In this document: positions 1 through 64,000 of the stretch, in pieces
Layout: the number at the start of each line of letters is the position of its first letter
Position numbering within the stretch: the stretch's first letter is position 1
Assembly: GCF_005144585.1 (NCBI RefSeq)
Contig: NZ_SSMQ01000007.1
Coordinates: 62,001-126,000, forward strand
Length of the DNA stretch: 64,000 nucleotides
Origin: Polyangium fumosum
Lineage (GTDB): Bacteria > Myxococcota_A > Polyangia > Polyangiales > Polyangiaceae
Direction of reading: 5' to 3'
Program-made: the position numbers and the translations under genes
The notes under the pieces: model-generated
What the model was told of the DNA's origin: nothing
Seen by the model: only the letters and a program-made list of their open reading frames with translations
Databases searched by the model: none

Positions 1-892
1 GGAACACGCACCCGCGCGGCGGTTCGAGCGGGCCGGGCGGTTCGCCCCAGAGCACGCGCCGCGGCCGCGGATCGCCGTCCTCGCGCGGCAGCGCTCCGAA
101 GAGCGCCCGCGTGTACGGATGCAGCCGCCGCTCGGCGACCTCGCGCGCCGGCCCCATCTCCACGATGCGGCCGAGGTACATCACCGCGATGCGATGGCTC
201 ATGTAGCCGACCACGCGCAGGTCGTGCGAGATGAACAGGTAGCTCACGGACAGCTCGTCCTGCAGCCGCTCGAGCAGGTTCAGGATCTGCGCCTGCACCG
301 ACACGTCGAGCGCGCTCGTAGGCTCGTCGCAGACCACGAAGTCGGGCCGCACCGCGAGAGCCCGCGCGATCGCGATGCGCTGCCGCTGCCCGCCCGAGAA
401 CTCGTTCGGGTACCGATCGAGCGCCTCGGGGCCGAGCCCGACCTTCGCGACCATCTCCTCCACGGTCTCGCTCGCCTCGCGTGAGGTCTTCGCGAGCCGA
501 AGCGCCGCGATCCCTTCGCCGACGATCTCGCGCACCGTCATGCGCGGGTTCAGCGACGAGTACGGGTCTTGAAAGACGATCTGCATGCGCCGGCGCAGCG
601 GCCGGATCGCTCGCTCGGAGAGGCGCGTGATGTCTTGCCCGTCGAACACGATGCGCCCGAGCGTGGGCTCGACGAGGCGCAGCACCGTGCGCCCGAGCGT
701 GCTCTTGCCGCAGCCCGACTCGCCGACGAGCCCCAGCGTCTCGCCCGGCCGGATGTAGAAGCTCACGCCGTCGACCGCGTGCAAGAACTTCGGCGCGCGA
801 AAGAACCCCTGCCGCACGGGGTAGAGCACCGAGAGCTTCTCGACCTGGAGCAGCGGTTTGCCCGAGCGAGGTTTGTCCGGTCCGCCGCTCAT
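1..892 (-). CDS. oppF: Oligopeptide/dipeptide ABC transporter ATP-binding protein, OppF/DppF type (3' end cut by window)
   Basis: This is the second ATPase of a peptide importer; it hydrolyses ATP on the cytoplasmic face of an inner-membrane permease pair. About 297 residues are visible. Walker A (GESGCGKST) lies near residues 57-65, followed by the signature [14 protein letters not shown], Walker B ending in CDEPTSALD, and the switch histidine in SHDL. The OppF-type C-terminal extension ([12 protein letters not shown]) has begun when the window ends, so only the tail is missing. The ATG overlaps the TGA of the upstream oppD as ATGA, which fixes the start and implies translational coupling. 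The substrate cannot be told from the ATPase; peptides are the family default. The permease and binding-protein genes are not in view and may lie beyond the left edge. Confidence 0.93.
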
Positions 893-1893
893 GCCGCGCC
901 TCCTTGCAGGAAACACCGGACCACGTCGCGCCCGCCCTCGGCCTCGAAGAGCGGCGGCGCCTCCTCGCGGCACCGATCCATCACCTCGGGGCAACGCGGC
1001 GCGAACGCGCATCCGCCCGGCGAACGCCGCGGATCCGGCAGCGAGCCTTCGAGCGTCGGCAGCGCCTTCCGTTTCTCCCCGCGCGTCCGGAACGAGCCCG
1101 CGGGCGGCACGCTGCGCACGAGCGCCTGCGTGTACGGGTGCCGCGGCGACGCGAGCACCCGCGAAGGCGGCCCCGTCTCCACCACCTTCCCCGCGTAGAG
1201 CACCACGAGTTCGTGCGCGATCTCCGCGACGAACGGCAGATCGTGGGTGATCACGAGCAAGCTCATCCCGAGCTCGCGCGCTTGATCGGCGAGCAGCGCC
1301 ATGATCTGCGCTCGCAAGGCCATGTCGAGCGCGCTCGTGGGTTCGTCCGCGACGAGCAGGCGCGGCGGCGCGGCGAGCGCCATCGCGAGCAGCACGCGCT
1401 GCCGCATGCCTCCGCTGAGCTCGTGCGGGTAGCTGTCGAAGCGCTCGTCGGGCCGGGGAAACCCCACGCGGTGGAGCAGCGCGAGCGCGCGTGCCCGCGC
1501 CTCCTTGCGGGACATGCGCTCGTGCAGGCGGATCGCCTCCATGATCTGCGCGCCCACCGAGTAGACCGGCGTGAGCGCCGTCAGCGGCTCCTGGAACACC
1601 ATCCCGATCTTGCCGCCGCGCACCTGCCGCATCGCGCGCTCCGGCAGCGTGAGCAGGTCCTCGCCCTGAAACACGATCGCGCCGCGATCGATACGCGCGC
1701 TCGGCGTCGGCAAGAGCCGCAGGATCGACAGCGCCGTCACGGTCTTCCCGCAGCCCGACTCGCCCACGAGCCCCACGGTCTTGCCTTGCGGCACGTCGAA
1801 CGAGACGCCGTCGAGCGCCTTCACGCTTGTCCCCTCGGCGGTCGCGAACGAGACAGCGAGATCGCGGACCGAGAGCAGCGGCGGGCTCGTCAC
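889..1893 (-). CDS. oppD: Oligopeptide/dipeptide ABC transporter ATP-binding protein, OppD/DppD type
   Basis: This is the first ATPase of the peptide importer, 334 residues, the usual length for OppD. Walker A (GESGCGKT) sits near residues 44-51. The signature is SGGMRQRVLLAMAL, Walker B ends in ADEPTSALD, the H-loop is THDLPF, and the C-terminal oligo/dipeptide-transporter domain holds the pair of cysteines in FAPRCPEVMDRC typical of this subfamily. I start it at a GTG whose last bases overlap the stop of the upstream lipoprotein gene as GTGA; the longer reading frame upstream is antisense-like sequence without ABC homology. Its own stop overlaps the oppF start. The order lipoprotein-oppD-oppF suggests the lipoprotein is co-expressed with the transporter. 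Confidence 0.93.
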   Translation of the reverse strand: MTSPPLLSVRDLAVSFATAEGTSVKALDGVSFDVPQGKTVGLVGESGCGKTVTALSILRLLPTPSARIDRGAIVFQGEDLLTLPERAMRQVRGGKIGMVFQEPLTALTPVYSVGAQIMEAIRLHERMSRKEARARALALLHRVGFPRPDERFDSYPHELSGGMRQRVLLAMALAAPPRLLVADEPTSALDMALRAQIMALLADQARELGMSLLVITHDLPFVAEIAHELVVLYAGKVVETGPPSRVLASPRHPYTQALVRSVPPAGSFRTRGEKRKALPTLEGSLPDPRRSPGGCAFAPRCPEVMDRCREEAPPLFEAEGGRDVVRCFLQGGAA

Positions 1894-2576
1894 CGGACGT
1901 AGACCTCGAGGCGCGGCCCCCGCTTCTCCACCACGCCGAGGGAAAACGTGACCCCGCGCGGATCGTTCGGATCGGCCATCACCGCGAGCCCGTGCTCCTC
2001 GCCGGTCCGCTTCGCCCATCGCTGCACCACGTGCGTCACGTCGAAGCGCACCGGGCTCGGCGACGTCACGCCCACGGAGCCCGCCGTCTCGGCCAGGTCG
2101 AGGCGCGGGCTCCGCCCCCAGGAGACGAAATCGGCGCGCCAGGGATCGAGGATCCGCGCGATCGAGAGCGACACCGGCTGGGTCGGCGGCTCGGACGCGG
2201 TCGCCGTCTCCAGCACGAGGAACGCCGACGACACCTCACCGACCTCGGCGACGGGCACCTCGAAGTGGAGCAGGAGCGACGTATCCCCCGCCGCGCTTCG
2301 CCCGAGCGCGACGGCCTCCGGAAGCGCGCCTCCGCCGCCGCTCGGCCCCTTCGACGAGACGACCGCGACGGCGTCCGGGAAGAGCACGAGGCGCCGCGCG
2401 TCCAGCGCGGCCACGACCAAGTCTTTTTTGGGCCGACAGCGACCGACGACGCAGGCGTCTCCCTCGACCGCGCAGGGCACGTCCGCGGCGCAGAGCGGCG
2501 GGCCGGGAGGGCGCTGCACGCAGCCGAGCAACGAAACGGCGAGGAGCACGGCGAAAGGCGGGCGAGCGATCCACAC
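1890..2576 (-). CDS. Lipoprotein with DNRLRE-like carbohydrate-binding fold
   Basis: A 228-residue exported protein. The N-terminus is a lipoprotein signal peptide with lipobox LLGC near residue 18. A short Cys-rich segment follows (four Cys in about 30 residues: CAADVPC, DACVVGRC), then a beta-rich domain. The segment LLLHFEVP, a central strand-rich region, and FDVTHVVQRWAKR followed by GLAV resemble the DNRLRE/CBM-like jelly-roll domain found in secreted bacterial proteins; this assignment is from pattern alone. Its stop codon overlaps the oppD start (GTGA), so it is probably the first gene of the transporter transcript. It does not look like an SBP family 5 peptide-binding protein, which would be about 500 residues. 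Confidence 0.8.
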   Translation of the reverse strand: MWIARPPFAVLLAVSLLGCVQRPPGPPLCAADVPCAVEGDACVVGRCRPKKDLVVAALDARRLVLFPDAVAVVSSKGPSGGGGALPEAVALGRSAAGDTSLLLHFEVPVAEVGEVSSAFLVLETATASEPPTQPVSLSIARILDPWRADFVSWGRSPRLDLAETAGSVGVTSPSPVRFDVTHVVQRWAKRTGEEHGLAVMADPNDPRGVTFSLGVVEKRGPRLEVYVR

Positions 2577-2636
2577 GGCGGCCCCGGGACCCTAGCAAAA
2601 GTGCCCGCCCGCTCCCACCACGGAAGGAAAAAGACG

Positions 2637-3884
2637 TCAGCCCTCGGGCGAAGGCGGCAGGGCGGGCCGCGGGGACCAGCGGGTAATCCGGTAAATCTTG
2701 TCCTTGTCGCGAGGGCAATCGCCGCGGCCGTCGCAATTGCTCGTCGTCACGTAGAGCGCTCCGTCGGGCCCCGTCACCACGTCGCGGAGCCGCCCGAGCC
2801 CCGTCGGCCCCTCGCCCTGAAAATACACTTCGTGGTGCTCGACGCGTTTCGGGTCTTCCCTGTCGAACGTCACGCGGTGCAGGTGCTGCGAGCCGAGCGT
2901 CGCCACGAGCAGGCTCCCTCTCCATTCGCGAATCGCGTCCCCCTGATAAAGCACGGCCCCGCCCGGCGGCGTCGCTTGCTCGAACACCAAGGACGGCGCC
3001 GTCACGCCGAGCGCCACTTCGCATCCGTAATATGTGGGCCACCCGAGATCGTCGCCGGCCCGGGCCCGCGTGATCTCGTCGTGCCCCTCCCGGCCCATCT
3101 CCCCGCTCGGCCCGTGATCCGCCACGATCACCTCGCCGCCCGGCGCAAACGCAAAGGCCTGCACGTTGCGCACGCCGCTCAGGTACACGAGGCTCTTGCG
3201 GAATGGATTGTCCCCGGGCACCTCCCCGTCGCGCGTCATTCGCAAGAGCTTCCCGGCGAGGCTCCTCGGGTCCCGCGCGAGATCCGGGTGCTGCGCGTCG
3301 CCCGTCCCTGCATACAGCATCCCGTCGGGCCCGAAACGCAGCCGCCCGCCATTGTGGAAACGCCCCGCGGGGATCCCCGCGACGAGCACCTTGTCGCGCG
3401 TCGCGCTCGCGCCGTCGTCGGCGAGCCGATATCGCTCGATTTGATTCTCGGGCCCGTCCGGCCCGCGCACCGTCACGTAGATGTAAAAATACCGATTTTG
3501 CGCGAATTTCGGATCAACGGCGACGCCGAGGAGCCCGCCTTCCCCTTCCTGCACCACGGGCAGCACGAGGAGGGGCGGCGTGAGCCCGCCTTGATGCACG
3601 AGCCGGACGCGGCCGGGCCGCTCGGTCACGAGCATGTCGTCGTTCGGCAGGAAGGCGATTCCCCAGGGCACTTCGAGCCCGTCCGCTACAGTCTCCGCTT
3701 TCAGGGCGGCGCCGCCGGCGGGCCCCGAGTTCCCTCCGGGGACGAGCGTGCATCGCGTGTCGACGCGCGGCGCGCCGTTCGTCGAGCATCCGAGCCCGAA
3801 CGCGCCGAGGACCATCCCGAGCGCCACCCCGGCGAGACCGTACCAGCTTCTGAGGAGGGGTCCTTGCGGGCAGGCGCGCGCCAT
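2637..3884 (-). CDS. PQQ-dependent sugar dehydrogenase-like lipoprotein (GSDH family)
   Basis: Predicted beta-propeller oxidoreductase of the glucose/sorbosone dehydrogenase family, which oxidises sugars using PQQ in the periplasm. Family signatures include GLEVPWGIAFLPNDDMLVTERPG at the start of the propeller, RFHNGGRLRFGPDGMLY (the His in this motif is the catalytic base in soluble glucose dehydrogenase), GDNPF, and the late blade GALYVTTSNCDGRGDC. I choose the ATG at 3884, giving a hydrophobic segment and lipobox GLGC near residue 32, a 415-residue product, and a 50-base gap from the upstream gene. A GTG at 3992 would add 36 residues and overlap that gene. Neither start has a clear Shine-Dalgarno sequence. 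The substrate is unknown and PQQ use is inferred from the family. Confidence 0.85.
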   Translation of the reverse strand: MARACPQGPLLRSWYGLAGVALGMVLGAFGLGCSTNGAPRVDTRCTLVPGGNSGPAGGAALKAETVADGLEVPWGIAFLPNDDMLVTERPGRVRLVHQGGLTPPLLVLPVVQEGEGGLLGVAVDPKFAQNRYFYIYVTVRGPDGPENQIERYRLADDGASATRDKVLVAGIPAGRFHNGGRLRFGPDGMLYAGTGDAQHPDLARDPRSLAGKLLRMTRDGEVPGDNPFRKSLVYLSGVRNVQAFAFAPGGEVIVADHGPSGEMGREGHDEITRARAGDDLGWPTYYGCEVALGVTAPSLVFEQATPPGGAVLYQGDAIREWRGSLLVATLGSQHLHRVTFDREDPKRVEHHEVYFQGEGPTGLGRLRDVVTGPDGALYVTTSNCDGRGDCPRDKDKIYRITRWSPRPALPPSPEG

Positions 3885-3934
3885 GAGGGCAACGCTTGCA
3901 AGCGGGAGGCCTGCGACGAGCGTTCCGCGAAGGA

Positions 3935-4828
3935 TCAGGGCGACGGGGTCGGGGGACGCCCGTTCCCTGTGGGAAGAAGAATCGGAAGCCACCGACCGAG
4001 CGTCAAGCCCACCATCGCGTCGTGTGGCATGGGCTCACGCGGCTGCACGTGCTCGAGCTCCCGCAGAAACCCGGACGCGGCGGGGTTCTCGGCCACGCCT
4101 TTCGTGAAGAGCGCGCGAAAATCGCCGAATGGACGTTTCGCCCACGAGAGCGTCTGCCACGAGACGATCACGTGCATGTCGGATCGGCCGCTCGCCAGCA
4201 CCTTGGCCATATCGGGCAGCATGCACGTGTCGATCGACAGCGCCGCGTGCACCTTCGTTTTCCCCCGGATCGCGGTCGCGATGCCGCCGCGCACGTTGCA
4301 CCCGCCGCCCGAGTGCGCGGCGACGAGGATGCGGCTCGAATCGATGCTCGCCGTGCCGCCCAGCGCTTTCCCGGTCTCGTCGACGAACCGATCGAGATCA
4401 AAGGCGGGCCAGCTCGTCACGGCGTTCGTCACGGCCGAGGGCACGATCGAGCTCGGCGCGGCCACGATCACCGGCGGGATCTTCCCAGCCTCGACGAGCC
4501 CGGCCACGATGCGCCGCACGTCGCCCTCGTTTCCGCCGCCCATCCACCGATACTTGATGCGCTCGGTGTTCAGGCCGTGGATGAAGACCAGGAGCGGACG
4601 CTTGGCGTTCGCGTCCGCGAGGGCCGTTGAATGCACGAACGCCCGCCCGAGCCAGGCTCGCTCCGGGTGCCCGACGTCCTTGCCGTCCCACGCGTAATCA
4701 ATCGTCTTGCCGTCGAGCGGCGGCGAAGGCGGCGGCTTCTTGCCCTTGGCCCCTGCGGGGGACGCGGCGAAGAGCAGGACGAACGTGAGCACGATCGTCG
4801 TGATCGAGGGCAGGGCGCGGCGCTTCAT
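3935..4828 (-). CDS. Secreted alpha/beta hydrolase (esterase-like)
   Basis: About 297 residues with an N-terminal signal peptide (MKRRALPS, then a hydrophobic stretch ending in ASPAGA). The mature protein begins with a Lys/Pro-rich segment. The fold signatures are LLVFIHGLN (oxyanion-hole strand) and VAAHSGGGCN, a GxSxG-type nucleophile elbow with Ser in HSGGG. A C-terminal HDAMVGLTLG could carry the catalytic His. An upstream ATG at 4840 in the same frame would add four residues; the start used here begins directly with a positively charged signal peptide. It lies just upstream of the GSDH-like gene on the same strand. The substrate is unknown; esterase or peptidase activity is inferred only. 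Confidence 0.75.
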   Translation of the reverse strand: MKRRALPSITTIVLTFVLLFAASPAGAKGKKPPPSPPLDGKTIDYAWDGKDVGHPERAWLGRAFVHSTALADANAKRPLLVFIHGLNTERIKYRWMGGGNEGDVRRIVAGLVEAGKIPPVIVAAPSSIVPSAVTNAVTSWPAFDLDRFVDETGKALGGTASIDSSRILVAAHSGGGCNVRGGIATAIRGKTKVHAALSIDTCMLPDMAKVLASGRSDMHVIVSWQTLSWAKRPFGDFRALFTKGVAENPAASGFLRELEHVQPREPMPHDAMVGLTLGRWLPILLPTGNGRPPTPSP

Positions 4829-4899
4829 GGGCGAACCCATGATAGCGTAGACGGGCGGGAAATCGCGGAAAAATCAGGCCGGCGACCCGGCGCATACGC

Positions 4900-6663
4900 T
4901 CAGAAGAGCTCGTGGTCCCCGTCGTCGTCGCCCCGCCCCTGCGGGCCGCCTTTGCCAGGCAGACTCTGCAAGTAATTTGTCAGGTAGTCCCGCCGGAACG
5001 GCAGGAAGGCGGTGGCCAAGGCCGGCGAGACGGCCCACGCGCACTGGCAGGTAGCTGGCTCTGCGGTGCATGCCGTATTGCAGGTGACCCCGATGGCCGT
5101 CGGCACGAGGACCGAATCGGAGACCTGCGTGAACGCGAGGGGCCGCACGCCCGGCGCGACCTCGGGCCCCGGCGCCACGTCGGGCCACACGATGCCGCCG
5201 CCGAGCTGCTCTGCGTTGGCCACGCCGCCGAAGATCGGCGCTGTCGACGTGGCGAGCTCGTGGCACCCTCCGCAGGCCTGGGATTGGGCTCGACGCACGA
5301 TCTCGGTGGGCGTGAGCGAGCTCCCGATCGCGGTGAGCTTGGCCTGGATCTTCGCGGCGAAGGCCCCGGAGGCATTGAACACGAAGTTGTAGTTCGTGTC
5401 GTTGGCCACCGGCGGGCCGCCCGGCAGGAGCGACGGTTGCGACGTGCTCTGCCCGCTGTTGAACTCCTTCCCCAATCGATTCATGTTGAAGAGGTTCGGA
5501 TCTTCCAGCGCGAGGGCGGGCACCTGGCTGATGAAACTCTTGGCGTTGTTGGGGTTTCGGAACGAGATCGCCCGCGGGCTCGTATTGCTATCGTTGAACA
5601 GGCTCGAGTCGGGGTTCACCTGGGTCGGGACCATCCGGACCTCGGGCTTGCAATTCTGCTTTTTCGAGTTGCCATTGCAGGAACGACGGAGGTGGTACTC
5701 GCGGAGCTGCCAGGCCTGCCCGAGCCCGCCGGCGGCGGCGTCGTTCAAGAACTGGTTGCTACGAATCTGGCCGCTGAGCGCCTCGTCGGTGTAGGGATCC
5801 ACCTCGCCCGTGAAATGCTCCCACCGCAAGGCCGCCGGGAGGCCCGAGGCGCCTTTGAAGAAGAAGCGCTCGAGCTCCTCGGCCCGCTGCGCGGGATTGT
5901 GCATGTTCGTGAGCCCGGCCCAGAACTCGGCCACCTTCGAGCACCCCTTGAGGCCGGACGCAGGCTTCGGGTTCGGCAGAATCGCCTCGAAAATGAGGAG
6001 GTTGCGGTTCAGGAGGATCTGGTTGCCGGCGGTCGCCAGGGGAGACTGCTGCACCCCCTTGGCGAAGATGATGCGGTACTGGCCGCAGTTTTGCCCATTG
6101 GCCGGGGCCAGATCGAATCGGTTGGCGATGGCGATCGGCGTGTAGGGATCGCAGCCCGGGCCGTCGCAGAACGGGTGGTGCTTCGACAGATCCGCCAGCG
6201 CGCCCTCCTGCCGTGGACACTCGATCGGGAAGCCGTTCAGCACCGGCCTGCCATTGGCGTCTTTCTCGTCGTCGCAGTGTTGCCCGTCGGAGATGAAGCC
6301 CCCGGCCTTCGTGTTGTTCGTGTCGAAGAGGCGCTGGTAGAGCTTGATGGCGTCGAGGCCCCCCGGGTTCGACCCGCTGGTGGACGCAATCTGGCCGAGC
6401 ACTCGTTCCAGCGAGAAGAGAAATTTTCCCTTCGAATCTTTGGCTTCGAGTGTCGGCAGATCCGTGATCATCAACGAGCGGTCGATGTTGATCAACGGCG
6501 ACTGCCCAGCCGGCTTCCCTCCGATCGCCTCCGCGTTCTCTTGTACGGACTCCTCTGAAGGCCCGCAGGCGCCTACGCCGAGCAGCAAGAGGATCGAGAG
6601 ATGCGCGGGGATCGCACGGTGAAATGATCGTAAGCGGTCCGTCGGAGCACCGATGGCCCTCAT
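4900..6663 (-). CDS. Lipoprotein with a single CxxCH heme-binding motif
   Basis: A 587-residue predicted lipoprotein. The ATG at 6663 has a strong Shine-Dalgarno sequence (GGGAGGGG ending seven bases upstream) and gives a signal peptide with lipobox GVGAC; the frame extends further upstream but without a ribosome site. The body is not recognised. Near residues 464-468 there is one CGGCH, the c-type heme attachment motif, within RRAQSQACGGCHEL, and later CNTACTAEPATCQC forms a second Cys-rich cluster. The C-terminus is acidic (DDDGD). A monoheme, surface-exposed redox or structural role is possible but not proven, since a single CxxCH can also be fortuitous or part of a metal site. It appears to be monocistronic. 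Confidence 0.7.
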   Translation of the reverse strand: MRAIGAPTDRLRSFHRAIPAHLSILLLLGVGACGPSEESVQENAEAIGGKPAGQSPLINIDRSLMITDLPTLEAKDSKGKFLFSLERVLGQIASTSGSNPGGLDAIKLYQRLFDTNNTKAGGFISDGQHCDDEKDANGRPVLNGFPIECPRQEGALADLSKHHPFCDGPGCDPYTPIAIANRFDLAPANGQNCGQYRIIFAKGVQQSPLATAGNQILLNRNLLIFEAILPNPKPASGLKGCSKVAEFWAGLTNMHNPAQRAEELERFFFKGASGLPAALRWEHFTGEVDPYTDEALSGQIRSNQFLNDAAAGGLGQAWQLREYHLRRSCNGNSKKQNCKPEVRMVPTQVNPDSSLFNDSNTSPRAISFRNPNNAKSFISQVPALALEDPNLFNMNRLGKEFNSGQSTSQPSLLPGGPPVANDTNYNFVFNASGAFAAKIQAKLTAIGSSLTPTEIVRRAQSQACGGCHELATSTAPIFGGVANAEQLGGGIVWPDVAPGPEVAPGVRPLAFTQVSDSVLVPTAIGVTCNTACTAEPATCQCAWAVSPALATAFLPFRRDYLTNYLQSLPGKGGPQGRGDDDGDHELF

Positions 6664-6999
6664 GTAGCCCCTCCCTGAATCGCGAGGCGTGAAGCACCCG
6701 CGAGCCAAGCAATCGCCGGAGCTTTCGCCCCGGCGACACGCCAGGGCCACGCACGCGGCTTATCAGGAGGATAGCGGGGAGAACTCGCGCGACCACTAAA
6801 AAGTGAGACACATCACAGTATAGTGCGCCCGGAGCTACTCCGTCGCGTCCCGGCTGATGGCAATGGTGATGGTGTCAGACGCGCCGCGCCCAGGGCATCG
6901 GAGGGTGACGGCGTGGGCGATCCGGCTGCGCTTTCGTGACGAAGAGGGCACGCGGCGTGGGCCTCGCGCAAGCCGTGCATGCACGAAAACGCGGGAAAG
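6664..6999. other. Intergenic region without a supported gene
   Basis: About 336 bases separate the lipoprotein start from the end of the phosphatidylserine synthase gene. I see the Shine-Dalgarno of the lipoprotein gene at its left end and an AT-richer patch near 6795-6825 that could host its promoter (TATACT on the minus strand at 6817-6822), but no convincing -35 box. Short open frames here are not protein-like. Confidence 0.5.
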
Positions 7000-7806
7000 T
7001 CAGGCGAGGCGCTCGGTGGTGGCGGGCTCGGGAGCCGACTCGGGCTCGGCGTCGAGGCCGGCGCTCGGGTTCATCAGGCAATACACGACCCCGCCCACGG
7101 TGTAGATCAGGGCGATGCCGAACAGGTACTCAGGCAGGATCCGCAGCGGGCCGCACAGATACGCCCCGACGACGTTGCACACCGTGAAGGCTTTGAGGAC
7201 CTTGTTCTTGCCGAGCTTCAGCTTCGGCAGGCGGACCGTGCTGACCATGAGGCCCGCGGCGACCACCAGCACGGCGGGGCTCGCGATGAGCGAACGCTCG
7301 GGCAAACCGTACTTGTCCCAGGTGAGGTACGCCGAGGCGATGGTTGCGCCCATCAACGTGCCCGGCAGGCCGTAGAAGATGCCCTCGCCGCCCGTCGTCA
7401 CGTTGAAGCGCGCGAGGCGCACGGCGAGCGCGAGCGCGTAGAGGCCCGACGTCGCGAGGAGCGCGTGTTTCCCCCAGCCGAGCGTCGGCCCGAGCGGCAG
7501 CAGCCGGTAGTACACGAGCGCCGCCGGGGCGATGCCAAAGACCACGAAGTCGGCGAAGCTGTCGAACTCGACGCCGAACTTGCTCGTGGCGTTGAGCAGG
7601 CGCGCGGCGCTGCCGTCGAGTTTGTCGAGCAGGACGCCCCAGAGGATCATCCACGCCGCGAGGCGGAAATCGCCCTCGGCGCTCATCACGACGGAGCCGA
7701 GGCCGAGGAGAAGCGAAAGCCCGGTGAACCCATTGGGTACGAAGTAACGAAGCGGCGGCACGGCGCGGGATGGTACATCCGTCCGGGACGCCGCGTCAAA
7801 ACCCAT
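7000..7806 (-). CDS. pssA: CDP-diacylglycerol-serine O-phosphatidyltransferase
   Basis: Makes phosphatidylserine from CDP-diacylglycerol and L-serine in the inner membrane, the first step toward phosphatidylethanolamine. The 268-residue product is a multi-span membrane protein. It carries the full CDP-alcohol phosphotransferase signature DxxDGxxAR-x8-GxxxDxxxD, seen as DKLDGSAAR, then FGVEFDSFAD, at about residues 60-86, holding the acidic residues that bind Mg2+ and CDP. The TM segments are regular, and the length matches the integral-membrane PssA type found outside enterobacteria. No psd gene is adjacent. Alternative CDP-alcohol transferases such as PgsA are less likely, because the flanking NGFTGLSLLLGLGSV and DSFADFVVFGIAPA match PssA. 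Confidence 0.9.
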   Translation of the reverse strand: MGFDAASRTDVPSRAVPPLRYFVPNGFTGLSLLLGLGSVVMSAEGDFRLAAWMILWGVLLDKLDGSAARLLNATSKFGVEFDSFADFVVFGIAPAALVYYRLLPLGPTLGWGKHALLATSGLYALALAVRLARFNVTTGGEGIFYGLPGTLMGATIASAYLTWDKYGLPERSLIASPAVLVVAAGLMVSTVRLPKLKLGKNKVLKAFTVCNVVGAYLCGPLRILPEYLFGIALIYTVGGVVYCLMNPSAGLDAEPESAPEPATTERLA

Positions 7807-7859
7807 TGCGCGATCCCATCACGAAGGCACGGTGCGCAAATTGCTTCGCAGCCGCCCCT

Positions 7860-8660
7860 TCATGGAAACCACGTCGGCGCTGCGGACTGGGCGCCGATCA
7901 GGGAGCCGAGGCCGAGGGCGAGCGCTGCGAGGGAAAAGATACCCCAGCCGCGCGGGGTCTCTCCGCGGTGGAGCGCGGCGGCCACGGAAGCGAGGTCTCC
8001 TTCACGGACCGTGAAGAAGGGCGCCTTGCCGCGCACGAGCCGAGCGCCGCAGGCGCGGACGCGGTACGGGCCCCCGCCGGGCTCATCACGCCGGACCTCG
8101 CCGATGGCCACGACGCGATGCCCCACGCGGACCACAGCATAAGCATAAGGGATCGCGGCCACGTCGGCCGGCGTATCCGCGCCGTCCGAGCGCTCGGCAT
8201 GGAACACGTCGCCGGCCGCGTCCTGGAGGACGAGGGGATAGTCGACCCATGCGTCGTCCGCGGCGTAGACCGGCCCACGGTCACGGGGGACCGGGCGACC
8301 TCCCACGACCAGGGCGTCGATCGCCACGAACCGATGGGGCAGCGCCTCGGCCACGCGGACCTCACGCAAACGCGCGACGCGCTCGGAGAGGTGCCGGCCG
8401 AACGTACCGCTCAGGAGGGAAATGGGGAACATGTACCCCCCGAGGAAGAGGCCTCCGAAGGCCGTCGGGTACCACGCCAAACCCCCAGGGACGGAGAGGA
8501 CCCACTGCGTGCAAACGTAAATGACGCCGATCCCCGGCGCGACGAGGGCCGCCATGATGACGGGGATCAGGACGACGCTGACCGCGAGGTGGAACATCCT
8601 CTCGACGACCGAAACCGACGCCTCGACGGCGCGCGCCAGCAACTCTTCGAGTTTTTTCAC
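7860..8660 (-). CDS. Membrane protein, possible GIDE-like domain
   Basis: A predicted 266-residue membrane protein starting at a GTG followed by KKLEELLARAVE; the upstream part of the frame is Arg/Gly-rich shadow sequence. Two hydrophobic segments lie near residues 20-45 and 50-80, then a soluble domain with the runs GPVYAADDAWVDYPLVLQDA, VVAIGEVRRDE and APFFTVREGD, and a final TM (FSLAALALGLGSLIGA). This arrangement of TM, beta-rich domain and TM resembles the GIDE-type domain of E3-ligase-related bacterial membrane proteins, but the match is by eye and weak. It is divergently oriented from the methyltransferase-like gene, with about 195 bases between them. The function is unknown. Confidence 0.6.
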   Translation of the reverse strand: MKKLEELLARAVEASVSVVERMFHLAVSVVLIPVIMAALVAPGIGVIYVCTQWVLSVPGGLAWYPTAFGGLFLGGYMFPISLLSGTFGRHLSERVARLREVRVAEALPHRFVAIDALVVGGRPVPRDRGPVYAADDAWVDYPLVLQDAAGDVFHAERSDGADTPADVAAIPYAYAVVRVGHRVVAIGEVRRDEPGGGPYRVRACGARLVRGKAPFFTVREGDLASVAAALHRGETPRGWGIFSLAALALGLGSLIGAQSAAPTWFP

Positions 8661-8855
8661 GCGGGGAGAAACGAGCCCGCGGGTGCGAGATTCCCGCGCC
8701 TCCGTCGATTGCCACGTTGTCCCGGCGCGCCTCGTCGGGACAGCGCGTCCGGAAAAAGTGGCAATCCGCAGAGCTTCGGCCGGGACGCCTCCCGCGCCCG
8801 GGCGCTGCGCGCCTCCGCCATTGATTCGCCGGAGCACCCCTGCTACGCGGGCTTC

Positions 8856-9932
8856 ATGTCGACGCGCCTCGGGCTCTCCTTCGCCGTCCTCTTCGTGGTC
8901 CCCCTCGTCCTTCCGGCCTGCGGCGGCGCCGCGCCACACGAGCCGGCCCGCGCCGTCGCACCCGCCCCCGCGTCCGCTGCGCCCGTGGACGCTTCGCAGG
9001 GTGTGGCGCGCATCCGCGCCGACGCCGAAAAACTCGCCCCGCTCATCCGTTCCGAGCTCGCCCGCCGATTCCTCTCGGCGGCGCCGTCACTCCCGGCCGT
9101 CGCGCCCCGCACGTTGTACCGGGACGCGGACAAGAAACGCGTCCTCGATGCGGAGGGTTGGTCGCGGGTCCCGGACCGCGACGCATTCAAGCCGCTGCCC
9201 GTCGACGAGGAATTTTATTACAACACGCAGTATGGCTCGCCGCTCGCGTATACACGCGCCCTCGACGTGCTCGGCGACGCGGGTGCCACGTTGCCGCCCG
9301 GCTCCCGATTCTTCGATTTCGGGTATGGCGGCGCCGGGCACCTCCGGATGCTCGCGGGCCTCGGCGTGCATGCGGTCGGCGTGGACGTCGACCCGCTCCT
9401 CCCCGTGCTCTACGGCGCGCCCGGCGATCAAGGCGTGATCCCCGGCCTCTCGAACGCGCCGGGCTCGCTGCGCCTCCTCCACGGGAGTTTTCCCGGCGAT
9501 CCCGCGGTCCGCGCGGCCTCGGCCGGGCCATTCGACGTGATTGTCTCGAAAAACGTCCTCAAGAAGGGATACATCCATCCGGACCGACCCACGGACGAGA
9601 GCAAGCTCATCCGGCTCGGCGTGGACGACGCGACGTTCCTCGGCGCGGTCTTCGAGCGGTTGCGCCCCGGGGGGTTTTTCCTCATCTACAACATCTGCCC
9701 GGCCCCGACGCCATCGGACAAACCCTTCGTGCCCTGGTCCGACGGCCGCTCCCCATTCCCGCGGGAGGCTTTCACGGCGGCGGGCTTCGAGGTGCGTGTC
9801 TTCGATCGGGACGACACCGAGGCGATCCGGACGATCGGACGTGTCCTTGGCTGGGATCAGGGGGAGGACGCGATGGACCTCCAGAACGACCTCTCCGTGC
9901 TTTACACCCTCGTGGCGCGGCCACCCCGATAA
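8856..9932 (+). CDS. Methyltransferase-fold lipoprotein
   Basis: A 358-residue protein with a lipoprotein signal peptide (MSTRLGLSFAVLFVVPLVLPAC, lipobox LPAC) and an Ala/Pro-rich linker. The C-terminal two thirds look like a class I S-adenosylmethionine methyltransferase. Motif I is FFDFGYGGAGHLRMLAGLG, followed by VGVDVDP as the acidic ribose-binding strand end, FDVIVSKNVL as motif IV, and ERLRPGGFFLIYN as the usual post-motif strand. An exported protein with this fold is odd because SAM is cytoplasmic. The start is the first ATG after a region without protein character; no good ribosome site is visible. Catalytic methyl transfer is therefore uncertain, and it may be a binding relic. Confidence 0.78.
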   Translation: MSTRLGLSFAVLFVVPLVLPACGGAAPHEPARAVAPAPASAAPVDASQGVARIRADAEKLAPLIRSELARRFLSAAPSLPAVAPRTLYRDADKKRVLDAEGWSRVPDRDAFKPLPVDEEFYYNTQYGSPLAYTRALDVLGDAGATLPPGSRFFDFGYGGAGHLRMLAGLGVHAVGVDVDPLLPVLYGAPGDQGVIPGLSNAPGSLRLLHGSFPGDPAVRAASAGPFDVIVSKNVLKKGYIHPDRPTDESKLIRLGVDDATFLGAVFERLRPGGFFLIYNICPAPTPSDKPFVPWSDGRSPFPREAFTAAGFEVRVFDRDDTEAIRTIGRVLGWDQGEDAMDLQNDLSVLYTLVARPPR

Positions 9933-9979
9933 TCTCGTCGACGCGGCTCGCCCGCCGACCGGGCCGCTGACGGCGCATC

Positions 9980-10714
9980 CTATCGCGGCGCGAGGGCCGC
10001 GGCCTCGGCGGCCGCGAGCTCCAGCGCGAGCCCGATCATCGCGTCGAAGCTTGTCTCGCGCTCCGCGGAGGAGAGCGCGGTGCCCGCCGGCAGGTTGTCC
10101 GCGACCGAGAGGAGCGCGAGCGCCCGCGCGCCCTCCTCGGCGGCCACGCCATAAAGGCCCGCTACCTCCATTTCGATCGCGAGCATACCCATGCGCACGA
10201 GCGTCGCGTGGAGCAGCGCGGCATCCGGCGTATAAAACAGGTCGGAGCTGAACACAGAGCCGGCCCGGACCGCCTGGCCCCGGCGCGCGGCGAACTCCAT
10301 CGCCTTCCGCGCCAGGTCGAAATCCGCGACGGCCGGGAAGTCGTGATCGAGGAACCGATGGCGATTGACCCGAGAATCCGTGCCCGCGGCGAGGGCGACG
10401 ATCACGTCCTTCAAATCGACCTCCGGCCGGAGCGCGCCGCAGCTCCCGACGCGGATGAGGACACGAACGCCGTAATGGCGAATGAGCTCGGTCGCATAAA
10501 TGGAGACCGACGGGATACCCATCCCGTGCCCCATGACCGACACGCGTTGCCCCTGATACTGGCCGGTGAACCCGAGCATGTTGCGCACGGCCGTCACCTC
10601 GCGCGGCTGCTCCAGGAAACGCTCGGCGATGTAGCGGGCGCGAAGGGGATCCCCCGGCATCAGGACCACGTCGGCGAAATCGCCGGGCGCTGCGGAAATG
10701 TGAATGGTGGCCAT
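9980..10714 (-). CDS. deoD: Purine-nucleoside phosphorylase, DeoD type
   Basis: Cytosolic hexameric enzyme that phosphorolyses purine (deoxy)nucleosides to base plus (deoxy)ribose-1-phosphate for salvage. The 244-residue length matches bacterial DeoD (about 239). Signatures are VVLMPGDPLRARYIAE (phosphate-binding Gly and Arg), GHGMGIPSVSIYATELI, LIRVGSCGAL, and AIEMEVAGLYGVAAEEGARAL, the nucleoside-binding motif containing the Glu that contacts ribose. VADNL holds the Asp equivalent to the catalytic base of the E. coli enzyme. The ATG at 10714 gives the canonical N-terminus MATIHISA; longer frames add Arg/Ser-rich shadow sequence. It ends 47 bases from the convergent methyltransferase-like gene. 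Confidence 0.93.
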   Translation of the reverse strand: MATIHISAAPGDFADVVLMPGDPLRARYIAERFLEQPREVTAVRNMLGFTGQYQGQRVSVMGHGMGIPSVSIYATELIRHYGVRVLIRVGSCGALRPEVDLKDVIVALAAGTDSRVNRHRFLDHDFPAVADFDLARKAMEFAARRGQAVRAGSVFSSDLFYTPDAALLHATLVRMGMLAIEMEVAGLYGVAAEEGARALALLSVADNLPAGTALSSAERETSFDAMIGLALELAAAEAAALAPR

Positions 10715-10721
10715 GGCTCTG

Positions 10722-11825
<1,104 letters not shown>

Positions 11826-11923
11826 CGCTCTCCCTCGCAAGGTCCAGGCTACGCGCATGCGGCGCCGTTCACAAGGGCTTGACGTCGCTACCGCGGGCGC
11901 GGATGCTCCGGCCGAGGGGCGTC

Positions 11924-13555
11924 ATGAAGTTTTGCCCGAACGTCGCATGTCCGCATCGACAGCACACCGGCACGCCGGCCGAATATGACGTGGATCGACC
12001 GGACTGCGCCGATTGCGGCGCGGAACTCGCGGACGGGCCGGCTTACTACGCCGCTCCCATGGCGGAGTCCGCGGCGCGCCCGCTTCCGCCCGGATTCGTG
12101 TCGCGCATCGTGGTGACGGTCGTCGCGCTCGCCGTCGCGATCGCAGGTCCGAGGCTCGTCCCCCTGCCCGGCGTCGATACGAACGTCTTGCCGCCCAGCA
12201 CGTCGCTGGTCAACGTGAGCATGTTCGCGCTCGGCCTGCGGCCGATCTTCGCCGCGGCGCTGCTCGTCGAGGTCGTCGCCTGGCTCGTCCCGCCCCTGCG
12301 CCCGCTCCGGCACGCGGGGCCCGCGGGCCGCGAAAAACTCGGGCGCGCCATGATCTTCGTCGCCATGGGCCTCGCGCTCGCGCAGGCCTACGCCATTTCG
12401 ACATGGATGTACTTGGCGGAAATCGGCACGTATCATAGCGTCCTCGTGATAGGCAGCCTGCTCGCCGGGATGAGCTTGCTCGTGCTGCTCGCCGCGTGGG
12501 TGACGAGGCGAGGCCTCGGCAGCGGGTATGCCTTGCTCTTTTTGGTCCCGGAGCTCGTCGCCGAGGGCGAGCGCCTCTACGAGATCCTCACGGGCATGAT
12601 CACGGGCGACCCGCCCACGGCCGCCGAGATCGCCCCCATCCTCGGCATTCCGGTGCTGCTCGTCGCCACGACGGTCGCGTGCTCGCGCTGGCCTGCTTGG
12701 CGGGACGAACGCGTGCGCACGAGAGCAGCCGGCGCGGAGCCTTATCGGCGAGGCGCCGACGCGGAGGGGGCAATTCCGCCGCCGCTCCGGCTGCCGGCCT
12801 CGGGTCTCGCGCCGGTGCTCGTGGTCGCGTCCTTGGACGCGCTGCTGAGGATGTTGCTGAAAATATTGACGGCCGTCGGCCTGTTCCCTTTCGACGCCAT
12901 TGCGTGGTATCTCCACCGTGACGGCGGTCCGATCGCCGTCCTCCTCGTCCTCACGGCAGCGCTCGTCCTCGTCTTCGGATGGCAATTCCAGACGCCGACC
13001 GCGCGCCAGGCCCTCTGGCACCGCGTGCGCCAGTTCTCGCCCGCGAGCCGCCCCCTCGACGAGGGGAACGCCGAGGTCCTCGCGGCGCTCCGCAAGAGCG
13101 TCCTTCCGCTCTGCATCTTCGTGATCTTGCCGCTGCTCGTCGACGTGGGCCCGGGGTCGAGCTCCTCTTTCCTGCCGCTCCTGACCGTGCTCGTCCTCGA
13201 CCTCGTCGCCGAGATCCGCGCGCGCTCGCACATTGAGGGCGAGCTCGTCTCGGTTTGGCCGGAGCAACGCGTCTTCGCCGCGGACATGGTCGCCGCCGTC
13301 CTTCGCAGCGAGGGGATCCCGGTCCTGCTGCGCGGCATCCATTACCGGACGATGGCGCGTTTCCTCCACCCCTTCGTCCCCATCGAGGTGATGGTCCCCG
13401 AATCCCACGCCGCGGAGGCGACGCGCATCGTGCGTCAAATCCTGAGCGGCGAAGCCCCGCCTCCCGAGGTTCGCTCGGACGAACCCGACAAGACCACGGC
13501 GCAAAAAATGAGACAACGCAAAAAGAAGCCGGCCGGGGACGAGGCGACGGCCTGA
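11924..13555 (+). CDS. Zinc ribbon / SecY-like membrane core / DUF2007-like tail protein
   Basis: A 543-residue protein with three parts. Residues 4-31 form a zinc-ribbon-like Cys set (C4-x4-C9, C28-x2-C31). Residues about 55-400 are polytopic and closely resemble SecY: PLPGVDTNVL, then MFALGLRPIFAAALLVE, a cytoplasmic loop with AGPAGREKLGRA, ALAQAYAIS, and RRGLGSGYALLF, in the order and spacing of SecY TM1-TM5. The C-terminal segment (about 440-505: VFAADMVAAVLRSEGIPVLLRG, then PIEVMVPESHAAEA) matches DUF2007, a putative signal-transducing domain. A GAGGGG ribosome site four bases before the ATG at 11924 supports this start over the upstream ATG and TTG. It is not in a ribosomal-protein operon, so it is unlikely to be the housekeeping SecY. 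Confidence 0.8.
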   Translation: MKFCPNVACPHRQHTGTPAEYDVDRPDCADCGAELADGPAYYAAPMAESAARPLPPGFVSRIVVTVVALAVAIAGPRLVPLPGVDTNVLPPSTSLVNVSMFALGLRPIFAAALLVEVVAWLVPPLRPLRHAGPAGREKLGRAMIFVAMGLALAQAYAISTWMYLAEIGTYHSVLVIGSLLAGMSLLVLLAAWVTRRGLGSGYALLFLVPELVAEGERLYEILTGMITGDPPTAAEIAPILGIPVLLVATTVACSRWPAWRDERVRTRAAGAEPYRRGADAEGAIPPPLRLPASGLAPVLVVASLDALLRMLLKILTAVGLFPFDAIAWYLHRDGGPIAVLLVLTAALVLVFGWQFQTPTARQALWHRVRQFSPASRPLDEGNAEVLAALRKSVLPLCIFVILPLLVDVGPGSSSSFLPLLTVLVLDLVAEIRARSHIEGELVSVWPEQRVFAADMVAAVLRSEGIPVLLRGIHYRTMARFLHPFVPIEVMVPESHAAEATRIVRQILSGEAPPPEVRSDEPDKTTAQKMRQRKKKPAGDEATA

Positions 13556-13558
13556 GGT

Positions 13559-14374
13559 TCACTTCGGGCAGATGTCGAACTCGGCGATCGTCGTTTCGAG
13601 ATAAAAATTCGAGCCCGACGTGTGCCGCTCGGCGAAGAAGAGCGCGAAGGGGAACACCTCGCCTTTCGTGATCCCGAGGGTCTCGGCCGCTTCGTCGAGG
13701 AGGATCGTCCGGCTCTCGGTCGCGTGCACGCCCCCGAGGTCGATGGCGAGCCGGTCGTTGATGAAGACCCATAGGTCGTCGTCCCCGCGGAACGTGAGCG
13801 ACTCGCCGCCGACGTACCGGAACGGGATCTGCATCTCCAGCGTGAAATGAAAATTGTGCGGATTTCCCTCGTTGCCGAGGAGCTGTCCGTCGATCGGAAA
13901 GAAGTCGGGCGCGTGGAAACGATACACGTCCGGCGTATCCGGGCTTGACGCGAGGTCGAGGATGAACGACGTCGAGGCATTGACCCCAGGGACGTCGCGG
14001 TACCATTCGTCGAAGCTCGCCTTGCCGCTCGTCGTGGGGGTCGTGGGGCTGCCGGCGTAGACGGGTTTGCCGTCGCTGCCGAGGTTCGTCTGGACGATCC
14101 CGAGATCGAGGCCGATCGAAGCCTCCTCGAAATCAGGGTGCGCGGCGCTGAAATCGCGGATCGTGACGCCGAGGGGGAGCGTGGAGGACGGCTGGGGCGC
14201 CGTGCAGCCCTCCCATCGCCCGAAGACGCACGTCTCCACGCCCTTGCCGCAGATGGTCTCGCATTCCCGTGTTTGCCCCTCCACCTGGCAGACGGGGAGC
14301 TCGGTGCGCGCACCACAGCCTGAAACGAGGCCGAGGAGGAGGAGCCCACGAACGATCGTCGCCATGACGATCAT
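13559..14374 (-). CDS. Fibro-slime domain lipoprotein
   Basis: A 271-residue predicted lipoprotein: signal peptide with lipobox VSGC, then a short Cys-rich segment (CQVEGQTRECETICGKGVETC), then a fibro-slime/PA14-like domain. Domain signatures are LPLGVTIRDFSAAHPDFE near the start, WYRDVPGVNAS, FHFTLEMQIPFRYVGGESLTF, the calcium-site-like DDDLWVFINDRLAIDLGGVH, and FALFFAERHTSGSNFYLET. This family occurs in secreted adhesins and cellulosome or slime proteins. The ATG at 14374 has GGGGAGA five bases upstream. It follows the EGF-type lipoprotein gene on the same strand after 33 bases, so the two surface proteins are likely co-expressed. It ends 3 bases from the convergent SecY-like gene. Confidence 0.85.
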   Translation of the reverse strand: MIVMATIVRGLLLLGLVSGCGARTELPVCQVEGQTRECETICGKGVETCVFGRWEGCTAPQPSSTLPLGVTIRDFSAAHPDFEEASIGLDLGIVQTNLGSDGKPVYAGSPTTPTTSGKASFDEWYRDVPGVNASTSFILDLASSPDTPDVYRFHAPDFFPIDGQLLGNEGNPHNFHFTLEMQIPFRYVGGESLTFRGDDDLWVFINDRLAIDLGGVHATESRTILLDEAAETLGITKGEVFPFALFFAERHTSGSNFYLETTIAEFDICPK

Positions 14375-14407
14375 CGTCTCCCCGGCCTCAGGCGAAATCA
14401 ATGCATT

Positions 14408-16411
14408 TTACTGGAGGAAGCCGGCCGCGCAGCCGTTCGCCACGAGCCGCGCCCAGTCACCGGTGCCCTGCATCCCCGGGTGACCGGTGCCGTTCGAATA
14501 AACGACCTTGAAGTCGGGACGGTACGCATGCGCGATCTCGCCGTCGGCGTACGTGCCGTCGATGATCCCGGCGCCCTGGAGGATGAGGTAATCGCGGTAG
14601 GGCGAGGCGTACGCCGAGACGCCGCTGTGCAGGAACGTCGTGCCATTGCCCGAATAACTCGACGAAGTGTAGAGGTTGTCCCCGGTCGGCGACACGACGG
14701 GCGAATACGCCGCGGTCATGATCTTGCCCGCGAGCGAGATGTTGCTCGTGTACGTCGAGAAGGCGCCGAGGACCACGTTGCCGCCCGCGTCCACGAAATC
14801 GCCGAGGTTGTTGCCGAAGTTGGTCCCGTTGGCGTACCCCTCGTTGACCCAGGTGTGCACGCAATCGTAGGTGTTCAAGGTCGCGAGCGAGGGCGTGGAC
14901 GTGCGGGGATCGACATAGGTCACCGTGCCGCCGGTGATCGCCGCGATGGCGGTGCGATACGAAGCGGCGTCGGCGATCGACGGGGCATACGCGATCCGGA
15001 TGCGCGCGCAGGTGCTCGGGGTGCCCTTGCACCGGAAGTACGGCTCGACCTTGCAGATCGCCGAGCAACCGTCGCCGCCCATGGCGTCCCCGTCGTCGCA
15101 TTTCTCGCCGGGCAAGAGGATCCCGTCGCCGCAGAGGGGCGTGCACACGCTCGGCATGCCGGTGCAGGTGTAGCCGCTCTCGACCTTGCAGGTCGCCGAG
15201 CAACCGTCGCCCGCGACCGTGCCCGCGTCGTCGCACGTCTCGCCCGCGACCACGAGACCGTCGCCGCAGACCGCCGTGCACGTCTTGCCATTGCCGGTAA
15301 AACCCGGCGTGCAGGCGCAGGTGAACGAGCCGGGCTGGTTCGTGCACGCCGCGTTCGGATCACAATCGTCCGTGTTGGCGGCACACTCATCCACGTCCGT
15401 GCACTGGACGCCATTGCCCGTGTATCCCGTGTTGCACGTGCAAGAGAACGAGCCGGGCTGGTTCGTGCACGCCGCATTCGCGTGGCAGTTGTCCGTATTC
15501 AGCGCACACTCGTCCACGTCCGTGCACTGGATGCCGTCGCCGGTGTATCCCATGTTGCACGCGCACGAGAACGAGCCGGGCTGGTTCGTGCACGCCGCAT
15601 TTGCGTGGCAGTTGTCCGTATTCAGCGCGCACTCGTCCACGTCCATGCACACGACGCCGTCGCCCACGTAACCCATGTTGCAAGCGCAGGTGAACGAGCC
15701 GGGCGAATTCATGCAGGACGCGTTCGCGTCGCAGTTATCGGTATTCAGCGCGCATTCGTCCACCTCCGTGCACGCAACGCCGTCGCCCGCATATCCCATG
15801 TTGCAGGCGCAGACGAACGAGCCCGGCGTGTTGGTGCAGCTCGCATTCGCGTGGCAGTTGTCCGTATTCAGCGCGCACTCGTCCACGTCCGTGCACGCTG
15901 TCGGCTCCCCCGCGCACTCCCAGCCGGACTCGAGCGTGCAGGCCGCCGAGCAGCCGTCCGCACCGGCCGTATTGCCGTCGTCGCAGGCCTCCATGCCGGC
16001 GATCAGCCCGTCGCCGCAGCCCGTCGTGCACTTGCTCGGCTCCCCGGCGCAGCTCCATCCTTCTTCGACGGCGCACGCCGCCGAGCAGCCGTCCGCATCG
16101 GCCGTATTGCCGTCGTCACACCCCTCGCTGCCTTCGACCGCGCCATCGCCGCAGACGGCGCTGCTGCCGCCCGCGCCGCCTTGGCCCCCCACCCCACCCT
16201 GACCGCCTTGGCCGCCCTGGCCGCCGTCACCGCCCTGCCCCGCGTCGCCGCCCTGGCCGCCTTGGCCGCCCTCCCCGCCCTGGCCCGCGCTGCCGCCTTG
16301 GCCCGCGCCCCCCGTCGTGGGCATCGATGGGTCGCTGCTGCAGCCCGCAGCTGCCACCGATATCGCCCCGAGGAGCAAGATCCCGCTGATCGCCCGAATC
16401 CCACCACGCAT
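14408..16411 (-). CDS. Surface lipoprotein with Gly-rich tether, DUF4215 repeats and five EGF-like modules
   Basis: A 667-residue lipoprotein (lipobox AAAGC). After a tether of GGQGG-type repeats (about residues 34-84) come two Cys-rich DUF4215-like repeats (CGDGxxxxxExCDDGNT...DGCSAxC), then five calcium-binding EGF-like modules beginning [12 protein letters not shown] (about residues 172-375), then two more DUF4215-like repeats. A C-terminal domain of about 190 residues begins with [10 protein letters not shown]. That last domain contains [15 protein letters not shown] and [11 protein letters not shown] and may be a glutamine-amidotransferase-like or other alpha/beta fold. Each EGF keeps six Cys, an N-terminal D-x-D-E calcium site, and the C-x-C pair. 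Role: likely adhesin or matrix protein on the cell surface. Confidence 0.88.
15290..15898 (-). repeat. Five tandem EGF-encoding units of about 123 bp
   Basis: Five near-identical units, each encoding one EGF-like module with the conserved start DVDEC and end CxCNxGYxGxG. Neighbouring units differ at few bases (for example the repeated GCCGGGCTGGTTCGTGCACG block on the plus strand), which suggests recent expansion by recombination. Confidence 0.85.
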
Positions 16412-16535
16412 GCTCCGACCTCCTCACGGGCTGCCTCGTGCAGCGCGCAAACGTCGGGCATCGGAACCTGGACAGCCCCTGCTTGTCCAGAGTTTTTCGT
16501 GAAGGATCACGCGAGATTCGGGCTGCAGCGTTGCG

Positions 16536-16784
16536 TCAAGCTCTTGGCCGTTGCACGAGCCGCGTCGAGAGGAAAATCAAATACAGACCCGCCACGCCCA
16601 CGAGCACATACACGATGCGCGTGAGCGCCGAGTTCGCGCCGAAAAGGGCCGACACGAGGTTCCACTGGAAGAGGCCCACGAGCGCCCAGTTGAGGGCGCC
16701 GACGATCACGAGGATCATCGCCGCCCACGCCAGCCCCGACATCCCGTCCGTGCGTGTATCTACCATGCGAGGCCGGCGTTGCAT
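16536..16784 (-). CDS. Small membrane protein, DUF378 family
   Basis: An 82-residue protein with two TM segments separated by a short loop: GLAWAAMILVIVGALNWALVGLF, then LVSALFGANSALTRIVYVLVGVAGLYLIF. The motif LNWxLVG followed by ALFG...RIxYxLVGxAGxYL is characteristic of DUF378, a family of unknown function found widely in bacteria. An internal ATG at 16766 would remove six residues and is equally possible because neither has a strong ribosome site. It lies 39 bases downstream of the alpha/beta hydrolase gene on the same strand. Confidence 0.85.
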   Translation of the reverse strand: MQRRPRMVDTRTDGMSGLAWAAMILVIVGALNWALVGLFQWNLVSALFGANSALTRIVYVLVGVAGLYLIFLSTRLVQRPRA

Positions 16785-16823
16785 GGGACGGACCAGCGAT
16801 CCGCCCAGCCGAGCCGAGCCACG

Positions 16824-17636
16824 TCAGGCTAGAAAATCGAGCAGCGCCCCGTAGGTCTCGAGCGGCGCCTCCAGCGGGACGAGGTGCCCCACGCCGGGGA
16901 GCGTGCGGAGCCGCGCGCCCGGAATCCGCCGCGCGAGGAGCTCGCCATTTTCGTGCGGAATCAGCGGATCTGCGTCGCCGTGCAGGACGAGCGTCGGCGC
17001 GCGGACGTCGCCGAGGCGATCCCACACGGAGAACCTGCTGATCGCCTGGATTTGCCGCAGGAGCCCGTCGACCTCGGGCGCGCCTTCGAGCGTGGAGGTG
17101 ATGGCCATGTCGAGGAGCTCGGGGTACTTCTGGACGAACGCCGGCCCCGTGATGGCGCGATAAAACGCGGCGAGGCGCGTCTCGGCCGCCGCAGGATCCC
17201 CGCCGCGGGCGAGCGCCGTGAGTTCGGAGAGGATCGCGCCTTCGGACTTCCGCGCGAGGTCACCGCCCGCCGAGGTCGCGAGGAGCACGAGGCGTGAGAG
17301 CCGCTCGGGGTAACGCACGGCGATCTCCTGCGCGATCATGCCGCCCATCGAAATGCCGACGAGCCGCGCCTCGGGGATCCCGAGGTGATCGAGGAGCCCC
17401 ACGGCGTCGGCGGCCATGTCCGCGATCTCGTAGCTCCCGCCGGAGACACGCGAGGAGCGGCCGACGTCGCGGTTGTCGAACTGGATCGCGCGGAAGCCGC
17501 GTCCGGCGAGGGCCCGCGAAATCGGCGTCCAGTTGTCCCCCCGCGAGCCGAGGCCCATCACGAGCAGCACGGCCGGGCCGCTCTCGCCGAAGATGTCGTA
17601 ATGGATGTCGACGTCGCCGATCCGCGCGATGCCCAT
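16824..17636 (-). CDS. Alpha/beta-fold hydrolase (cytosolic)
   Basis: A 270-residue single-domain hydrolase without a signal peptide. Landmarks: LLVMGLGSRGDNW (oxyanion-hole strand), FDNRDVGRSS, the nucleophile elbow VGISMGGMIA with catalytic Ser, HGDADPLIP carrying the catalytic Asp, and GVGHLVPLEAP with the catalytic His. The pattern matches the 3-oxoadipate enol-lactonase / epoxide-hydrolase-like branch (FDNRGxGxSS). The ATG at 17636 gives the natural N-terminus MGIARIGDVDIHYD; upstream in-frame codons encode a Lys/Arg-rich shadow. It is transcribed divergently from the DUF350 gene across 110 bases. The substrate is unknown. Confidence 0.85.
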   Translation of the reverse strand: MGIARIGDVDIHYDIFGESGPAVLLVMGLGSRGDNWTPISRALAGRGFRAIQFDNRDVGRSSRVSGGSYEIADMAADAVGLLDHLGIPEARLVGISMGGMIAQEIAVRYPERLSRLVLLATSAGGDLARKSEGAILSELTALARGGDPAAAETRLAAFYRAITGPAFVQKYPELLDMAITSTLEGAPEVDGLLRQIQAISRFSVWDRLGDVRAPTLVLHGDADPLIPHENGELLARRIPGARLRTLPGVGHLVPLEAPLETYGALLDFLA

Positions 17637-17746
17637 GGTGGCCCGAGGACGTAGCTGCTTCCGCCCGTGACGTCGAGGCTTCCCAGCCGGGCCCATCTTC
17701 CCGTACCCTGCCGGCACGGCCCGTTCGGGCCCTCGGGAGAGCATCG

Positions 17747-17968
17747 ATGCTCGACATTTCGCAGTTGCTCAAAGCCTCCATCGCCACGCTGATCTTCGTC
17801 GCGATCGGGCTCGTCGTCTTCGCCGTGGCGTTCATCATCATCACGAAGGTGACGCCGTTCTCGATCCGCAAGGAGATCGAGGAGGACCAGAACACCGCGC
17901 TCGCGATCGTGATCGGCTCGGTGATCCTCGGCCTGTCCTGGATCATCGCCGCGGCGATCCACGGCTAG
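17747..17968 (+). CDS. Small membrane protein, DUF350 (UPF0719) family
   Basis: A 73-residue protein with two TM helices: LLKASIATLIFVAIGLVVFAVAFIIITK, then ALAIVIGSVILGLSWIIAAAI, joined by the loop TPFSIRKEIEEDQN. The loop motif P(F)SIRKEIEE(D/E)QNTALAI is typical of DUF350, small integral membrane proteins of unknown function often near stress or SPFH-type genes. An ATG preceded by GGGAGA supports the start. It is followed by a His-rich membrane protein gene after 33 bases and then by the M1 peptidase gene, probably as one transcript. Confidence 0.85.
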   Translation: MLDISQLLKASIATLIFVAIGLVVFAVAFIIITKVTPFSIRKEIEEDQNTALAIVIGSVILGLSWIIAAAIHG

Positions 17969-18001
17969 CGGGAGGACCGAGAGAGAGGTCCCGAGCGCCT
18001 C

Positions 18002-19093
18002 GTGAACGGGCCCTGGATCTGGGGCGCGCGCGTCGACGTGGCCGTCTTCGGAGGGTCCGCGGCGCTCGCGCTCGTGCTCGCCGCGCTCGCGCCCGCGCTG
18101 AGCGACGAGGGCGCGCTGCCGCTCTGGGGATGGATCACGTTCGTGCTCGCGGTCGACGTCGCGCACGTCCACACAACGTTCTTCCGGACGTACTTCGATC
18201 GTGAGGAGCTCCGGAAGCGCCGCGCGCTCTACATCGCCACGCCGCTCGCGTGCTGGGCCGCGGGCGCATGCCTCCACGCCACGTCCGAGCGGCTCTTCTG
18301 GCGCGTGCTCGCGTACGTGGCGGTGCTGCACTTCGTGCGGCAACAAGCGGGCTGGGTGGCGATCTACCGGGCGCGCGCCGGCGAACGCTCGCGGCTCGGT
18401 CGTGTGCTCGACGACGCCACGATCTACGCGTCGACCTGCTTCCCGCTGCTCTACTGGCACGCGCACCTGCCCCGCGCGTTCCGGTGGTTCGTCGAGGACG
18501 ACTTCGTGACCCTGCCGTGGCTCGCGGCGCTCGTCGTGCCCGCGGGGATCGTCTGGGCCGCGCTGCTCGTCGCGTACGCGGCGCGCGCCGCGCTCGTGGC
18601 GTGGCGAGGCGGACCGCGGAACCCGGGCAAACACCTCGTCGTGGCGACGACGGCGATCACGTGGTTCTCGGGGATCGTCGCGACGAACTCGGACTTCCAG
18701 TTCACCGTGACGAACGTCCTCGTGCACGGGATCCCGTACATGGCGCTGCTCTGGGCGTTCGCGCGGGAGAGGGCGCGGGAAGCGCCCACGGGGCTCGTCG
18801 CGCGGATCGTGGCGGGCGGCGTGCTCGCGTTCGCCGCGGCGGCGCTCGCGCTCGCGTTCGCCGAAGAGGCGCTCTGGGATCGGCTGATCTGGCACGACAA
18901 ACCATCGCTCTTCGGCGGGATGCGCGAGGCGCCGCTGCTCGGCCCTTCGGCGCGGGCGCTCGTCGTGCCGCTGCTCGCGCTGCCGCAGGCCACGCATTAC
19001 GTGCTCGACGCGGTGCTCTGGCGCCGCAAGGACACGGGCCCGGCGCAGGCGCGGGCGCTCGGGTTCCGGGGCGCGCCGGAGCCTGCCGCTTGA
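18002..19093 (+). CDS. Polytopic membrane protein with conserved-looking histidines
   Basis: A 363-residue protein with about eight predicted TM helices, starting at GTG. Several helices carry paired or isolated polar residues: DVAHVHTTFF, VLHFVRQQAGW, LLYWHAHLP, TNVLVHGIPYM and LPQATHYVLDAVLW. Histidines placed this way in membrane helices recall metal-containing membrane oxygenases such as the Brp/Blh family, but I do not recognise the family and no full motif is present. The C-terminal segment LPQATHYVLDAVLWRR looks like a conserved signature. It lies between the DUF350 and M1 peptidase genes, with gaps of 33 and 32 bases. The function is unknown. Confidence 0.7.
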   Translation: MNGPWIWGARVDVAVFGGSAALALVLAALAPALSDEGALPLWGWITFVLAVDVAHVHTTFFRTYFDREELRKRRALYIATPLACWAAGACLHATSERLFWRVLAYVAVLHFVRQQAGWVAIYRARAGERSRLGRVLDDATIYASTCFPLLYWHAHLPRAFRWFVEDDFVTLPWLAALVVPAGIVWAALLVAYAARAALVAWRGGPRNPGKHLVVATTAITWFSGIVATNSDFQFTVTNVLVHGIPYMALLWAFARERAREAPTGLVARIVAGGVLAFAAAALALAFAEEALWDRLIWHDKPSLFGGMREAPLLGPSARALVVPLLALPQATHYVLDAVLWRRKDTGPAQARALGFRGAPEPAA

Positions 19094-19125
19094 CCGGGCC
19101 ACGCCGCGCGGCGAACGTTCGATCG

Positions 19126-21858
19126 ATGCTTGCTTGGTCCCGCGGAGCGAGGCTCGTGTTTCCCCTCGTCGTCGTCGCCCTCGCGGGCTGCATCCCGAAC
19201 GCGCCGGTGCTCCGCGTCGAGCCGACCCGCGAGCCCACCGCAGAGGCGCCCAAGGCCCCGGCGCCGCTCGCGAACGGCCGGCTGCCGGACACGGCGCGGC
19301 CGCTTCGATACGCGCTCTCGTTGTGGGTGAATCCGAAGGAGCCGCGCTTCACGGGCGAGGTGACGATCGACGTGGAGCTCCCGCGACCGACGTCGCACGT
19401 GGTGCTGCACGCGACGGAGATCGACCTGCGGCGAGCGCAAGGGATCGTCCGAGGTGAGCGGCGCCCCGCGCAGATCTCGACGCGGCCGAGCGCGGGGCAG
19501 AAGACGCCGGACGAGCTCGTGCTCTCGTTCGATCGGCCGCTGCCTGCGGGGCGCGCGTCGATCGAGATCACCTACGTCGCGCCCTTCGGCGAAGGCACGG
19601 CGGGCCTGTTCCGCGTCGAGGACGCAGGGGCGTCGTACGCGTTCTCGCAGTTCGAACCCGTCGACGCGCGGCGGGTCTTCCCGTGCTTCGACGAGCCCGG
19701 CTTCAAGGTGCCGTTCGACGTGAAGGTGACGGTGCCGAAGGGCCAGCTCGCGCTGTCGAACGCGCCGGAGACGAGCCGAACGGCCTCGCCGGACGCCGCG
19801 CACGAGACGTTCACGTTCGCCACGACGGAGCCGCTGCCGACGTACCTCGTCGCGCTCGCGGTGGGGCCGTTCGAGATCCGCGAGGCGAAGACGACCGTTG
19901 GGGGCCCAAAGGATCCGATCGAGCTTCGCCTCGTCACGACGCGCGGCAAGTCGAAGCTCGGCGCGCTCGTGCTCGACACGGCGGCGCGCGAGCTCGCGGT
20001 GCTCGCGGGCTTCTTCGGCCGAGCCTATCCGTACAAGAAGCTCGATCTCGTGGCCGTGCCGGACCTCATGGCCGCGGCGATGGAGCACCCGGGGCTCGTG
20101 ACGTTCCGTGAGGATCTGGCGCTGCTCGATCCGGATGCGGCGTCGGCACAAGGCAAGCAGGAGATGGCGTCGATCGTGGCGCACGAGCTTGCGCACCAGT
20201 GGTTCGGCAACCTCGTCGGACCGCCGTGGTGGGACGATCTCTGGCTCAACGAGGGCCTCGCGACGTGGATGACGGCGAAGGTCGTCGACACGATCACGAA
20301 GGACACGAGCGCCGCCGCGTTCGGCGTGCGCGACAAGCACCTCGCGATGAAGCTCGACGAGCTACCCTCGTCGCGGGCCGTGCGCGCGCCCGTGGTGAGC
20401 CCGGAGGACGCCGAGGAGATCTTCGACGCCATCACCTACGAGAAGGGTGCGAGCCTCGTCCGGATGCTCGAAGGATGGCTCGGGGAAGACGTGATGCGGA
20501 AGGGCCTCGCGGCGCACACGTCCGCGCACGCGCACGGCACGGCCTCGACGGACGTCCTGCTCGCGGCGCTCGCCGAGGCGTCGGGCAAGGACGTCGCAGC
20601 CGTGGCACGCCCATTCCTCGTTCGCACGGGCGTGCCCTTCGTGCGCGCGGAGCTCACCTGCGAGGCAGACAAGCCGCCCCGCGTGTCGCTCGCGCTCACG
20701 TCGCCAGCCTCGCGGGCGGGCGCAGGCGGCGAGCCGGCGCAGGCGTTCGTCGTGCCCGCGTGCGTCGCGTACGAGGGCGGGGCCGCGCCCGTGTGCGGAC
20801 TGCTCTCCGATCGCCTGGCGCTGGAGCTCCCGCGGCGCGGCTGCCCGGCGTGGATTCATCCGAACGCGGACGAACGCGGCTACTACCGGTTCACATTGCC
20901 GCGCGCCTCGTGGGACGCGCTCGCGAAGGTCGCGAAGAAGCTCTCGCCGACGGAGCGCGTGGGCCTCGTGGCGAACGCGCTCGCGCTCGTGCGCAGCGGA
21001 GAGCTCGGGGCGGATGCGCTGCTCGAGCTTCTCTCGTCGCTCCGGGGCGAGCGGCACCCCGCGGTGCTCGCCGAGATGACGGAGAGCCTGCGCTGGCTTC
21101 GCGTGGTGCTGCCGGACGCGAGGGCCCGCGAGGCGCTCGGCCGCTTCGTCGGCGCGCTGTTCCTGCCGCTCGGCAAAGAGCTCGGGTGGGCGACGCGCAA
21201 GCAGGACGACGACGCGACGCGCCTCGCGCGTGTGGCCGTGCTCGAAGCACTCGGCGTGCTCGCGGAGGACCCGTGGACGCTGCGACAAGCGGCCTCGCGC
21301 GCGACGGCGTACCTCGACGATCCGCGCGCGATCGACGCGGACACGACGGCGGTCGCGTTGCTCGTCGCCGCGCGGACCGGTGGCGACGAGAGGCTGCAAG
21401 CGCTGCGGGACGCGGTGCGGCTGGCGGCGACGCCGGAGGAGCGGGTCATCGCGGCGCGGGCGATCGGGAGGATCGGCGATCCGGCGGAGCTCGGTCGGGG
21501 CCTCGACATCGCGCGGGCCGGGGAGCTTCGGGCGCACGAGTTTGCCCGTGCGTTCCACGAATCGACACGCGCGCCGGAGACTTTGTCCACGTCGCTCGGG
21601 TGGATCCGCGCGCGGGGCCCCGAGCTCGCCCCGCGGTTCGGCGGAGGGCTCTTGCTCGAACTCTCGAGCGCCGTGGGCGAGGCGTGTGATCCGGTGACGC
21701 GGGACGACGCGCTCAAGGTCTTCAAGGCGATCTTCGAGACGGCTTTCGTGAACCCGCGGAAGCTTCAGGCGCTCGAAGAGCAGGCGAATCAGTGTATTGC
21801 CGTGCGAGAGCGCGAGACGCCGCGGCTGCGCAAAAAGCTCGGACTCGGGACGCGCTGA
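19126..21858 (+). CDS. M1 family zinc aminopeptidase lipoprotein
   Basis: A 910-residue lipoprotein (lipobox LAGC near residue 21) of the gluzincin M1 family, which removes N-terminal amino acids from peptides, here at the cell envelope. Domain order: N-terminal beta saddle (about 60-270), catalytic thermolysin-like domain, and an ERAP1-like helical C-terminus. The zinc site is complete: HELAH at 353-357 and the third ligand Glu at 376 in WLNEGLATW. The exopeptidase motif, normally GAMEN, reads AAMEH around Glu320, with His replacing Asn. The ATG at 19126 gives the signal peptide directly; the much longer open frame upstream overlaps the preceding gene antisense-like and is not real. Confidence 0.93.
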   Translation: MLAWSRGARLVFPLVVVALAGCIPNAPVLRVEPTREPTAEAPKAPAPLANGRLPDTARPLRYALSLWVNPKEPRFTGEVTIDVELPRPTSHVVLHATEIDLRRAQGIVRGERRPAQISTRPSAGQKTPDELVLSFDRPLPAGRASIEITYVAPFGEGTAGLFRVEDAGASYAFSQFEPVDARRVFPCFDEPGFKVPFDVKVTVPKGQLALSNAPETSRTASPDAAHETFTFATTEPLPTYLVALAVGPFEIREAKTTVGGPKDPIELRLVTTRGKSKLGALVLDTAARELAVLAGFFGRAYPYKKLDLVAVPDLMAAAMEHPGLVTFREDLALLDPDAASAQGKQEMASIVAHELAHQWFGNLVGPPWWDDLWLNEGLATWMTAKVVDTITKDTSAAAFGVRDKHLAMKLDELPSSRAVRAPVVSPEDAEEIFDAITYEKGASLVRMLEGWLGEDVMRKGLAAHTSAHAHGTASTDVLLAALAEASGKDVAAVARPFLVRTGVPFVRAELTCEADKPPRVSLALTSPASRAGAGGEPAQAFVVPACVAYEGGAAPVCGLLSDRLALELPRRGCPAWIHPNADERGYYRFTLPRASWDALAKVAKKLSPTERVGLVANALALVRSGELGADALLELLSSLRGERHPAVLAEMTESLRWLRVVLPDARAREALGRFVGALFLPLGKELGWATRKQDDDATRLARVAVLEALGVLAEDPWTLRQAASRATAYLDDPRAIDADTTAVALLVAARTGGDERLQALRDAVRLAATPEERVIAARAIGRIGDPAELGRGLDIARAGELRAHEFARAFHESTRAPETLSTSLGWIRARGPELAPRFGGGLLLELSSAVGEACDPVTRDDALKVFKAIFETAFVNPRKLQALEEQANQCIAVRERETPRLRKKLGLGTR

Positions 21859-21861
21859 GCG

Positions 21862-22296
21862 CTAGACGCGGCCCGGACGCGAACGAACGCCGACCCAGTA
21901 CGCCCAGGCGATGAAGACGAGCTGAAACGGGAGCCGCGCCCATAACGCCCATACGGGCACGGGGTCGTCGCCGACCTGGATTTCGTGGATCGCCATGTTG
22001 ATGTTCGCGGGGAACACCGCGACGTAGAGCGCGATGAGGCCGATGCCCGCCGCGCGCCGAAGCCGCGGGATGAGCAGGCCCACGCCGCCGGCGATCTCGG
22101 CCACCCCGCTCACGTACACGAGCGCGAGCGGCGCGGGCAGGACCGCAGGGACGATTCGCACGAACGGCTCGGGGGACACGAAATGCAGGAGGCCCACGCC
22201 CATCATGGCCAGGGCGAGCACGACGCGGAGGACGACCTTCACGCGGCTCTCCGGCGGCGCGAGCGGGGGTTCGGCAGGACGATCGGCGGGAGCCAT
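21862..22296 (-). CDS. DoxX family membrane protein
   Basis: A 144-residue protein with four predicted TM helices. DoxX/MauE-type features: VVLRVVLALAMMGVGLLHFVSPEPFVRIVP, VYVSGVAEIAGGVGLLIPRLRR, the short cytoplasmic loop, and LIALYVAVFPANINMAI. The family is linked to thiol or quinone redox but its role is not established. The ATG at 22296 has AGAGGG just upstream. A TTG at 22332 would overlap the stop of the preceding gene as TTGA and is the alternative. It stops 3 bases from the convergent M1 peptidase gene and follows the ferritin-like lipoprotein gene. Confidence 0.82.
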   Translation of the reverse strand: MAPADRPAEPPLAPPESRVKVVLRVVLALAMMGVGLLHFVSPEPFVRIVPAVLPAPLALVYVSGVAEIAGGVGLLIPRLRRAAGIGLIALYVAVFPANINMAIHEIQVGDDPVPVWALWARLPFQLVFIAWAYWVGVRSRPGRV

Positions 22297-22328
22297 TCGC
22301 CCTCTTTTCGAGCGCTTGTCGCGCTCCG

Positions 22329-23513
22329 TCAAGCCTCCGCGCGAATTTCACCGCCCCCGAGCCGCTCCAGGAAGAGCCGCGCCGCGGGCAACACGACCTC
22401 GACCGTCGCGCGCCGAGCGGCCTCCTTCGCCTCGGCCTCGCCGAGCCGTCCGTGCGCGGCGAGGCGCGGATCGCTGGGTGTCCGCTCCCCGGCTGCGCCT
22501 TGCCCGAGCGCCGCGAAGACCTCGACGACGGCCGCGCGCACGGCCTCACCACCCACACGAACGGCCCAGGCCACCGTGCGCCACGCGAGCTCGGCGTGAC
22601 GCGCCTCGTCCTCGACGATGAGCCTGAGGACCGCGTGCACGGCCGGATCCGTGGCGGACGCGAGCTGCTCGGCCGCGACGGCCGCGGTGATTGTCTCTCC
22701 AATACAACCCTCCCGTGCGGCGCGGGCGGCGACCGAGGCGAGGTCGGCGCTGATTTCGATACGCCCCTCGAAAGGAAACGGCCCCGGGGCCATGGCCTCG
22801 CCCGCATAATTCGAGGCGAGCGCAAAACAGAGCTCCGCGTGGCGCACCTCGTCCTGCGCGGCCTGATGCGCTCGCGTCACGAGGTCCGCCGGGGCGCCCA
22901 CGGCGAGCAGTTCCAGGGCAAACCGTCCGAAGGAGGCCACGGAGGCGTGCTCGAAGAGCCCGTCCCGCGTCCACGCAGCCGCGAGCAGCGCGCGCTCGTC
23001 CGCGGAGAGATCGTCGATGTTCGGAGCCATCGCCTCCGGACAGCGAGCGCCGGAAGCAAAGGCGCCGCGGACGGGCGCGGCCGTGCGGGGGGACTCGTTC
23101 ACGAGGAAGGGACGACCGCCGAGGCAAAGGGGCTGGAACACCGTATCGTAACAGCATCGGCCATTCTCGAAGGTGCCCTCCGATTTCATGGTGTGCATAC
23201 CAAAGGATCCATCGAGGATGGCCTTGGCCTCGGGCTGCGAAGGACACATCACGGGGGCGTCGCCACCCACGCCGCCGACGCCTCCTGCACCGCCGATGCC
23301 GCCCGCGCCTCCGCTTCCGCCGGTCCCTTGCGACGCCTCGGGCCAATCAAAACATGCCCGCCTCTCGGTCGCATCCCCGCAAGGGCCGCCAGAGGATTCT
23401 TGAACGACGCAGCCCGGGAGTACGCCCATCCCCATCGTGGCGGGGAGCGCGGCGGCGACGAGCGCGACCAGCCGGCGCGCGAGGTTCCGGCGGAAGTCAT
23501 GCGGAGCAGTCAT
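22329..23513 (-). CDS. Ferritin-like domain lipoprotein
   Basis: A 394-residue lipoprotein (lipobox LPGC) with a short GG-rich tether, a Cys-containing region (GRCCYDTVFQPLC) and a C-terminal four-helix ferritin-like bundle. The likely metal ligands occur as FEHASVASF, AQDEVRHAEL, ETITAAVAAEQL and VEDEARHAEL, that is, two E...ExxRH pairs typical of di-iron carboxylate bundles. This arrangement is common in myxobacterial lipoproteins of unknown role; iron binding is inferred. The ATG at 23513 follows GAGG with seven-base spacing; the upstream frame extension lacks signal-peptide character. It probably heads a transcript with the DoxX gene. Confidence 0.85.
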   Translation of the reverse strand: MTAPHDFRRNLARRLVALVAAALPATMGMGVLPGCVVQESSGGPCGDATERRACFDWPEASQGTGGSGGAGGIGGAGGVGGVGGDAPVMCPSQPEAKAILDGSFGMHTMKSEGTFENGRCCYDTVFQPLCLGGRPFLVNESPRTAAPVRGAFASGARCPEAMAPNIDDLSADERALLAAAWTRDGLFEHASVASFGRFALELLAVGAPADLVTRAHQAAQDEVRHAELCFALASNYAGEAMAPGPFPFEGRIEISADLASVAARAAREGCIGETITAAVAAEQLASATDPAVHAVLRLIVEDEARHAELAWRTVAWAVRVGGEAVRAAVVEVFAALGQGAAGERTPSDPRLAAHGRLGEAEAKEAARRATVEVVLPAARLFLERLGGGEIRAEA

Positions 23514-23978
23514 GGATGACCTCGTGGGTAAGAAAGTTCCTGCGTGATGCAGGGCGCGGGCATTGTACGGCGATGCTCTTCGGAAGGCGAGGCAGACATG
23601 GGAGAAGACCGAGCGAACGTGCGCGAACGTGCTCACGACGCTTTCCATATCGGAAGTTATGGCAAGAGGCTTGATATACCCATCAATTTCTGGTAGCGAT
23701 GGATTCGTCGGTCTTCGTCTTCGGGGAGGTCCTGCGAAATGGGTGCTCGGCGTCGGCGCCGGGGTGGGAGCCCCACGCGGCGCCCCACCCCGGCACGGAG
23801 GAGACGCGCGGGGTCGTGCCGGAGTTCTTTCCCGAGATCAGCGGGTCGGGCGAATCCCGACGAGCGTTACGTAGCCATCGAAAAAACCCACCACGATCGT
23901 TTGATGTCGCACGATCCAAGCATCGATTCCCCGCTTTTGCCCGACGGGCTCTTCGGATAACCTCGGTCGCCGGACGAC
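23514..23978. other. Intergenic region with three hairpins and a tandem 10-bp repeat
   Basis: A 465-base divergent intergenic stretch with no credible gene. At 23613-23632 the decamer GCGAACGTGC occurs twice in tandem. Between 23758 and 23861 lie three inverted repeats: 11-bp arms at 23758-23768 and 23784-23794, 7-bp arms at 23791-23797 and 23815-23821 (sharing bases with the first, so alternative), and 6-bp arms at 23845-23850 and 23856-23861 with a five-base loop. A run of six A follows at 23881-23886. It could be a structured RNA, a REP-like dispersed repeat or a regulatory element. Confidence 0.45.
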
Positions 23979-25937
23979 ATGGCAGCGATCCAACTGTACT
24001 GCCCCTCCTGCGGCCAGAAGTTAACCATCGAGGCGGAAGCATTACGCGCGCAGACGACGTGCCCGCGTTGCGCAAAGAGCTTCGTGCCGATCGACGCGAT
24101 TCCGCGCGACCAGACCTTGCCGGCGATCAAGGTCTCCGGCGTGATCGACGCCGAAGCGCCGCCCCCGCCCGTCGAGGCGAAAATGCCTGCGAAGAAGCCC
24201 GGTTCGCTCGCCGGGCAAGTGGATACGATCCTGCTGCCGCCGAATGGAGGCCCGCTGCCGATCGTCACCGGCGCGCAGCGGCCTGCCGCGCCGGAGCCGT
24301 CCTCGAAGGAGCCCGCGCCGATCGCCGCGACGAACCCTTTGCCGGCCCCCACGTCGCCGCCGGTCCTCGACGGGCCGACGTTGATCCGCGCCGCGCCGCC
24401 GGAGCCCGCCGCGAATGCACCGGAAAAGGCCGACGCGCTCGCAGCGACCGTCCCGGTGGACCCTCCGGCCGCCGAGCCTCCGGCCGTCGCGCCCAAACCC
24501 CTCGAAATGACCGTACCTGCGGCTCCAGCGGTCGAAACCACGGCGCCCGCCGCGCCCGAGGATCTTCCGCAAGTGGCCTCCGACGGATTGGCCGCGACGG
24601 TGACCGCCGAGCCCGAGGCCCCGGCCGCAATCCCGCCGCCGCCCCCGAAACCGGCATCCACAGAAAGCGCGATTCCCGCGGAGCTCGCCGCGCGCGCGTC
24701 GACGCTCCTCGGGGCCGTGAAGGTGGGCGGCTCGAAGGCGCTCGGATTCGAGCACGTAGCCCTCGCCGCGGCCCTCGCGGCCGTCCTCTCGATCGTGCTG
24801 CTCGTGGTCACGAACGTGGGGGCGTTGCGGGGGATCGGCGTTTTTTTGGGGACGATCACGCTCGCGGCGGCACTGCTCGCGGGCGCGGCTTTCTGGCTCG
24901 TCCGATCGCGGAAGGACGCCTCCGCTCCGCCCGCCCTTTCGCCACGAGCGCGCTTTGCCCTGATCGGAGGCGTGGTCGGCTCGCTCGCGCTCGGCTCCGC
25001 AATCACGGGCATCGTGGCCGCGGCGACCGGAGGTCCCGGCGAGTTGCTCCGCGCCAAACACCTGCCGCCGCCGAACCTCCCGCCCAAGCCGGAGCTGCCG
25101 CCCGAGCAGCGTGCTGATTTCAAGCTGAAGCGTGAGGGCCACGTCTTCGTAAACGGCGGGCTCCTGCACGTCCCGCCGAAATTCCGATCGGACGACGGCG
25201 CGTTCGACCTGTACATGCATTTCCACGGCAATACGAACCTCGTCGAGGAGAGCGCCACCTCGGCCGGGCTGAACGCGCTCGTGTACACCGTGAACCTGGG
25301 CAATGGTTCGGGGCCGTACGAGGACAAATTCTCGGTCGTGGGCGTGCTCGATCAGACGATCGACAAGATCCAAGATACGGCGAAAAAACAAGGTCTGCGC
25401 GACGCCAGGGTGCGGCGCGTGGCTCTCGGCTCGTGGAGCGCGGGGTATGGGGCGCTCGCGAAGCTCCTCGACGTCACGAAGAACGTCGAGCGGATCGATT
25501 CGGTGCTGGTGCTCGACGGCATCCACGCCGCATACGTCGACCCGAAAGCAAAGACGGTCGACCCGGTCCGGCTCTCGCCGTTCTTGCGATTCGCGAAGCT
25601 CGCGTCCGAGGGAAAGCGGCTCTTCACGATCACGCACTCGAACATCGGCGGCACGGAGTACGCGAGCTCGTCGGAGAGCGCGGACGCGCTCCTGCGCGAG
25701 GTGGGCGCCGAGCGAGCCCCGGCACAGGCGACGCCCCCGCGCGTGACCACAAAAACGGCGCTCGCCGCGTTCAACAAAGGGGCGCAGGAGACGAGGCTCG
25801 AGCAGACGACGGAAGGACGAAAAGGCGGTTTGCACGTGCGTGGGTATTCGGGACAAACACCCGATCAGCACATGGCGCACCTCGTGCAGATGTCCGTGAC
25901 GGTGCTGCCGGAGCTCGCCGAGCGCTGGAAGGAATGA
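23979..25937 (+). CDS. Zinc-ribbon, Pro/Ala-linker, membrane-spanning alpha/beta-hydrolase-like protein
   Basis: A 652-residue multidomain protein. Residues 8-31 are a zinc ribbon of the MJ0042 type (CPSC...CPRC), typical at the start of myxobacterial regulatory membrane proteins. A long Pro/Ala/Glu-rich low-complexity linker runs to about 240. Three TM helices follow (about 262-345). The C-terminal domain looks like an alpha/beta hydrolase: AFDLYMHFHGNTNLVEES near the oxyanion hole, LGSWSAGYGALAKLL as a G-x-S-x-G nucleophile elbow with Ser in WSAG, VLVLDGIHAAY as the acid strand, and a late THSNIGGTEY. The zinc ribbon is presumably cytoplasmic; with three TMs the hydrolase would be outside. 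Function unknown. Confidence 0.75.
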   Translation: MAAIQLYCPSCGQKLTIEAEALRAQTTCPRCAKSFVPIDAIPRDQTLPAIKVSGVIDAEAPPPPVEAKMPAKKPGSLAGQVDTILLPPNGGPLPIVTGAQRPAAPEPSSKEPAPIAATNPLPAPTSPPVLDGPTLIRAAPPEPAANAPEKADALAATVPVDPPAAEPPAVAPKPLEMTVPAAPAVETTAPAAPEDLPQVASDGLAATVTAEPEAPAAIPPPPPKPASTESAIPAELAARASTLLGAVKVGGSKALGFEHVALAAALAAVLSIVLLVVTNVGALRGIGVFLGTITLAAALLAGAAFWLVRSRKDASAPPALSPRARFALIGGVVGSLALGSAITGIVAAATGGPGELLRAKHLPPPNLPPKPELPPEQRADFKLKREGHVFVNGGLLHVPPKFRSDDGAFDLYMHFHGNTNLVEESATSAGLNALVYTVNLGNGSGPYEDKFSVVGVLDQTIDKIQDTAKKQGLRDARVRRVALGSWSAGYGALAKLLDVTKNVERIDSVLVLDGIHAAYVDPKAKTVDPVRLSPFLRFAKLASEGKRLFTITHSNIGGTEYASSSESADALLREVGAERAPAQATPPRVTTKTALAAFNKGAQETRLEQTTEGRKGGLHVRGYSGQTPDQHMAHLVQMSVTVLPELAERWKE

Positions 25938-25961
25938 GGAGCCGGGGGAGCACGTGATCGA

Positions 25962-26936
25962 ATGAACGGGAGCGCATCGGCTCGTGCCCTCGGCGCGCTC
26001 GCCCTCGCGGCGGGTTGCCTTTCCACGTGCACGCGCCCCCGAGAGCTCCCGCCGTGCGACGAATCCCCCGCGCTCCCCGTGGCGCCGAAGGATCCCGCCG
26101 CCGCCGTGATCGTCGCGGCGGGCGATATCGCCGAGTGTCCCGGAGGTCGGCAGGAAGAGACGGCGGCGCTCGTCGAGCAAATCGGGCCGGACGCGGTGTT
26201 CACGCTCGGCGACACGACGTATCCCAACGGCGCGCTCGACGAGTTCCTCGATTGTTATCACCCGAGCTGGGGCAAGTTTCGCTCGATCACACGCGCGGTC
26301 GTGGGCAACCACGAGTATCACGCGCCGCGCGCCGGGCCGTTCTTCGTCTATTTCTGCGGCGGCGCAGGGGCGCCCTTCGAGGGACGCGCGAGCTTCGACA
26401 TCGGGGCTTGGCACGTCGTGATGCTGAACTCCAATTGTGGCGGCGACCTCGACGTCCCCTCCTCGGTCTCCGACGATTTCGGCGGTTGCGGGCCGGACTC
26501 CCCGCAGGCACGCTGGCTCAAAGAAGATCTCGCGGCGCACCCGTCGCGCTGCACGCTCGCGATGTGGCACCACGCGCGGTTCACCTCCGGCGAGCACGGG
26601 AGCGCCGATTCCATGCGGGATTCGTGGCGGATTTTGCAGGACGCCGGCGTCGACGTCGTCCTCGCCGGCCACGCGCACCTGTACGAGCGTTTCGCGCCCA
26701 TGAATGCCGACGGCCAGATCGACGTCGTGCGGGGAGTGCGCGGGTTCGTCGTCGGCACCGGAGGCAAGGTGCCGCTGCACGCCGTCGACGAAGTTCACAA
26801 CGGGAGCGAGGTACGGAATATAGATACGCTGGGCGTGCTTCGGCTCGAGCTCCGATCCGAAGGATACGCCTGGCGATTCGTACCGGTCTCGGGAGGCTCA
26901 TTCACCGACGAGGGCGAGGCGCCATGTCACGATTGA
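25962..26936 (+). CDS. Calcineurin-like metallophosphoesterase lipoprotein
   Basis: A 324-residue exported protein with lipobox AAGC. All five metallophosphoesterase motifs are visible: AAGDIAE (motif I), TLGDTTYP (II), GNHEYH (III), MWHHARF (IV) and AGHAHLYER (V), supplying Asp, His and Asn ligands for a dinuclear metal centre. The layout is close to purple-acid-phosphatase-like or alkaline-phosphatase-like secreted enzymes. It is not CapA/PgsA-like, whose sequence differs. It overlaps the next gene by 13 bases and follows the zinc-ribbon protein gene by 24, suggesting co-transcription. Likely role: phosphate release from extracellular phosphoesters (inferred). Confidence 0.9.
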   Translation: MNGSASARALGALALAAGCLSTCTRPRELPPCDESPALPVAPKDPAAAVIVAAGDIAECPGGRQEETAALVEQIGPDAVFTLGDTTYPNGALDEFLDCYHPSWGKFRSITRAVVGNHEYHAPRAGPFFVYFCGGAGAPFEGRASFDIGAWHVVMLNSNCGGDLDVPSSVSDDFGGCGPDSPQARWLKEDLAAHPSRCTLAMWHHARFTSGEHGSADSMRDSWRILQDAGVDVVLAGHAHLYERFAPMNADGQIDVVRGVRGFVVGTGGKVPLHAVDEVHNGSEVRNIDTLGVLRLELRSEGYAWRFVPVSGGSFTDEGEAPCHD

Positions 26937-27496
26937 CGTGCACCTTCCTGGTCTCGCTCGTGACCACCCTGGTCGCGTCGGTCGCACGCGGGGAGGCGTC
27001 GCCGGCGCGGCTTCGGTGGAGCGTCGATGCCCGCCTCGGATATGCCACGGCGTGGACCACCGGGCAGTCGTACCTCGGGCCGGCGACCGGGCTCATCGGT
27101 GGCCTGACGCTCCGCGTGCCGATTCATGTCGAGGTCGGCGCGGCGTATCACGTCGGCAGCATCGAATCGGCCGCGAACGATACGCTCGTCTACTGGTCGC
27201 GCCGACGGTCCGTGTTCGTGCACGCCGCAGCCGGTTACGATCGAACGATGCTGGCCGGACGGCTGCTCGTAAGGCCGAGGTTCATCCTCGGTTCTTTCTT
27301 CATTGTGGACGAAGCGCAGCTCGGCGGGGCGATGCGCCAGGGGATCGAGCCAAGGTTCACGTTCGGTCCCGGCGTCGATATCCTCTTTCATTTCGGGGCT
27401 CTTCACGCAGGGATCGACGCACGCGTGCTCTTCGTTCCGTCCCATGTGGCCGCGCCGATCGGCGGGCTCTTTGGCGTGTTTGGCGTCAAAAAGTAA
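26924..27496 (+). CDS. Small outer-membrane-barrel-like protein of unknown function
   Basis: A 190-residue protein with a signal peptide (MSRLTCTFLVSLVTTLVASVARGEA). The mature part alternates polar and hydrophobic residues with aromatic girdles, for example LRWSVDARLGYATAW, IHVEVGAAYHVG, VFVHAAAGYDR, LLVRPRFILGSFF and LHAGIDARVLFVP, consistent with an eight-stranded outer-membrane barrel. The final residues (FGVFGVKK) do not end with an aromatic residue. Its ATG lies inside the end of the metallophosphoesterase gene, implying coupling. The family is not recognised. Confidence 0.7.
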   Translation: MSRLTCTFLVSLVTTLVASVARGEASPARLRWSVDARLGYATAWTTGQSYLGPATGLIGGLTLRVPIHVEVGAAYHVGSIESAANDTLVYWSRRRSVFVHAAAGYDRTMLAGRLLVRPRFILGSFFIVDEAQLGGAMRQGIEPRFTFGPGVDILFHFGALHAGIDARVLFVPSHVAAPIGGLFGVFGVKK

Positions 27497-27577
27497 GCCG
27501 GCCGAGATGCCGCGCCATTGCTGCAACGCACAATCGCGTCGTACCGCTCCATCGTGCCGCTGTATCGTTGCTTTGCA

Positions 27578-27605
27578 TTGATGGTGCAACGTCACTTGTG
27601 ATAAT
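27578..27605 (+). promoter_or_regulatory. Candidate sigma70-type promoter for the TPR lipoprotein gene
   Basis: TTGATG at 27578-27583 (four of six matches to TTGACA), a 16-base spacer, and GATAAT at 27600-27605 (five of six matches to TATAAT). Transcription would start near 27612, only a few bases before the ATG at 27616, giving an almost leaderless message. The -35 element lies between CGTTGC (27566-27571) and GCAACG (27586-27591), an inverted repeat that could be an operator. Confidence 0.35.
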
Positions 27606-27615
27606 AGCTCGAAGG

Positions 27616-28998
27616 ATGATGGCCTCGACGCGCCGCTCCTTTCCCGTCGCCCCGTTGCTCCTTACGATGTGTTTCGCCGCCGGCTCGCTGGGCTGCGGAT
27701 CGACCACGGAAAATTGTCGCCCCGCGATCTCCGGAGATGTCGCGGCGCAAGCGCCCCGCGTGGACGCGGGTGTCAGCGGAATGGCGGGCGCGCGCGTGGA
27801 TGCGGCAGCCGACGCGAGGGCAAACGCGAATGTCGAGCCTCCGCGGACCGAGGCGCAGCTCCGCGAGGCCGCCGAGCTGCGCGCCCGCGCCAAGGTGAAT
27901 ATCGATGCGGGTCGCTTGCGGGAAGCCTTGCCAGATCTGGAGCGCGCTTTCGAGCTCTCGGGGGATGTGACGATCCTCGGGGACCTCGGCCTCGCGCTGC
28001 AAGCGGCCGGGCGGCTCGACGAGGCCTGGCTCGCGTTGCATCGATTCCGCGCGGAGGCGCGCGTGGCGTACGAGCCAATGCGCGCGAAAATCGACGTGGC
28101 GCTCGGCGAGCTTTCGGCGAAGCTCGGTGGACTCGTGGTGGAAGGCGGGGTGCCGGGCGCCCTCGTGCTCGTGCGGGGACAAATCGCGGCAAAATTGCCA
28201 ATGACGTCACCGATTTACCTCGCGCCGGGGGACGTCTCGGTCGTGGTCCGTCCGCCTGGAAAACCCGACCTGACGGTCCGCGCGCGTGTCGCCGTGGGCG
28301 CGGTCGCCCGCGCGAGCGCGAACCTGGATACACCTGGCATTGGCGTGGCGGCCGGAGGTCTCACCGGAACGGTCGGAGGGCTCGCGGGCGGGCTCACGGG
28401 TGGGCTCGGCAGACCCACGGGAGGACTCACGGGGGCGGTCGGTGGGCTCACCGCGCCCGTCGGTGGACTCACCGCGCCGGTGGGAGGACTCACGGCGCCG
28501 AATCCTGGAATCGAGGCGCCGAATCCTGGGCTCACGGCGCCGAATCCCAACCTCGGGGCGCCGAATCTCTCGGCGCCCGTTGGCGCATTGACGGCGCCCG
28601 TCGGCACGATCGCGGCGCCCGTTGCCGCGGCGACCGCGCCGGTTTGGCCCATCGTGGTGGGCGTCGGCGGGCTCGCGGTGATGGGCGGCGCGATTGCGGC
28701 CTCGGTCGTGCATTCGGGCAGGCTCGACAATTTCGACGCGAACCTCTGCGGCGGCTCGGGCGCGAGCCCGGAATGCCCCTCCATCGAATCCGGGATCAAG
28801 GTGACGACCGGGCTCCAGGTCGTGGGGTACATCCTCGGAACCGCTGCGCTCACCACGGGGATCGTGGTGTTCGCCGTGACGCGATCGGCGCCCGATCTCG
28901 AATGCCCGAAGGTCGGCCGCGCGCCGGCCTTGACCCTCCAGTGTGGCCCCCACGTGGGCGGCAAAGGCGGCGGCGTGGGCTGCGTCGGCACATTCTGA
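27616..28998 (+). CDS. TPR lipoprotein with GGLTAPV repeat region and two C-terminal TMs
   Basis: A 460-residue lipoprotein (lipobox SLGC). After an Ala-rich spacer, one TPR-like helical hairpin region is visible (AELRARAKVNIDAGRLREALPDLERAFELSGD...LGDLGLALQAAGRLDEAW), followed by a PEGA-like beta segment (GGLVVEGGVPGALVLVRGQ...LAPGDVSVVVRPPGK). A long low-complexity part with GGLTAPV-type repeats follows, then two hydrophobic segments near residues 345-370 and 395-420. This design (TPR, PEGA-like, TM tail) recurs in Polyangiales proteins encoded beside Ser/Thr kinases. A second ATG three bases downstream is equally possible. Role unknown; the repeats likely span the periplasm. Confidence 0.75.
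   Translation: MMASTRRSFPVAPLLLTMCFAAGSLGCGSTTENCRPAISGDVAAQAPRVDAGVSGMAGARVDAAADARANANVEPPRTEAQLREAAELRARAKVNIDAGRLREALPDLERAFELSGDVTILGDLGLALQAAGRLDEAWLALHRFRAEARVAYEPMRAKIDVALGELSAKLGGLVVEGGVPGALVLVRGQIAAKLPMTSPIYLAPGDVSVVVRPPGKPDLTVRARVAVGAVARASANLDTPGIGVAAGGLTGTVGGLAGGLTGGLGRPTGGLTGAVGGLTAPVGGLTAPVGGLTAPNPGIEAPNPGLTAPNPNLGAPNLSAPVGALTAPVGTIAAPVAAATAPVWPIVVGVGGLAVMGGAIAASVVHSGRLDNFDANLCGGSGASPECPSIESGIKVTTGLQVVGYILGTAALTTGIVVFAVTRSAPDLECPKVGRAPALTLQCGPHVGGKGGGVGCVGTF
28360..28620 (+). repeat. Degenerate 21-bp repeats encoding GGLT(A/G)PV heptads
   Basis: Within the TPR lipoprotein, heptads of the form GGLTAPV recur about eight times and then pass into APNPGL-type hexads. The DNA is correspondingly repetitive (GGTGGACTCACCGCGCC-like units) and likely prone to length change. 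Confidence 0.7.
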
Positions 28999-29024
28999 AA
29001 TTCGTCTTTCCGGACAACCCAATC

Positions 29025-29885
29025 ATGATCGAAGCCACGAGCAAGCGGATTCGCGTGGACGACGTCGAGCTCCACGTTCTCACGGAGGGATCGGGCCCGT
29101 CGATCCTCGTCCCCACGGGCGGCGGGATCGAGTTCTACCGGCGCACTTTTTCACGGCGGCTCCTCGATGCCCATACGTTCGTCTACGTCGAGATGCGAGG
29201 CACGGGGGCATCGACCGGCAGCCCTGAGGGAGCGACGTATGCGACGCTCGCCGACGATCTGGATGCCGTGCGCGAGAAGCTCGGGCTCGATCGCGTCGTC
29301 GTCATGGGTCATTCGAACCACGGAGGCATCGCGCTCGAATTCGGGCTCCGCCACCCGAAACACGCGGCCGCGGTCGTCTCCGTGGCGAGCGTGCCCGATT
29401 TCAGCCGCGCCATGAGCGTGGGAATCGCGCGGTGGGAGGCGGAGGCGAGCACGTCACGGAAGGAGCTCCTCGCACGCCATCAAGCCGAGCTCGGCGCCCT
29501 CGATACGAGCGCGATGGATCCCGACGAGCTCACCCTCCGTCGATACCTCGCCTTGCATCCTCTCGTATGGAACGATCCGACGCTCGACGCCGGCGCCCTT
29601 TGGGGCGGTGTTCCGAGGGGATTTGCCATTTACATGCAATCGGTCATCCGCCCCGAAGCGGAGCGCTGGAGCCTCGTATCGTCGCTCGGCGAGATCACTT
29701 GCCCCGTCCTCGCCCTCTGCGGCCGGTACGATTACGTCTGCCCTGTGGAGTTATGGGCAGAGGCGATCGACGCGCTGCCGCGGGGCGTTCTCGACATCTT
29801 CGATCACAGCGGCCACAATCCACACTACGAGGAGTCGGCGCGATTCGACGCCGTCTTGCTCGCGTTCTTGCGCGCCCTTTCCTGA
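29025..29885 (+). CDS. Alpha/beta hydrolase, proline-iminopeptidase-like
   Basis: A 286-residue cytosolic hydrolase. Landmarks: VPTGGGIEFYRRTF (oxyanion region), VYVEMRGTGASTGS, the nucleophile elbow VMGHSNHGGIALEF with catalytic Ser in GHSNHG, CGRYDYVCPVE with the catalytic Asp, and DHSGHNPHYEE with the catalytic His. This is the S33-like branch in which HGGPG is replaced by TGGGIE. It starts at the ATG shortly after the TPR gene. It lies 30 bases before the osmC-like gene; hydrolase and OsmC genes are often paired or even fused, which suggests a shared role in detoxification (inference). Confidence 0.85.
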   Translation: MIEATSKRIRVDDVELHVLTEGSGPSILVPTGGGIEFYRRTFSRRLLDAHTFVYVEMRGTGASTGSPEGATYATLADDLDAVREKLGLDRVVVMGHSNHGGIALEFGLRHPKHAAAVVSVASVPDFSRAMSVGIARWEAEASTSRKELLARHQAELGALDTSAMDPDELTLRRYLALHPLVWNDPTLDAGALWGGVPRGFAIYMQSVIRPEAERWSLVSSLGEITCPVLALCGRYDYVCPVELWAEAIDALPRGVLDIFDHSGHNPHYEESARFDAVLLAFLRALS

Positions 29886-29915
29886 GGGCACGCGCCGGCG
29901 ATGGAGGTCATGACC

Positions 29916-30452
29916 ATGGAATCGCTTGGTGGTTGCTGCACCCTCGACATCGATAGGTTCCGGAGCACGCGCGACGCAGTGGAGAAGGCGCCCGAAGCAG
30001 GGAAAGGGAGCTTCGAGACCGTGACCGAGTGGCGTGAAGGCGCGCAAGCCGTGACGCGGGCGAGGTCCTTCCAAATCGAGACCGACGAGCCCACGCCGCT
30101 CGGCGGAAAGGACCAGCACGTCGATCCGATGGAGCTCTTGCTCGCGGCCCTCGGATCGTGCCTCACGATTGGATGGGTCACGCAGGCGCGGCTGCGCGGA
30201 ATCGGGTATCGTAAGCTCGTGATCAAGGTGCAGGCGCCGTTCGACCTGCGCGGATATCTCGCGCTGGATCCTTCTGTCCGGCCCGGGTTCGGGCAGCTTC
30301 GTTATACCGTGGACGTGGACACCGACGCGGATGCCGCGTTGCTCGAAGAGATTCGAATCGCCGTGGAACGGACGAGCCCCATGCTCGACAATGTCCTGCG
30401 TCCGACGCCGGTCGAAGGGATCGTCCTGCAGCGCCCGAGCGTCTCGGCCTGA
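29916..30452 (+). CDS. OsmC/Ohr-family protein
   Basis: A 178-residue OsmC-fold protein. Family landmarks: SFQIETDEPTPLGGKDQHVDPMELLLAALGSCLTIGWVTQARLRGI, where the Cys in GSCL is the peroxidatic position. The second Cys seen in classical OsmC/Ohr near the C-terminus is absent: the corresponding segment reads TSPMLDNVLRPTPVEG, as in OsmC relatives of unclear function. I start at the ATG at 29916 because GGAGG at 29903-29907 sits eight bases upstream; ATGs at 29901 and 29910 are possible. Peroxide reduction by a two-Cys mechanism is therefore doubtful. Confidence 0.85.
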   Translation: MESLGGCCTLDIDRFRSTRDAVEKAPEAGKGSFETVTEWREGAQAVTRARSFQIETDEPTPLGGKDQHVDPMELLLAALGSCLTIGWVTQARLRGIGYRKLVIKVQAPFDLRGYLALDPSVRPGFGQLRYTVDVDTDADAALLEEIRIAVERTSPMLDNVLRPTPVEGIVLQRPSVSA

Positions 30453-30641
30453 TCCCAAAACCACCGTCGTCCCCTCCGCTCCGCACACCCTTCGCGCTCG
30501 TGCGACGCCGCGGACATTCGAGCCGCTCTAAAAAGCACCGTACGGGAGAATACCAGCGTTCAGGCACGGGCGAGAGAAGTGCGCTGCGCTATGGTGTGCG
30601 AGGTCGCAGTCGCACGGGTGATCGTCGGGCGGGGGGGACGA

Positions 30642-32129
30642 ATGCAGGTCGAGCGCAGGTCGGATTCGTCGTGGGAGGACGAGCCTTCGGGTCTGCCCGT
30701 GGCCATCGGCGACGTCCTCGATGGCAAGTATCGCGTCCTGCGCGTCCTCGGCAAAGGCGGCATGGGCGTGATCGTGGCCGCGGTGCACGTGGAGCTCGGG
30801 CACCGGGTCGCGCTCAAATTCCTGCTGAAATCAGCCATGCAGAACGAGGAGGTCGTCGCCCGGTTCGCCCGCGAAGCGAGGGCCGCGGCCATGATCCAGA
30901 ACGAGCACGCGACGCGCGTGCTCGATATCGGGCGATTGCCGAGCGGACAGCCCTACATGGTGCTCGAGCTGCTCGAAGGCTCGGATCTCGGCGCGCACGT
31001 CGCCCGAAACGGCCCCCTCCCCATCGAGGACGCCGTCACGTACGTGCTCGAGGCGTGCGAGGCGATCGCCGAGGCCCATTCCCTCGGAATCGTCCATCGT
31101 GATCTCAAGCCCGACAACCTTTTCCTCGCCCGGCGCCCGGACGGATCCCGCACCGTGAAGGTGCTCGATTTTGGAATCTCCAAGCTCTCTGTCGACAATG
31201 AAACTTCGCCGGAGCGCGGCGCTCCGCTCACGACGACCTCCGCCGTGATCGGATCTCCGATGTACATGTCGCCCGAGCAGCTCCGCGCCACGCGCGACGC
31301 CGATCCCCGCTCGGACATCTGGTCCATCGGCGTGACGCTTTACGAGCTGATCGCGGGGGAAGGCCCCTTCCCCTGGCAAAGCCTGCCCGAGCTCTGCGCG
31401 GCCATTCTGAAGGATCCGCCGACGCCGCTCCGCGCACGTCTCCCCGACGCGCCGCCGGAGCTCGACGCGGCGCTCCTGCGTTGCCTTCAGAAAAACCCGG
31501 GCGATAGGTACACGAACATCGCCGAGCTCGCGGTCGCGCTCGCGCCGTTCGGCAAGCCCGGGGCCATTGCGTCGAGCGAGCGCGCGGTGCGCCTGCTCGC
31601 GCGTGGTACGTCCGCGGAGCGCTCCCCGAGCACGCGCGGGCCCCTGAGCACGAGCCCGACGTTGACCGATCCGCGCGTGCTCCTCCCGCCGTTGCATTCG
31701 ACGCCGCCGGTCTCGGCGACCTCGCTGCTCGAGCGTGATCCCGCGGGGGCGAAATGGCAACGAATGCTGCGGCCCGTGCCGCTGCTCGCGATCGTAGCGG
31801 CGTTCGTCTTTGTAGGAGGCGCCGGGATCCGGCTGCAGCGCGCGTACGGATCGCCAAGCGTCCTCGCAGAACTTGCGCGTGGAGGAATCGACGCGACGCT
31901 CGGTCCGGCGTTCACGAAGGTGAGACCGCTGCCGGTGTCGGTCGAGGCCGCCGAGACGAAAGCACATCCGCCCGTCATGGGAGAGGCGCGTCCCGCGCCG
32001 CGGCCGAGGAACAAGGCGCCGCAGGGGGGCTTTTCAAAGCCGCGGCCGCAAAGCACGATCACGGACAAGACCTCGGAGACACCTCCGTCGTCCGTGAAGC
32101 GCCCCAATCCTTTCGACGGGCGCGAATGA
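30642..32129 (+). CDS. Membrane-anchored serine/threonine protein kinase (Hanks type)
   Basis: A 495-residue kinase. The catalytic domain (about 29-290) has the complete set: glycine loop GKGGMG at 37-42, Lys59 in VALKFL, HRDLKPDN with catalytic Asp154, DFG at 176-178, and the activation/P+1 region GSPMYMSPEQL. After a Pro/Ser-rich linker comes a single TM (PLLAIVAAFVFVGGAGI), then a short Pro-rich C-terminal segment presumably outside the membrane, without PASTA repeats. The ATG at 30642 follows GGGGGGGACGA. Its stop overlaps the next ATG (ATGA), so kinase, TPR protein and C-type lectin lipoprotein are translationally coupled. Confidence 0.93.
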   Translation: MQVERRSDSSWEDEPSGLPVAIGDVLDGKYRVLRVLGKGGMGVIVAAVHVELGHRVALKFLLKSAMQNEEVVARFAREARAAAMIQNEHATRVLDIGRLPSGQPYMVLELLEGSDLGAHVARNGPLPIEDAVTYVLEACEAIAEAHSLGIVHRDLKPDNLFLARRPDGSRTVKVLDFGISKLSVDNETSPERGAPLTTTSAVIGSPMYMSPEQLRATRDADPRSDIWSIGVTLYELIAGEGPFPWQSLPELCAAILKDPPTPLRARLPDAPPELDAALLRCLQKNPGDRYTNIAELAVALAPFGKPGAIASSERAVRLLARGTSAERSPSTRGPLSTSPTLTDPRVLLPPLHSTPPVSATSLLERDPAGAKWQRMLRPVPLLAIVAAFVFVGGAGIRLQRAYGSPSVLAELARGGIDATLGPAFTKVRPLPVSVEAAETKAHPPVMGEARPAPRPRNKAPQGGFSKPRPQSTITDKTSETPPSSVKRPNPFDGRE

Positions 32130-33154
32130 CACCCATGACGAATACCTTCCGCGTCGCTCATCGTGATCCGAAGAGGAGCGCCGTCGCGCCCGCGGCCGCC
32201 CTCGCCGTCGTGCTGCTCTCCAGCCAAGCCGCCGCGAATCCGCTCGACCCGATGGAGGACCGCGCCGCCCGAAGGGCCGCGGCGGAGGCGCTGTTCGACG
32301 AGGGCAAATGGCTGATGGTCGAGGGGCGTTATCCCGAGGCATGCCCCAAGTTCGCCGAGAGCCAGAGGCTCGACGCGGGCGTCGGGACGCTCTTGAACCT
32401 GGCCGATTGTCTGGAAAAAATCGGGCGCACCGCGAGCGCATGGGCCGAGTTCCGGGCCGCCGTCTATGCCGCGCGCGAAAAAGGGCAGGTCGAGCGCGAG
32501 ACGGTCGCGCGCGAGCGGGCCGCGGCCCTCGAGCCCAAGCTCACACGGCTCGTGATCACCGCGCCGTGGGCCGAAAAATTGCAAAACGTGGAGATCCGCA
32601 AAGACGGGCAGGTCCTCGGGCGCGCGTTATGGGGGACGGCCGTGCCCGTGGACCCGGGCAAACACGTGGTCGAGGCCCAGGCCGAGGGCAAACGTCCCTA
32701 CCGCGTGGAGCTGGAGGTGCCCGGGGGCGAAGCCACGCGGGTGACGACAACCATTCCGGAGCTGATGGACGCCCCGCAAGCGCCGCCGCCGCCGCCCGAA
32801 AAACCCCTTTCGAATTCGAGGGCCTCGGTGCACAAGATCGCGGGGATCGCGCTGGGCGGCGCGGGCGTCGTGTCCGTCGTCGCGGGCTCGGTGCTCGGAA
32901 TGCAGGCCATTGCGCGGAACGGCGACTCGGCCGCCCATTGCATCGAGGGCAACCTCTGCGACGTGACCGGCGTCGCCCTGCGCAGCGAGGCACGCACGCG
33001 CGGCGACGCGGCGACGGGGGCGATCCTCGCGGGCGTGCTCGCGGCGGCGGGAGGGCTCGTCCTCTACCTGACGGCGCCGGAGGGCACGCCCGCGCGCGCC
33101 GGCGTGGGAACGGTGGGATCAGGCGCGGGGCTCGTGGTCGGAGGTGTGTTTTGA
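32126..33154 (+). CDS. Exported TPR/PEGA-like protein coupled to the kinase
   Basis: A 342-residue protein with an N-terminal signal sequence (AAALAVVLLSSQAAA). A TPR-like helical segment follows (AEALFDEGKWLMVEGRYPEACPKFAES...LLNLADCLEKIGRTASAWAEFR), then a PEGA-like beta domain (LTRLVITAPWAEKLQNVEIRKDGQVLG...PVDPGKHVVEAQAEGK), a Pro-rich stretch and two TM-like segments (IAGIALGGAGVVSVVAGSVLGMQAIA; ATGAILAGVLAAAGGLVLYLTA). The first codon overlaps the kinase stop as ATGA. This type of protein is repeatedly found after Ser/Thr kinases in Polyangiales; substrate or sensor roles are speculative. Confidence 0.8.
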   Translation: MTPMTNTFRVAHRDPKRSAVAPAAALAVVLLSSQAAANPLDPMEDRAARRAAAEALFDEGKWLMVEGRYPEACPKFAESQRLDAGVGTLLNLADCLEKIGRTASAWAEFRAAVYAAREKGQVERETVARERAAALEPKLTRLVITAPWAEKLQNVEIRKDGQVLGRALWGTAVPVDPGKHVVEAQAEGKRPYRVELEVPGGEATRVTTTIPELMDAPQAPPPPPEKPLSNSRASVHKIAGIALGGAGVVSVVAGSVLGMQAIARNGDSAAHCIEGNLCDVTGVALRSEARTRGDAATGAILAGVLAAAGGLVLYLTAPEGTPARAGVGTVGSGAGLVVGGVF

Positions 33155-33792
33155 GAATTCAACGACAAACGGGGCGCCCGCGCGGACGTCCCTTTTGGTG
33201 GCTTGGGCTTTTCGTGCTCGGCCAGGCCCTCGGCTGCAATGCACTCGCCGGAATCGAGGAGGGGGTGCTCGCGCTTTGCCAGGACGGCACGCGTATCGAT
33301 CAAACCGGCTGCCAGGGCACGGCCGGCGGCAGCGGCGGCAGCAGCGGGACGGGCGGGGAGCCATCCTGCCAGAGCTGCCCCGACCCCGACGACACATGTC
33401 CTCTGCCGTGGCAATGGAGGTCGCCGACGACGGGCTCGTGTTATCTGCACCATGGCAACGAGCGCGACTGGAACACCGCGCGCGAGCATTGCCTAAAGCT
33501 CGGCGGCGACCTGGCGGCGCTGAGCACGGCCGAGGAGTTCTGGTACGTGGCGAGCGTGGTGTCGGGCGACGTATGGATCGGCGGGACGGACGCGCAGCAA
33601 GAGGGCGCGTTCTCGTGGTCGAACGGGGAGCCGTGGGGGTTCACGGCGTGGAAGGACGCGCTGCCCGGGGATCAGGGCAACAAACAGGACTGCGTGATGC
33701 TCTCGGCGTCGCCCGGGACCGCGGCGTTCTTCGACGACCGGGGCTGCGGCGAAAAACGCGGCTTTCTCTGCGAAATGTCGCCTCCGCCGTAA
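33151..33792 (+). CDS. C-type-lectin-domain lipoprotein
   Basis: A 213-residue lipoprotein starting at TTG, which overlaps the upstream stop as TTGA. The N-terminus is Arg-rich with a hydrophobic core and lipobox ALGC. A GGSGG linker and Cys-Pro segment follow, then a C-type-lectin-like domain of about 125 residues. Fold signatures: SCYLHHGNERDWNTAREHCLKLGGDLAALST, VWIGGTD (the WIGL core), WSNGEPWGFTAW, QDCVMLSASP and DRGCGEKRGFLCEM with the closing Cys pairs. The EPN/QPD sugar-specificity motif is not evident, so ligand type is open. Coupling to a Ser/Thr kinase suggests an envelope-sensing module. Confidence 0.85.
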   Translation: MRIQRQTGRPRGRPFWWLGLFVLGQALGCNALAGIEEGVLALCQDGTRIDQTGCQGTAGGSGGSSGTGGEPSCQSCPDPDDTCPLPWQWRSPTTGSCYLHHGNERDWNTAREHCLKLGGDLAALSTAEEFWYVASVVSGDVWIGGTDAQQEGAFSWSNGEPWGFTAWKDALPGDQGNKQDCVMLSASPGTAAFFDDRGCGEKRGFLCEMSPPP

Positions 33793-33836
33793 CTTTTCTT
33801 GTCGCCTCCCCGTCGGGGGTGCGATTCTGAAGGGGT

Positions 33837-34454
33837 ATGCGGAAGGCTCTCCTTTCCCTTTCGACCATCGTCGTGCTCGCGCTTTCGATCGGCTGCGGCG
33901 GCGAACAAACCTCGGCGGCGAACTCCGGCTGGTCCCAGGATCTCGGGGATCCCACGGGCCAGCCGCTCCGCCGCACGGAGACGCTGAGCGAGCCCGAGCA
34001 GGCGCCCGCGCCGCTCACCGGGGCGATCACGACGCCCCCCACCGAAAAACGGGTGCGTCACGACGTGATGATCGCGAAGGACGCGCCCCACGAGGCGACA
34101 TGCTCGTGCCTCGCCGTCGTGGTCGGGGAGCCGGGGGATCCGCGCCTCCTGTGGCAAGCCGAGGTGCCGAAGCTCGGCGGGGACGTGGCCGTGGTCGCGG
34201 TGAGCGGCAAGGGCGTGCCTTGCCCCGGGGTGGCCGAGGACGCGCCGCGAAGGCCCAGCATCGCGGCGGTGGAGCAGGAAGGGGCCGACGTGGTGCTGAC
34301 GATCGAGGAGCTGCCGTCGGGCCGCCCGCAGGCCTCGGGGGCGGTCGTGCCGCGGCCCGGGCCGGGCGGCGCGGTGTATGTCAAGCCGAAGGGGCCGAAG
34401 GTCCCGTATGGTCGGCCCGCGGCGGGGGCGGGGGCGCGCTGCAAGGTGAAGTGA
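33837..34454 (+). CDS. Lipoprotein of unknown function
   Basis: A 205-residue lipoprotein (lipobox SIGC). AAGGGG just upstream of the ATG supports the start. The mature protein has a variable N-terminal stretch, then a domain with paired Cys (ATCSCLAVVVGEPGDPRLLWQAEVP, KGVPCPGV), a strand-rich core (VVLTIEELPSGRPQASGAVVPRPGPGGAVYVKP) and a Lys/Pro-rich end. No family is recognised. It ends exactly against the convergent TonB receptor gene, with no base between the two stop codons. Confidence 0.7.
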   Translation: MRKALLSLSTIVVLALSIGCGGEQTSAANSGWSQDLGDPTGQPLRRTETLSEPEQAPAPLTGAITTPPTEKRVRHDVMIAKDAPHEATCSCLAVVVGEPGDPRLLWQAEVPKLGGDVAVVAVSGKGVPCPGVAEDAPRRPSIAAVEQEGADVVLTIEELPSGRPQASGAVVPRPGPGGAVYVKPKGPKVPYGRPAAGAGARCKVK

Positions 34455-36863
34455 CTAAAGGCCGCCCTCGACGCCGATGCTCGGCACGGTGACGGGGCCG
34501 ATTTCCTGGGCCTCGCATTCGGTCGGGCCACAGCTCACGCCCGTTTGCTCGGTGCTGAGCGTCGCATTGAGCATTTCGATCACGAACGAGACCCAGCCGC
34601 GCTTCTTGAGGTTCCAGCGCTTCTCGATGCGCGCGTCGATGCGGAAGAACGGATCGGTGCGGCTCTTGCCCCATATCGCGGCATCCGCGGCCGCGATGGG
34701 CAAACCCGTGTAGAAGACGACACGCGAGCCGAGGCGCCATCCCTTGCCGGCTTCCCAGGAAACCGCGCCATTCAGGACGTGGGTTCGATCGAATTGTGCT
34801 GGGCCCGAGGAAAAACCGATGCTCCTCGACGATCGGGAGAGCGTGTACGAAATGTATCCGCCGAGCCGCTCCGTGAGCTTGCGGCGGATGTAGATTTCGA
34901 GCCCCACCGCGGTGCCGAGCGATCGATCGCTGATCACACTCGATCCGTCGTCGTCGTCCTGGGGCGGCGCGCCGCCCGGGCCCCCCGGGCCGCCGGGGCC
35001 TCCGCCCGGGCCCCCCGGACCGCCGCCGCCGCCGTTGACCGTGCGGCCGACCGAATCGAGCGCGTCAGCCATGTTGAAGAAGCCATTGAGGAAAAACGTG
35101 CCCGTGGCCTCGAAGCCGAAGGGCAATTTCACATCGAGGCCCGTGCTCGTCTGGACGCTGCGCTGAAGGCCGCCGGCGAGCTTGCCGATGGAGAGGCCGG
35201 GGATGGGTAAAACGAACCCGGGCGGCTGGTGAGCGAGACCCATGGCGGAGACGAGCTTCAACCGGGGCACGATGGGGACCTTCATGGCGAGCCGAACGTC
35301 GGCGCTGATCGCAGTGACGCCGCCCGAGCCCCAGAGGTCGACGCGCGCGCCGGGCGTGAATTCGATGCCGCGGCCTGTGTCGAGGACGGCGTCCGCGTAA
35401 AACCCGACCGCGATGTCCTGGCGCGGCGGAAAAAACTGGTCGAGGAGCGACTGCTGGTTCTGGGCTGCCTCTTCGTCCTCGTCGCCCCCCACGACGAGGT
35501 CGTAATAATCGAAATTCGCGTCGACCCCGGCCCGGAAGAGCATGGACTCGTTCCGGCGGTGGAGGATCTGGCTCCGGGCCGATAGGAGGAAATCGCGCGC
35601 AAAAATGCCCTCCTGGCCGCCGACGGCCGTCCGGTCGTAGCCGAACGAGACGGCCTGGCGCAAGCGCGTGCGCGAGCTGACGTCCTTGTCGTAACGGAGG
35701 TCAATCCGGTGGAACTGCACGTCGAAGAGGCCCTGCTCGACGTCGTCGACCTTCGCGCCGAGGTAATCGTGGGCGCCAAAGGCGAAGAGGGTGAGTCGAT
35801 CCGTGGGCGTGACGTCGAAGGTCGCGCGGGCCTGATAGTCCCAATAATTGAGCGTGGTGTCGGGCGCGAGCAGGGAGAGCGCGGCCGCGGTGTACGAGAA
35901 TCGGCCGCCCGCCATGACGGTGGCGCGGTCGCCGATCGGGGCCTCGACCATGGCGCCGGCGTCGAACACGCGAATGTTCGCCTCGCCGTGGAGCTCGCCC
36001 TTCGGCTTGGTCGTCTCGCCGGAGACGATGCCGCCGGCAAAACGACCGAATTGCGCAGGGTAACCGCCGGGATAGAGGTCGACCCGGTCCACGATCGCCG
36101 GATTGACGACCGAAGGGCCGAGGGCGAGGTGATACAGATAAGGGACGCGGACGTTGTCGAGAAAATACCCGACGTTGCCGGGAGGCGCGCCGCGAATGTA
36201 AAAGAAGGGCAAACCCGAGAAGATGGGCGTGACGCCGGGGAGCGATTCAATCGCACGGAAAGGATCGCCGAACGCGCCCGGCAAGACGCGGACCTCGGCG
36301 CGGCCGAGCGAGGAGGTCCCGGCGGCGCGGCGCTCGCCGAGAGCAAGGACCTCGATGGGCGCAGGGCCCGCCGGCTTCGGCGTCGCGGTCGGCTTTTTGC
36401 CGGGGGTGCCGTCCTTCGGGTGAGCGCCTTCCTCGGCCGCGGGAGGGGTCTCCTCCTCGGCAGGCGGCGCCGGGGGCGTGAAGTGGACGAGGACGCGGAT
36501 GCGCGCGGGGATGGGCTTGCCGTTGCGCGTGGCCGGCTCGAAACGCCACTCGGGCGCGGCGCCGGACGCGGCGTCGGTGAAAGGCGCGTCCCCGGAAACG
36601 ATACGCGCCTCCTTGACGCTGCCATCCGCGGCGACGGTGACGTCGAGCACGACGTCCGCCTCGCCCGTGAGGCCCGGCTCCGTCGGATAAGCGGCCTCGA
36701 GCGCAGCGAGCGGACGAGGCGGGACGAGGACGGGCGCCGCAGGGGGAGCTGCGGCAGGTGGAGCGGGCGCAGGCTGCGGGGGTTCGTCGGCGCGAGCAGG
36801 GGGAGCGGCAAGGAGAAGGAAGGTCGAGAAGATAAGGGGGGGCTTCAAGGACGCGCGTTTCAT
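34455..36863 (-). CDS. TonB-dependent receptor with an N-terminal TonB C-terminal-type domain
   Basis: An 802-residue outer-membrane protein. Signal peptide (FSTFLLLAAPPARA), then an Ala/Pro linker and a domain like the TonB C-terminus (AAYPTEPGLTGEADVVLDVTVAADGSVKEARIV...WRFEPATRNGKPIPARIRVLVHF, about 55-135). After a charged linker comes a plug domain (RVLPGAFGDPFRAIESLPGVTPIF...FYIRGAPPGNVGYFLDNVRVPYLYHL, VDRVDLYPGGYPAQFGRFAGGIV) and a 22-strand-type barrel. One surface loop carries a Gly-Pro-rich tract and DDDDG (34930-35035). The ATG at 36863 gives the signal peptide; a GTG at 36884 adds seven residues. Transported substrate unknown. Confidence 0.88.
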   Translation of the reverse strand: MKRASLKPPLIFSTFLLLAAPPARADEPPQPAPAPPAAAPPAAPVLVPPRPLAALEAAYPTEPGLTGEADVVLDVTVAADGSVKEARIVSGDAPFTDAASGAAPEWRFEPATRNGKPIPARIRVLVHFTPPAPPAEEETPPAAEEGAHPKDGTPGKKPTATPKPAGPAPIEVLALGERRAAGTSSLGRAEVRVLPGAFGDPFRAIESLPGVTPIFSGLPFFYIRGAPPGNVGYFLDNVRVPYLYHLALGPSVVNPAIVDRVDLYPGGYPAQFGRFAGGIVSGETTKPKGELHGEANIRVFDAGAMVEAPIGDRATVMAGGRFSYTAAALSLLAPDTTLNYWDYQARATFDVTPTDRLTLFAFGAHDYLGAKVDDVEQGLFDVQFHRIDLRYDKDVSSRTRLRQAVSFGYDRTAVGGQEGIFARDFLLSARSQILHRRNESMLFRAGVDANFDYYDLVVGGDEDEEAAQNQQSLLDQFFPPRQDIAVGFYADAVLDTGRGIEFTPGARVDLWGSGGVTAISADVRLAMKVPIVPRLKLVSAMGLAHQPPGFVLPIPGLSIGKLAGGLQRSVQTSTGLDVKLPFGFEATGTFFLNGFFNMADALDSVGRTVNGGGGGPGGPGGGPGGPGGPGGAPPQDDDDGSSVISDRSLGTAVGLEIYIRRKLTERLGGYISYTLSRSSRSIGFSSGPAQFDRTHVLNGAVSWEAGKGWRLGSRVVFYTGLPIAAADAAIWGKSRTDPFFRIDARIEKRWNLKKRGWVSFVIEMLNATLSTEQTGVSCGPTECEAQEIGPVTVPSIGVEGGL

Positions 36864-36906
36864 CGCCGGTCCGCTACATCTCACGACCCGAGGGACAGTG
36901 GGTTAA

Positions 36907-36935
36907 ATAATGTAAAGCGCACGTTTTCGCCCCAA
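36907..36935 (-). promoter_or_regulatory. Candidate promoter of the TonB-dependent receptor gene
   Basis: On the minus strand, TTGGGG (36930-36935) is followed after 17 bases by CATTAT (36907-36912) in an unusually AT-rich patch. Each box matches the sigma70 consensus at about half to two thirds of positions. It overlaps one arm of the inverted repeat at 36922-36970, which may be an operator. Confidence 0.3.
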
Positions 36936-36970
36936 GGGCGGAGCGTCGGCCAGCCCTCGGAGCGAAAACG
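36922..36970. promoter_or_regulatory. Long inverted repeat upstream of the TonB receptor gene
   Basis: CGTTTTCGC at 36922-36930 is perfectly complementary to GCGAAAACG at 36962-36970. Inside, 36935-36939 (AGGGC) pairs with 36953-36957 (GCCCT) and CC at 36932-36933 with GG at 36959-36960, giving an extended imperfect hairpin. It could act as an operator or a terminator-like barrier between the receptor and the pseudogene; no U-tract follows on either strand. Confidence 0.45.
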
Positions 36971-37000
36971 GTGGGTCTTCGGCCCCGATTTCGAGGGACG

Positions 37001-37420
37001 TTATCGCTCGCCGGGGAACCCTTCCACGGCGTCGTCGTCGCCGCCGAATAACGCGCCGACCGAGAGCTCGACGGCCTCGAAAGGCTCGGCCCGCACGCAC
37101 GCGTCACGGCCGGCCGCGATCACGAGGAGACCTGCGTCAAGGCGAACTCCCCTCGACTTCGGTGTAGATCACCATCCGCCCAAAATCGCGCCGCCGGAAG
37201 GACGGCGCTGGAACGGTCCTTTGAGACGCGCGACGACCGCAGATTACGCGTCGCCGTGCTCGCCCGTGGGAGCCGCCTTGCGGACGAGCTCGCCATCGAT
37301 GATCTCGTGAACTCGCTCCTCAGGCGGGATCGCGAGCAGGTCGGCGACGGTCGCACGCTAGCGGCGTTTGAAGGTGGAGGACATGGGAGCGTCCGAGCCT
37401 ACCTCTGGCGGGTTTTCCAT
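37001..37420 (-). pseudogene. Decayed Uma2-family (DUF820) endonuclease-like gene
   Basis: Reading the minus strand from an ATG at 37420 gives sequence with clear Uma2 character: ATVADLLAIPPEERVHEIIDGELVRKAAPTGEH, then VVARLKGPFQRRPSGGAILGGW. The frame is broken by TAG at 37358-37360 and TAA at 37244-37246, and by a one-base loss at the expected WW-(I)YTEVE segment near 37170. The middle, including the region that would hold the PD-(D/E)xK catalytic core and LxPDV, is missing. In the shifted frame the typical C-terminus resumes (VRAEPFEAVELSVGALFGGDDD) and ends at TAA 37001-37003. Uma2 proteins are restriction-endonuclease-fold proteins of unknown biological role, multicopy in Polyangiales and cyanobacteria. 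Confidence 0.75.
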
Positions 37421-37508
37421 GCACGTACATCTTCCGGAAGCCTCCTGCGGTTGCGTGTTTCGAAAACTTTTCTTGCGCCCGTCACCCCAAACATGGAAGG
37501 AAGCCGCC

Positions 37509-40268
<2,760 letters not shown>

Positions 40269-40277
40269 TCGGTCGCG

Positions 40278-40313
40278 GCGGGGGAGGCTCCGAGCGGGCC
40301 GACCCCCGCGTTT
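40278..40313 (+). terminator. Terminator-like hairpin after ppdK
   Basis: GCGGGGG (40278-40284) pairs with CCCCCGC (40303-40309), with a further inner GGC/GCC pairing, followed by GTTT. The U-tract is short, but the position directly after the stop codon fits intrinsic termination. Confidence 0.5.
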
Positions 40314-40480
40314 ATCGCGGCACAATCATCATCGGGCGGGATGGCATTCCATTCCGCCGATCCTTTCCCAGCCTTCACACAACATAGCGAATGGCCGAGC
40401 GAGCATTCGCATAGCCCCCCATTGCATGCTTTCTCGTGGAGGCGCTCCGCGCGAGCGTCGTCCTTGACCTTGCCAGTCAG

Positions 40481-40506
40481 ATGATGTGCATCATATGATG
40501 ATCATC
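40481..40506 (+). promoter_or_regulatory. Nested palindromic operator and promoter region of the SDR gene
   Basis: Three overlapping symmetric elements lie directly before the start codon: ATGATG-TG-CATCAT (40481-40494), the perfect 12-bp palindrome CATCATATGATG (40489-40500), and GATGATCATC (40497-40506). A TTGACC (40464-40469) about 18-19 bases upstream of CATCAT could be the -35 box. This is the layout of a TetR-, GntR- or MarR-type operator overlapping the promoter, and it leaves little room for a leader. Confidence 0.55.
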
Positions 40507-40508
40507 CT

Positions 40509-41276
40509 ATGAACACGAACTCGACGAGCGACGAGCATGACGTGACCTGCAGCAGCGACCGTGCTGCATGGATCGTAGGTGCCGGCGACGGCACGGGCGG
40601 CGCCATCGCGCGCCGCTTCGCGCGGGGAGGCTTCGTCACGTGCGTGTCGCGTCGCAACGCGGAGAAGCTTTCGCCGCTCGTCGACGCCATCGCCGCGGAC
40701 GGCGGGCGCGCGCACGCCATCGGCTGCGACGCACGCAAGGAGGACGACGTCATCGCGACGGTCGAGCGCATCGAGCGGGAGATCGGAGCCATCGAGGTCT
40801 ACGTCTTCAACGTGGGCGCGAACGTCCCGTGCAGCATCCTCGACGAGACCTCCCGCAAGTACATGAAGATCTGGGAGATGGCCTGCTTCGGCGGGTTCCT
40901 GACGGCGCGCGAAGTGGCCAAGCGCATGGTGGCGCGCGGGCGCGGGACCATGCTCTTCACGGGCGCGACCGCGAGCGTGCGCGGCTCCGCAAATTTCGCG
41001 GCGTTCGCCGGGGCCAAACACGCGCTGCGCGCCCTCGCGCAAAGCATGGCGCGCGAGCTCGGTCCGCGGGGCGTTCACGTGGCGCACGTCATCGTCGACG
41101 GCGCGATCGACACCGCCTTCATCCGCGACAACCTGCCCGCGCTTTATGCGAAGAAGGACGAGGGCGGCATCCTCGACCCGGACCACATCGCGGAGAACTA
41201 CTGGCACCTCCACAACCAGCCGCGCGACGCGTGGACGTTCGAACTCGATCTCCGCCCGTGGATCGAGAAGTGGTGA
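40509..41276 (+). CDS. Short-chain dehydrogenase/reductase-fold protein lacking catalytic Ser and Tyr
   Basis: A 255-residue Rossmann-fold SDR. The cofactor loop is present as VGAGDGTGGAIARRF, followed by the adenine-pocket region GCDARKEDD and the FNVGANVP segment (NNAG equivalent). At the active site, alignment by spacing gives Ala153 for Ser, Phe166 for Tyr and the retained Lys170 (F-AGA-K in place of Y-xxx-K). The rest (ALAQSMARELGPRGVHVAHVIVDGAIDT) is SDR-like. Classical dehydrogenase chemistry is thus unlikely; the protein may bind NAD(P) only or use another mechanism. The start ATG has no ribosome site and is directly downstream of palindromic DNA. Confidence 0.82.
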   Translation: MNTNSTSDEHDVTCSSDRAAWIVGAGDGTGGAIARRFARGGFVTCVSRRNAEKLSPLVDAIAADGGRAHAIGCDARKEDDVIATVERIEREIGAIEVYVFNVGANVPCSILDETSRKYMKIWEMACFGGFLTAREVAKRMVARGRGTMLFTGATASVRGSANFAAFAGAKHALRALAQSMARELGPRGVHVAHVIVDGAIDTAFIRDNLPALYAKKDEGGILDPDHIAENYWHLHNQPRDAWTFELDLRPWIEKW

Positions 41277-41459
41277 GGTCCTCTCGTCCGGCGTCGGCAC
41301 GGGACCCTACGAACCCACCCTCCCGCTCGAAGCGCGCGAAGCAGCGGAACGAAGGGAAGCTGCGCCGCGCGGGGGTTCGGGGGTTCGAGGGGGGCCGACC
41401 GGAGCCTCCCCACGTTGGGGTGACTTTACTCCGGCCGCAAGGCGAGGCACCTTTGCCCC

Positions 41460-42182
41460 ATGGGCATCTTCGACCGGATGGGCAAGGTCATCTCGAGCAA
41501 CGTCAACGCGCTCCTCGACAAGGCGGAAGACCCGAAGAAATCGGTCGATTTGATCGTCGAGGAGATGAAGGACCAGATCCGCGCGGCGCGCAAGGAGCTG
41601 GTCGAGGCGGTGGCGGCCGAGAAGGTGCTGCGCAAGAAGGTCGACGAGATCGACGCCGATACGGCGAAGTGGGAGCGGCGCGCCGAGCTCGCCCTGAAGG
41701 CCGGTGACGAGTCGCTCGCGCGCGAGGCGCTCGTGCAGAAGAAGCGCATCATCGCCGAACGAGACCGCGCCGAAGCGCTGCGCGCCGAGCAACGCGCGGC
41801 CGCGCTGAACATGAAGCGCGAGCTCGAGCGCATGGAGCAGAAGCAGCAGGAGCTCGAAGCACGCAAAGGGACGATCGCCTCGCAGCTCCAGCAGGCGAAG
41901 GCCGGCGGCGGAGCCGAAGGGCTCGGGGCGCGAGGCAGCTCGGGCGGCGCGTTCGCCGAGTTCCGACGCATGGAAGACAAGATCGAGGGCAAGGTCGCCG
42001 AGGTGGCCGCCGCCCGCGAGCTCGACGACGCGCTCCGCGGAGGCGGGATGTCCGACGTGGAGCTCGAGTCGAAGTTCGCGCAGCTCGAAGGCGGCGGGAC
42101 GATCTCGAAAGACGGCAAGCCTTCGAACCCCGAGATCGATGACGAGCTCGCCGCGCTGAAGAAGAAGATCCGGATCGGCTGA
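41460..42182 (+). CDS. pspA: PspA/IM30 (Vipp1) family membrane-stress protein
   Basis: A 240-residue, mostly alpha-helical coiled-coil protein that binds and protects the inner membrane, forming ESCRT-III-like assemblies. N-terminal landmarks: MGIFDRMGKVISSNVNALLDKAEDPKKSVDLIVEEM (helix 0-1), DQIRAARKELVEAVAAEK, and long heptad-rich helices rich in Ala, Glu, Arg and Lys (ERDRAEALRAEQRAAALNMKRELERMEQKQQELEARK). A Gly/Ser break (GGGAEGLGARGSSGG) precedes the C-terminal helices. The upstream gap (41277-41459) has a small hairpin CCCCA-CGT-TGGGG at 41408-41420 but no sigma54 promoter that I could see, and no pspF nearby. Confidence 0.93.
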   Translation: MGIFDRMGKVISSNVNALLDKAEDPKKSVDLIVEEMKDQIRAARKELVEAVAAEKVLRKKVDEIDADTAKWERRAELALKAGDESLAREALVQKKRIIAERDRAEALRAEQRAAALNMKRELERMEQKQQELEARKGTIASQLQQAKAGGGAEGLGARGSSGGAFAEFRRMEDKIEGKVAEVAAARELDDALRGGGMSDVELESKFAQLEGGGTISKDGKPSNPEIDDELAALKKKIRIG

Positions 42183-42197
42183 ACGCCGAAAGGCGTC
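42183..42197. terminator. Small GAAA-tetraloop hairpin between convergent genes
   Basis: ACGCC-GAAA-GGCGT fills the 13-base gap between the pspA stop and the stop of the convergent FGE-like gene. The five-pair stem with a stable tetraloop could terminate both ways, though there is no U-tract. Confidence 0.3.
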
Positions 42198-43107
42198 AGG
42201 GCAGGTCGGCGCAGCAGCGGAAGCCGGTGTTCGGGTTGCTATACCCGCGCGCCAAGGTCGTGCTCGCGGAGGAGCAATCCATGTCGTGGTCCGAGCTCGT
42301 GTAGCTGCCTCCGCGGCGCCGGCAGGGGTTTTCCGCGGGCATGGCGCTGGGCGTCTCGTCGCAGGAATCCTCCCACTCCCACACGTTCCCACTCATATCG
42401 AAGATCCCCGAGAACCCGCCCTCGCACGTCGGCAGGTTCTTGACCGGGACGACGTCGCCGTGCTCGGATTTTTGGCCATTGCAGGCCATCGCATCGTACG
42501 CGTCACCGTAGGGGTGGTCCTTCTCGCCCCCGCCCGTACAGGCGTTGTGCCATTGGCTCTTCGCAGGATTGCCGGCGGATTCGTTGAACAGCAGGGCCCC
42601 CCCGCCGATCTGGCCGCAAAGACGCTTGCCGTGCGCAGCACAGAACGCGAGCGCGTCACACCAGTCCACGTCCGCGACCGGCAGGCTGTCCTTCGACGGT
42701 GCCTTCGAGGGGGCAAACGTCGTGTTCCCCTCGCATTGCGCCGGCTGCACCACCGTCGGCTTCGTCTCCACCCATTCGAGGTACTGGAGGTTCGTGACCT
42801 CGGTACTGTCGACGCAATAAGACGGTCCCCCGTTCGGAGCCTGCACCATCACCATGGTCGGCGTCTTTGGGATGTCGGGGCACGCCACCGAACCCCCGCC
42901 CGAGCCGCCCGCCGACGAACTCGACGACGAACTCGCGTCCCCACCCATGCCGGCGCCGCCGCTGCCCCCACCTGCGCCGCCGGTTCCGCCCGTCGCGCCC
43001 GAGCCGCTCGGCTCCGGGGGCGGAGCATCGATCCCCCCACCACCAAAGCACCCAGCCGCGATCACGAGCGGGCAAGCAAGAAGCAGGAAAGAAACGGCGA
43101 CGCGCAT
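42196..43107 (-). CDS. Formylglycine-generating-enzyme-like (SUMF1) lipoprotein
   Basis: A 303-residue lipoprotein (lipobox AAGC) with a Gly/Ser-rich tether (GGTGGAGGGSGGAGMGGDASSSSSSS), then an FGE/sulfatase-modifying-factor fold. Landmarks: MVMVQAPNGGPSYCVDSTEVTNLQYLEW, LPVADVDWCDALAFCAAHGKRLC, FNESAGNPAKSQWHNAC, GIFDMSGNVWEWEDSC, RRRGGSYTSSDHDMDCSS and NTGFRCCADLP. Classical FGE has an active-site Cys pair; here several Cys are present, but exact correspondence cannot be judged. In myxobacteria the fold is mostly non-catalytic, in ligand-binding or kinase-linked proteins. No sulfatase gene is nearby. The ATG at 43107 gives the signal peptide. Confidence 0.85.
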   Translation of the reverse strand: MRVAVSFLLLACPLVIAAGCFGGGGIDAPPPEPSGSGATGGTGGAGGGSGGAGMGGDASSSSSSSAGGSGGGSVACPDIPKTPTMVMVQAPNGGPSYCVDSTEVTNLQYLEWVETKPTVVQPAQCEGNTTFAPSKAPSKDSLPVADVDWCDALAFCAAHGKRLCGQIGGGALLFNESAGNPAKSQWHNACTGGGEKDHPYGDAYDAMACNGQKSEHGDVVPVKNLPTCEGGFSGIFDMSGNVWEWEDSCDETPSAMPAENPCRRRGGSYTSSDHDMDCSSASTTLARGYSNPNTGFRCCADLP

Positions 43108-43201
43108 GATCCGACGATGACACACGTCGCCCGCGAACTGCAATGGGGGAGCGATGGACGGGACGGACGCGCGTGCCGGCCGCCCCCTACGCCGAGTCGT
43201 C

Positions 43202-45700
43202 CTACTTCGCCGTGTTGCGGCCGAGCGCCACGACGTTGTCCACCGCGCTCGCGCCCCCCTCGCCCACCGCCACCTTCACCCGAGGTTTGGCGCGGAGCAG
43301 GCTCACCACCAGCGTGAGGCCCCATCCGTCCTCGCTGCGAATTTGCACGGCGCCGTGGCTGTCCTCGATCGACATGATCAGCCGCCCGAGCACCTCGAGC
43401 CCCGGCGGCGCCGCGCCCGGCGCGATGAGCACGCGCTGCAGCGCCGATTCGGGCAGGCCAAAGCCGAGGCTCCAGTCGAGGATCGAGAGCTCGACCGCGG
43501 TGCTCGTCTCGCGCACCGAGATCACGGGCGGCTGCGCCGACGGCGACTGCCCCGCCGCCTCGATCATGAACGCTTCGAGCGCCCGCTCGAGCGCGGACCT
43601 GTGCCCGATCACGTGGCCCATGCCCCGCATGGGCTCGATCTTCACCTGCCGCGCCGTCGCCCGCGCCGTGCCCGCCACCGCCTGCGCGATCACCTCCGAG
43701 AGCGGGAACGCGCTCAGCGGATCGTGCGTCGGCGCCGTCGCGAGCGCGCGGACGTTCGTGGGTTTGTCCTCGGGCTGCTCCACGACCGACGCGACGTATC
43801 CGACGATCGAGGAGAAGCCGTCCGCCTTCTGCCGCAGGGCGCGGACCGTCAAGACAAACGCCGGCGTGGTGCCCGGCTGGCTGCGGCCCGTGATGCCCGA
43901 CTCGCTCTGCAGCACCTCGGCCATGTTCGTCGCCGCCTCCTCCGCCGTGCAACCCGTGAGCGCGACGAGGATCTGGCTCAGGTGGATCGAGCCGGGCGGG
44001 AGCGCGCCGTCGGCCGACTCGGGCGGGACCGAGACGCCGCGCGCGCCAAGCCAGCGGTTGAGCTCGCGGCTCGCGAGGCGCACGTCGCCGAGCGCGTCCG
44101 CATAAAAGAGGCCGACGGGAGAGCTGCGCAGCACCTCGCCGAACGTGGCGATCTCCTTCGCCGCGACGTCCGCGCGCTGCACGAGGCGCTCCGAGGGAGG
44201 CAAGGGCGCGTCGAGCAGGCGCGATCCAGAGAGGGGTTCGCCTTCGCCCAGGCTGCCGAGGCGGCGCCTGCGCGCGATGAGCGCGAGTTCGCGCGCGAGC
44301 CGTTCGAGGCGCTCGGGCACCTTGGCGAACGCGGCCTCGGCCTTCGGGCCGCACAGGAACACGTAGCCTTCCGTTTCGCCGAGCGCGATGAGCGGCACGA
44401 CCAGCGAGGGCTCGCCGGGGTTCTTCAGGTAATCCGTCACCACATGCGGCGCGGCCACGCCGTGCTCGTTGATGTACGGCCTGCGGCGCACGTCGCGGCG
44501 GCGCTCGCCGATGAGGTGCTCGCCGACGTCGCCGTCGTCCCAAAACTTGAGGTGCCATTGCGAAGACGGCAGCTCCGCGACGAGCACGAAGTCCGCCGGG
44601 AAGAGGCGCCCCGCGAGCCGGCCGAGGCGAGGCCAGAAGACCGAATCGGGCTCGGTCTGCACGCGGCGGAAGATGCCCTCGCGGCCAAGCAGATCCGAGG
44701 TGCGCGCGACCGCGCGTCGCCAGCCGGAGAGGTCGAGCGAGAGCGCGACGATCGCGCCCGCGAGGATGCCCGAGGCGAGGCTCGCCGCCGGCAAGAGGCC
44801 CCGCACCATCGAGGCCGCGAGGATCGCTTGCCCGAGGACCGTCGCCAGCAGGCACACGCCGAGCACGATCAGCGAAGCCTTGATGGACGCGACCCGCCGA
44901 ACGAAGGCGAGGATCAAGACCGAGAGCGACGCGACGAGCGCGCTGATCCACCGCGGCGCCTCGCGCCTCGCTCCGCCGTCGAGCAGGCCGCCCAGCGCGG
45001 AGGCCACGTGGGTGCCCATCGAGATCTCGGGCGCGCCCGCGGCGCTCGTGCGTGGTTCGAACGGCGAGTCGAGCGCGGCGATCACCACGCGCCCGGCGGC
45101 GACGGAAAGCGGCGTTCGTCCGGCCGCGACGTCGGCGAGCGAGACCTTGGGCACGCTCTCGGCCGGCGCGGGCACGATCCACGGCGCTTCCGCGATCCCG
45201 AGCGCGGCGAGCGCCGGCCGATCCGCGGGCGGCGCCGCAAAGCCGACGGCCGTCCCGTGCGCGCCGAGCCGCACGATCCCCGGCGGGAGCGCCTGGATCG
45301 ACGCGGCCGGCTCGGCGGCCGGTTGTTTGCGGCTCACACAAAATGCGTCGAGCGGCGGCACGAGGAGCACGCCACGCGCGTGGCCGTCGACGACGAGCTC
45401 GGAGAGCGCGCCGAGGCAGTCTCGTTCGGCGAGCGTCTCGGGCGAGGCATGAACGACGAGCACGTGCGACGAGGGGCTCCGGCCTGCGATCGCGCGCAGG
45501 GTGAGCTCACGCGCCTCGTCGTCGGCGGAGCCGAGCGGCGCGATCGCGGCCGTGATCCCCGCGACCAGGATCGCCATCGCTTCGAGGCGGGCGCGGCTCG
45601 AGAGACGCGAGCGATCCTTCTCGAACGCCATCGGCCGCGGGGCGCGGAACGGCTTCGGTATCTTGCGGGTCTCGAGCAGGCGTCGGGCGAAACTTCGCAT
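43202..45700 (-). CDS. CHASE2-domain membrane sensor with degenerate histidine-kinase-like C-terminus
   Basis: An 832-residue protein. TM1 lies near residues 40-60, an extracytoplasmic CHASE2-like sensor domain (about 60-245: LTLRAIAGRSPSSHVLVVHAS...VVIAALDSPFEPR), then three TMs (about 250-330), a GAF-like region (about 345-480), a PAS-like region (FGEVLRSSPVGLFYADALGDVRL, from about 500), and a C-terminal ATPase-like fold (about 690-810). In the last, the N-box and G-boxes are eroded: LDWSLGFGLPE where D-x-G-x-G is expected, and no H-box (HELRNP/L) was found. Phosphotransfer is doubtful; it may be a pseudokinase sensor. No response-regulator gene is adjacent. Confidence 0.72.
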   Translation of the reverse strand: MRSFARRLLETRKIPKPFRAPRPMAFEKDRSRLSSRARLEAMAILVAGITAAIAPLGSADDEARELTLRAIAGRSPSSHVLVVHASPETLAERDCLGALSELVVDGHARGVLLVPPLDAFCVSRKQPAAEPAASIQALPPGIVRLGAHGTAVGFAAPPADRPALAALGIAEAPWIVPAPAESVPKVSLADVAAGRTPLSVAAGRVVIAALDSPFEPRTSAAGAPEISMGTHVASALGGLLDGGARREAPRWISALVASLSVLILAFVRRVASIKASLIVLGVCLLATVLGQAILAASMVRGLLPAASLASGILAGAIVALSLDLSGWRRAVARTSDLLGREGIFRRVQTEPDSVFWPRLGRLAGRLFPADFVLVAELPSSQWHLKFWDDGDVGEHLIGERRRDVRRRPYINEHGVAAPHVVTDYLKNPGEPSLVVPLIALGETEGYVFLCGPKAEAAFAKVPERLERLARELALIARRRRLGSLGEGEPLSGSRLLDAPLPPSERLVQRADVAAKEIATFGEVLRSSPVGLFYADALGDVRLASRELNRWLGARGVSVPPESADGALPPGSIHLSQILVALTGCTAEEAATNMAEVLQSESGITGRSQPGTTPAFVLTVRALRQKADGFSSIVGYVASVVEQPEDKPTNVRALATAPTHDPLSAFPLSEVIAQAVAGTARATARQVKIEPMRGMGHVIGHRSALERALEAFMIEAAGQSPSAQPPVISVRETSTAVELSILDWSLGFGLPESALQRVLIAPGAAPPGLEVLGRLIMSIEDSHGAVQIRSEDGWGLTLVVSLLRAKPRVKVAVGEGGASAVDNVVALGRNTAK

Positions 45701-46118
45701 CGAGGGGTAACGGGTTCAGCTTGTGCGGCAATTTTCCTGCCACCGGACCGATGCCCGGCAAAGCTCACCCGTCTCGCTGTGGGAACGTCGATCGTTGCAC
45801 TTTCTCGATCCTGGAAAATCGACCGGCTTGCTCCAGGTTGCCCCCACGGGCTTTCTCGTTGCGGTCTGGAGTCCTCGCCTTCGATGTCTCCAGGCCTCAC
45901 GCAGCACGGCCTTTATACCTCAAAGTCCTGGTTGCGTGGGCGGAACCGTGGCCCGGTCCTCGATGGTACCAGGCACATCGCCCAGGCGCCCATTTCTCGA
46001 CGGCGTCCGAATATTGCTTCGTTTCCGGATATTTGAGTAGGGTTCCGCCCGGAACGCGTGCTGCACATCACCCGGAATTGGTGGATTTTTTCCTCGCATG
46101 GAGGGAGCATCGCCCACC
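45701..46118. other. Divergent intergenic region upstream of the S53 peptidase and sensor genes
   Basis: A 418-base stretch with lower GC than its surroundings and no credible gene. A perfect inverted repeat GTTCCG-CC-CGGAAC lies at 46042-46055, about 60 bases upstream of the peptidase start, and could be an operator. GGAGGGAG at 46100-46107 is the likely ribosome site of that gene. I see no clear sigma70 or sigma54 promoter. Confidence 0.4.
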
Positions 46119-48173
46119 ATGCTGTCCTTGCGATTCCCTTCTTCCACCACAGCGCGGGTGCTCGCGCTGCTCGCCCTTGTCAACGGCACCGCGTTCGCCG
46201 CAGCTAGCTGCAGCGGAGGCTCTGGAGAGACACCTCCCGGCGGCACCGCAGGCTCGACCGCCCAAGGCGGCGCCGGCGGTATCGGCGGTCAGGGCGGCAT
46301 CGGCGGACAAGGGGGACAAGGCGGCGACGGCGGGCAAGGCGGCGTCGGCGGACAAGGCGGCGTCGGCGGCACGGGTGGCCAGGGCGGTACCGGCGGCGAA
46401 GGCGGCGTCGGTGGCATGGGCCCGTCCACCAGCAGCTCGTCGAGCTCGTCCAGCAGCTCGTCGAGTTCGTCCAGCAGCTCGTCGAGTTCGTCCAGCAGCT
46501 CGTCCAGCAGCAGCTCGTCCAGCTCGTCGAGCGGCGCAGGCGGCGGTGGTGATCCGGACGCGGGCGAGTTGCCCGACGCGCTCCCCGATTTCACGGACGC
46601 CGAGCTCGAGCCCGTGACGAGCATCGACGGCATCCCGAACCCGCTGCCGGGCGTCTACATGGACCTCGGCCCGGCCAACCCGAACGCGGAGTTCCGCTCG
46701 TTGATCGCCTTCCCGATGCGGGACAAGGCGCTCCTCCAAGAGACGATCTCGCACATCTACGACCCGGGCCACCCGATGTTCCGGGACTACATGACGGCCG
46801 ACGCGTGGATGGCGCAGCACGCGCCGCCCGAGGCCGATGTGCACCTCGTCAAGCTCTGGCTCGAATCCGAGGGCTTCACGGTGCCGTACGTCGCGACGAA
46901 CCGCCTGCTCATCGAGTTCCAGGGCAAGGTCTCGAGGTTCAACGAGGTCTTCCAGACGACGCTGCACGTCTTCGAGCGCGAGAACCCGCAGCAAGGCAAC
47001 CCGCCGATCGACGTGTACGGCACGCTCGAACCGCTCAAGGTGCCGCTCTGGGTGGCGCAGCGGATCGGCGGCGTGATCACCGCTGATTTCGCGGCCGACA
47101 AGACCCCGCTCACGCCCGAGGGCGGCGGCATCATGGTGCAGCCGCAGAGCGTGCCGACAAACCGGCAGTCGCCCGCGAAGATCGCCAAGGCCTACGGCGT
47201 CGATCAGCTCTACGGCATGGGCTACCGCGGCCAGGGCGTGAAGCTCGGCGTCACGGTCGGCGCGATGTTCCGGTACAAGGATTTGCAGTCGTTCTGGCAG
47301 TCCTTCGCGATCATCCGCGACGATCCGGTGGTCACGTACACGATGGAGCCGCCCTCGACGCGGTACATCGAGACGACGCTCGACATCGAGTGGGCCGGCG
47401 CGATCGCGCCGGGGGCGACGCTGATGGTCTACGCAGGCCACGACGCGCGCAACACGTCGATGGTCTACACGTTCAACGAGGCGATCGGCCGCAACGAGGT
47501 CTCGATCATCACCGACTCGTTCGCGCACCGCGAGGACTCCGAGCCGGCGCCCGTGCGCATCCAGTACCACGACTCGGCGATGCAAGCGGCGGCGCTCGGC
47601 ATCACGGTCATGGCCGCGACGGGCGACTCGGCGCAGGCCGATACGCCCTCGGTGAGCCCGTACGTCACGGCCGTCGGCGGCACGCGGCTCTTCTGGAACG
47701 CGAACGGAACGTTGCAGCAGGAGACGAACTGGTACGCCTCGGGCTGCGGCGACTCGCTCTCGTTCCTCATGCCCGACTGGCAAACGCCGTACGTCACGAA
47801 CGTCGAGATCATGACGCCGCCGCGCCGGGCGACGGCGGACCTCGCGGTCCACGCCTCGCAGTACGCGGGCTACTTCATCTACTACCTCAGCGAGTGGAAG
47901 AGCGGCTACGGCGGGACGTCGTTCTCGTCGCCGGTCTTCGGCGGGATCATGGCCGTCGTGAACCACTACCGCGCGGCGAACAACCTGCCGCAGGCCGGCT
48001 GGTTGAACTCGATCCTGTACTCGAACGCGGCCGTCAAGGCGACGTTCCGCGACATTACCGTGACGGATCCGGACGGCACCACGCCAGCCAACAAACTGCC
48101 CAAGACGGGATGGGATTATCCGACGGGATGGGGCGCGCCGAACGCGATGGGGCTCGCGCTCACCCTCCCCTGA
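46119..48173 (+). CDS. S53 family (sedolisin/kumamolisin) peptidase lipoprotein
   Basis: A 684-residue exported peptidase (lipobox AASC). A Gly-rich tether and a run of about 34 Ser (polyserine linker) separate the anchor from the enzyme. The pro-kumamolisin activation domain runs about 170-330 (PDYMTADAW-like region and LLIEFQGKVSRFNEVFQTTLHVF). The catalytic domain has Glu418 and Asp422 in ETTLDIEW and nucleophile Ser601 in GGTSFSSP, with oxyanion-region GITVMAATGDS and an apparent Ca site near the end (DPDG). The ATG at 46119 follows GGAGGGAG; 46098 is possible but lacks a site. Role: extracellular acid-type protease, likely for prey or polymer degradation (inference). Confidence 0.9.
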   Translation: MLSLRFPSSTTARVLALLALVNGTAFAAASCSGGSGETPPGGTAGSTAQGGAGGIGGQGGIGGQGGQGGDGGQGGVGGQGGVGGTGGQGGTGGEGGVGGMGPSTSSSSSSSSSSSSSSSSSSSSSSSSSSSSSSSSSSGAGGGGDPDAGELPDALPDFTDAELEPVTSIDGIPNPLPGVYMDLGPANPNAEFRSLIAFPMRDKALLQETISHIYDPGHPMFRDYMTADAWMAQHAPPEADVHLVKLWLESEGFTVPYVATNRLLIEFQGKVSRFNEVFQTTLHVFERENPQQGNPPIDVYGTLEPLKVPLWVAQRIGGVITADFAADKTPLTPEGGGIMVQPQSVPTNRQSPAKIAKAYGVDQLYGMGYRGQGVKLGVTVGAMFRYKDLQSFWQSFAIIRDDPVVTYTMEPPSTRYIETTLDIEWAGAIAPGATLMVYAGHDARNTSMVYTFNEAIGRNEVSIITDSFAHREDSEPAPVRIQYHDSAMQAAALGITVMAATGDSAQADTPSVSPYVTAVGGTRLFWNANGTLQQETNWYASGCGDSLSFLMPDWQTPYVTNVEIMTPPRRATADLAVHASQYAGYFIYYLSEWKSGYGGTSFSSPVFGGIMAVVNHYRAANNLPQAGWLNSILYSNAAVKATFRDITVTDPDGTTPANKLPKTGWDYPTGWGAPNAMGLALTLP
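46431..46532 (+). repeat. Polyserine tract of 34 TCG/AGC/TCC codons
   Basis: A 102-base run encodes 34 consecutive Ser using mixed AGC, TCG and TCC codons in recurring blocks (CAGCAGCTCGTCGAG-like), between the Gly-rich tether and the pro-domain of the S53 peptidase. Mixed codons suggest selection for polyserine rather than simple slippage. Confidence 0.9.
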
Positions 48174-48261
48174 TCCAGGATCATGCGTTAACTCGACAGC
48201 GCGGCCCGGCCGGCGCGAAGATCATCGTTCCTTCGCGCCGTAGCTCCCAAGCCGCGAGTCC

Positions 48262-51200
48262 ATGCTGGCCTCTCTCGCCGTCCTCCCGCCCAACGGTCTC
48301 GATCGAAGCCTGCACGTCGCCGTGCTCATCGGCCTCGTGATCGGGACGGTGTTGACCGAGCTCTTCGGCTGGACCTACGCGGGCCTCGTCGTCCCCGGCT
48401 ACCTCGCGACGATCTTCATCGCCGCGCCCGCGACCGCGATCTTCATCGTGATCGAGTCGGTCGTGACGTACTGGCTCGTCGCGGGCGTGGGGCGATGGGT
48501 CACGCACCTCGGTGCGTGGTCGGCGGCGTTCGGACGCGAGCGCTTCTACCTGTTCATCGTCGGCGCGGTGCTCGTGCGGCTGCTCTTCGAGGGCGTGATC
48601 GTGCCGCGCATCGAAGCGCAATACGGCTTCGCACACTCGCGCGAGCTCTACAGCGTGGGGCTCGTGCTCGTGCCGCTCGTGTCGAACACGTTCTGGAACG
48701 CAGGCATCATCAAGGCGTTCCCGCGCGTCGGGTTCGTCACGGTACTGACCTGGATCTTGCTCGTCTTGCTCCTGCGCACGACGAACCTCTCGGTCTCGCG
48801 CTTCCAGGTCATCAACGAGAGCCTCTCGATCAAGTTCCTCGAGTCGCCGAAGGCGCAGATCATCCTCGTCATCGGCGCGCTGCTCGGCGCGCGGAACAAC
48901 GTCCGGTACGGCTGGGACTACAACGGCATCCTCGTGCCGGGGCTGCTCGCGGTCGCGTGCTACGAGCCGCTGAAGCTCGTCACGACGACGGTCGAAGCGC
49001 TGCTCGTGTACGGCGCATCGAAGTTCTTGATGAGCGTCCCGCCCTTCTCGCGCATGCTCATCGTCGGCCCGCGGCGCATGCTCATGTGCTACATCACGGG
49101 CTTCTTCGTGAAGGTCATCCTCGGGTTCGTCCTGGCCTACTTCTGGCCGGGTGTCCCGATGATCGACTACTTCGGATTCGGCTATCTCTTGCCGAGTCTC
49201 CTGGCGGTGAAGATGTGGAACAAGGACCACATCGGCATCGTCGTCATGCCGACGCTGCAGGTGTCGATCACCGCGTTCCTCGTGGGCAACGGGATCGGCT
49301 ACGGGCTCATGAAGGCCGAGGGGCTGCTCGTGCCGCGCGCCGCGATCTCGGAGATCGCGATGATCTCGGGCGACGCGAGCGTGCCGTACGAGCTCACGCT
49401 GGGCGACACGGGGCCGAGGCCGAGGCCCGCGGCGGAGCGATCGGCGGGGATCGCGGCGGTGGAGGTCGCGCTCGAGGTCGCGACCGAGGTCGACGGTTTC
49501 ACGGTCACACGCGGCGGAGAGGAAGTCTCGCCGCGGACGCTGACGGCCGCGAAGACCGCGGGCCTCTTGGTGATGCGCGAGGAGAAGGGCGGCTGGGTGG
49601 TGGCGCGGCCGCACGCGGCGGAGCTCGACCCGGACGACGTGACGCCGGCGCCGCGCTTCGCGGTGCGGCCGAAGTCGACGCCGGGGCTCGTCGCGCGTCG
49701 AGGAGGGTTTCTCGTGCTCGCCTCGCCCGAGGGGCCGGGCTCCGCGCTGCCCGCGCTCGCGCACGCGGCGGCGGAGGCGCTCGGGGCGCGCGCGATCGTG
49801 CTGCTGTCGCGGCACGAGGGGCAACGGGCGCTCGACGAGGCGTTTGCGGCGGAGCTCGGAAAGCGGCTCGGGCTGGATCAGATGCTCGTAGTCGAGGCGG
49901 GCGGGGACGCGGCGCCGGGCGTGAGCGCGGTCGGCTCGGTGCCCGAGGGCTTCGACGTAATGGCGCTCGGGCGCATGCTCGGCGCGGACGTGACGTTGTC
50001 GTGGAGGGCGCCGATCCAGGGCGCGTCGCAGCGGCCGTGGTCGAACGCGCCGACGCTGCGCGTGCCGCTCTCGCTCGCGGAGGAGGTCGGGGGATCGCTG
50101 CTCGGCGCGCGCGAGGTCGAGGTGTGGTCGGGCGGGCTGCGGCAGGAGCTCGTGGGCCGGATCGTCGCGCTGACGTCGGTGGGGACGGCGGGGTATCGCG
50201 GGCCGACGATCGAGGAGCTGCGCCTCTTCGACGCGACGCTCGCGCGCCGGATGACGCACGCGGACATGGAGCCTCGGTGGACGGCGTGGGAGCGCGCGGT
50301 GGCGGCGCGGCTCGGCTACGCGATCGTGCGGGTGCATCGGCCCGACGGTGAGATCGAGGCGTGGGGGCTCGTCGAGGACGAGGCGGGCGGGCGGCGCGGG
50401 AACGCGAGCCTGTTCGTGAAGGTCGAGAAGCAGGAAGAGGTGATCGCGCCGGGGGAGATCCTCGTCGAGGTGCCGGCGCCGCGCTGGGAGATCGGGACGT
50501 TCGGCGCGGGTTTGTCGCTGTACGACGCGCTCGGGGCGCGCGGGCTCTTGATCGCGGGCGCGCTGCCGGGCGCCGATCCGCGCGGGCTCGCAGACCCGCG
50601 GCGCCGGGTGTCGCGCCGATCGTTCTTCCAGCGCGTGCACGAGGTCTGGCTCGGCGAGGGCAAGAGCGGCATCAGCATGCAGGGCATCGCGCCGGAGCGG
50701 GACTACACGGGCGATCTCGTGGTTTCGTTCGGGCGTGAAGTGATCCGGCGCGAGCAGGTGCCCGCGTGGGCGCGGCCGATGGTGGAGGTGTTCGGCGACC
50801 TCGGCCTGCGCGTGGGGATGTTCGACGGGGCGCGCGAGCACGCGCCGTACAACGGATCCGCGGACCTCTCGATGAGCTACGCGCGCAAGTTCGCCGATGG
50901 TCGCTTCGCGCTCGTGTACATGTCGGGCGAGCTGCGATCGGCGATGTCCGCGGTCGAGGGCGACGGCATCCTCACGCCGCGGCTCGGGCGGCTCGGCGTG
51001 GATCTCGGCTCGGAGGACGTGGCGTCGCGCGCGTTCGAGCTCATCGCGTGCAAGGTGCAGGCGCCGACGCCGAAGAGCACGGCGAAGAAGACGGAGGCGA
51101 AGAAGAAGGGCGCAGACGACACGGCCCCGGCGGAGGCCCCGAAGGCGCGTTGCCCGAGCTTCACGGCGGAGGCGGCGAGCCGGTGCAACGTGGATGCGCG

Positions 51201-51471
51201 GCTCGAGAGCTTCGAGCTTTACCTCGATCAGAACAATCCGTTCGATCTGCGCGCGGCGATCAAGGACGATCGGGCGTGCCACGTCGAGGTGGTCCGGGAT
51301 GCGGTGTCTCGGCGGATCTGGGCGATCGTCGCGGAGCCGGGGCAGGTCGTGCTGGTCCCGCTCGGCACGTCGCGGGTGCCGCGGGCGCCGAAGCCGCTCA
51401 CCTCGATCGTCCGTGTGAGGCGCGCGGTCGCGACGGGCCTGACCAGCATCCGGGTGACGGAGAGCCCGTGA
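48262..51471 (+). CDS. Duplicated PgsC/CapC-like membrane protein fused to a large soluble domain
   Basis: A 1069-residue protein. Residues about 15-165 match PgsC (short membrane subunit of poly-gamma-glutamate synthase), including AGLVVPGYLA with Pro45-Gly46, and about 195-355 repeat the pattern with NGILVPGLLA (Pro226-Gly227), RRMLMCYITGFFVKVILGF and LLPSLLAVKMWNKDHIGIVV. Single PgsC is only about 150 residues. The remaining 700 residues are soluble: an alpha/beta region (LVARRGGFLVLASPEGPGSAL...LGARAIVLLSRHEG), a second region with VHEVWLGEGKSGISMQGIAPERDY, and a Lys-rich linker. It starts at an ATG without a clear ribosome site and its stop overlaps the next GTG. Confidence 0.85.
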   Translation: MLASLAVLPPNGLDRSLHVAVLIGLVIGTVLTELFGWTYAGLVVPGYLATIFIAAPATAIFIVIESVVTYWLVAGVGRWVTHLGAWSAAFGRERFYLFIVGAVLVRLLFEGVIVPRIEAQYGFAHSRELYSVGLVLVPLVSNTFWNAGIIKAFPRVGFVTVLTWILLVLLLRTTNLSVSRFQVINESLSIKFLESPKAQIILVIGALLGARNNVRYGWDYNGILVPGLLAVACYEPLKLVTTTVEALLVYGASKFLMSVPPFSRMLIVGPRRMLMCYITGFFVKVILGFVLAYFWPGVPMIDYFGFGYLLPSLLAVKMWNKDHIGIVVMPTLQVSITAFLVGNGIGYGLMKAEGLLVPRAAISEIAMISGDASVPYELTLGDTGPRPRPAAERSAGIAAVEVALEVATEVDGFTVTRGGEEVSPRTLTAAKTAGLLVMREEKGGWVVARPHAAELDPDDVTPAPRFAVRPKSTPGLVARRGGFLVLASPEGPGSALPALAHAAAEALGARAIVLLSRHEGQRALDEAFAAELGKRLGLDQMLVVEAGGDAAPGVSAVGSVPEGFDVMALGRMLGADVTLSWRAPIQGASQRPWSNAPTLRVPLSLAEEVGGSLLGAREVEVWSGGLRQELVGRIVALTSVGTAGYRGPTIEELRLFDATLARRMTHADMEPRWTAWERAVAARLGYAIVRVHRPDGEIEAWGLVEDEAGGRRGNASLFVKVEKQEEVIAPGEILVEVPAPRWEIGTFGAGLSLYDALGARGLLIAGALPGADPRGLADPRRRVSRRSFFQRVHEVWLGEGKSGISMQGIAPERDYTGDLVVSFGREVIRREQVPAWARPMVEVFGDLGLRVGMFDGAREHAPYNGSADLSMSYARKFADGRFALVYMSGELRSAMSAVEGDGILTPRLGRLGVDLGSEDVASRAFELIACKVQAPTPKSTAKKTEAKKKGADDTAPAEAPKARCPSFTAEAASRCNVDARLESFELYLDQNNPFDLRAAIKDDRACHVEVVRDAVSRRIWAIVAEPGQVVLVPLGTSRVPRAPKPLTSIVRVRRAVATGLTSIRVTESP

Positions 51472-53981
51472 TCATCCGATGGTTCATCGTCGCGTTCCTC
51501 TTCTTCGGCTGGGCGGCCCTGCTCTGGCCCCTCACCTCGCCGCCGCCCGCGTCCCACCTCGCACTGCCGGCGATGGACGAGATCCTCGCCTACCGCGTCG
51601 ACCCGGAAAAACCCGTCGCCGTGAAGGTGCCCGCGTCGATCGACGCGGTCGTGGTCTCGACCTGGGCCCTCGTGCCCCGCGTGACCGTTTGTGATCCAAA
51701 GGCGAGATTTTCGTACGGCTTCGAAACGACGTTCGTCGACGAGCACGGCAAGGACGTCCAGACGCACCGGTTCGAGCTGGAGAGCCGGCTCTCCTGCGAC
51801 GACAAGGACGGCGCCACGGCGGGCGAGTACGCCGCGCGGGTCGCGCAGGGCGACGAGTGGGTGCTCGATCCACGGACGACCACGATCACCACCGCGGAGC
51901 TCTTGCCGCACGGCGGCGTGATGCGGATGCGGGGGCTGCCGATCTCGGTGAAGGACGTGCTCTCGCGCGTGGAAGGTCGGTACCGGCGCGGATCGTACGA
52001 GCGCACGTTCTACGAGATGAGCCTCGACGACGAGGACCGATCACGCGTCGTGTCAGACATGACCTCGCTCGGCTTCGAGGACCTCCCGGAGACGGCGCGA
52101 TCCCGCGCGCTCTCCGGCTGGGATCGGCGCCTCGACGCGGCGGGGCTCGAAGGCAAGGACTACTCGCTCCGGCGGCTCTTGCTCCGCAACTACCGCACGC
52201 CCTTCCCGGCGGCCGCGGGCACGGTGCCGGGGTACACCGTGGGCGAGCGGCACGCGGCGGCGATCAACGTGATGGGTCCCGTCGAGCTCGACGTGCTCGC
52301 GCCGCCGGGGCGACCCGTGACGATCAGCGAGGGCGGCGGCGGCGGCGCGCGGATGCTCACGGTGCCCGAGGACGGCGTCTTCCACGTGTCGTCGTCGCGC
52401 CTCAATCCGCGCACGTTCGTGGTCGAGGGCAAGGGCGACGATTTCCTCGTGCGGTTCGTCCTTCCGAAACCGTACGAGCGCGCGCAGATCGGGGATCTCA
52501 TCGCGCTGCCGTTCGAGGGCGATCGGCTGGAGATCCGGCCCGACGTGCGCGTCGTGAAGTACGTGAAGCTCGATCCGGAGCGGCCGGTCCTCGCGCGCGT
52601 GGCGCCGGAGCAGCCGTACCTCGGCCTCCTGCTCCGCGCGGAGCTGCCCGAAGCGGGCGCGCCCGACTCGATGGCCGGCACGGTCGTCGCGCGCTGGGGC
52701 CCCGGCCCGAACGAGCGCGCCGAGCTCCGCCAGATCTTGCCGCGCTCGCGGTTCGAGCGCTGGGGCCGGCCGCGGGATCAAGCCGCGGAGGGCGCGATCG
52801 CCGCAGGGAACGACAAGACCGAGGCCGACGCGACCGATCCGCGCCGCGCGATCCTGCGCATCCCGAAGGGCGCCACGAAGATCGAGATCCTCGGCGACGC
52901 GCACATGCGCGTGCACCTGCGCGTGCTCGATCCCGGCGTGCCCGAGGACATCCTGCGCGTGCCGTACCGCGTCCAGCTCGCGGAGGACGAGATCTGGCGC
53001 TACGCGCCGTTCGACGTGCGCACCTGGACGCCCATCCGCGCCGAAAACCAGAACGAGCTCGAGCGCCAGGGCCGCATTGCCGACCTCTACGAGCAGGTGC
53101 GCATCGAGCTCCGGGGAAAGCCTTCGCCGAGCGAGGCCGGCCAGAAGCCCGAGCGCACGCTCGTCCCGGATCAAGCGCCCGTCCGACGCCGCTTCCTCGC
53201 GCCGTACGAGATCGCCGCGAAGGAGCTCTTGCCAAACGATGGCTGGACGCCGCTCGATCTGGACAACCCGCTCAAGCTCGGGATCGGCTACGCGGGCGAG
53301 CGCGGCGGGCGGCTGAAGGTGCTCTACCGGGCGCACCCGTCACGGCTCGGGAAGATGGCCGAGCTCTGGATCGACGGACAAAACATGGTCGAGCAGCCGA
53401 TCGCGTCGCTCTCGGGCGTGCTCCGGGCGAGCCTCAAGGCCGGCATCCACGACATCCAGGTGAAGGGGCTCGGCGACGGGCTCGCGTACGCGGACGCGGC
53501 GCCGTGGGAGGGCGGGGCGATCATGCGCCGGCGCGACGTCTTCGAGTTGCCCGCGCGCGAGCCGCTCTCGTTCACGTTCCGGCAACGAGCGGGCGAGTCG
53601 CTCACGCTCGTGCTCTTCGTGATCAGCGAGGCGTCGACGCGTCCGTTCAAGATCCGCTACAGCATCGACGGGGGCAAACCCGTGCGGCAGAAGGGCGCGT
53701 TTTTCCGGTCGATCACGACGGGCAGCGGCGAGCTCTCGGGGCGCACGGGCGACGCGGGGATGGGCTTGCTCTGGGAGGCGCGGCGCACGGCGAAGGATGC
53801 GCGCAAGAACCTGGATGGGCTCGCCAAGGTGAAGATCCCGATCGGCGACGACCTCGAGCCCGGCCTCCGGACGATCAAGATCGAGAGCGTCGATCGCGTG
53901 TGGATAGGTGCGGTGCTCGTCGGCCAGGCGCCGCTGCCGGGAGACCTCGAGCCGAGGCTTTGGTCGGAGGACGATCTGTGA
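51468..53981 (+). CDS. N-terminally anchored beta-rich periplasmic protein of the PgsB/PgsC-type cluster
   Basis: An 837-residue protein starting at GTG in a GTGA overlap with the PgsC-like gene. One TM or uncleaved signal (IIRWFIVAFLFFGWAALLWPL) is followed by an entirely periplasmic, beta-rich region with no recognised family. Two copies of a motif of the form xxYxxDPE(K/R)PVxxxV occur (near residues 43-58 and 365-380), and a third is in the 1632-residue protein of the same operon, suggesting shared beta domains. It ends in GTGA with the next gene. Possible role: periplasmic bridge or scaffold between the synthase and the outer membrane (inference). Confidence 0.75.
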   Translation: MIIRWFIVAFLFFGWAALLWPLTSPPPASHLALPAMDEILAYRVDPEKPVAVKVPASIDAVVVSTWALVPRVTVCDPKARFSYGFETTFVDEHGKDVQTHRFELESRLSCDDKDGATAGEYAARVAQGDEWVLDPRTTTITTAELLPHGGVMRMRGLPISVKDVLSRVEGRYRRGSYERTFYEMSLDDEDRSRVVSDMTSLGFEDLPETARSRALSGWDRRLDAAGLEGKDYSLRRLLLRNYRTPFPAAAGTVPGYTVGERHAAAINVMGPVELDVLAPPGRPVTISEGGGGGARMLTVPEDGVFHVSSSRLNPRTFVVEGKGDDFLVRFVLPKPYERAQIGDLIALPFEGDRLEIRPDVRVVKYVKLDPERPVLARVAPEQPYLGLLLRAELPEAGAPDSMAGTVVARWGPGPNERAELRQILPRSRFERWGRPRDQAAEGAIAAGNDKTEADATDPRRAILRIPKGATKIEILGDAHMRVHLRVLDPGVPEDILRVPYRVQLAEDEIWRYAPFDVRTWTPIRAENQNELERQGRIADLYEQVRIELRGKPSPSEAGQKPERTLVPDQAPVRRRFLAPYEIAAKELLPNDGWTPLDLDNPLKLGIGYAGERGGRLKVLYRAHPSRLGKMAELWIDGQNMVEQPIASLSGVLRASLKAGIHDIQVKGLGDGLAYADAAPWEGGAIMRRRDVFELPAREPLSFTFRQRAGESLTLVLFVISEASTRPFKIRYSIDGGKPVRQKGAFFRSITTGSGELSGRTGDAGMGLLWEARRTAKDARKNLDGLAKVKIPIGDDLEPGLRTIKIESVDRVWIGAVLVGQAPLPGDLEPRLWSEDDL

Positions 53982-55126
53982 AAAAAGCGCGATGGGCAGG
54001 GCTTTTCGCGACGACGTTGCTCTTCGGCTGCGGGGCGCCGTCCTGCCCGAAGAGTCCAGCCCCCGCGCCGGCCGCTTGTCCCCCCTCGGAGGCCGGCGCC
54101 ATGATGCCCGAGGTGGACGAAGGAGCGACGAAGGCGCTCGAAGAGCGGATCGCCAAGCTGCGGAAGGGCGGTCGCCGCACCGTGACGTACAAGGCGCCGA
54201 CAAACGAGGAGGAGCGCGCGTACGCCGCCTGGGTGCGCGACGCGCTCGTCGCCGCGACCGAACGCAAAGAGCCGCCGAAGAAGGCGCCCGAGGGGTTCTC
54301 GTTGCGGGTGCTCGGCGATGTGTGGCTGCTCGAAGAGGCGCGAAAAAAGAAGCGCGGCGCGGGCGTGGTCGTGATGCGCACCGGGCGCGCGAGGCCGATC
54401 CTCGTGGAAGCGCCGCACTCGTTCTACGACGCAGGCACGCTGCCGATCGCGCTCTCCGTGTTCGAGGCGCAGGCGGCGCGGGTGCTCCTGATCAACACGG
54501 TGCACCGCTACATCGACAAACCCGCGGACGCCACGAAGGACGGCGGGACGAAGGACGAGAAGGCCGCAACCAAGGACAAGGACACCGACGCGGACGAGGT
54601 CGACGAGAAGGACGACGACAAGGACGATGACAAGGGCGCAGCCGTGGAGGAGCCGGCCGGGGTCGATCGCGACGAGGCGGATGATCCGAACGCGGCGGCG
54701 CCGGTCGTCGCTTCGGACGTCGCCCACACGGAGCACTCGTTCTTTCATGCGGCCCATCGCGAGCTCGTCGCGCTCATGCACGGCGCGGTCACCGTCCAGA
54801 TCCACGGCTTCCGCGACGACAAGTCCGAAGGCACGGGCATCATCGTGAGCGCCGCGAAATCCAACGCCGACGCCGCGGCCCTCGCCGCGCGCCTCGGGCC
54901 CGCCGTCGCCGACACCCGCGTCAAAGTCTACCCGACCGACGTCTCGATCCTCGGCGGCACCATCAACCAGCAGGCGCGCACCTGCCGCGAGCTCGGCGCG
55001 CCGTTCTTTCACGTCGAGATCGCGCGCACCGTTCGCGACGCGCTCGGCTCCGACAAGCAGAAGCGCGCGCGCTTCGCCGCCGCGCTCGATCCGATCTTCG
55101 CTCCCCCGAAGCCCCCGAGCCCATGA
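53978..55126 (+). CDS. Lipoprotein, gamma-PGA-hydrolase/amidohydrolase-like
   Basis: A 382-residue lipoprotein (lipobox LFGC), starting at GTG in GTGA overlap. The catalytic-looking core has VEAPHSFYDAGTLPIA, FEAQAARVLLINTVHRY, HTEHSFFHAAHRELV, VTVQIHGFRDDK and the end FHVEIARTVRDAL. The spacing of PHxxxDxGT, HTEHSxFHxxH and VQIHGF suggests a zinc enzyme such as gamma-polyglutamate hydrolase or an N-formylglutamate amidohydrolase-like fold, but I do not claim a family hit. A Lys/Asp/Glu-rich low-complexity insert (about residues 180-225) interrupts the core. In a polymer-export operon, such an enzyme could trim or release chains. The stop overlaps the next ATG (ATGA). Confidence 0.72.
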   Translation: MKKARWAGLFATTLLFGCGAPSCPKSPAPAPAACPPSEAGAMMPEVDEGATKALEERIAKLRKGGRRTVTYKAPTNEEERAYAAWVRDALVAATERKEPPKKAPEGFSLRVLGDVWLLEEARKKKRGAGVVVMRTGRARPILVEAPHSFYDAGTLPIALSVFEAQAARVLLINTVHRYIDKPADATKDGGTKDEKAATKDKDTDADEVDEKDDDKDDDKGAAVEEPAGVDRDEADDPNAAAPVVASDVAHTEHSFFHAAHRELVALMHGAVTVQIHGFRDDKSEGTGIIVSAAKSNADAAALAARLGPAVADTRVKVYPTDVSILGGTINQQARTCRELGAPFFHVEIARTVRDALGSDKQKRARFAAALDPIFAPPKPPSP

Positions 55127-58100
55127 ACGTTCGGTCTGCCCTCGCCGCGGCCCTCGGGCTCGTCCTCGGCCTCGCTCCCGCGGGAGCGCGCGCCGATGCG
55201 AGCCTCGATCCGCCCGGCTGGGTCGCGCCGACCCGCGCCCGTGTCGCGCCCTTCTCGCTCGACACCCCCACGCAGGGCAGCGCCGTCGAGGTCGATCCGA
55301 GCGTGCCGATCTCCCTCGCGAAGGGCTTGGTCCTGCTCCTGCCCATCGAGCCCGGGGATCGCGTCCGCCTCGACGGACCCGTCACCGCCGTTGGCCTCGG
55401 CACAGGCGTGCGCGACGTGCCCGACGCGGTCACGTGGCTCCCGCTGTCCACGCTCGGGGGCTCCGTTCCGACAAGCGGAGCTGCGCCCCCGAACCCCCCA
55501 CCGACCACCGCCCCGACATCCGCCAAACCCAGCGAATCCCGCGTCGTCGACGTCCCCATGTGGACCGGCGCTCGTTTCCTCGTGGTTCGGTCCGACAAAC
55601 CCGCCACGATCACCGCCTCGATGGGCAGCCTCCTCCGCTCCTCGCTCGCCTGGCACAGGCTCGACGAGGACGTCACGCGCTGGCTGCGTGATCCGGCGGC
55701 TCCCCGGCCCGAAACCACCATCCCCGAGGCCGCCTCGATCCTCCGCTGGATCTTCGCCGCGAAGAGCGCGCTCGACGCCGCGCCGCCCGACGCCACCCGC
55801 AACTGGCTCACCGTCCGCTGGCTCGAAAGCTCCCTCCTCGTTCGCCCCCTCGTCGAGCCGTATTTCGTCCGCCGCCCCGTCGTCCTCGAAGGCGGCCGGG
55901 ATGCCCGCGAGGCCGCCGATCACCTCACCGCCGAGCCCGACGCCTCCCCGTGGCGCCTCGTCCTCGCCTCCCGCGGCGCGCTCGCCGCCAAGGCGAACAG
56001 CATCGTCGTCGACGCGCCCGCCTCCGACGTCGTGCGCCTCTCCATCCAGGCCCGCGGCATCGGCGCGGCGCGCGCCCTCGTCCGCGCCGGCGACCTCGTC
56101 GTGCGCGAGCTCGTGTGGGACGTCGCGACCCGCACCGCCGACGCCCAGCGATGGACCGCGACGCAGAGCATCCGCATCCCCTTGCCCGTCGATACACGTC
56201 GCGTCTCGATCGAGGCCCTCGAAGGCGAGATCGCCGTCGCCGCCACCGCGTTCCGCAAGCGCACCGACGTCCTCGACATCGCCCCGCGCGCCCGCGATCG
56301 CGAAGCCCGCCTCGACGCCCTCGGCGAAGGCGCGAAGGAGCCCGCGGCCGCGGCCGTCCTCCGCCTCGCCGCCGCCGCCGAACGCACGGGCGCCGCGCAT
56401 GACGTCGACGCGGTCCTGAAGCGCGTCCAGGCGAGTGACGTCCCTCCGGCCCTCCGCGCCTTCCTCCTCGCCGAAGCCGTCCGCTGGGCCACGAGCCCCG
56501 AGCAAGCCCGCGAGGCCGCCGAGCGCGCCTTCGACCTCGCCCGCGCCCTCCCCGCGGGCGCCGCCGGCCCTGCCCTGCGTGCCGTCCTCGAACGGCTCGC
56601 CGCGGCCCACGCACACACGCTCCCCCCGCCGCGCCCCTGGGAGCGCCCTCTGCCCGAGGCCCCCCACGAGGACGATCGCGCCGCCCTCGACGCCCTCCGC
56701 GCCATCCTCTCGCCGCCCGAGGACGGCCGCCGCCCCGCCGCTGCGCCCCTCGCCGAGCGGTACGCCTGGCTCCACGGCGACCTGCCCGGCGCCGCCAACC
56801 GCGCGCGCCAGACCTGGGTCCGCGAGGCGCCTTGGGACACCCTCGATCCGCCCTCCGGCGCCGTCGTCTGGAACGACATCTCCGTCCCCTTCGACAACGT
56901 CGGCAGCACCCGCTGCGCCCTCGTCGGCCCGCGCGGCCTGCGCTGGACCGTCCTCCGCGAAGGCCGCGCCGAAATCGACGTCCTCGCGCCGCCCGCGGCC
57001 GCGACCCACACCCGCCTCCTCGTCATTTCCGGACAAACCGACCCGGCCCCGGAGACCTCGCTCCTCATCGACAACATCGCCGCCGCCGTGCACACCGGCG
57101 CTGGCCTCGGCACCGGCATCGCCGTCACGCCCGGCCGCCACGCCTTCGAGCGCCCCGCTGGCGCCGTCCCCGTCTTCGCCCGCATCCCGCGCGACGGCGT
57201 CGCCCCCTGCGACACCCTCCGCGAGCTCACCCGCTGGATCCGGCTGAACGGCGACGCCACGTTCCGTGTCCCCGACCCGGGCCGCGCCACCGTCGCGCGT
57301 GTCGTCGCGCATGTCGCCGAGAGCGGCACCCGCAAGCCGCGCCGCCTCCACGTCCGCGTCGGCGACCGCGTGTACGAGGCCTGGATCGACCACGGCGCGA
57401 CCGGCGCGATCGAGGTCCCCGTCCCGGCCGACGTCAGCGACATCCGGGTCGAGACCCAGGAAGAGACCCTCCTCCGTGTCTCCGCGCGCCTCCACCGGCA
57501 GCGCGCCCCCGAGCCGCGTATCCCCGCCGCTGGTCGCGAGACCGCCCCCGAGGCCATCGCCCTCCTCCTCGCCCGCGTCCGCGACGCCTCCCGCGAGCTC
57601 GAAAAAGCTCCGCCGGCCGCGCAGGACGCGCTCCGGAAGCGACGCGCCGAGGCCCTCGAGTCCCTCGGCTACGGCACCCTCGCCGCCCTCGATCGCAAGG
57701 ACGACATCCCCCTCGAAACCGCCGAGGAGCCCGACACCCAGGCCCCGCCCCAGGCGCTCCAGCTCCCCGCCGGCAGCCCGGCCGTCGTCCCCCTCGGCTT
57801 CCTCCCGCGCATCCCGCCCCTTCCCCTGCCGAAGGACCTCGATCCGCTCACCCGCGCCCGCCGCGCCCAGGCCGCCGACGACACCGCCGCCGCCCTCACC
57901 GCCCTCACCGACGGCAACGCCCGCGCCTCCACCGACGCCGACGGCCTCATGTACGCCGTCCTCACCGAGCGCACCGGCGCCGGCTGGATCGCCAGCGAGG
58001 TCTTCGAGCGCATCGGCCTCGTACACCGCTCCGGACCGGCCCTCGCCCGCGCCGCTGCCCTCTCCACCGACCGCGCCGCCGACGAGCAGGACCGCGCCCG

Positions 58101-60021
58101 CGCCCTGCGCAGCTTCATCCTCGCCCAGCACGCCGTCGAGAACGGCGACCCTGCCTCGCACGCCTTCGCGCGGCTCGTGCCCGCCGTCGGTTGGCTCGCC
58201 GTCGCCCGCGCCGACAACGCCGCCGGCACCGGCCTCGTCGACGTCCGTGGAGGCCGCACCCCGTCCCTCGGCGTCCAGGTCCGCCGCGCCCTGCTCGACG
58301 TCCCCGACGACGCCCTCCTCCTCGCCGAAGGCCAGCACGTCGAGCTCCGCGTCCGCCAGAGCAAGCCCACCACCCTCGGCGTCGAGACCCAGTGCCTCGC
58401 CCTCGAAGACGACCCGCTCTGCCAGCTCAGCGTCGAGATCGACGGCAAACCCACGCCCTGCGGGGATGCCCCGACGTCTCCCCGCACCGCCTGCACCCTC
58501 TCGATCCCGCGCGGCCCGCACCGCGTCGAGATCCGCGCCCCGCGTGGCCGCACCACTGTCGGCTCGGCCCGCCTCTCCGGCGCCGGTGGCTTCTCCTTCC
58601 AGGCCCGCGTCGTCTCCGAGTGGTTCGAGATCGACCCCGAGCGCCCGCTCGAGCTCGCCTTCGCCGCGCCCACCGTCGTCCGCCTCGAAGCCCGCGGCCC
58701 TGCCGGCGAACCTCGCACCCTCCACTGGTCCCTCGACCCGCAGATCCCCCTCCCTGGCACCACCTCCCGCGGCGAGCTCCTCCTCGATCCCACCGCCGAT
58801 CCGGCCGCGCACCTCGTCGGCGGCGATCGGAACACCCTCGTCCCCCTCGGCCAGCAGCTCGAAAAGCGGATCCCCGTCCTCCCCGACGGCCCCCACACCC
58901 TCCACGTCACCTCGCCCGGCGGCCGCGCCCTCGTCCGCGTCCAGCTCGCCGTCCCCATCGGCTTGCCCAAGCCCCGCCGCGCCCCGCCCGTCGCTGGCCT
59001 CCGCCCCCCGCCCACCGGCGCCCCTGAGCCGCCCCTCCGCGTCGCGCCCGACATCGTCTCCGACGCCGATCCCGGCAGCCTCCTCACCTCTGTCTACGCC
59101 CGCCTCGTCGACCTCGACGTCGGCGACGAGGACAACCTCACCGGCGCGCGCCTCCTCGAAGTCGGCGTCGCCCTTCGCCGCGAGATCGAAACCATCCACG
59201 CCTGGACCCAAGGCTCCGTCTTCGCCCGCGCCCGCTTCGGCGCCCCGAGCTTCGGCGTCGCTGGCTCCTTCGACCTCGCCCCGAACGGCTTCATCCCTGG
59301 CCTCTTCGTCCGCGGCCGCGTCGTCGCTCAGCCCACGGCCACCTTCGGCCTCGGCGCCCGCGCCCTTGCCGGCGTCCTCTGGTCGATCCCCCTCGCCGAC
59401 TCCGTCTCCCTCGTCCCTTGGGGCGGCGCCGCCCTCGTCCTCACCGACCCCAACCTCGCCGGCCAGGAAGACGCCGACCGCGAAGTCTGGACCCGCTACT
59501 CCAGCACCCACCCTGCGTACGGCGTCGTCGGCCTCCGCGCCCTCTTCCGCCCGGCCATCGACGCCCTTGCGAGCGTCGGCCTCTCCACCCGCACCACCCC
59601 GGACTTCGCCGGCATCGATCGCGCCGACCTCGAAGCCCAGCTCCACCTCCTCCCGGGCCGCGGCTTCACGCCCTGGCTCACCCTCGGCGCCTTCACGAGT
59701 TACCGGCCGGCCGGCTACGACCGCCCCGAGTCCTTCCTCCGCAGCGGCGTCAACGCTCAGCTCACGTTCTGGGCGTGGCTCATGCGCGGCCATCGCCTCA
59801 GCGCCGGGGCCGAAGGCCGCGTCTTGCTCGACGTCCCCCGCGAAACCTCGCCCTTCCGACTCTCCGGCGGTATCTTCGTCGCTTACGACCTCGCGGGCGG
59901 CAGGGGCCTTCGTGACTTGCCGCCGCGGGAGGCACCGTTCCGCGCTCGGCTCGAAGAGGGCAGCGGCCGTATCGACAGACGCCGCACCGCCTCCGACCCG
60001 ACCTGGGGTACGCCGCCTTGA
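55123..60021 (+). CDS. Giant exported protein with C-terminal outer-membrane barrel-like region
   Basis: A 1632-residue protein with a signal peptide (SALAAALGLVLGLAPAGARADA). Residues about 30-650 are helical and Ala/Arg-rich, including TPR- or HEAT-like stretches (AVLRLAAAAERTGAAHDVDAVLKRV; LAEAVRWATSPEQAREAAERAFDLARAL). The middle has beta segments sharing the DPERP motif with the 837-residue protein. The last about 270 residues (from SLLTSVYARLVDLDVGDE) alternate as in a beta barrel, for example GSVFARARFGAPSFGVAGSFDLA, VWTRYSSTHPAYGVVGL and LRSGVNAQLTFWAWLMRGHRLSAGAEGRVLLDV. I suggest an outer-membrane export or anchoring component. Codons end mostly in C here, unlike the upstream cluster genes. 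Confidence 0.72.
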   Translation: MNVRSALAAALGLVLGLAPAGARADASLDPPGWVAPTRARVAPFSLDTPTQGSAVEVDPSVPISLAKGLVLLLPIEPGDRVRLDGPVTAVGLGTGVRDVPDAVTWLPLSTLGGSVPTSGAAPPNPPPTTAPTSAKPSESRVVDVPMWTGARFLVVRSDKPATITASMGSLLRSSLAWHRLDEDVTRWLRDPAAPRPETTIPEAASILRWIFAAKSALDAAPPDATRNWLTVRWLESSLLVRPLVEPYFVRRPVVLEGGRDAREAADHLTAEPDASPWRLVLASRGALAAKANSIVVDAPASDVVRLSIQARGIGAARALVRAGDLVVRELVWDVATRTADAQRWTATQSIRIPLPVDTRRVSIEALEGEIAVAATAFRKRTDVLDIAPRARDREARLDALGEGAKEPAAAAVLRLAAAAERTGAAHDVDAVLKRVQASDVPPALRAFLLAEAVRWATSPEQAREAAERAFDLARALPAGAAGPALRAVLERLAAAHAHTLPPPRPWERPLPEAPHEDDRAALDALRAILSPPEDGRRPAAAPLAERYAWLHGDLPGAANRARQTWVREAPWDTLDPPSGAVVWNDISVPFDNVGSTRCALVGPRGLRWTVLREGRAEIDVLAPPAAATHTRLLVISGQTDPAPETSLLIDNIAAAVHTGAGLGTGIAVTPGRHAFERPAGAVPVFARIPRDGVAPCDTLRELTRWIRLNGDATFRVPDPGRATVARVVAHVAESGTRKPRRLHVRVGDRVYEAWIDHGATGAIEVPVPADVSDIRVETQEETLLRVSARLHRQRAPEPRIPAAGRETAPEAIALLLARVRDASRELEKAPPAAQDALRKRRAEALESLGYGTLAALDRKDDIPLETAEEPDTQAPPQALQLPAGSPAVVPLGFLPRIPPLPLPKDLDPLTRARRAQAADDTAAALTALTDGNARASTDADGLMYAVLTERTGAGWIASEVFERIGLVHRSGPALARAAALSTDRAADEQDRARALRSFILAQHAVENGDPASHAFARLVPAVGWLAVARADNAAGTGLVDVRGGRTPSLGVQVRRALLDVPDDALLLAEGQHVELRVRQSKPTTLGVETQCLALEDDPLCQLSVEIDGKPTPCGDAPTSPRTACTLSIPRGPHRVEIRAPRGRTTVGSARLSGAGGFSFQARVVSEWFEIDPERPLELAFAAPTVVRLEARGPAGEPRTLHWSLDPQIPLPGTTSRGELLLDPTADPAAHLVGGDRNTLVPLGQQLEKRIPVLPDGPHTLHVTSPGGRALVRVQLAVPIGLPKPRRAPPVAGLRPPPTGAPEPPLRVAPDIVSDADPGSLLTSVYARLVDLDVGDEDNLTGARLLEVGVALRREIETIHAWTQGSVFARARFGAPSFGVAGSFDLAPNGFIPGLFVRGRVVAQPTATFGLGARALAGVLWSIPLADSVSLVPWGGAALVLTDPNLAGQEDADREVWTRYSSTHPAYGVVGLRALFRPAIDALASVGLSTRTTPDFAGIDRADLEAQLHLLPGRGFTPWLTLGAFTSYRPAGYDRPESFLRSGVNAQLTFWAWLMRGHRLSAGAEGRVLLDVPRETSPFRLSGGIFVAYDLAGGRGLRDLPPREAPFRARLEEGSGRIDRRRTASDPTWGTPP

Positions 60022-63000
60022 GATACCCTCTCGCTCCCGCGCTCAAGAAACATAAATCCCGCCATGCCGACGGGCGGGCCGGCATCGCGGTCGACCTCTT
60101 CGAGAGCATCTCGCCCCTCATGGCGAAGCTCCGTGCGCCGATCGTCGAGCGCATCGCCGAGAACATCGCCGCCGAACTCGGCCCCGGCCCGCACCCCCCG
60201 GGCATCCTCATCGCCTCCCTCGTCCGCGCGGCCGACGTCGCCGTCGGCGAGCTCGACCGCCTCAACGGCGAGGGCGCCTCGCTCATGGTCGCCTACCAGG
60301 GCGCCGCCACGGACGAGGACAAACGCAAAATCCTCATCGACCACCTCCGTGGCTCGGCCAAGACCCGCCTCGACGCTCGCCGCGACGTCCAGGCCACCAA
60401 GCGCTGGCTCGACATGGAGGCCGTCCAGGAGCGCTTCGCCGCCCGCATCGCCGACCAGGTCGACACCGTCGAGGTCGCCTACGAAGCGACGATCACGAAG
60501 GCCAAATCCCTCACCGACGGGGATGCCTTCCGCCTCCTCTCCGGCGGCGGCGTCCTCGAATTCGCCATGTCCCACGCCTCGACCGGACGCCCGCAGCCCG
60601 TCCGTGTCGCGGCCTTGCGTGTCCTCGCCGCCCTCCTCGCGCGCGTCAGCCCCTCGCAGCGCCTTGGCCGCTTCGGCGTCGAGCGGGCCCGCCAGGTCCT
60701 CGCGTGGGCCCGCGGCGTCGACGCCATGCGCTGGGCGCAGGTCGCGGCCCTCGAAATCGCCTCCCTCGTTTTCCCCGACGGCATTCGTGGCGTCATCTCC
60801 GAGCGCCTCCGCATTCGCTCCGGCAAGGACGGCACCATCATTCGCCGCAACTCCTTGCGCATCCTCGGCACCCTCGCCGACGACCGCTCCCGCCTCGAAA
60901 CCGGCCTCATCGCCAAGGACGACCCGAGCGAGCACGTCCGCCAGGAGCTCGCGCGCTTCCTCGGACAGACCCGCCACGAAGGCGGCCTCGAACAGCTCGT
61001 CAAGATCATCACCGAGGACAAATCGCCCCGCGTCCGCGGCCTCGGCATTCGTGTCCTCACGAAGCGCGCCGGCGGCTTCGCCTGCGAAGGCCCTCGCGCC
61101 GGCAACGAGCCCCCGATCGAGGATGGCGACCCAGCCGCGGCCGAGGCGCTCCTCGGCGTCATCCAGCGGGCCTTCACGAAACCCGAAGATTCGCTCCCGG
61201 TGCGCGTCGCGCTCGAATCCGTCAAGCTCGTCGCGGCCGGCACCACGCCCATCCTCCGCCCGGGGCATTTCGTCGAGTCCCTCGCCACGCTCGCCAACAA
61301 CGAAAAGGGCGGCGCCGAGCTCACGGAGGGCGCCGCGGCCACGCTCCGCTGGCTCGAAGTCGCGGCCGAGCCCGAGCTCGTGGCCCTGACGAAGCGCTTC
61401 AAGGAAAAACTCGAAAAGATCAAAGAAGGCCGCTCCTCGCGCTTCGTCGTCCCGCCGAACACGCCCACGCGTGACCTCGAACGAGCCCTCGCCGTCGCCG
61501 CGCGCGGCGACATGACCGTCTCCCTCCAAAAACTCGGCCCCGGCAAATACATCCTCTGGCGCGGCGAGCCCCGACACTGGCGATTCTGGCGTTTTTGGAA
61601 CGAGCTCAAAACGCCCATGCCGGACAAACGCAAAGGCTACGCCCATACCCAGGGCCGCGTCTGGCAGGGTGAAATCGTCGTCCCCCCGTACGGCATGGCC
61701 GAGGTCACGCCCACCCGCGTCCCCGGCGAGCGCCAGCTCTGCCCGCCCGTCGCCGGCTGGGGCCCGTTTTTGCCGCGCGTCGACGAATTGCTCTCGGTCT
61801 GCTCCATCTCGGGCAAACCCCTCCGCATGATCACGCCCGTCGGCACCGTCCTCCTCCGCGGCCCGAACACGCTGAAGGAGCGCATGCGAGCGCGGTGGAA
61901 GCTCTCGCTCGAATACCCCCAGCTCGCGCTCGTCCGCCAGCGCTCGCTCGGCGCCAGCGAGCCGCGCGAGAAAAAGCTCTTCTGGCAGCAGGCCCAGGAG
62001 CTCGGGTTTTCCCTCGACGTCATCGACACCGAGGGCGAGATCGAAAACGCCCGCTTCAACCTCGTCCCGCACCTCCCGCGCAATTTTTACTCCCCGCTCC
62101 CCTTCGCGCTCCCGCCGATCGCCGAGCACGTCCTCTCGTTCTTGTTATCGCCCTCGGGCAACACCCCGGCGCACCTCGCGGTCGTCGTGTGGGGCCTCTT
62201 CTCGTATCTCATGCTTCGTACGGCGGTCATCATGCGCGGCATCGAGAAGGCGCGCGCCGCGATTCCGCTCTCGATCGGCGGCTGGGGCACGCGCGGCAAA
62301 TCCGGCTCCGAGCGATTGAAGGCCGCGCTCTTCCACGCCATGCGGTACGACGTCGTCGTGAAGACCACCGGCTGCGAGGCCATGTTCATTCACGCGATGC
62401 GGGACCTCCCGGCCGGCGAGATCTTCATCTATCGCCCCTACGACAAGGCCACGATCTGGGAGCAGCGCAACGTCCTCTTCACCGGAAAAAACCTTCATTG
62501 CCAGGTCTTTCTGTGGGAGTGCATGGCGCTCCAGCCGCGCTTCGTCGAGACCCTCTGCAACGAATGGATGCAGGACCCGATCACGACGCTGACGAACGCC
62601 TACCCCGACCACGAGGACATCCAGGGCCCCGGCGGCGAAGACGTCGCGCGCGTCATCTCCTGCTTCATGCCCCAGGACGGCGTCACCTTCACCTCGGAAG
62701 AGCAGATGTTCCCGCTCTTCCTCGACAATGCGCGCCGCAAACGGACGAACCTCGTCCACGTCCAGCCCATCGAGGCCGACCTCATTCCCGTCGACCTCCT
62801 CCAGCGCCTCCCTTACCAGGAGCACCCGCGCAACGTCGCCCTCGTCCTCGAACTCGCTGATTACTTCCAGATCGACCGTGAAAAAGCGCTCGTCGAGATC
62901 GCCGACCACGTCATCCTCGACCTCGGCGTCTTGAAGACCTATCCCACGGTCGAATACCGTGGCCGCAAGCTCACGTTCTCCAATGGAATGAGCGCGAACG

Positions 63001-64000
63001 AGCGCGCCGGCTTCCTCTCGAACTGGACGCGACTCGCCTACGACAAACACAACCCCGACGAGACACCCGACCGGGCCACCTGCGCCGTCGTCAACAACCG
63101 CGCCGACCGCGTCGCCCGTTCCCGCGTCTTCGCGCAGATCTTCGTCGACGACGCCGGCTGCGACCACATCGTCCTCATCAACACGAACCTCGGCGGCATG
63201 ATGCAGTTCATCACCGAGGCCCTCGACAGTTGGCTCGGCGGCACCCGCATCACCGCCGACGCCGACAAGGAAAAGGCGCTCGTCAAATTCGACGAATACC
63301 TCCGCCGCACGGGCACCCGGTCGAGCCTCGAAGCCCTCGAAGAGACGCTCCTCATCATGCTCAAGGCCTTGCCGATGGAGGACGAGGACGCGCGCAAGAT
63401 CGTCGAGGACGCCCGCCCGCTCTTCTCCGCGACCCCCGAGGAGCTCGGCGCCGCGATCGAAAAAGCCTTGTCCGGGAAAACCCCTGCCGAGGGCAAGGAC
63501 GACATCCGCCCCGACATCGTCGCCCACACGATTCGCTACGCCAAACGCACGAAGATTCGCGACGACGCGAAGAAACGTGTCTCGGGCGCGCTCGACCAGA
63601 AAGCGTGGGCCGAGGCCGACGGGATCTTCCGCGCCGCCTACCGCGAGCTCTTCCTCGAACGCGTCTATGTCCTCTGGAACTCCGGATCCACGGGCGACCA
63701 GGTCATCGATTTCATGGTCAAGCAGATCCCGCCCGGGATGGACGTGCGCATCATGGGCACGCAAAACATCAAGGGCACGGGCCTCGACTTCGTGTATCGA
63801 TGGCTCTCGATGGACCGCGTGCGCCTGAACATCGAAAAAATGGAGACCACGCCGAGCGCGCGCGCCGAGGTCCTCACGTTCTTCATGTCGTACAACGACT
63901 TCAGCCTGATCGATTGCCGCGAGGCCCTCGACGCGACCCGACGCGCGAAGACCTCCGACGACCCCGACTGGCAACAGCACGCCAATCTGATCAACGCCGC
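60018..64000 (+). CDS. Giant PgsB/CapB-type Mur-ligase relative with long N-terminal extension (3' end cut)
   Basis: Over 1327 residues visible, beginning at TTG in a TTGA overlap (an ATG at 60120 is the alternative). Residues about 1-480 are helical and HEAT-like (VRVAALRVLAALLARV, RRNSLRILGTLADD, RQELARFLGQTRHEGGLEQLVKIITED); about 500-700 are unassigned. One or two TMs precede the ligase domain, whose P-loop is GTRGKS at 757-762. Downstream it aligns with PgsB: FLWECMALQPRF for SECMAVNPDY, LTNAYPDHEDIQGP for NVLEDHMDVMGP, FSNGMSANERAGFL and VVNNRADRVARSRVFAQIF for the NCRADR motif. PgsB forms gamma-glutamyl amide bonds by acyl phosphate. Polymer identity is inferred. Confidence 0.85.
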   Translation, partial: MRYPLAPALKKHKSRHADGRAGIAVDLFESISPLMAKLRAPIVERIAENIAAELGPGPHPPGILIASLVRAADVAVGELDRLNGEGASLMVAYQGAATDEDKRKILIDHLRGSAKTRLDARRDVQATKRWLDMEAVQERFAARIADQVDTVEVAYEATITKAKSLTDGDAFRLLSGGGVLEFAMSHASTGRPQPVRVAALRVLAALLARVSPSQRLGRFGVERARQVLAWARGVDAMRWAQVAALEIASLVFPDGIRGVISERLRIRSGKDGTIIRRNSLRILGTLADDRSRLETGLIAKDDPSEHVRQELARFLGQTRHEGGLEQLVKIITEDKSPRVRGLGIRVLTKRAGGFACEGPRAGNEPPIEDGDPAAAEALLGVIQRAFTKPEDSLPVRVALESVKLVAAGTTPILRPGHFVESLATLANNEKGGAELTEGAAATLRWLEVAAEPELVALTKRFKEKLEKIKEGRSSRFVVPPNTPTRDLERALAVAARGDMTVSLQKLGPGKYILWRGEPRHWRFWRFWNELKTPMPDKRKGYAHTQGRVWQGEIVVPPYGMAEVTPTRVPGERQLCPPVAGWGPFLPRVDELLSVCSISGKPLRMITPVGTVLLRGPNTLKERMRARWKLSLEYPQLALVRQRSLGASEPREKKLFWQQAQELGFSLDVIDTEGEIENARFNLVPHLPRNFYSPLPFALPPIAEHVLSFLLSPSGNTPAHLAVVVWGLFSYLMLRTAVIMRGIEKARAAIPLSIGGWGTRGKSGSERLKAALFHAMRYDVVVKTTGCEAMFIHAMRDLPAGEIFIYRPYDKATIWEQRNVLFTGKNLHCQVFLWECMALQPRFVETLCNEWMQDPITTLTNAYPDHEDIQGPGGEDVARVISCFMPQDGVTFTSEEQMFPLFLDNARRKRTNLVHVQPIEADLIPVDLLQRLPYQEHPRNVALVLELADYFQIDREKALVEIADHVILDLGVLKTYPTVEYRGRKLTFSNGMSANERAGFLSNWTRLAYDKHNPDETPDRATCAVVNNRADRVARSRVFAQIFVDDAGCDHIVLINTNLGGMMQFITEALDSWLGGTRITADADKEKALVKFDEYLRRTGTRSSLEALEETLLIMLKALPMEDEDARKIVEDARPLFSATPEELGAAIEKALSGKTPAEGKDDIRPDIVAHTIRYAKRTKIRDDAKKRVSGALDQKAWAEADGIFRAAYRELFLERVYVLWNSGSTGDQVIDFMVKQIPPGMDVRIMGTQNIKGTGLDFVYRWLSMDRVRLNIEKMETTPSARAEVLTFFMSYNDFSLIDCREALDATRRAKTSDDPDWQQHANLINA

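Follow-up and report, generated by a model that had tools for sequence, protein, structure and literature searches.

A SecY paralog with a shortened plug region, flanked by a zinc-ribbon-like module and a DUF2007 domain, in Polyangium fumosum

The window analysed in this study is a stretch of 64,000 nucleotides from the 13-Mb genome of Polyangium fumosum, and positions given below without a locus label are counted from its first letter. On the forward strand of the window, we identified a gene (11924-13555) that opens with an ATG at 11924, closes with a stop codon at 13553-13555 and encodes a protein of 543 amino acids in one frame. The Cys4 zinc-ribbon-like N-terminus, the SecY core and the DUF2007 domain that the initial annotation had described at this locus were all recovered from the sequence and by Pfam, and the layout is shared by the orthologues. 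A misannotated join of two genes is ruled out by the single frame and by the presence of the same design in six genomes. The N-terminus (residues 4-31; 11933-12016), predicted to be cytosolic, carries four cysteines (C4, C9, C28 and C31, arranged as CPNVAC...CADC) that constitute a putative metal-binding site, and all four are retained in the 6 members of the genus. The SecY-like core (residues 51-441; 12074-13246), with ten helices and both ends facing inward, was delimited by the Pfam profile PF00344 (67.1 bits against a cut-off of 32.2, E = 2.2e-18, residues 99-355), a structural model, topology and the profiles of its two halves. It is followed by the DUF2007 domain (residues 441-510; 13244-13453), which is cytosolic by topology. 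This domain scored above the cut-off of its family (PF09413; 30.0 bits against 25.7, E = 6e-7, residues 451-505), labelled in Pfam as putative signal-transducing, but is here joined to a SecY core; it was modelled as a small alpha/beta fold, the strands and helices of which span residues 441-507. The protein ends in a variable Lys/Arg-rich tail (residues 511-543; 13454-13552) modelled with low confidence.

The Pfam profile, profile-profile comparisons made half by half and the comparison of models all indicate that the core is a true full-length homologue of SecY. The helix order TM1-TM5 given in the initial annotation was found as listed, but the listing was incomplete, as TM6-TM10 are also present. 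When the paralogs described below were compared with 29 canonical SecY sequences by hhalign, their TM7-TM10 part aligned with residues 265-426 of the E. coli protein (probability 95.5, E = 1.5e-8, in a single comparison) and their first half matched with a probability of 99.6; after a single shuffle of its columns, the second half gave a probability of 0.1, as did the DUF2007 part. The match of TM7-TM10 rules out that only the first half of the core is derived from SecY. An AlphaFold model of the window protein, built from seven sequences only and thus of low confidence (pLDDT 56.8, pTM 0.47), contained ten membrane helices in the order of SecY, and residues 51-439 of the model were superposed by VIA-align on 8ya3_Y (Z = 17.0, 322 residues, rmsd 6.5). 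The best 40 Foldseek matches of the model were Sec translocon entries by title, as were the best 50 VIA-align matches, and the 16 sequence matches among solved structures were SecY, by which a placement of the core in another membrane family is excluded. Neither of the outcomes named in the initial annotation as refuting it, a core belonging to another membrane family or a model devoid of the SecY pseudo-two-fold repeat, was encountered. For the stretch from TM10 through DUF2007, the search for a solved relative gave only a chance-level match (E = 0.61). With helix limits set by hand from the model, lysine and arginine amounted to 17 in 91 residues of the inner loops and 1 in 75 residues of the outer loops, and both ends of the protein are therefore predicted to be cytosolic. 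In a plain hydropathy scan, nine of the ten helices appeared as peaks; TM5 gave no separate peak, and one extra peak fell within DUF2007. We regard it as firm that the protein is a SecY paralog in which the plug is cut down and a DUF2007 domain is present.

The gene is a paralog because the same genome also possesses a housekeeping secY, which was found on another contig, encodes 442 amino acids and is flanked by neighbours (named from sequence) in the gene order of the spc operon. The window gene stands alone and away from ribosomal genes, as had been claimed: the neighbours tested with Pfam are a phosphorylase-superfamily gene, a gene with no Pfam match, a PA14-type gene and a gene for an EGF/DUF4215 protein. 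The last of these, on the reverse strand (14408-16411), encodes 667 amino acids with five EGF-type and four DUF4215 repeats, and adjoins the gene for the PA14-type protein (13559-14401, reverse strand). The NCBIfam model of housekeeping SecY (TIGR00967) gave 54.4 bits to the window protein against a cut-off of 253.6, below the equivalog level, and the SecY2 model (TIGR02920) gave 15.2 bits against 249.6. In a tree calculated from 29 canonical SecY and 24 paralog sequences, a branch with 100/100 support separated the two sets; the branching order within the paralogs is unsure owing to their long branches. The window protein resembles SecY in the ten-helix fold, the presence of both halves, the helix order, the glycines of TM4-TM5, the aspartate of TM10 and the inward position of both termini, but differs in a short plug segment, a glutamate in TM2b in place of Gln, Ser or Thr, rebuilt loops C4 and C5, the added zinc ribbon and DUF2007 domain, and a gene position outside the spc operon. 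It is comparable to SecY2 of the accessory Sec systems in being a second, diverged SecY beside a housekeeping copy, but the added domains differ and only a single SecA match was found in each of the 6 genus genomes. In a paper on Minicystis rosea (PMC8436480), secY is treated as a universal single-copy marker for myxobacteria. M. rosea carries a second SecY-type gene (at our locus L122), by which the picking of markers could be confused.

The residues of the core were compared in one MAFFT alignment, on which all counts over 36 paralog rows rest (the frame-broken copy of genome G211 being left out), and are numbered after E. coli SecY unless stated otherwise. The region corresponding to residues 36-78, which includes the plug, comprises 27 residues in the window protein (TM1-TM2b segment; 12158-12220) and 42-45 residues in 29 of 29 canonical SecY sequences; judged by segment length, the window protein lacks the plug helix TM2a. 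The same region has 36 residues or fewer in 34 of the 36 paralogs, the exceptions being those of G217 (41) and G128 (42). At position 93 in TM2b, canonical SecY has Gln (23/29) or Ser or Thr (6/29); Glu was found there in all 36 paralogs, including the window protein (Glu116; 12269-12271), and in none of the 29 canonical sequences. All 36 paralogs retain both Gly182 and Gly186 of TM4-TM5, and the Asp415 position of TM10 is occupied by Asp in 35 of 36 (Asp426 of the window protein; 13199-13201). The situation is different for Arg357, Arg255 and the loops C4 and C5, which we take to be the docking sites of SecY for SecA and the ribosome. Arg357 is found in only 7 of the 36 paralogs, i.e., the six members of the genus (Arg376 of the window protein, in loop C5; 13049-13051) and that of G044. 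Gly359 is kept in a single paralog as against 29 of 29 canonical sequences, and Arg255 likewise in one paralog as against 22 of 29. Loop C4 of the paralogs has an arginine of its own, mostly in a PYR motif (23 of 24 paralogs; Arg275 in the PYRR of the window protein, 12740-12751), at a position that is a gap in 29 of 29 canonical sequences. Among the positions that we assume, from the E. coli numbering, to form the pore ring, Ile187 is replaced by Phe or Tyr in 20 of the 36 paralogs, and the residues aligned with the ring in the window protein are L105, F109, Y202, F206, L299 and L419, in a pore that is poorly modelled. The paralog of G217 (locus L053) also carries a long serine run within the cytosolic C4 loop.

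The whole gene was found in all five other genomes of the genus examined, with 67-86% identity and no internal stop, so that among the 59 relatives retrieved, 6 of 6 genus genomes (that of P. fumosum included) carry the full gene at 67-100% identity and with the three-part design; more distant members among the 59 came from G044, G027, G029, G011 and G033. Profile searches covered 289 genomes at the level of the class and 377 at that of the phylum, and a search for related loci gave 6 loci, all in Myxococcota. As the profile also matches housekeeping SecY nearly everywhere (265 of the 289 class genomes at 1e-8), paralogs were picked by their frame and domain content. The resulting table comprises at least 37 paralogs, which represent no fewer than 11 families of Myxococcota; the 36 from our G-numbered genomes bear the family labels f1, f9, f18, f20, f22, f23, f31, f35, f38, f47 and f64, and a broken copy was met in f3 as well. 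Uncounted in the 37 are the fragments or broken copies in G236 (contig C97), G038 (C23, locus L012) and G008 (C170, L026), which may reflect loss in some lineages or poor assembly. As to layout, 13 paralogs have the zinc ribbon (12 by pattern and that of G431 by eye), ten have SecY-DUF2007 followed by the periplasmic P1 domain of SecD, seven have P1 ahead of SecY-DUF2007, and seven have neither; the zinc ribbon and P1 never occur together in the 37 tabulated proteins. One of the seven with neither, that of G211, is frame-broken and is the same protein as that of locus L120, which runs into P1 in another frame; it was kept in the table and left out of the tree and alignment A2. Pfam was run on 31 of the 37 (all but those of G001, G002, G003, G005, G074 and G211), of which 25 passed the cut-off for SecY, 4 that for DUF2007 and 17 that for the P1 head. 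The six below the SecY cut-off (G132, G431, G102, G450, G113 and G451) were assigned to the family from their layout and their match to profile A1 or A2. A DUF2007 profile built from the family matched 12 proteins outside those used to build it (from G297 to Minicystis) at 4e-8 or better; the E-values of the members that it was built from are so by construction. A similar N-terminal Cys4 ribbon (CPNPAC...CSDC) was noticed on an unrelated small membrane protein in G027 (contig C26; locus L131, 1373-2137, forward strand), and the ribbon at locus L007 bears a weak likeness to the NCBIfam '4-Cys prefix' (E = 0.077). Such Cys4 ribbons may move between proteins as a cytosolic module. We found no published description of such a paralog in the open-access literature.

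The P1 domain lies in the same chain as SecY in 17 of the 37 paralogs, at the C-terminus in ten and at the N-terminus in seven, and SecDF_P1_head (PF22599) scored above its cut-off in every one of them (loci L008-L011, L053, L054, L056-L060, L062, L063, L103-L105 and L122). With overlapping hydropathy peaks read as one, exactly one hydrophobic segment separates DUF2007 from P1 in all ten C-terminal fusions, and six of the seven N-terminal fusions have one such segment before P1 and another between P1 and TM1 of SecY; the seventh, in G181, has lost its front at a contig end. From these segments, P1 is predicted to be periplasmic in 16 of the 17 fusions, if the topology of SecY holds. In the three fusions scanned with the NCBIfam SecD model, the match covered positions 56-262 of 397 (L103, N-terminal), 118-218 (L122, C-terminal) and 126-217 (L009, C-terminal). 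As these matches are only partial, the remaining membrane part of SecD is absent from the three proteins. Different pieces of SecD are present in the N- and C-terminal fusions scanned, and at least two captures of P1 are thus the simplest reading. We modelled the fusion of M. rosea DSM 24000 (L122, 5905-8031; 709 amino acids) with low confidence (pLDDT 56.9, pTM 0.34). In this model, residues 498-709 matched SecDF 5yhf (Z = 14.1, rmsd 1.8 over 109), residues 499-708 matched SecDF 3aqo (Z = 13.9, rmsd 1.8 over 108) and residues 10-364 matched SecY 5aww (Z = 15.3, rmsd 5.9). The likeness to SecD/SecDF thus lies in the P1 head of 17 relatives of the window protein, one of which was modelled and matched SecDF structures; the difference is that P1 is joined to SecY in these relatives, and the window protein itself is devoid of P1. 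The later helices of SecD, the location of the proton path of SecDF, are missing from the P1 fusions. According to a review, P1 possibly binds the emerging chain on the outer side and moves with proton flow (PMC6028853).

In the genus of the window, P1 is not found in fused form, but a separate lipoprotein-like protein of 241 amino acids with a SecDF P1 head is encoded in G000 (contig C110; locus L102, 6777-7502). Most of its length is homologous to the fused P1 modules. It is 37.6% identical to the fused P1 of G029 over 213 residues and 31.0% identical to the SecD of its own genome over 210 residues. The free gene is present in four of the six genus genomes (G000, G002, G003 and G004) and was not found in the other two searched (G001 and G005). 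It is a possibility that this protein is a working partner of the window protein; a consistent co-occurrence of the free lipoprotein with paralogs lacking P1 was not found, as it went undetected in G001 and G005. Other free P1-head proteins occur in two genomes with fusions (G011 and G027) and in three in which we recognised no paralog (G024, G048 and G053). A protein of 365 amino acids in G011 (contig C219; locus L139, 1135-2229, reverse strand) has hydrophobic segments and a SecDF P1 head at its end but no match to SecY, and is a further unusual use of P1.

Nei-Gojobori estimates of omega from four pairs within the genus, all without error bars, were 0.42-0.62 for the core, 0.07-0.22 for the zinc ribbon (only 40 codons) and 0.12-0.29 for DUF2007 (only 70 codons). 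The C-terminal tail of 33 codons gave 0.38-1.60, with values of 1.0 and 1.6 in two pairs. Housekeeping SecY gave 0-0.14 in the same four pairs. The core is therefore constrained, yet much more weakly than SecY, and conservation within the protein is highest in the soluble ends. This pattern fits a specialised channel and a sensor about equally, and it is the P1 fusions that lead us to prefer the channel. SecE and SecA (SecA_DEAD) were each detected as one match in each of the six genus genomes (G000-G005), and the idea of a SecE or SecA reserved for the paralog is rejected on this ground. Within the genus, the locus is syntenic and its flanks are kept (L038-L042); no operon common to all was found among 21 loci of other genera. 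Around these 21 loci, a protein kinase gene lies near the paralog in four (L111, L114, L120 and L122) and adjoins it in two (4637-6712 of L114 in G226 and 8127-10217 of L122 in M. rosea), an OmpA-family gene lies near in three (L034, L035 and L104), directly downstream in L035 (8366-9259; G033), and a gene for an AMP-binding enzyme lies near in two (L112 and L122). Kinase and OmpA-family neighbours may simply be common in these genomes, or may have a link to the paralog.

Taken together, we propose, at a confidence about evenly balanced between right and wrong, that the protein works as an accessory Sec channel or insertase devoid of a plug, controlled by modules in the cytosol and equipped with a periplasmic catch, which is fused in some relatives and perhaps separate in the case of the window protein. 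The paralog would pair with the only SecE detected in the cell and handle a narrow range of substrates, either as a channel or as an insertase working through the lateral gate, and the usual docking of SecA and the ribosome would be largely dispensed with. The DUF2007 domain and the zinc ribbon would sense or recruit at the cytosolic side, and P1, fused or possibly supplied as a separate lipoprotein, would catch the emerging chain. As the remaining membrane part of SecD is absent from the fusions, P1 would be a passive ratchet and not a pump. In favour of this reading are the Pfam, profile, model and topology results for the SecY core, the short plug segment and the TM2b glutamate, the P1 fusions with their hydrophobic segments, the single SecE and SecA matches, the lack of an operon shared between families and the free P1 gene in four of the six genus genomes. 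Several observations stand against an accessory channel. The core evolves fast (omega of 0.42-0.62 against 0-0.14 in housekeeping SecY), and the docking residues are largely lost (Arg357 kept in 7/36, Gly359 and Arg255 in 1/36 each). P1 is not fused to the window protein, a free P1 gene was not found in two of the six genus genomes, and other free P1-head proteins occur where no paralog is recognised. The models are of low confidence, 6 of 31 proteins fall below the Pfam cut-off for SecY and 27 of 31 below that for DUF2007, TM5 has no hydropathy peak of its own and one peak lies inside DUF2007.

The initial annotation had offered signalling, a specialised channel and a decommissioned translocon as possible roles, of which the repeated fusions to P1 favour the specialised channel. 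If the protein is instead a membrane sensor, the SecY-derived part would be a non-conducting scaffold from which the zinc ribbon and DUF2007 inform the cytosol about the condition of the membrane or of secretion. The idea of a signalling role gains from the soluble ends evolving more slowly than the core (omega of 0.07-0.29 against 0.42-0.62), from the annotation of DUF2007 as putative signal-transducing and from the similar ribbon on the unrelated membrane protein of G027. Nevertheless, P1 in 17 of 37 relatives suits the handling of chains better than sensing, and the near invariance of the TM2b glutamate and the two TM4-TM5 glycines (36/36 each) and of the TM10 aspartate (35/36) indicates that the core is not a mere scaffold; we therefore consider a sensor unlikely. 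Drift of a decommissioned translocon towards loss might account for the fast core, the patchy distribution and the broken or fragmentary copies in G236, G038 and G008, although the last are possibly due to poor assembly. This reading appears very improbable to us, since the gene is intact in all six genus genomes, P. fumosum included, omega is below 1 for the core, zinc ribbon and DUF2007 in four of four pairs (the values of 1.0 and 1.6 being confined to the tail), and the family as a whole has invariant residues and has gained domains repeatedly.

A different division of labour would be that of a motor-free insertase or membrane-protein chaperone, YidC-like in use, in which substrates enter by the lateral gate and nothing passes through the pore. 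The short plug segment, the loss of most C4/C5 residues and the presence of one SecA only agree with this, and Phe or Tyr at the Ile187 position in 20 of the 36 paralogs would suit a closed pore. However, P1 is described as possibly binding chains on the outside (PMC6028853), which implies that something must emerge there, and we rate such an insertase as quite improbable.

SecY belongs to the most conserved proteins of the membrane, and its gene serves as a single-copy marker. A diverged family of paralogs in which the plug is cut away offers an experiment of nature on what the pore ring, the plug and the docking loops C4/C5 contribute, and the P1 fusions permit a direct test of the debated point of whether P1 can aid the chain without the proton-driven movement of SecDF. 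It is attractive to speculate, although we are inclined to doubt it somewhat, that these proteins form a phylum-wide class of single-chain translocons, in which a plug-less SecY, a pump-less P1 captured at least twice and a cytosolic control domain are combined, and that Polyangium splits the machine into a zinc ribbon-SecY-DUF2007 channel and a free P1 lipoprotein. If this is genuinely the case, the family would be, within the searches made, the first natural case of the SecYEG-SecDF partnership in one gene. The P1 fusions also suggest a dedicated route of export or insertion in myxobacteria.
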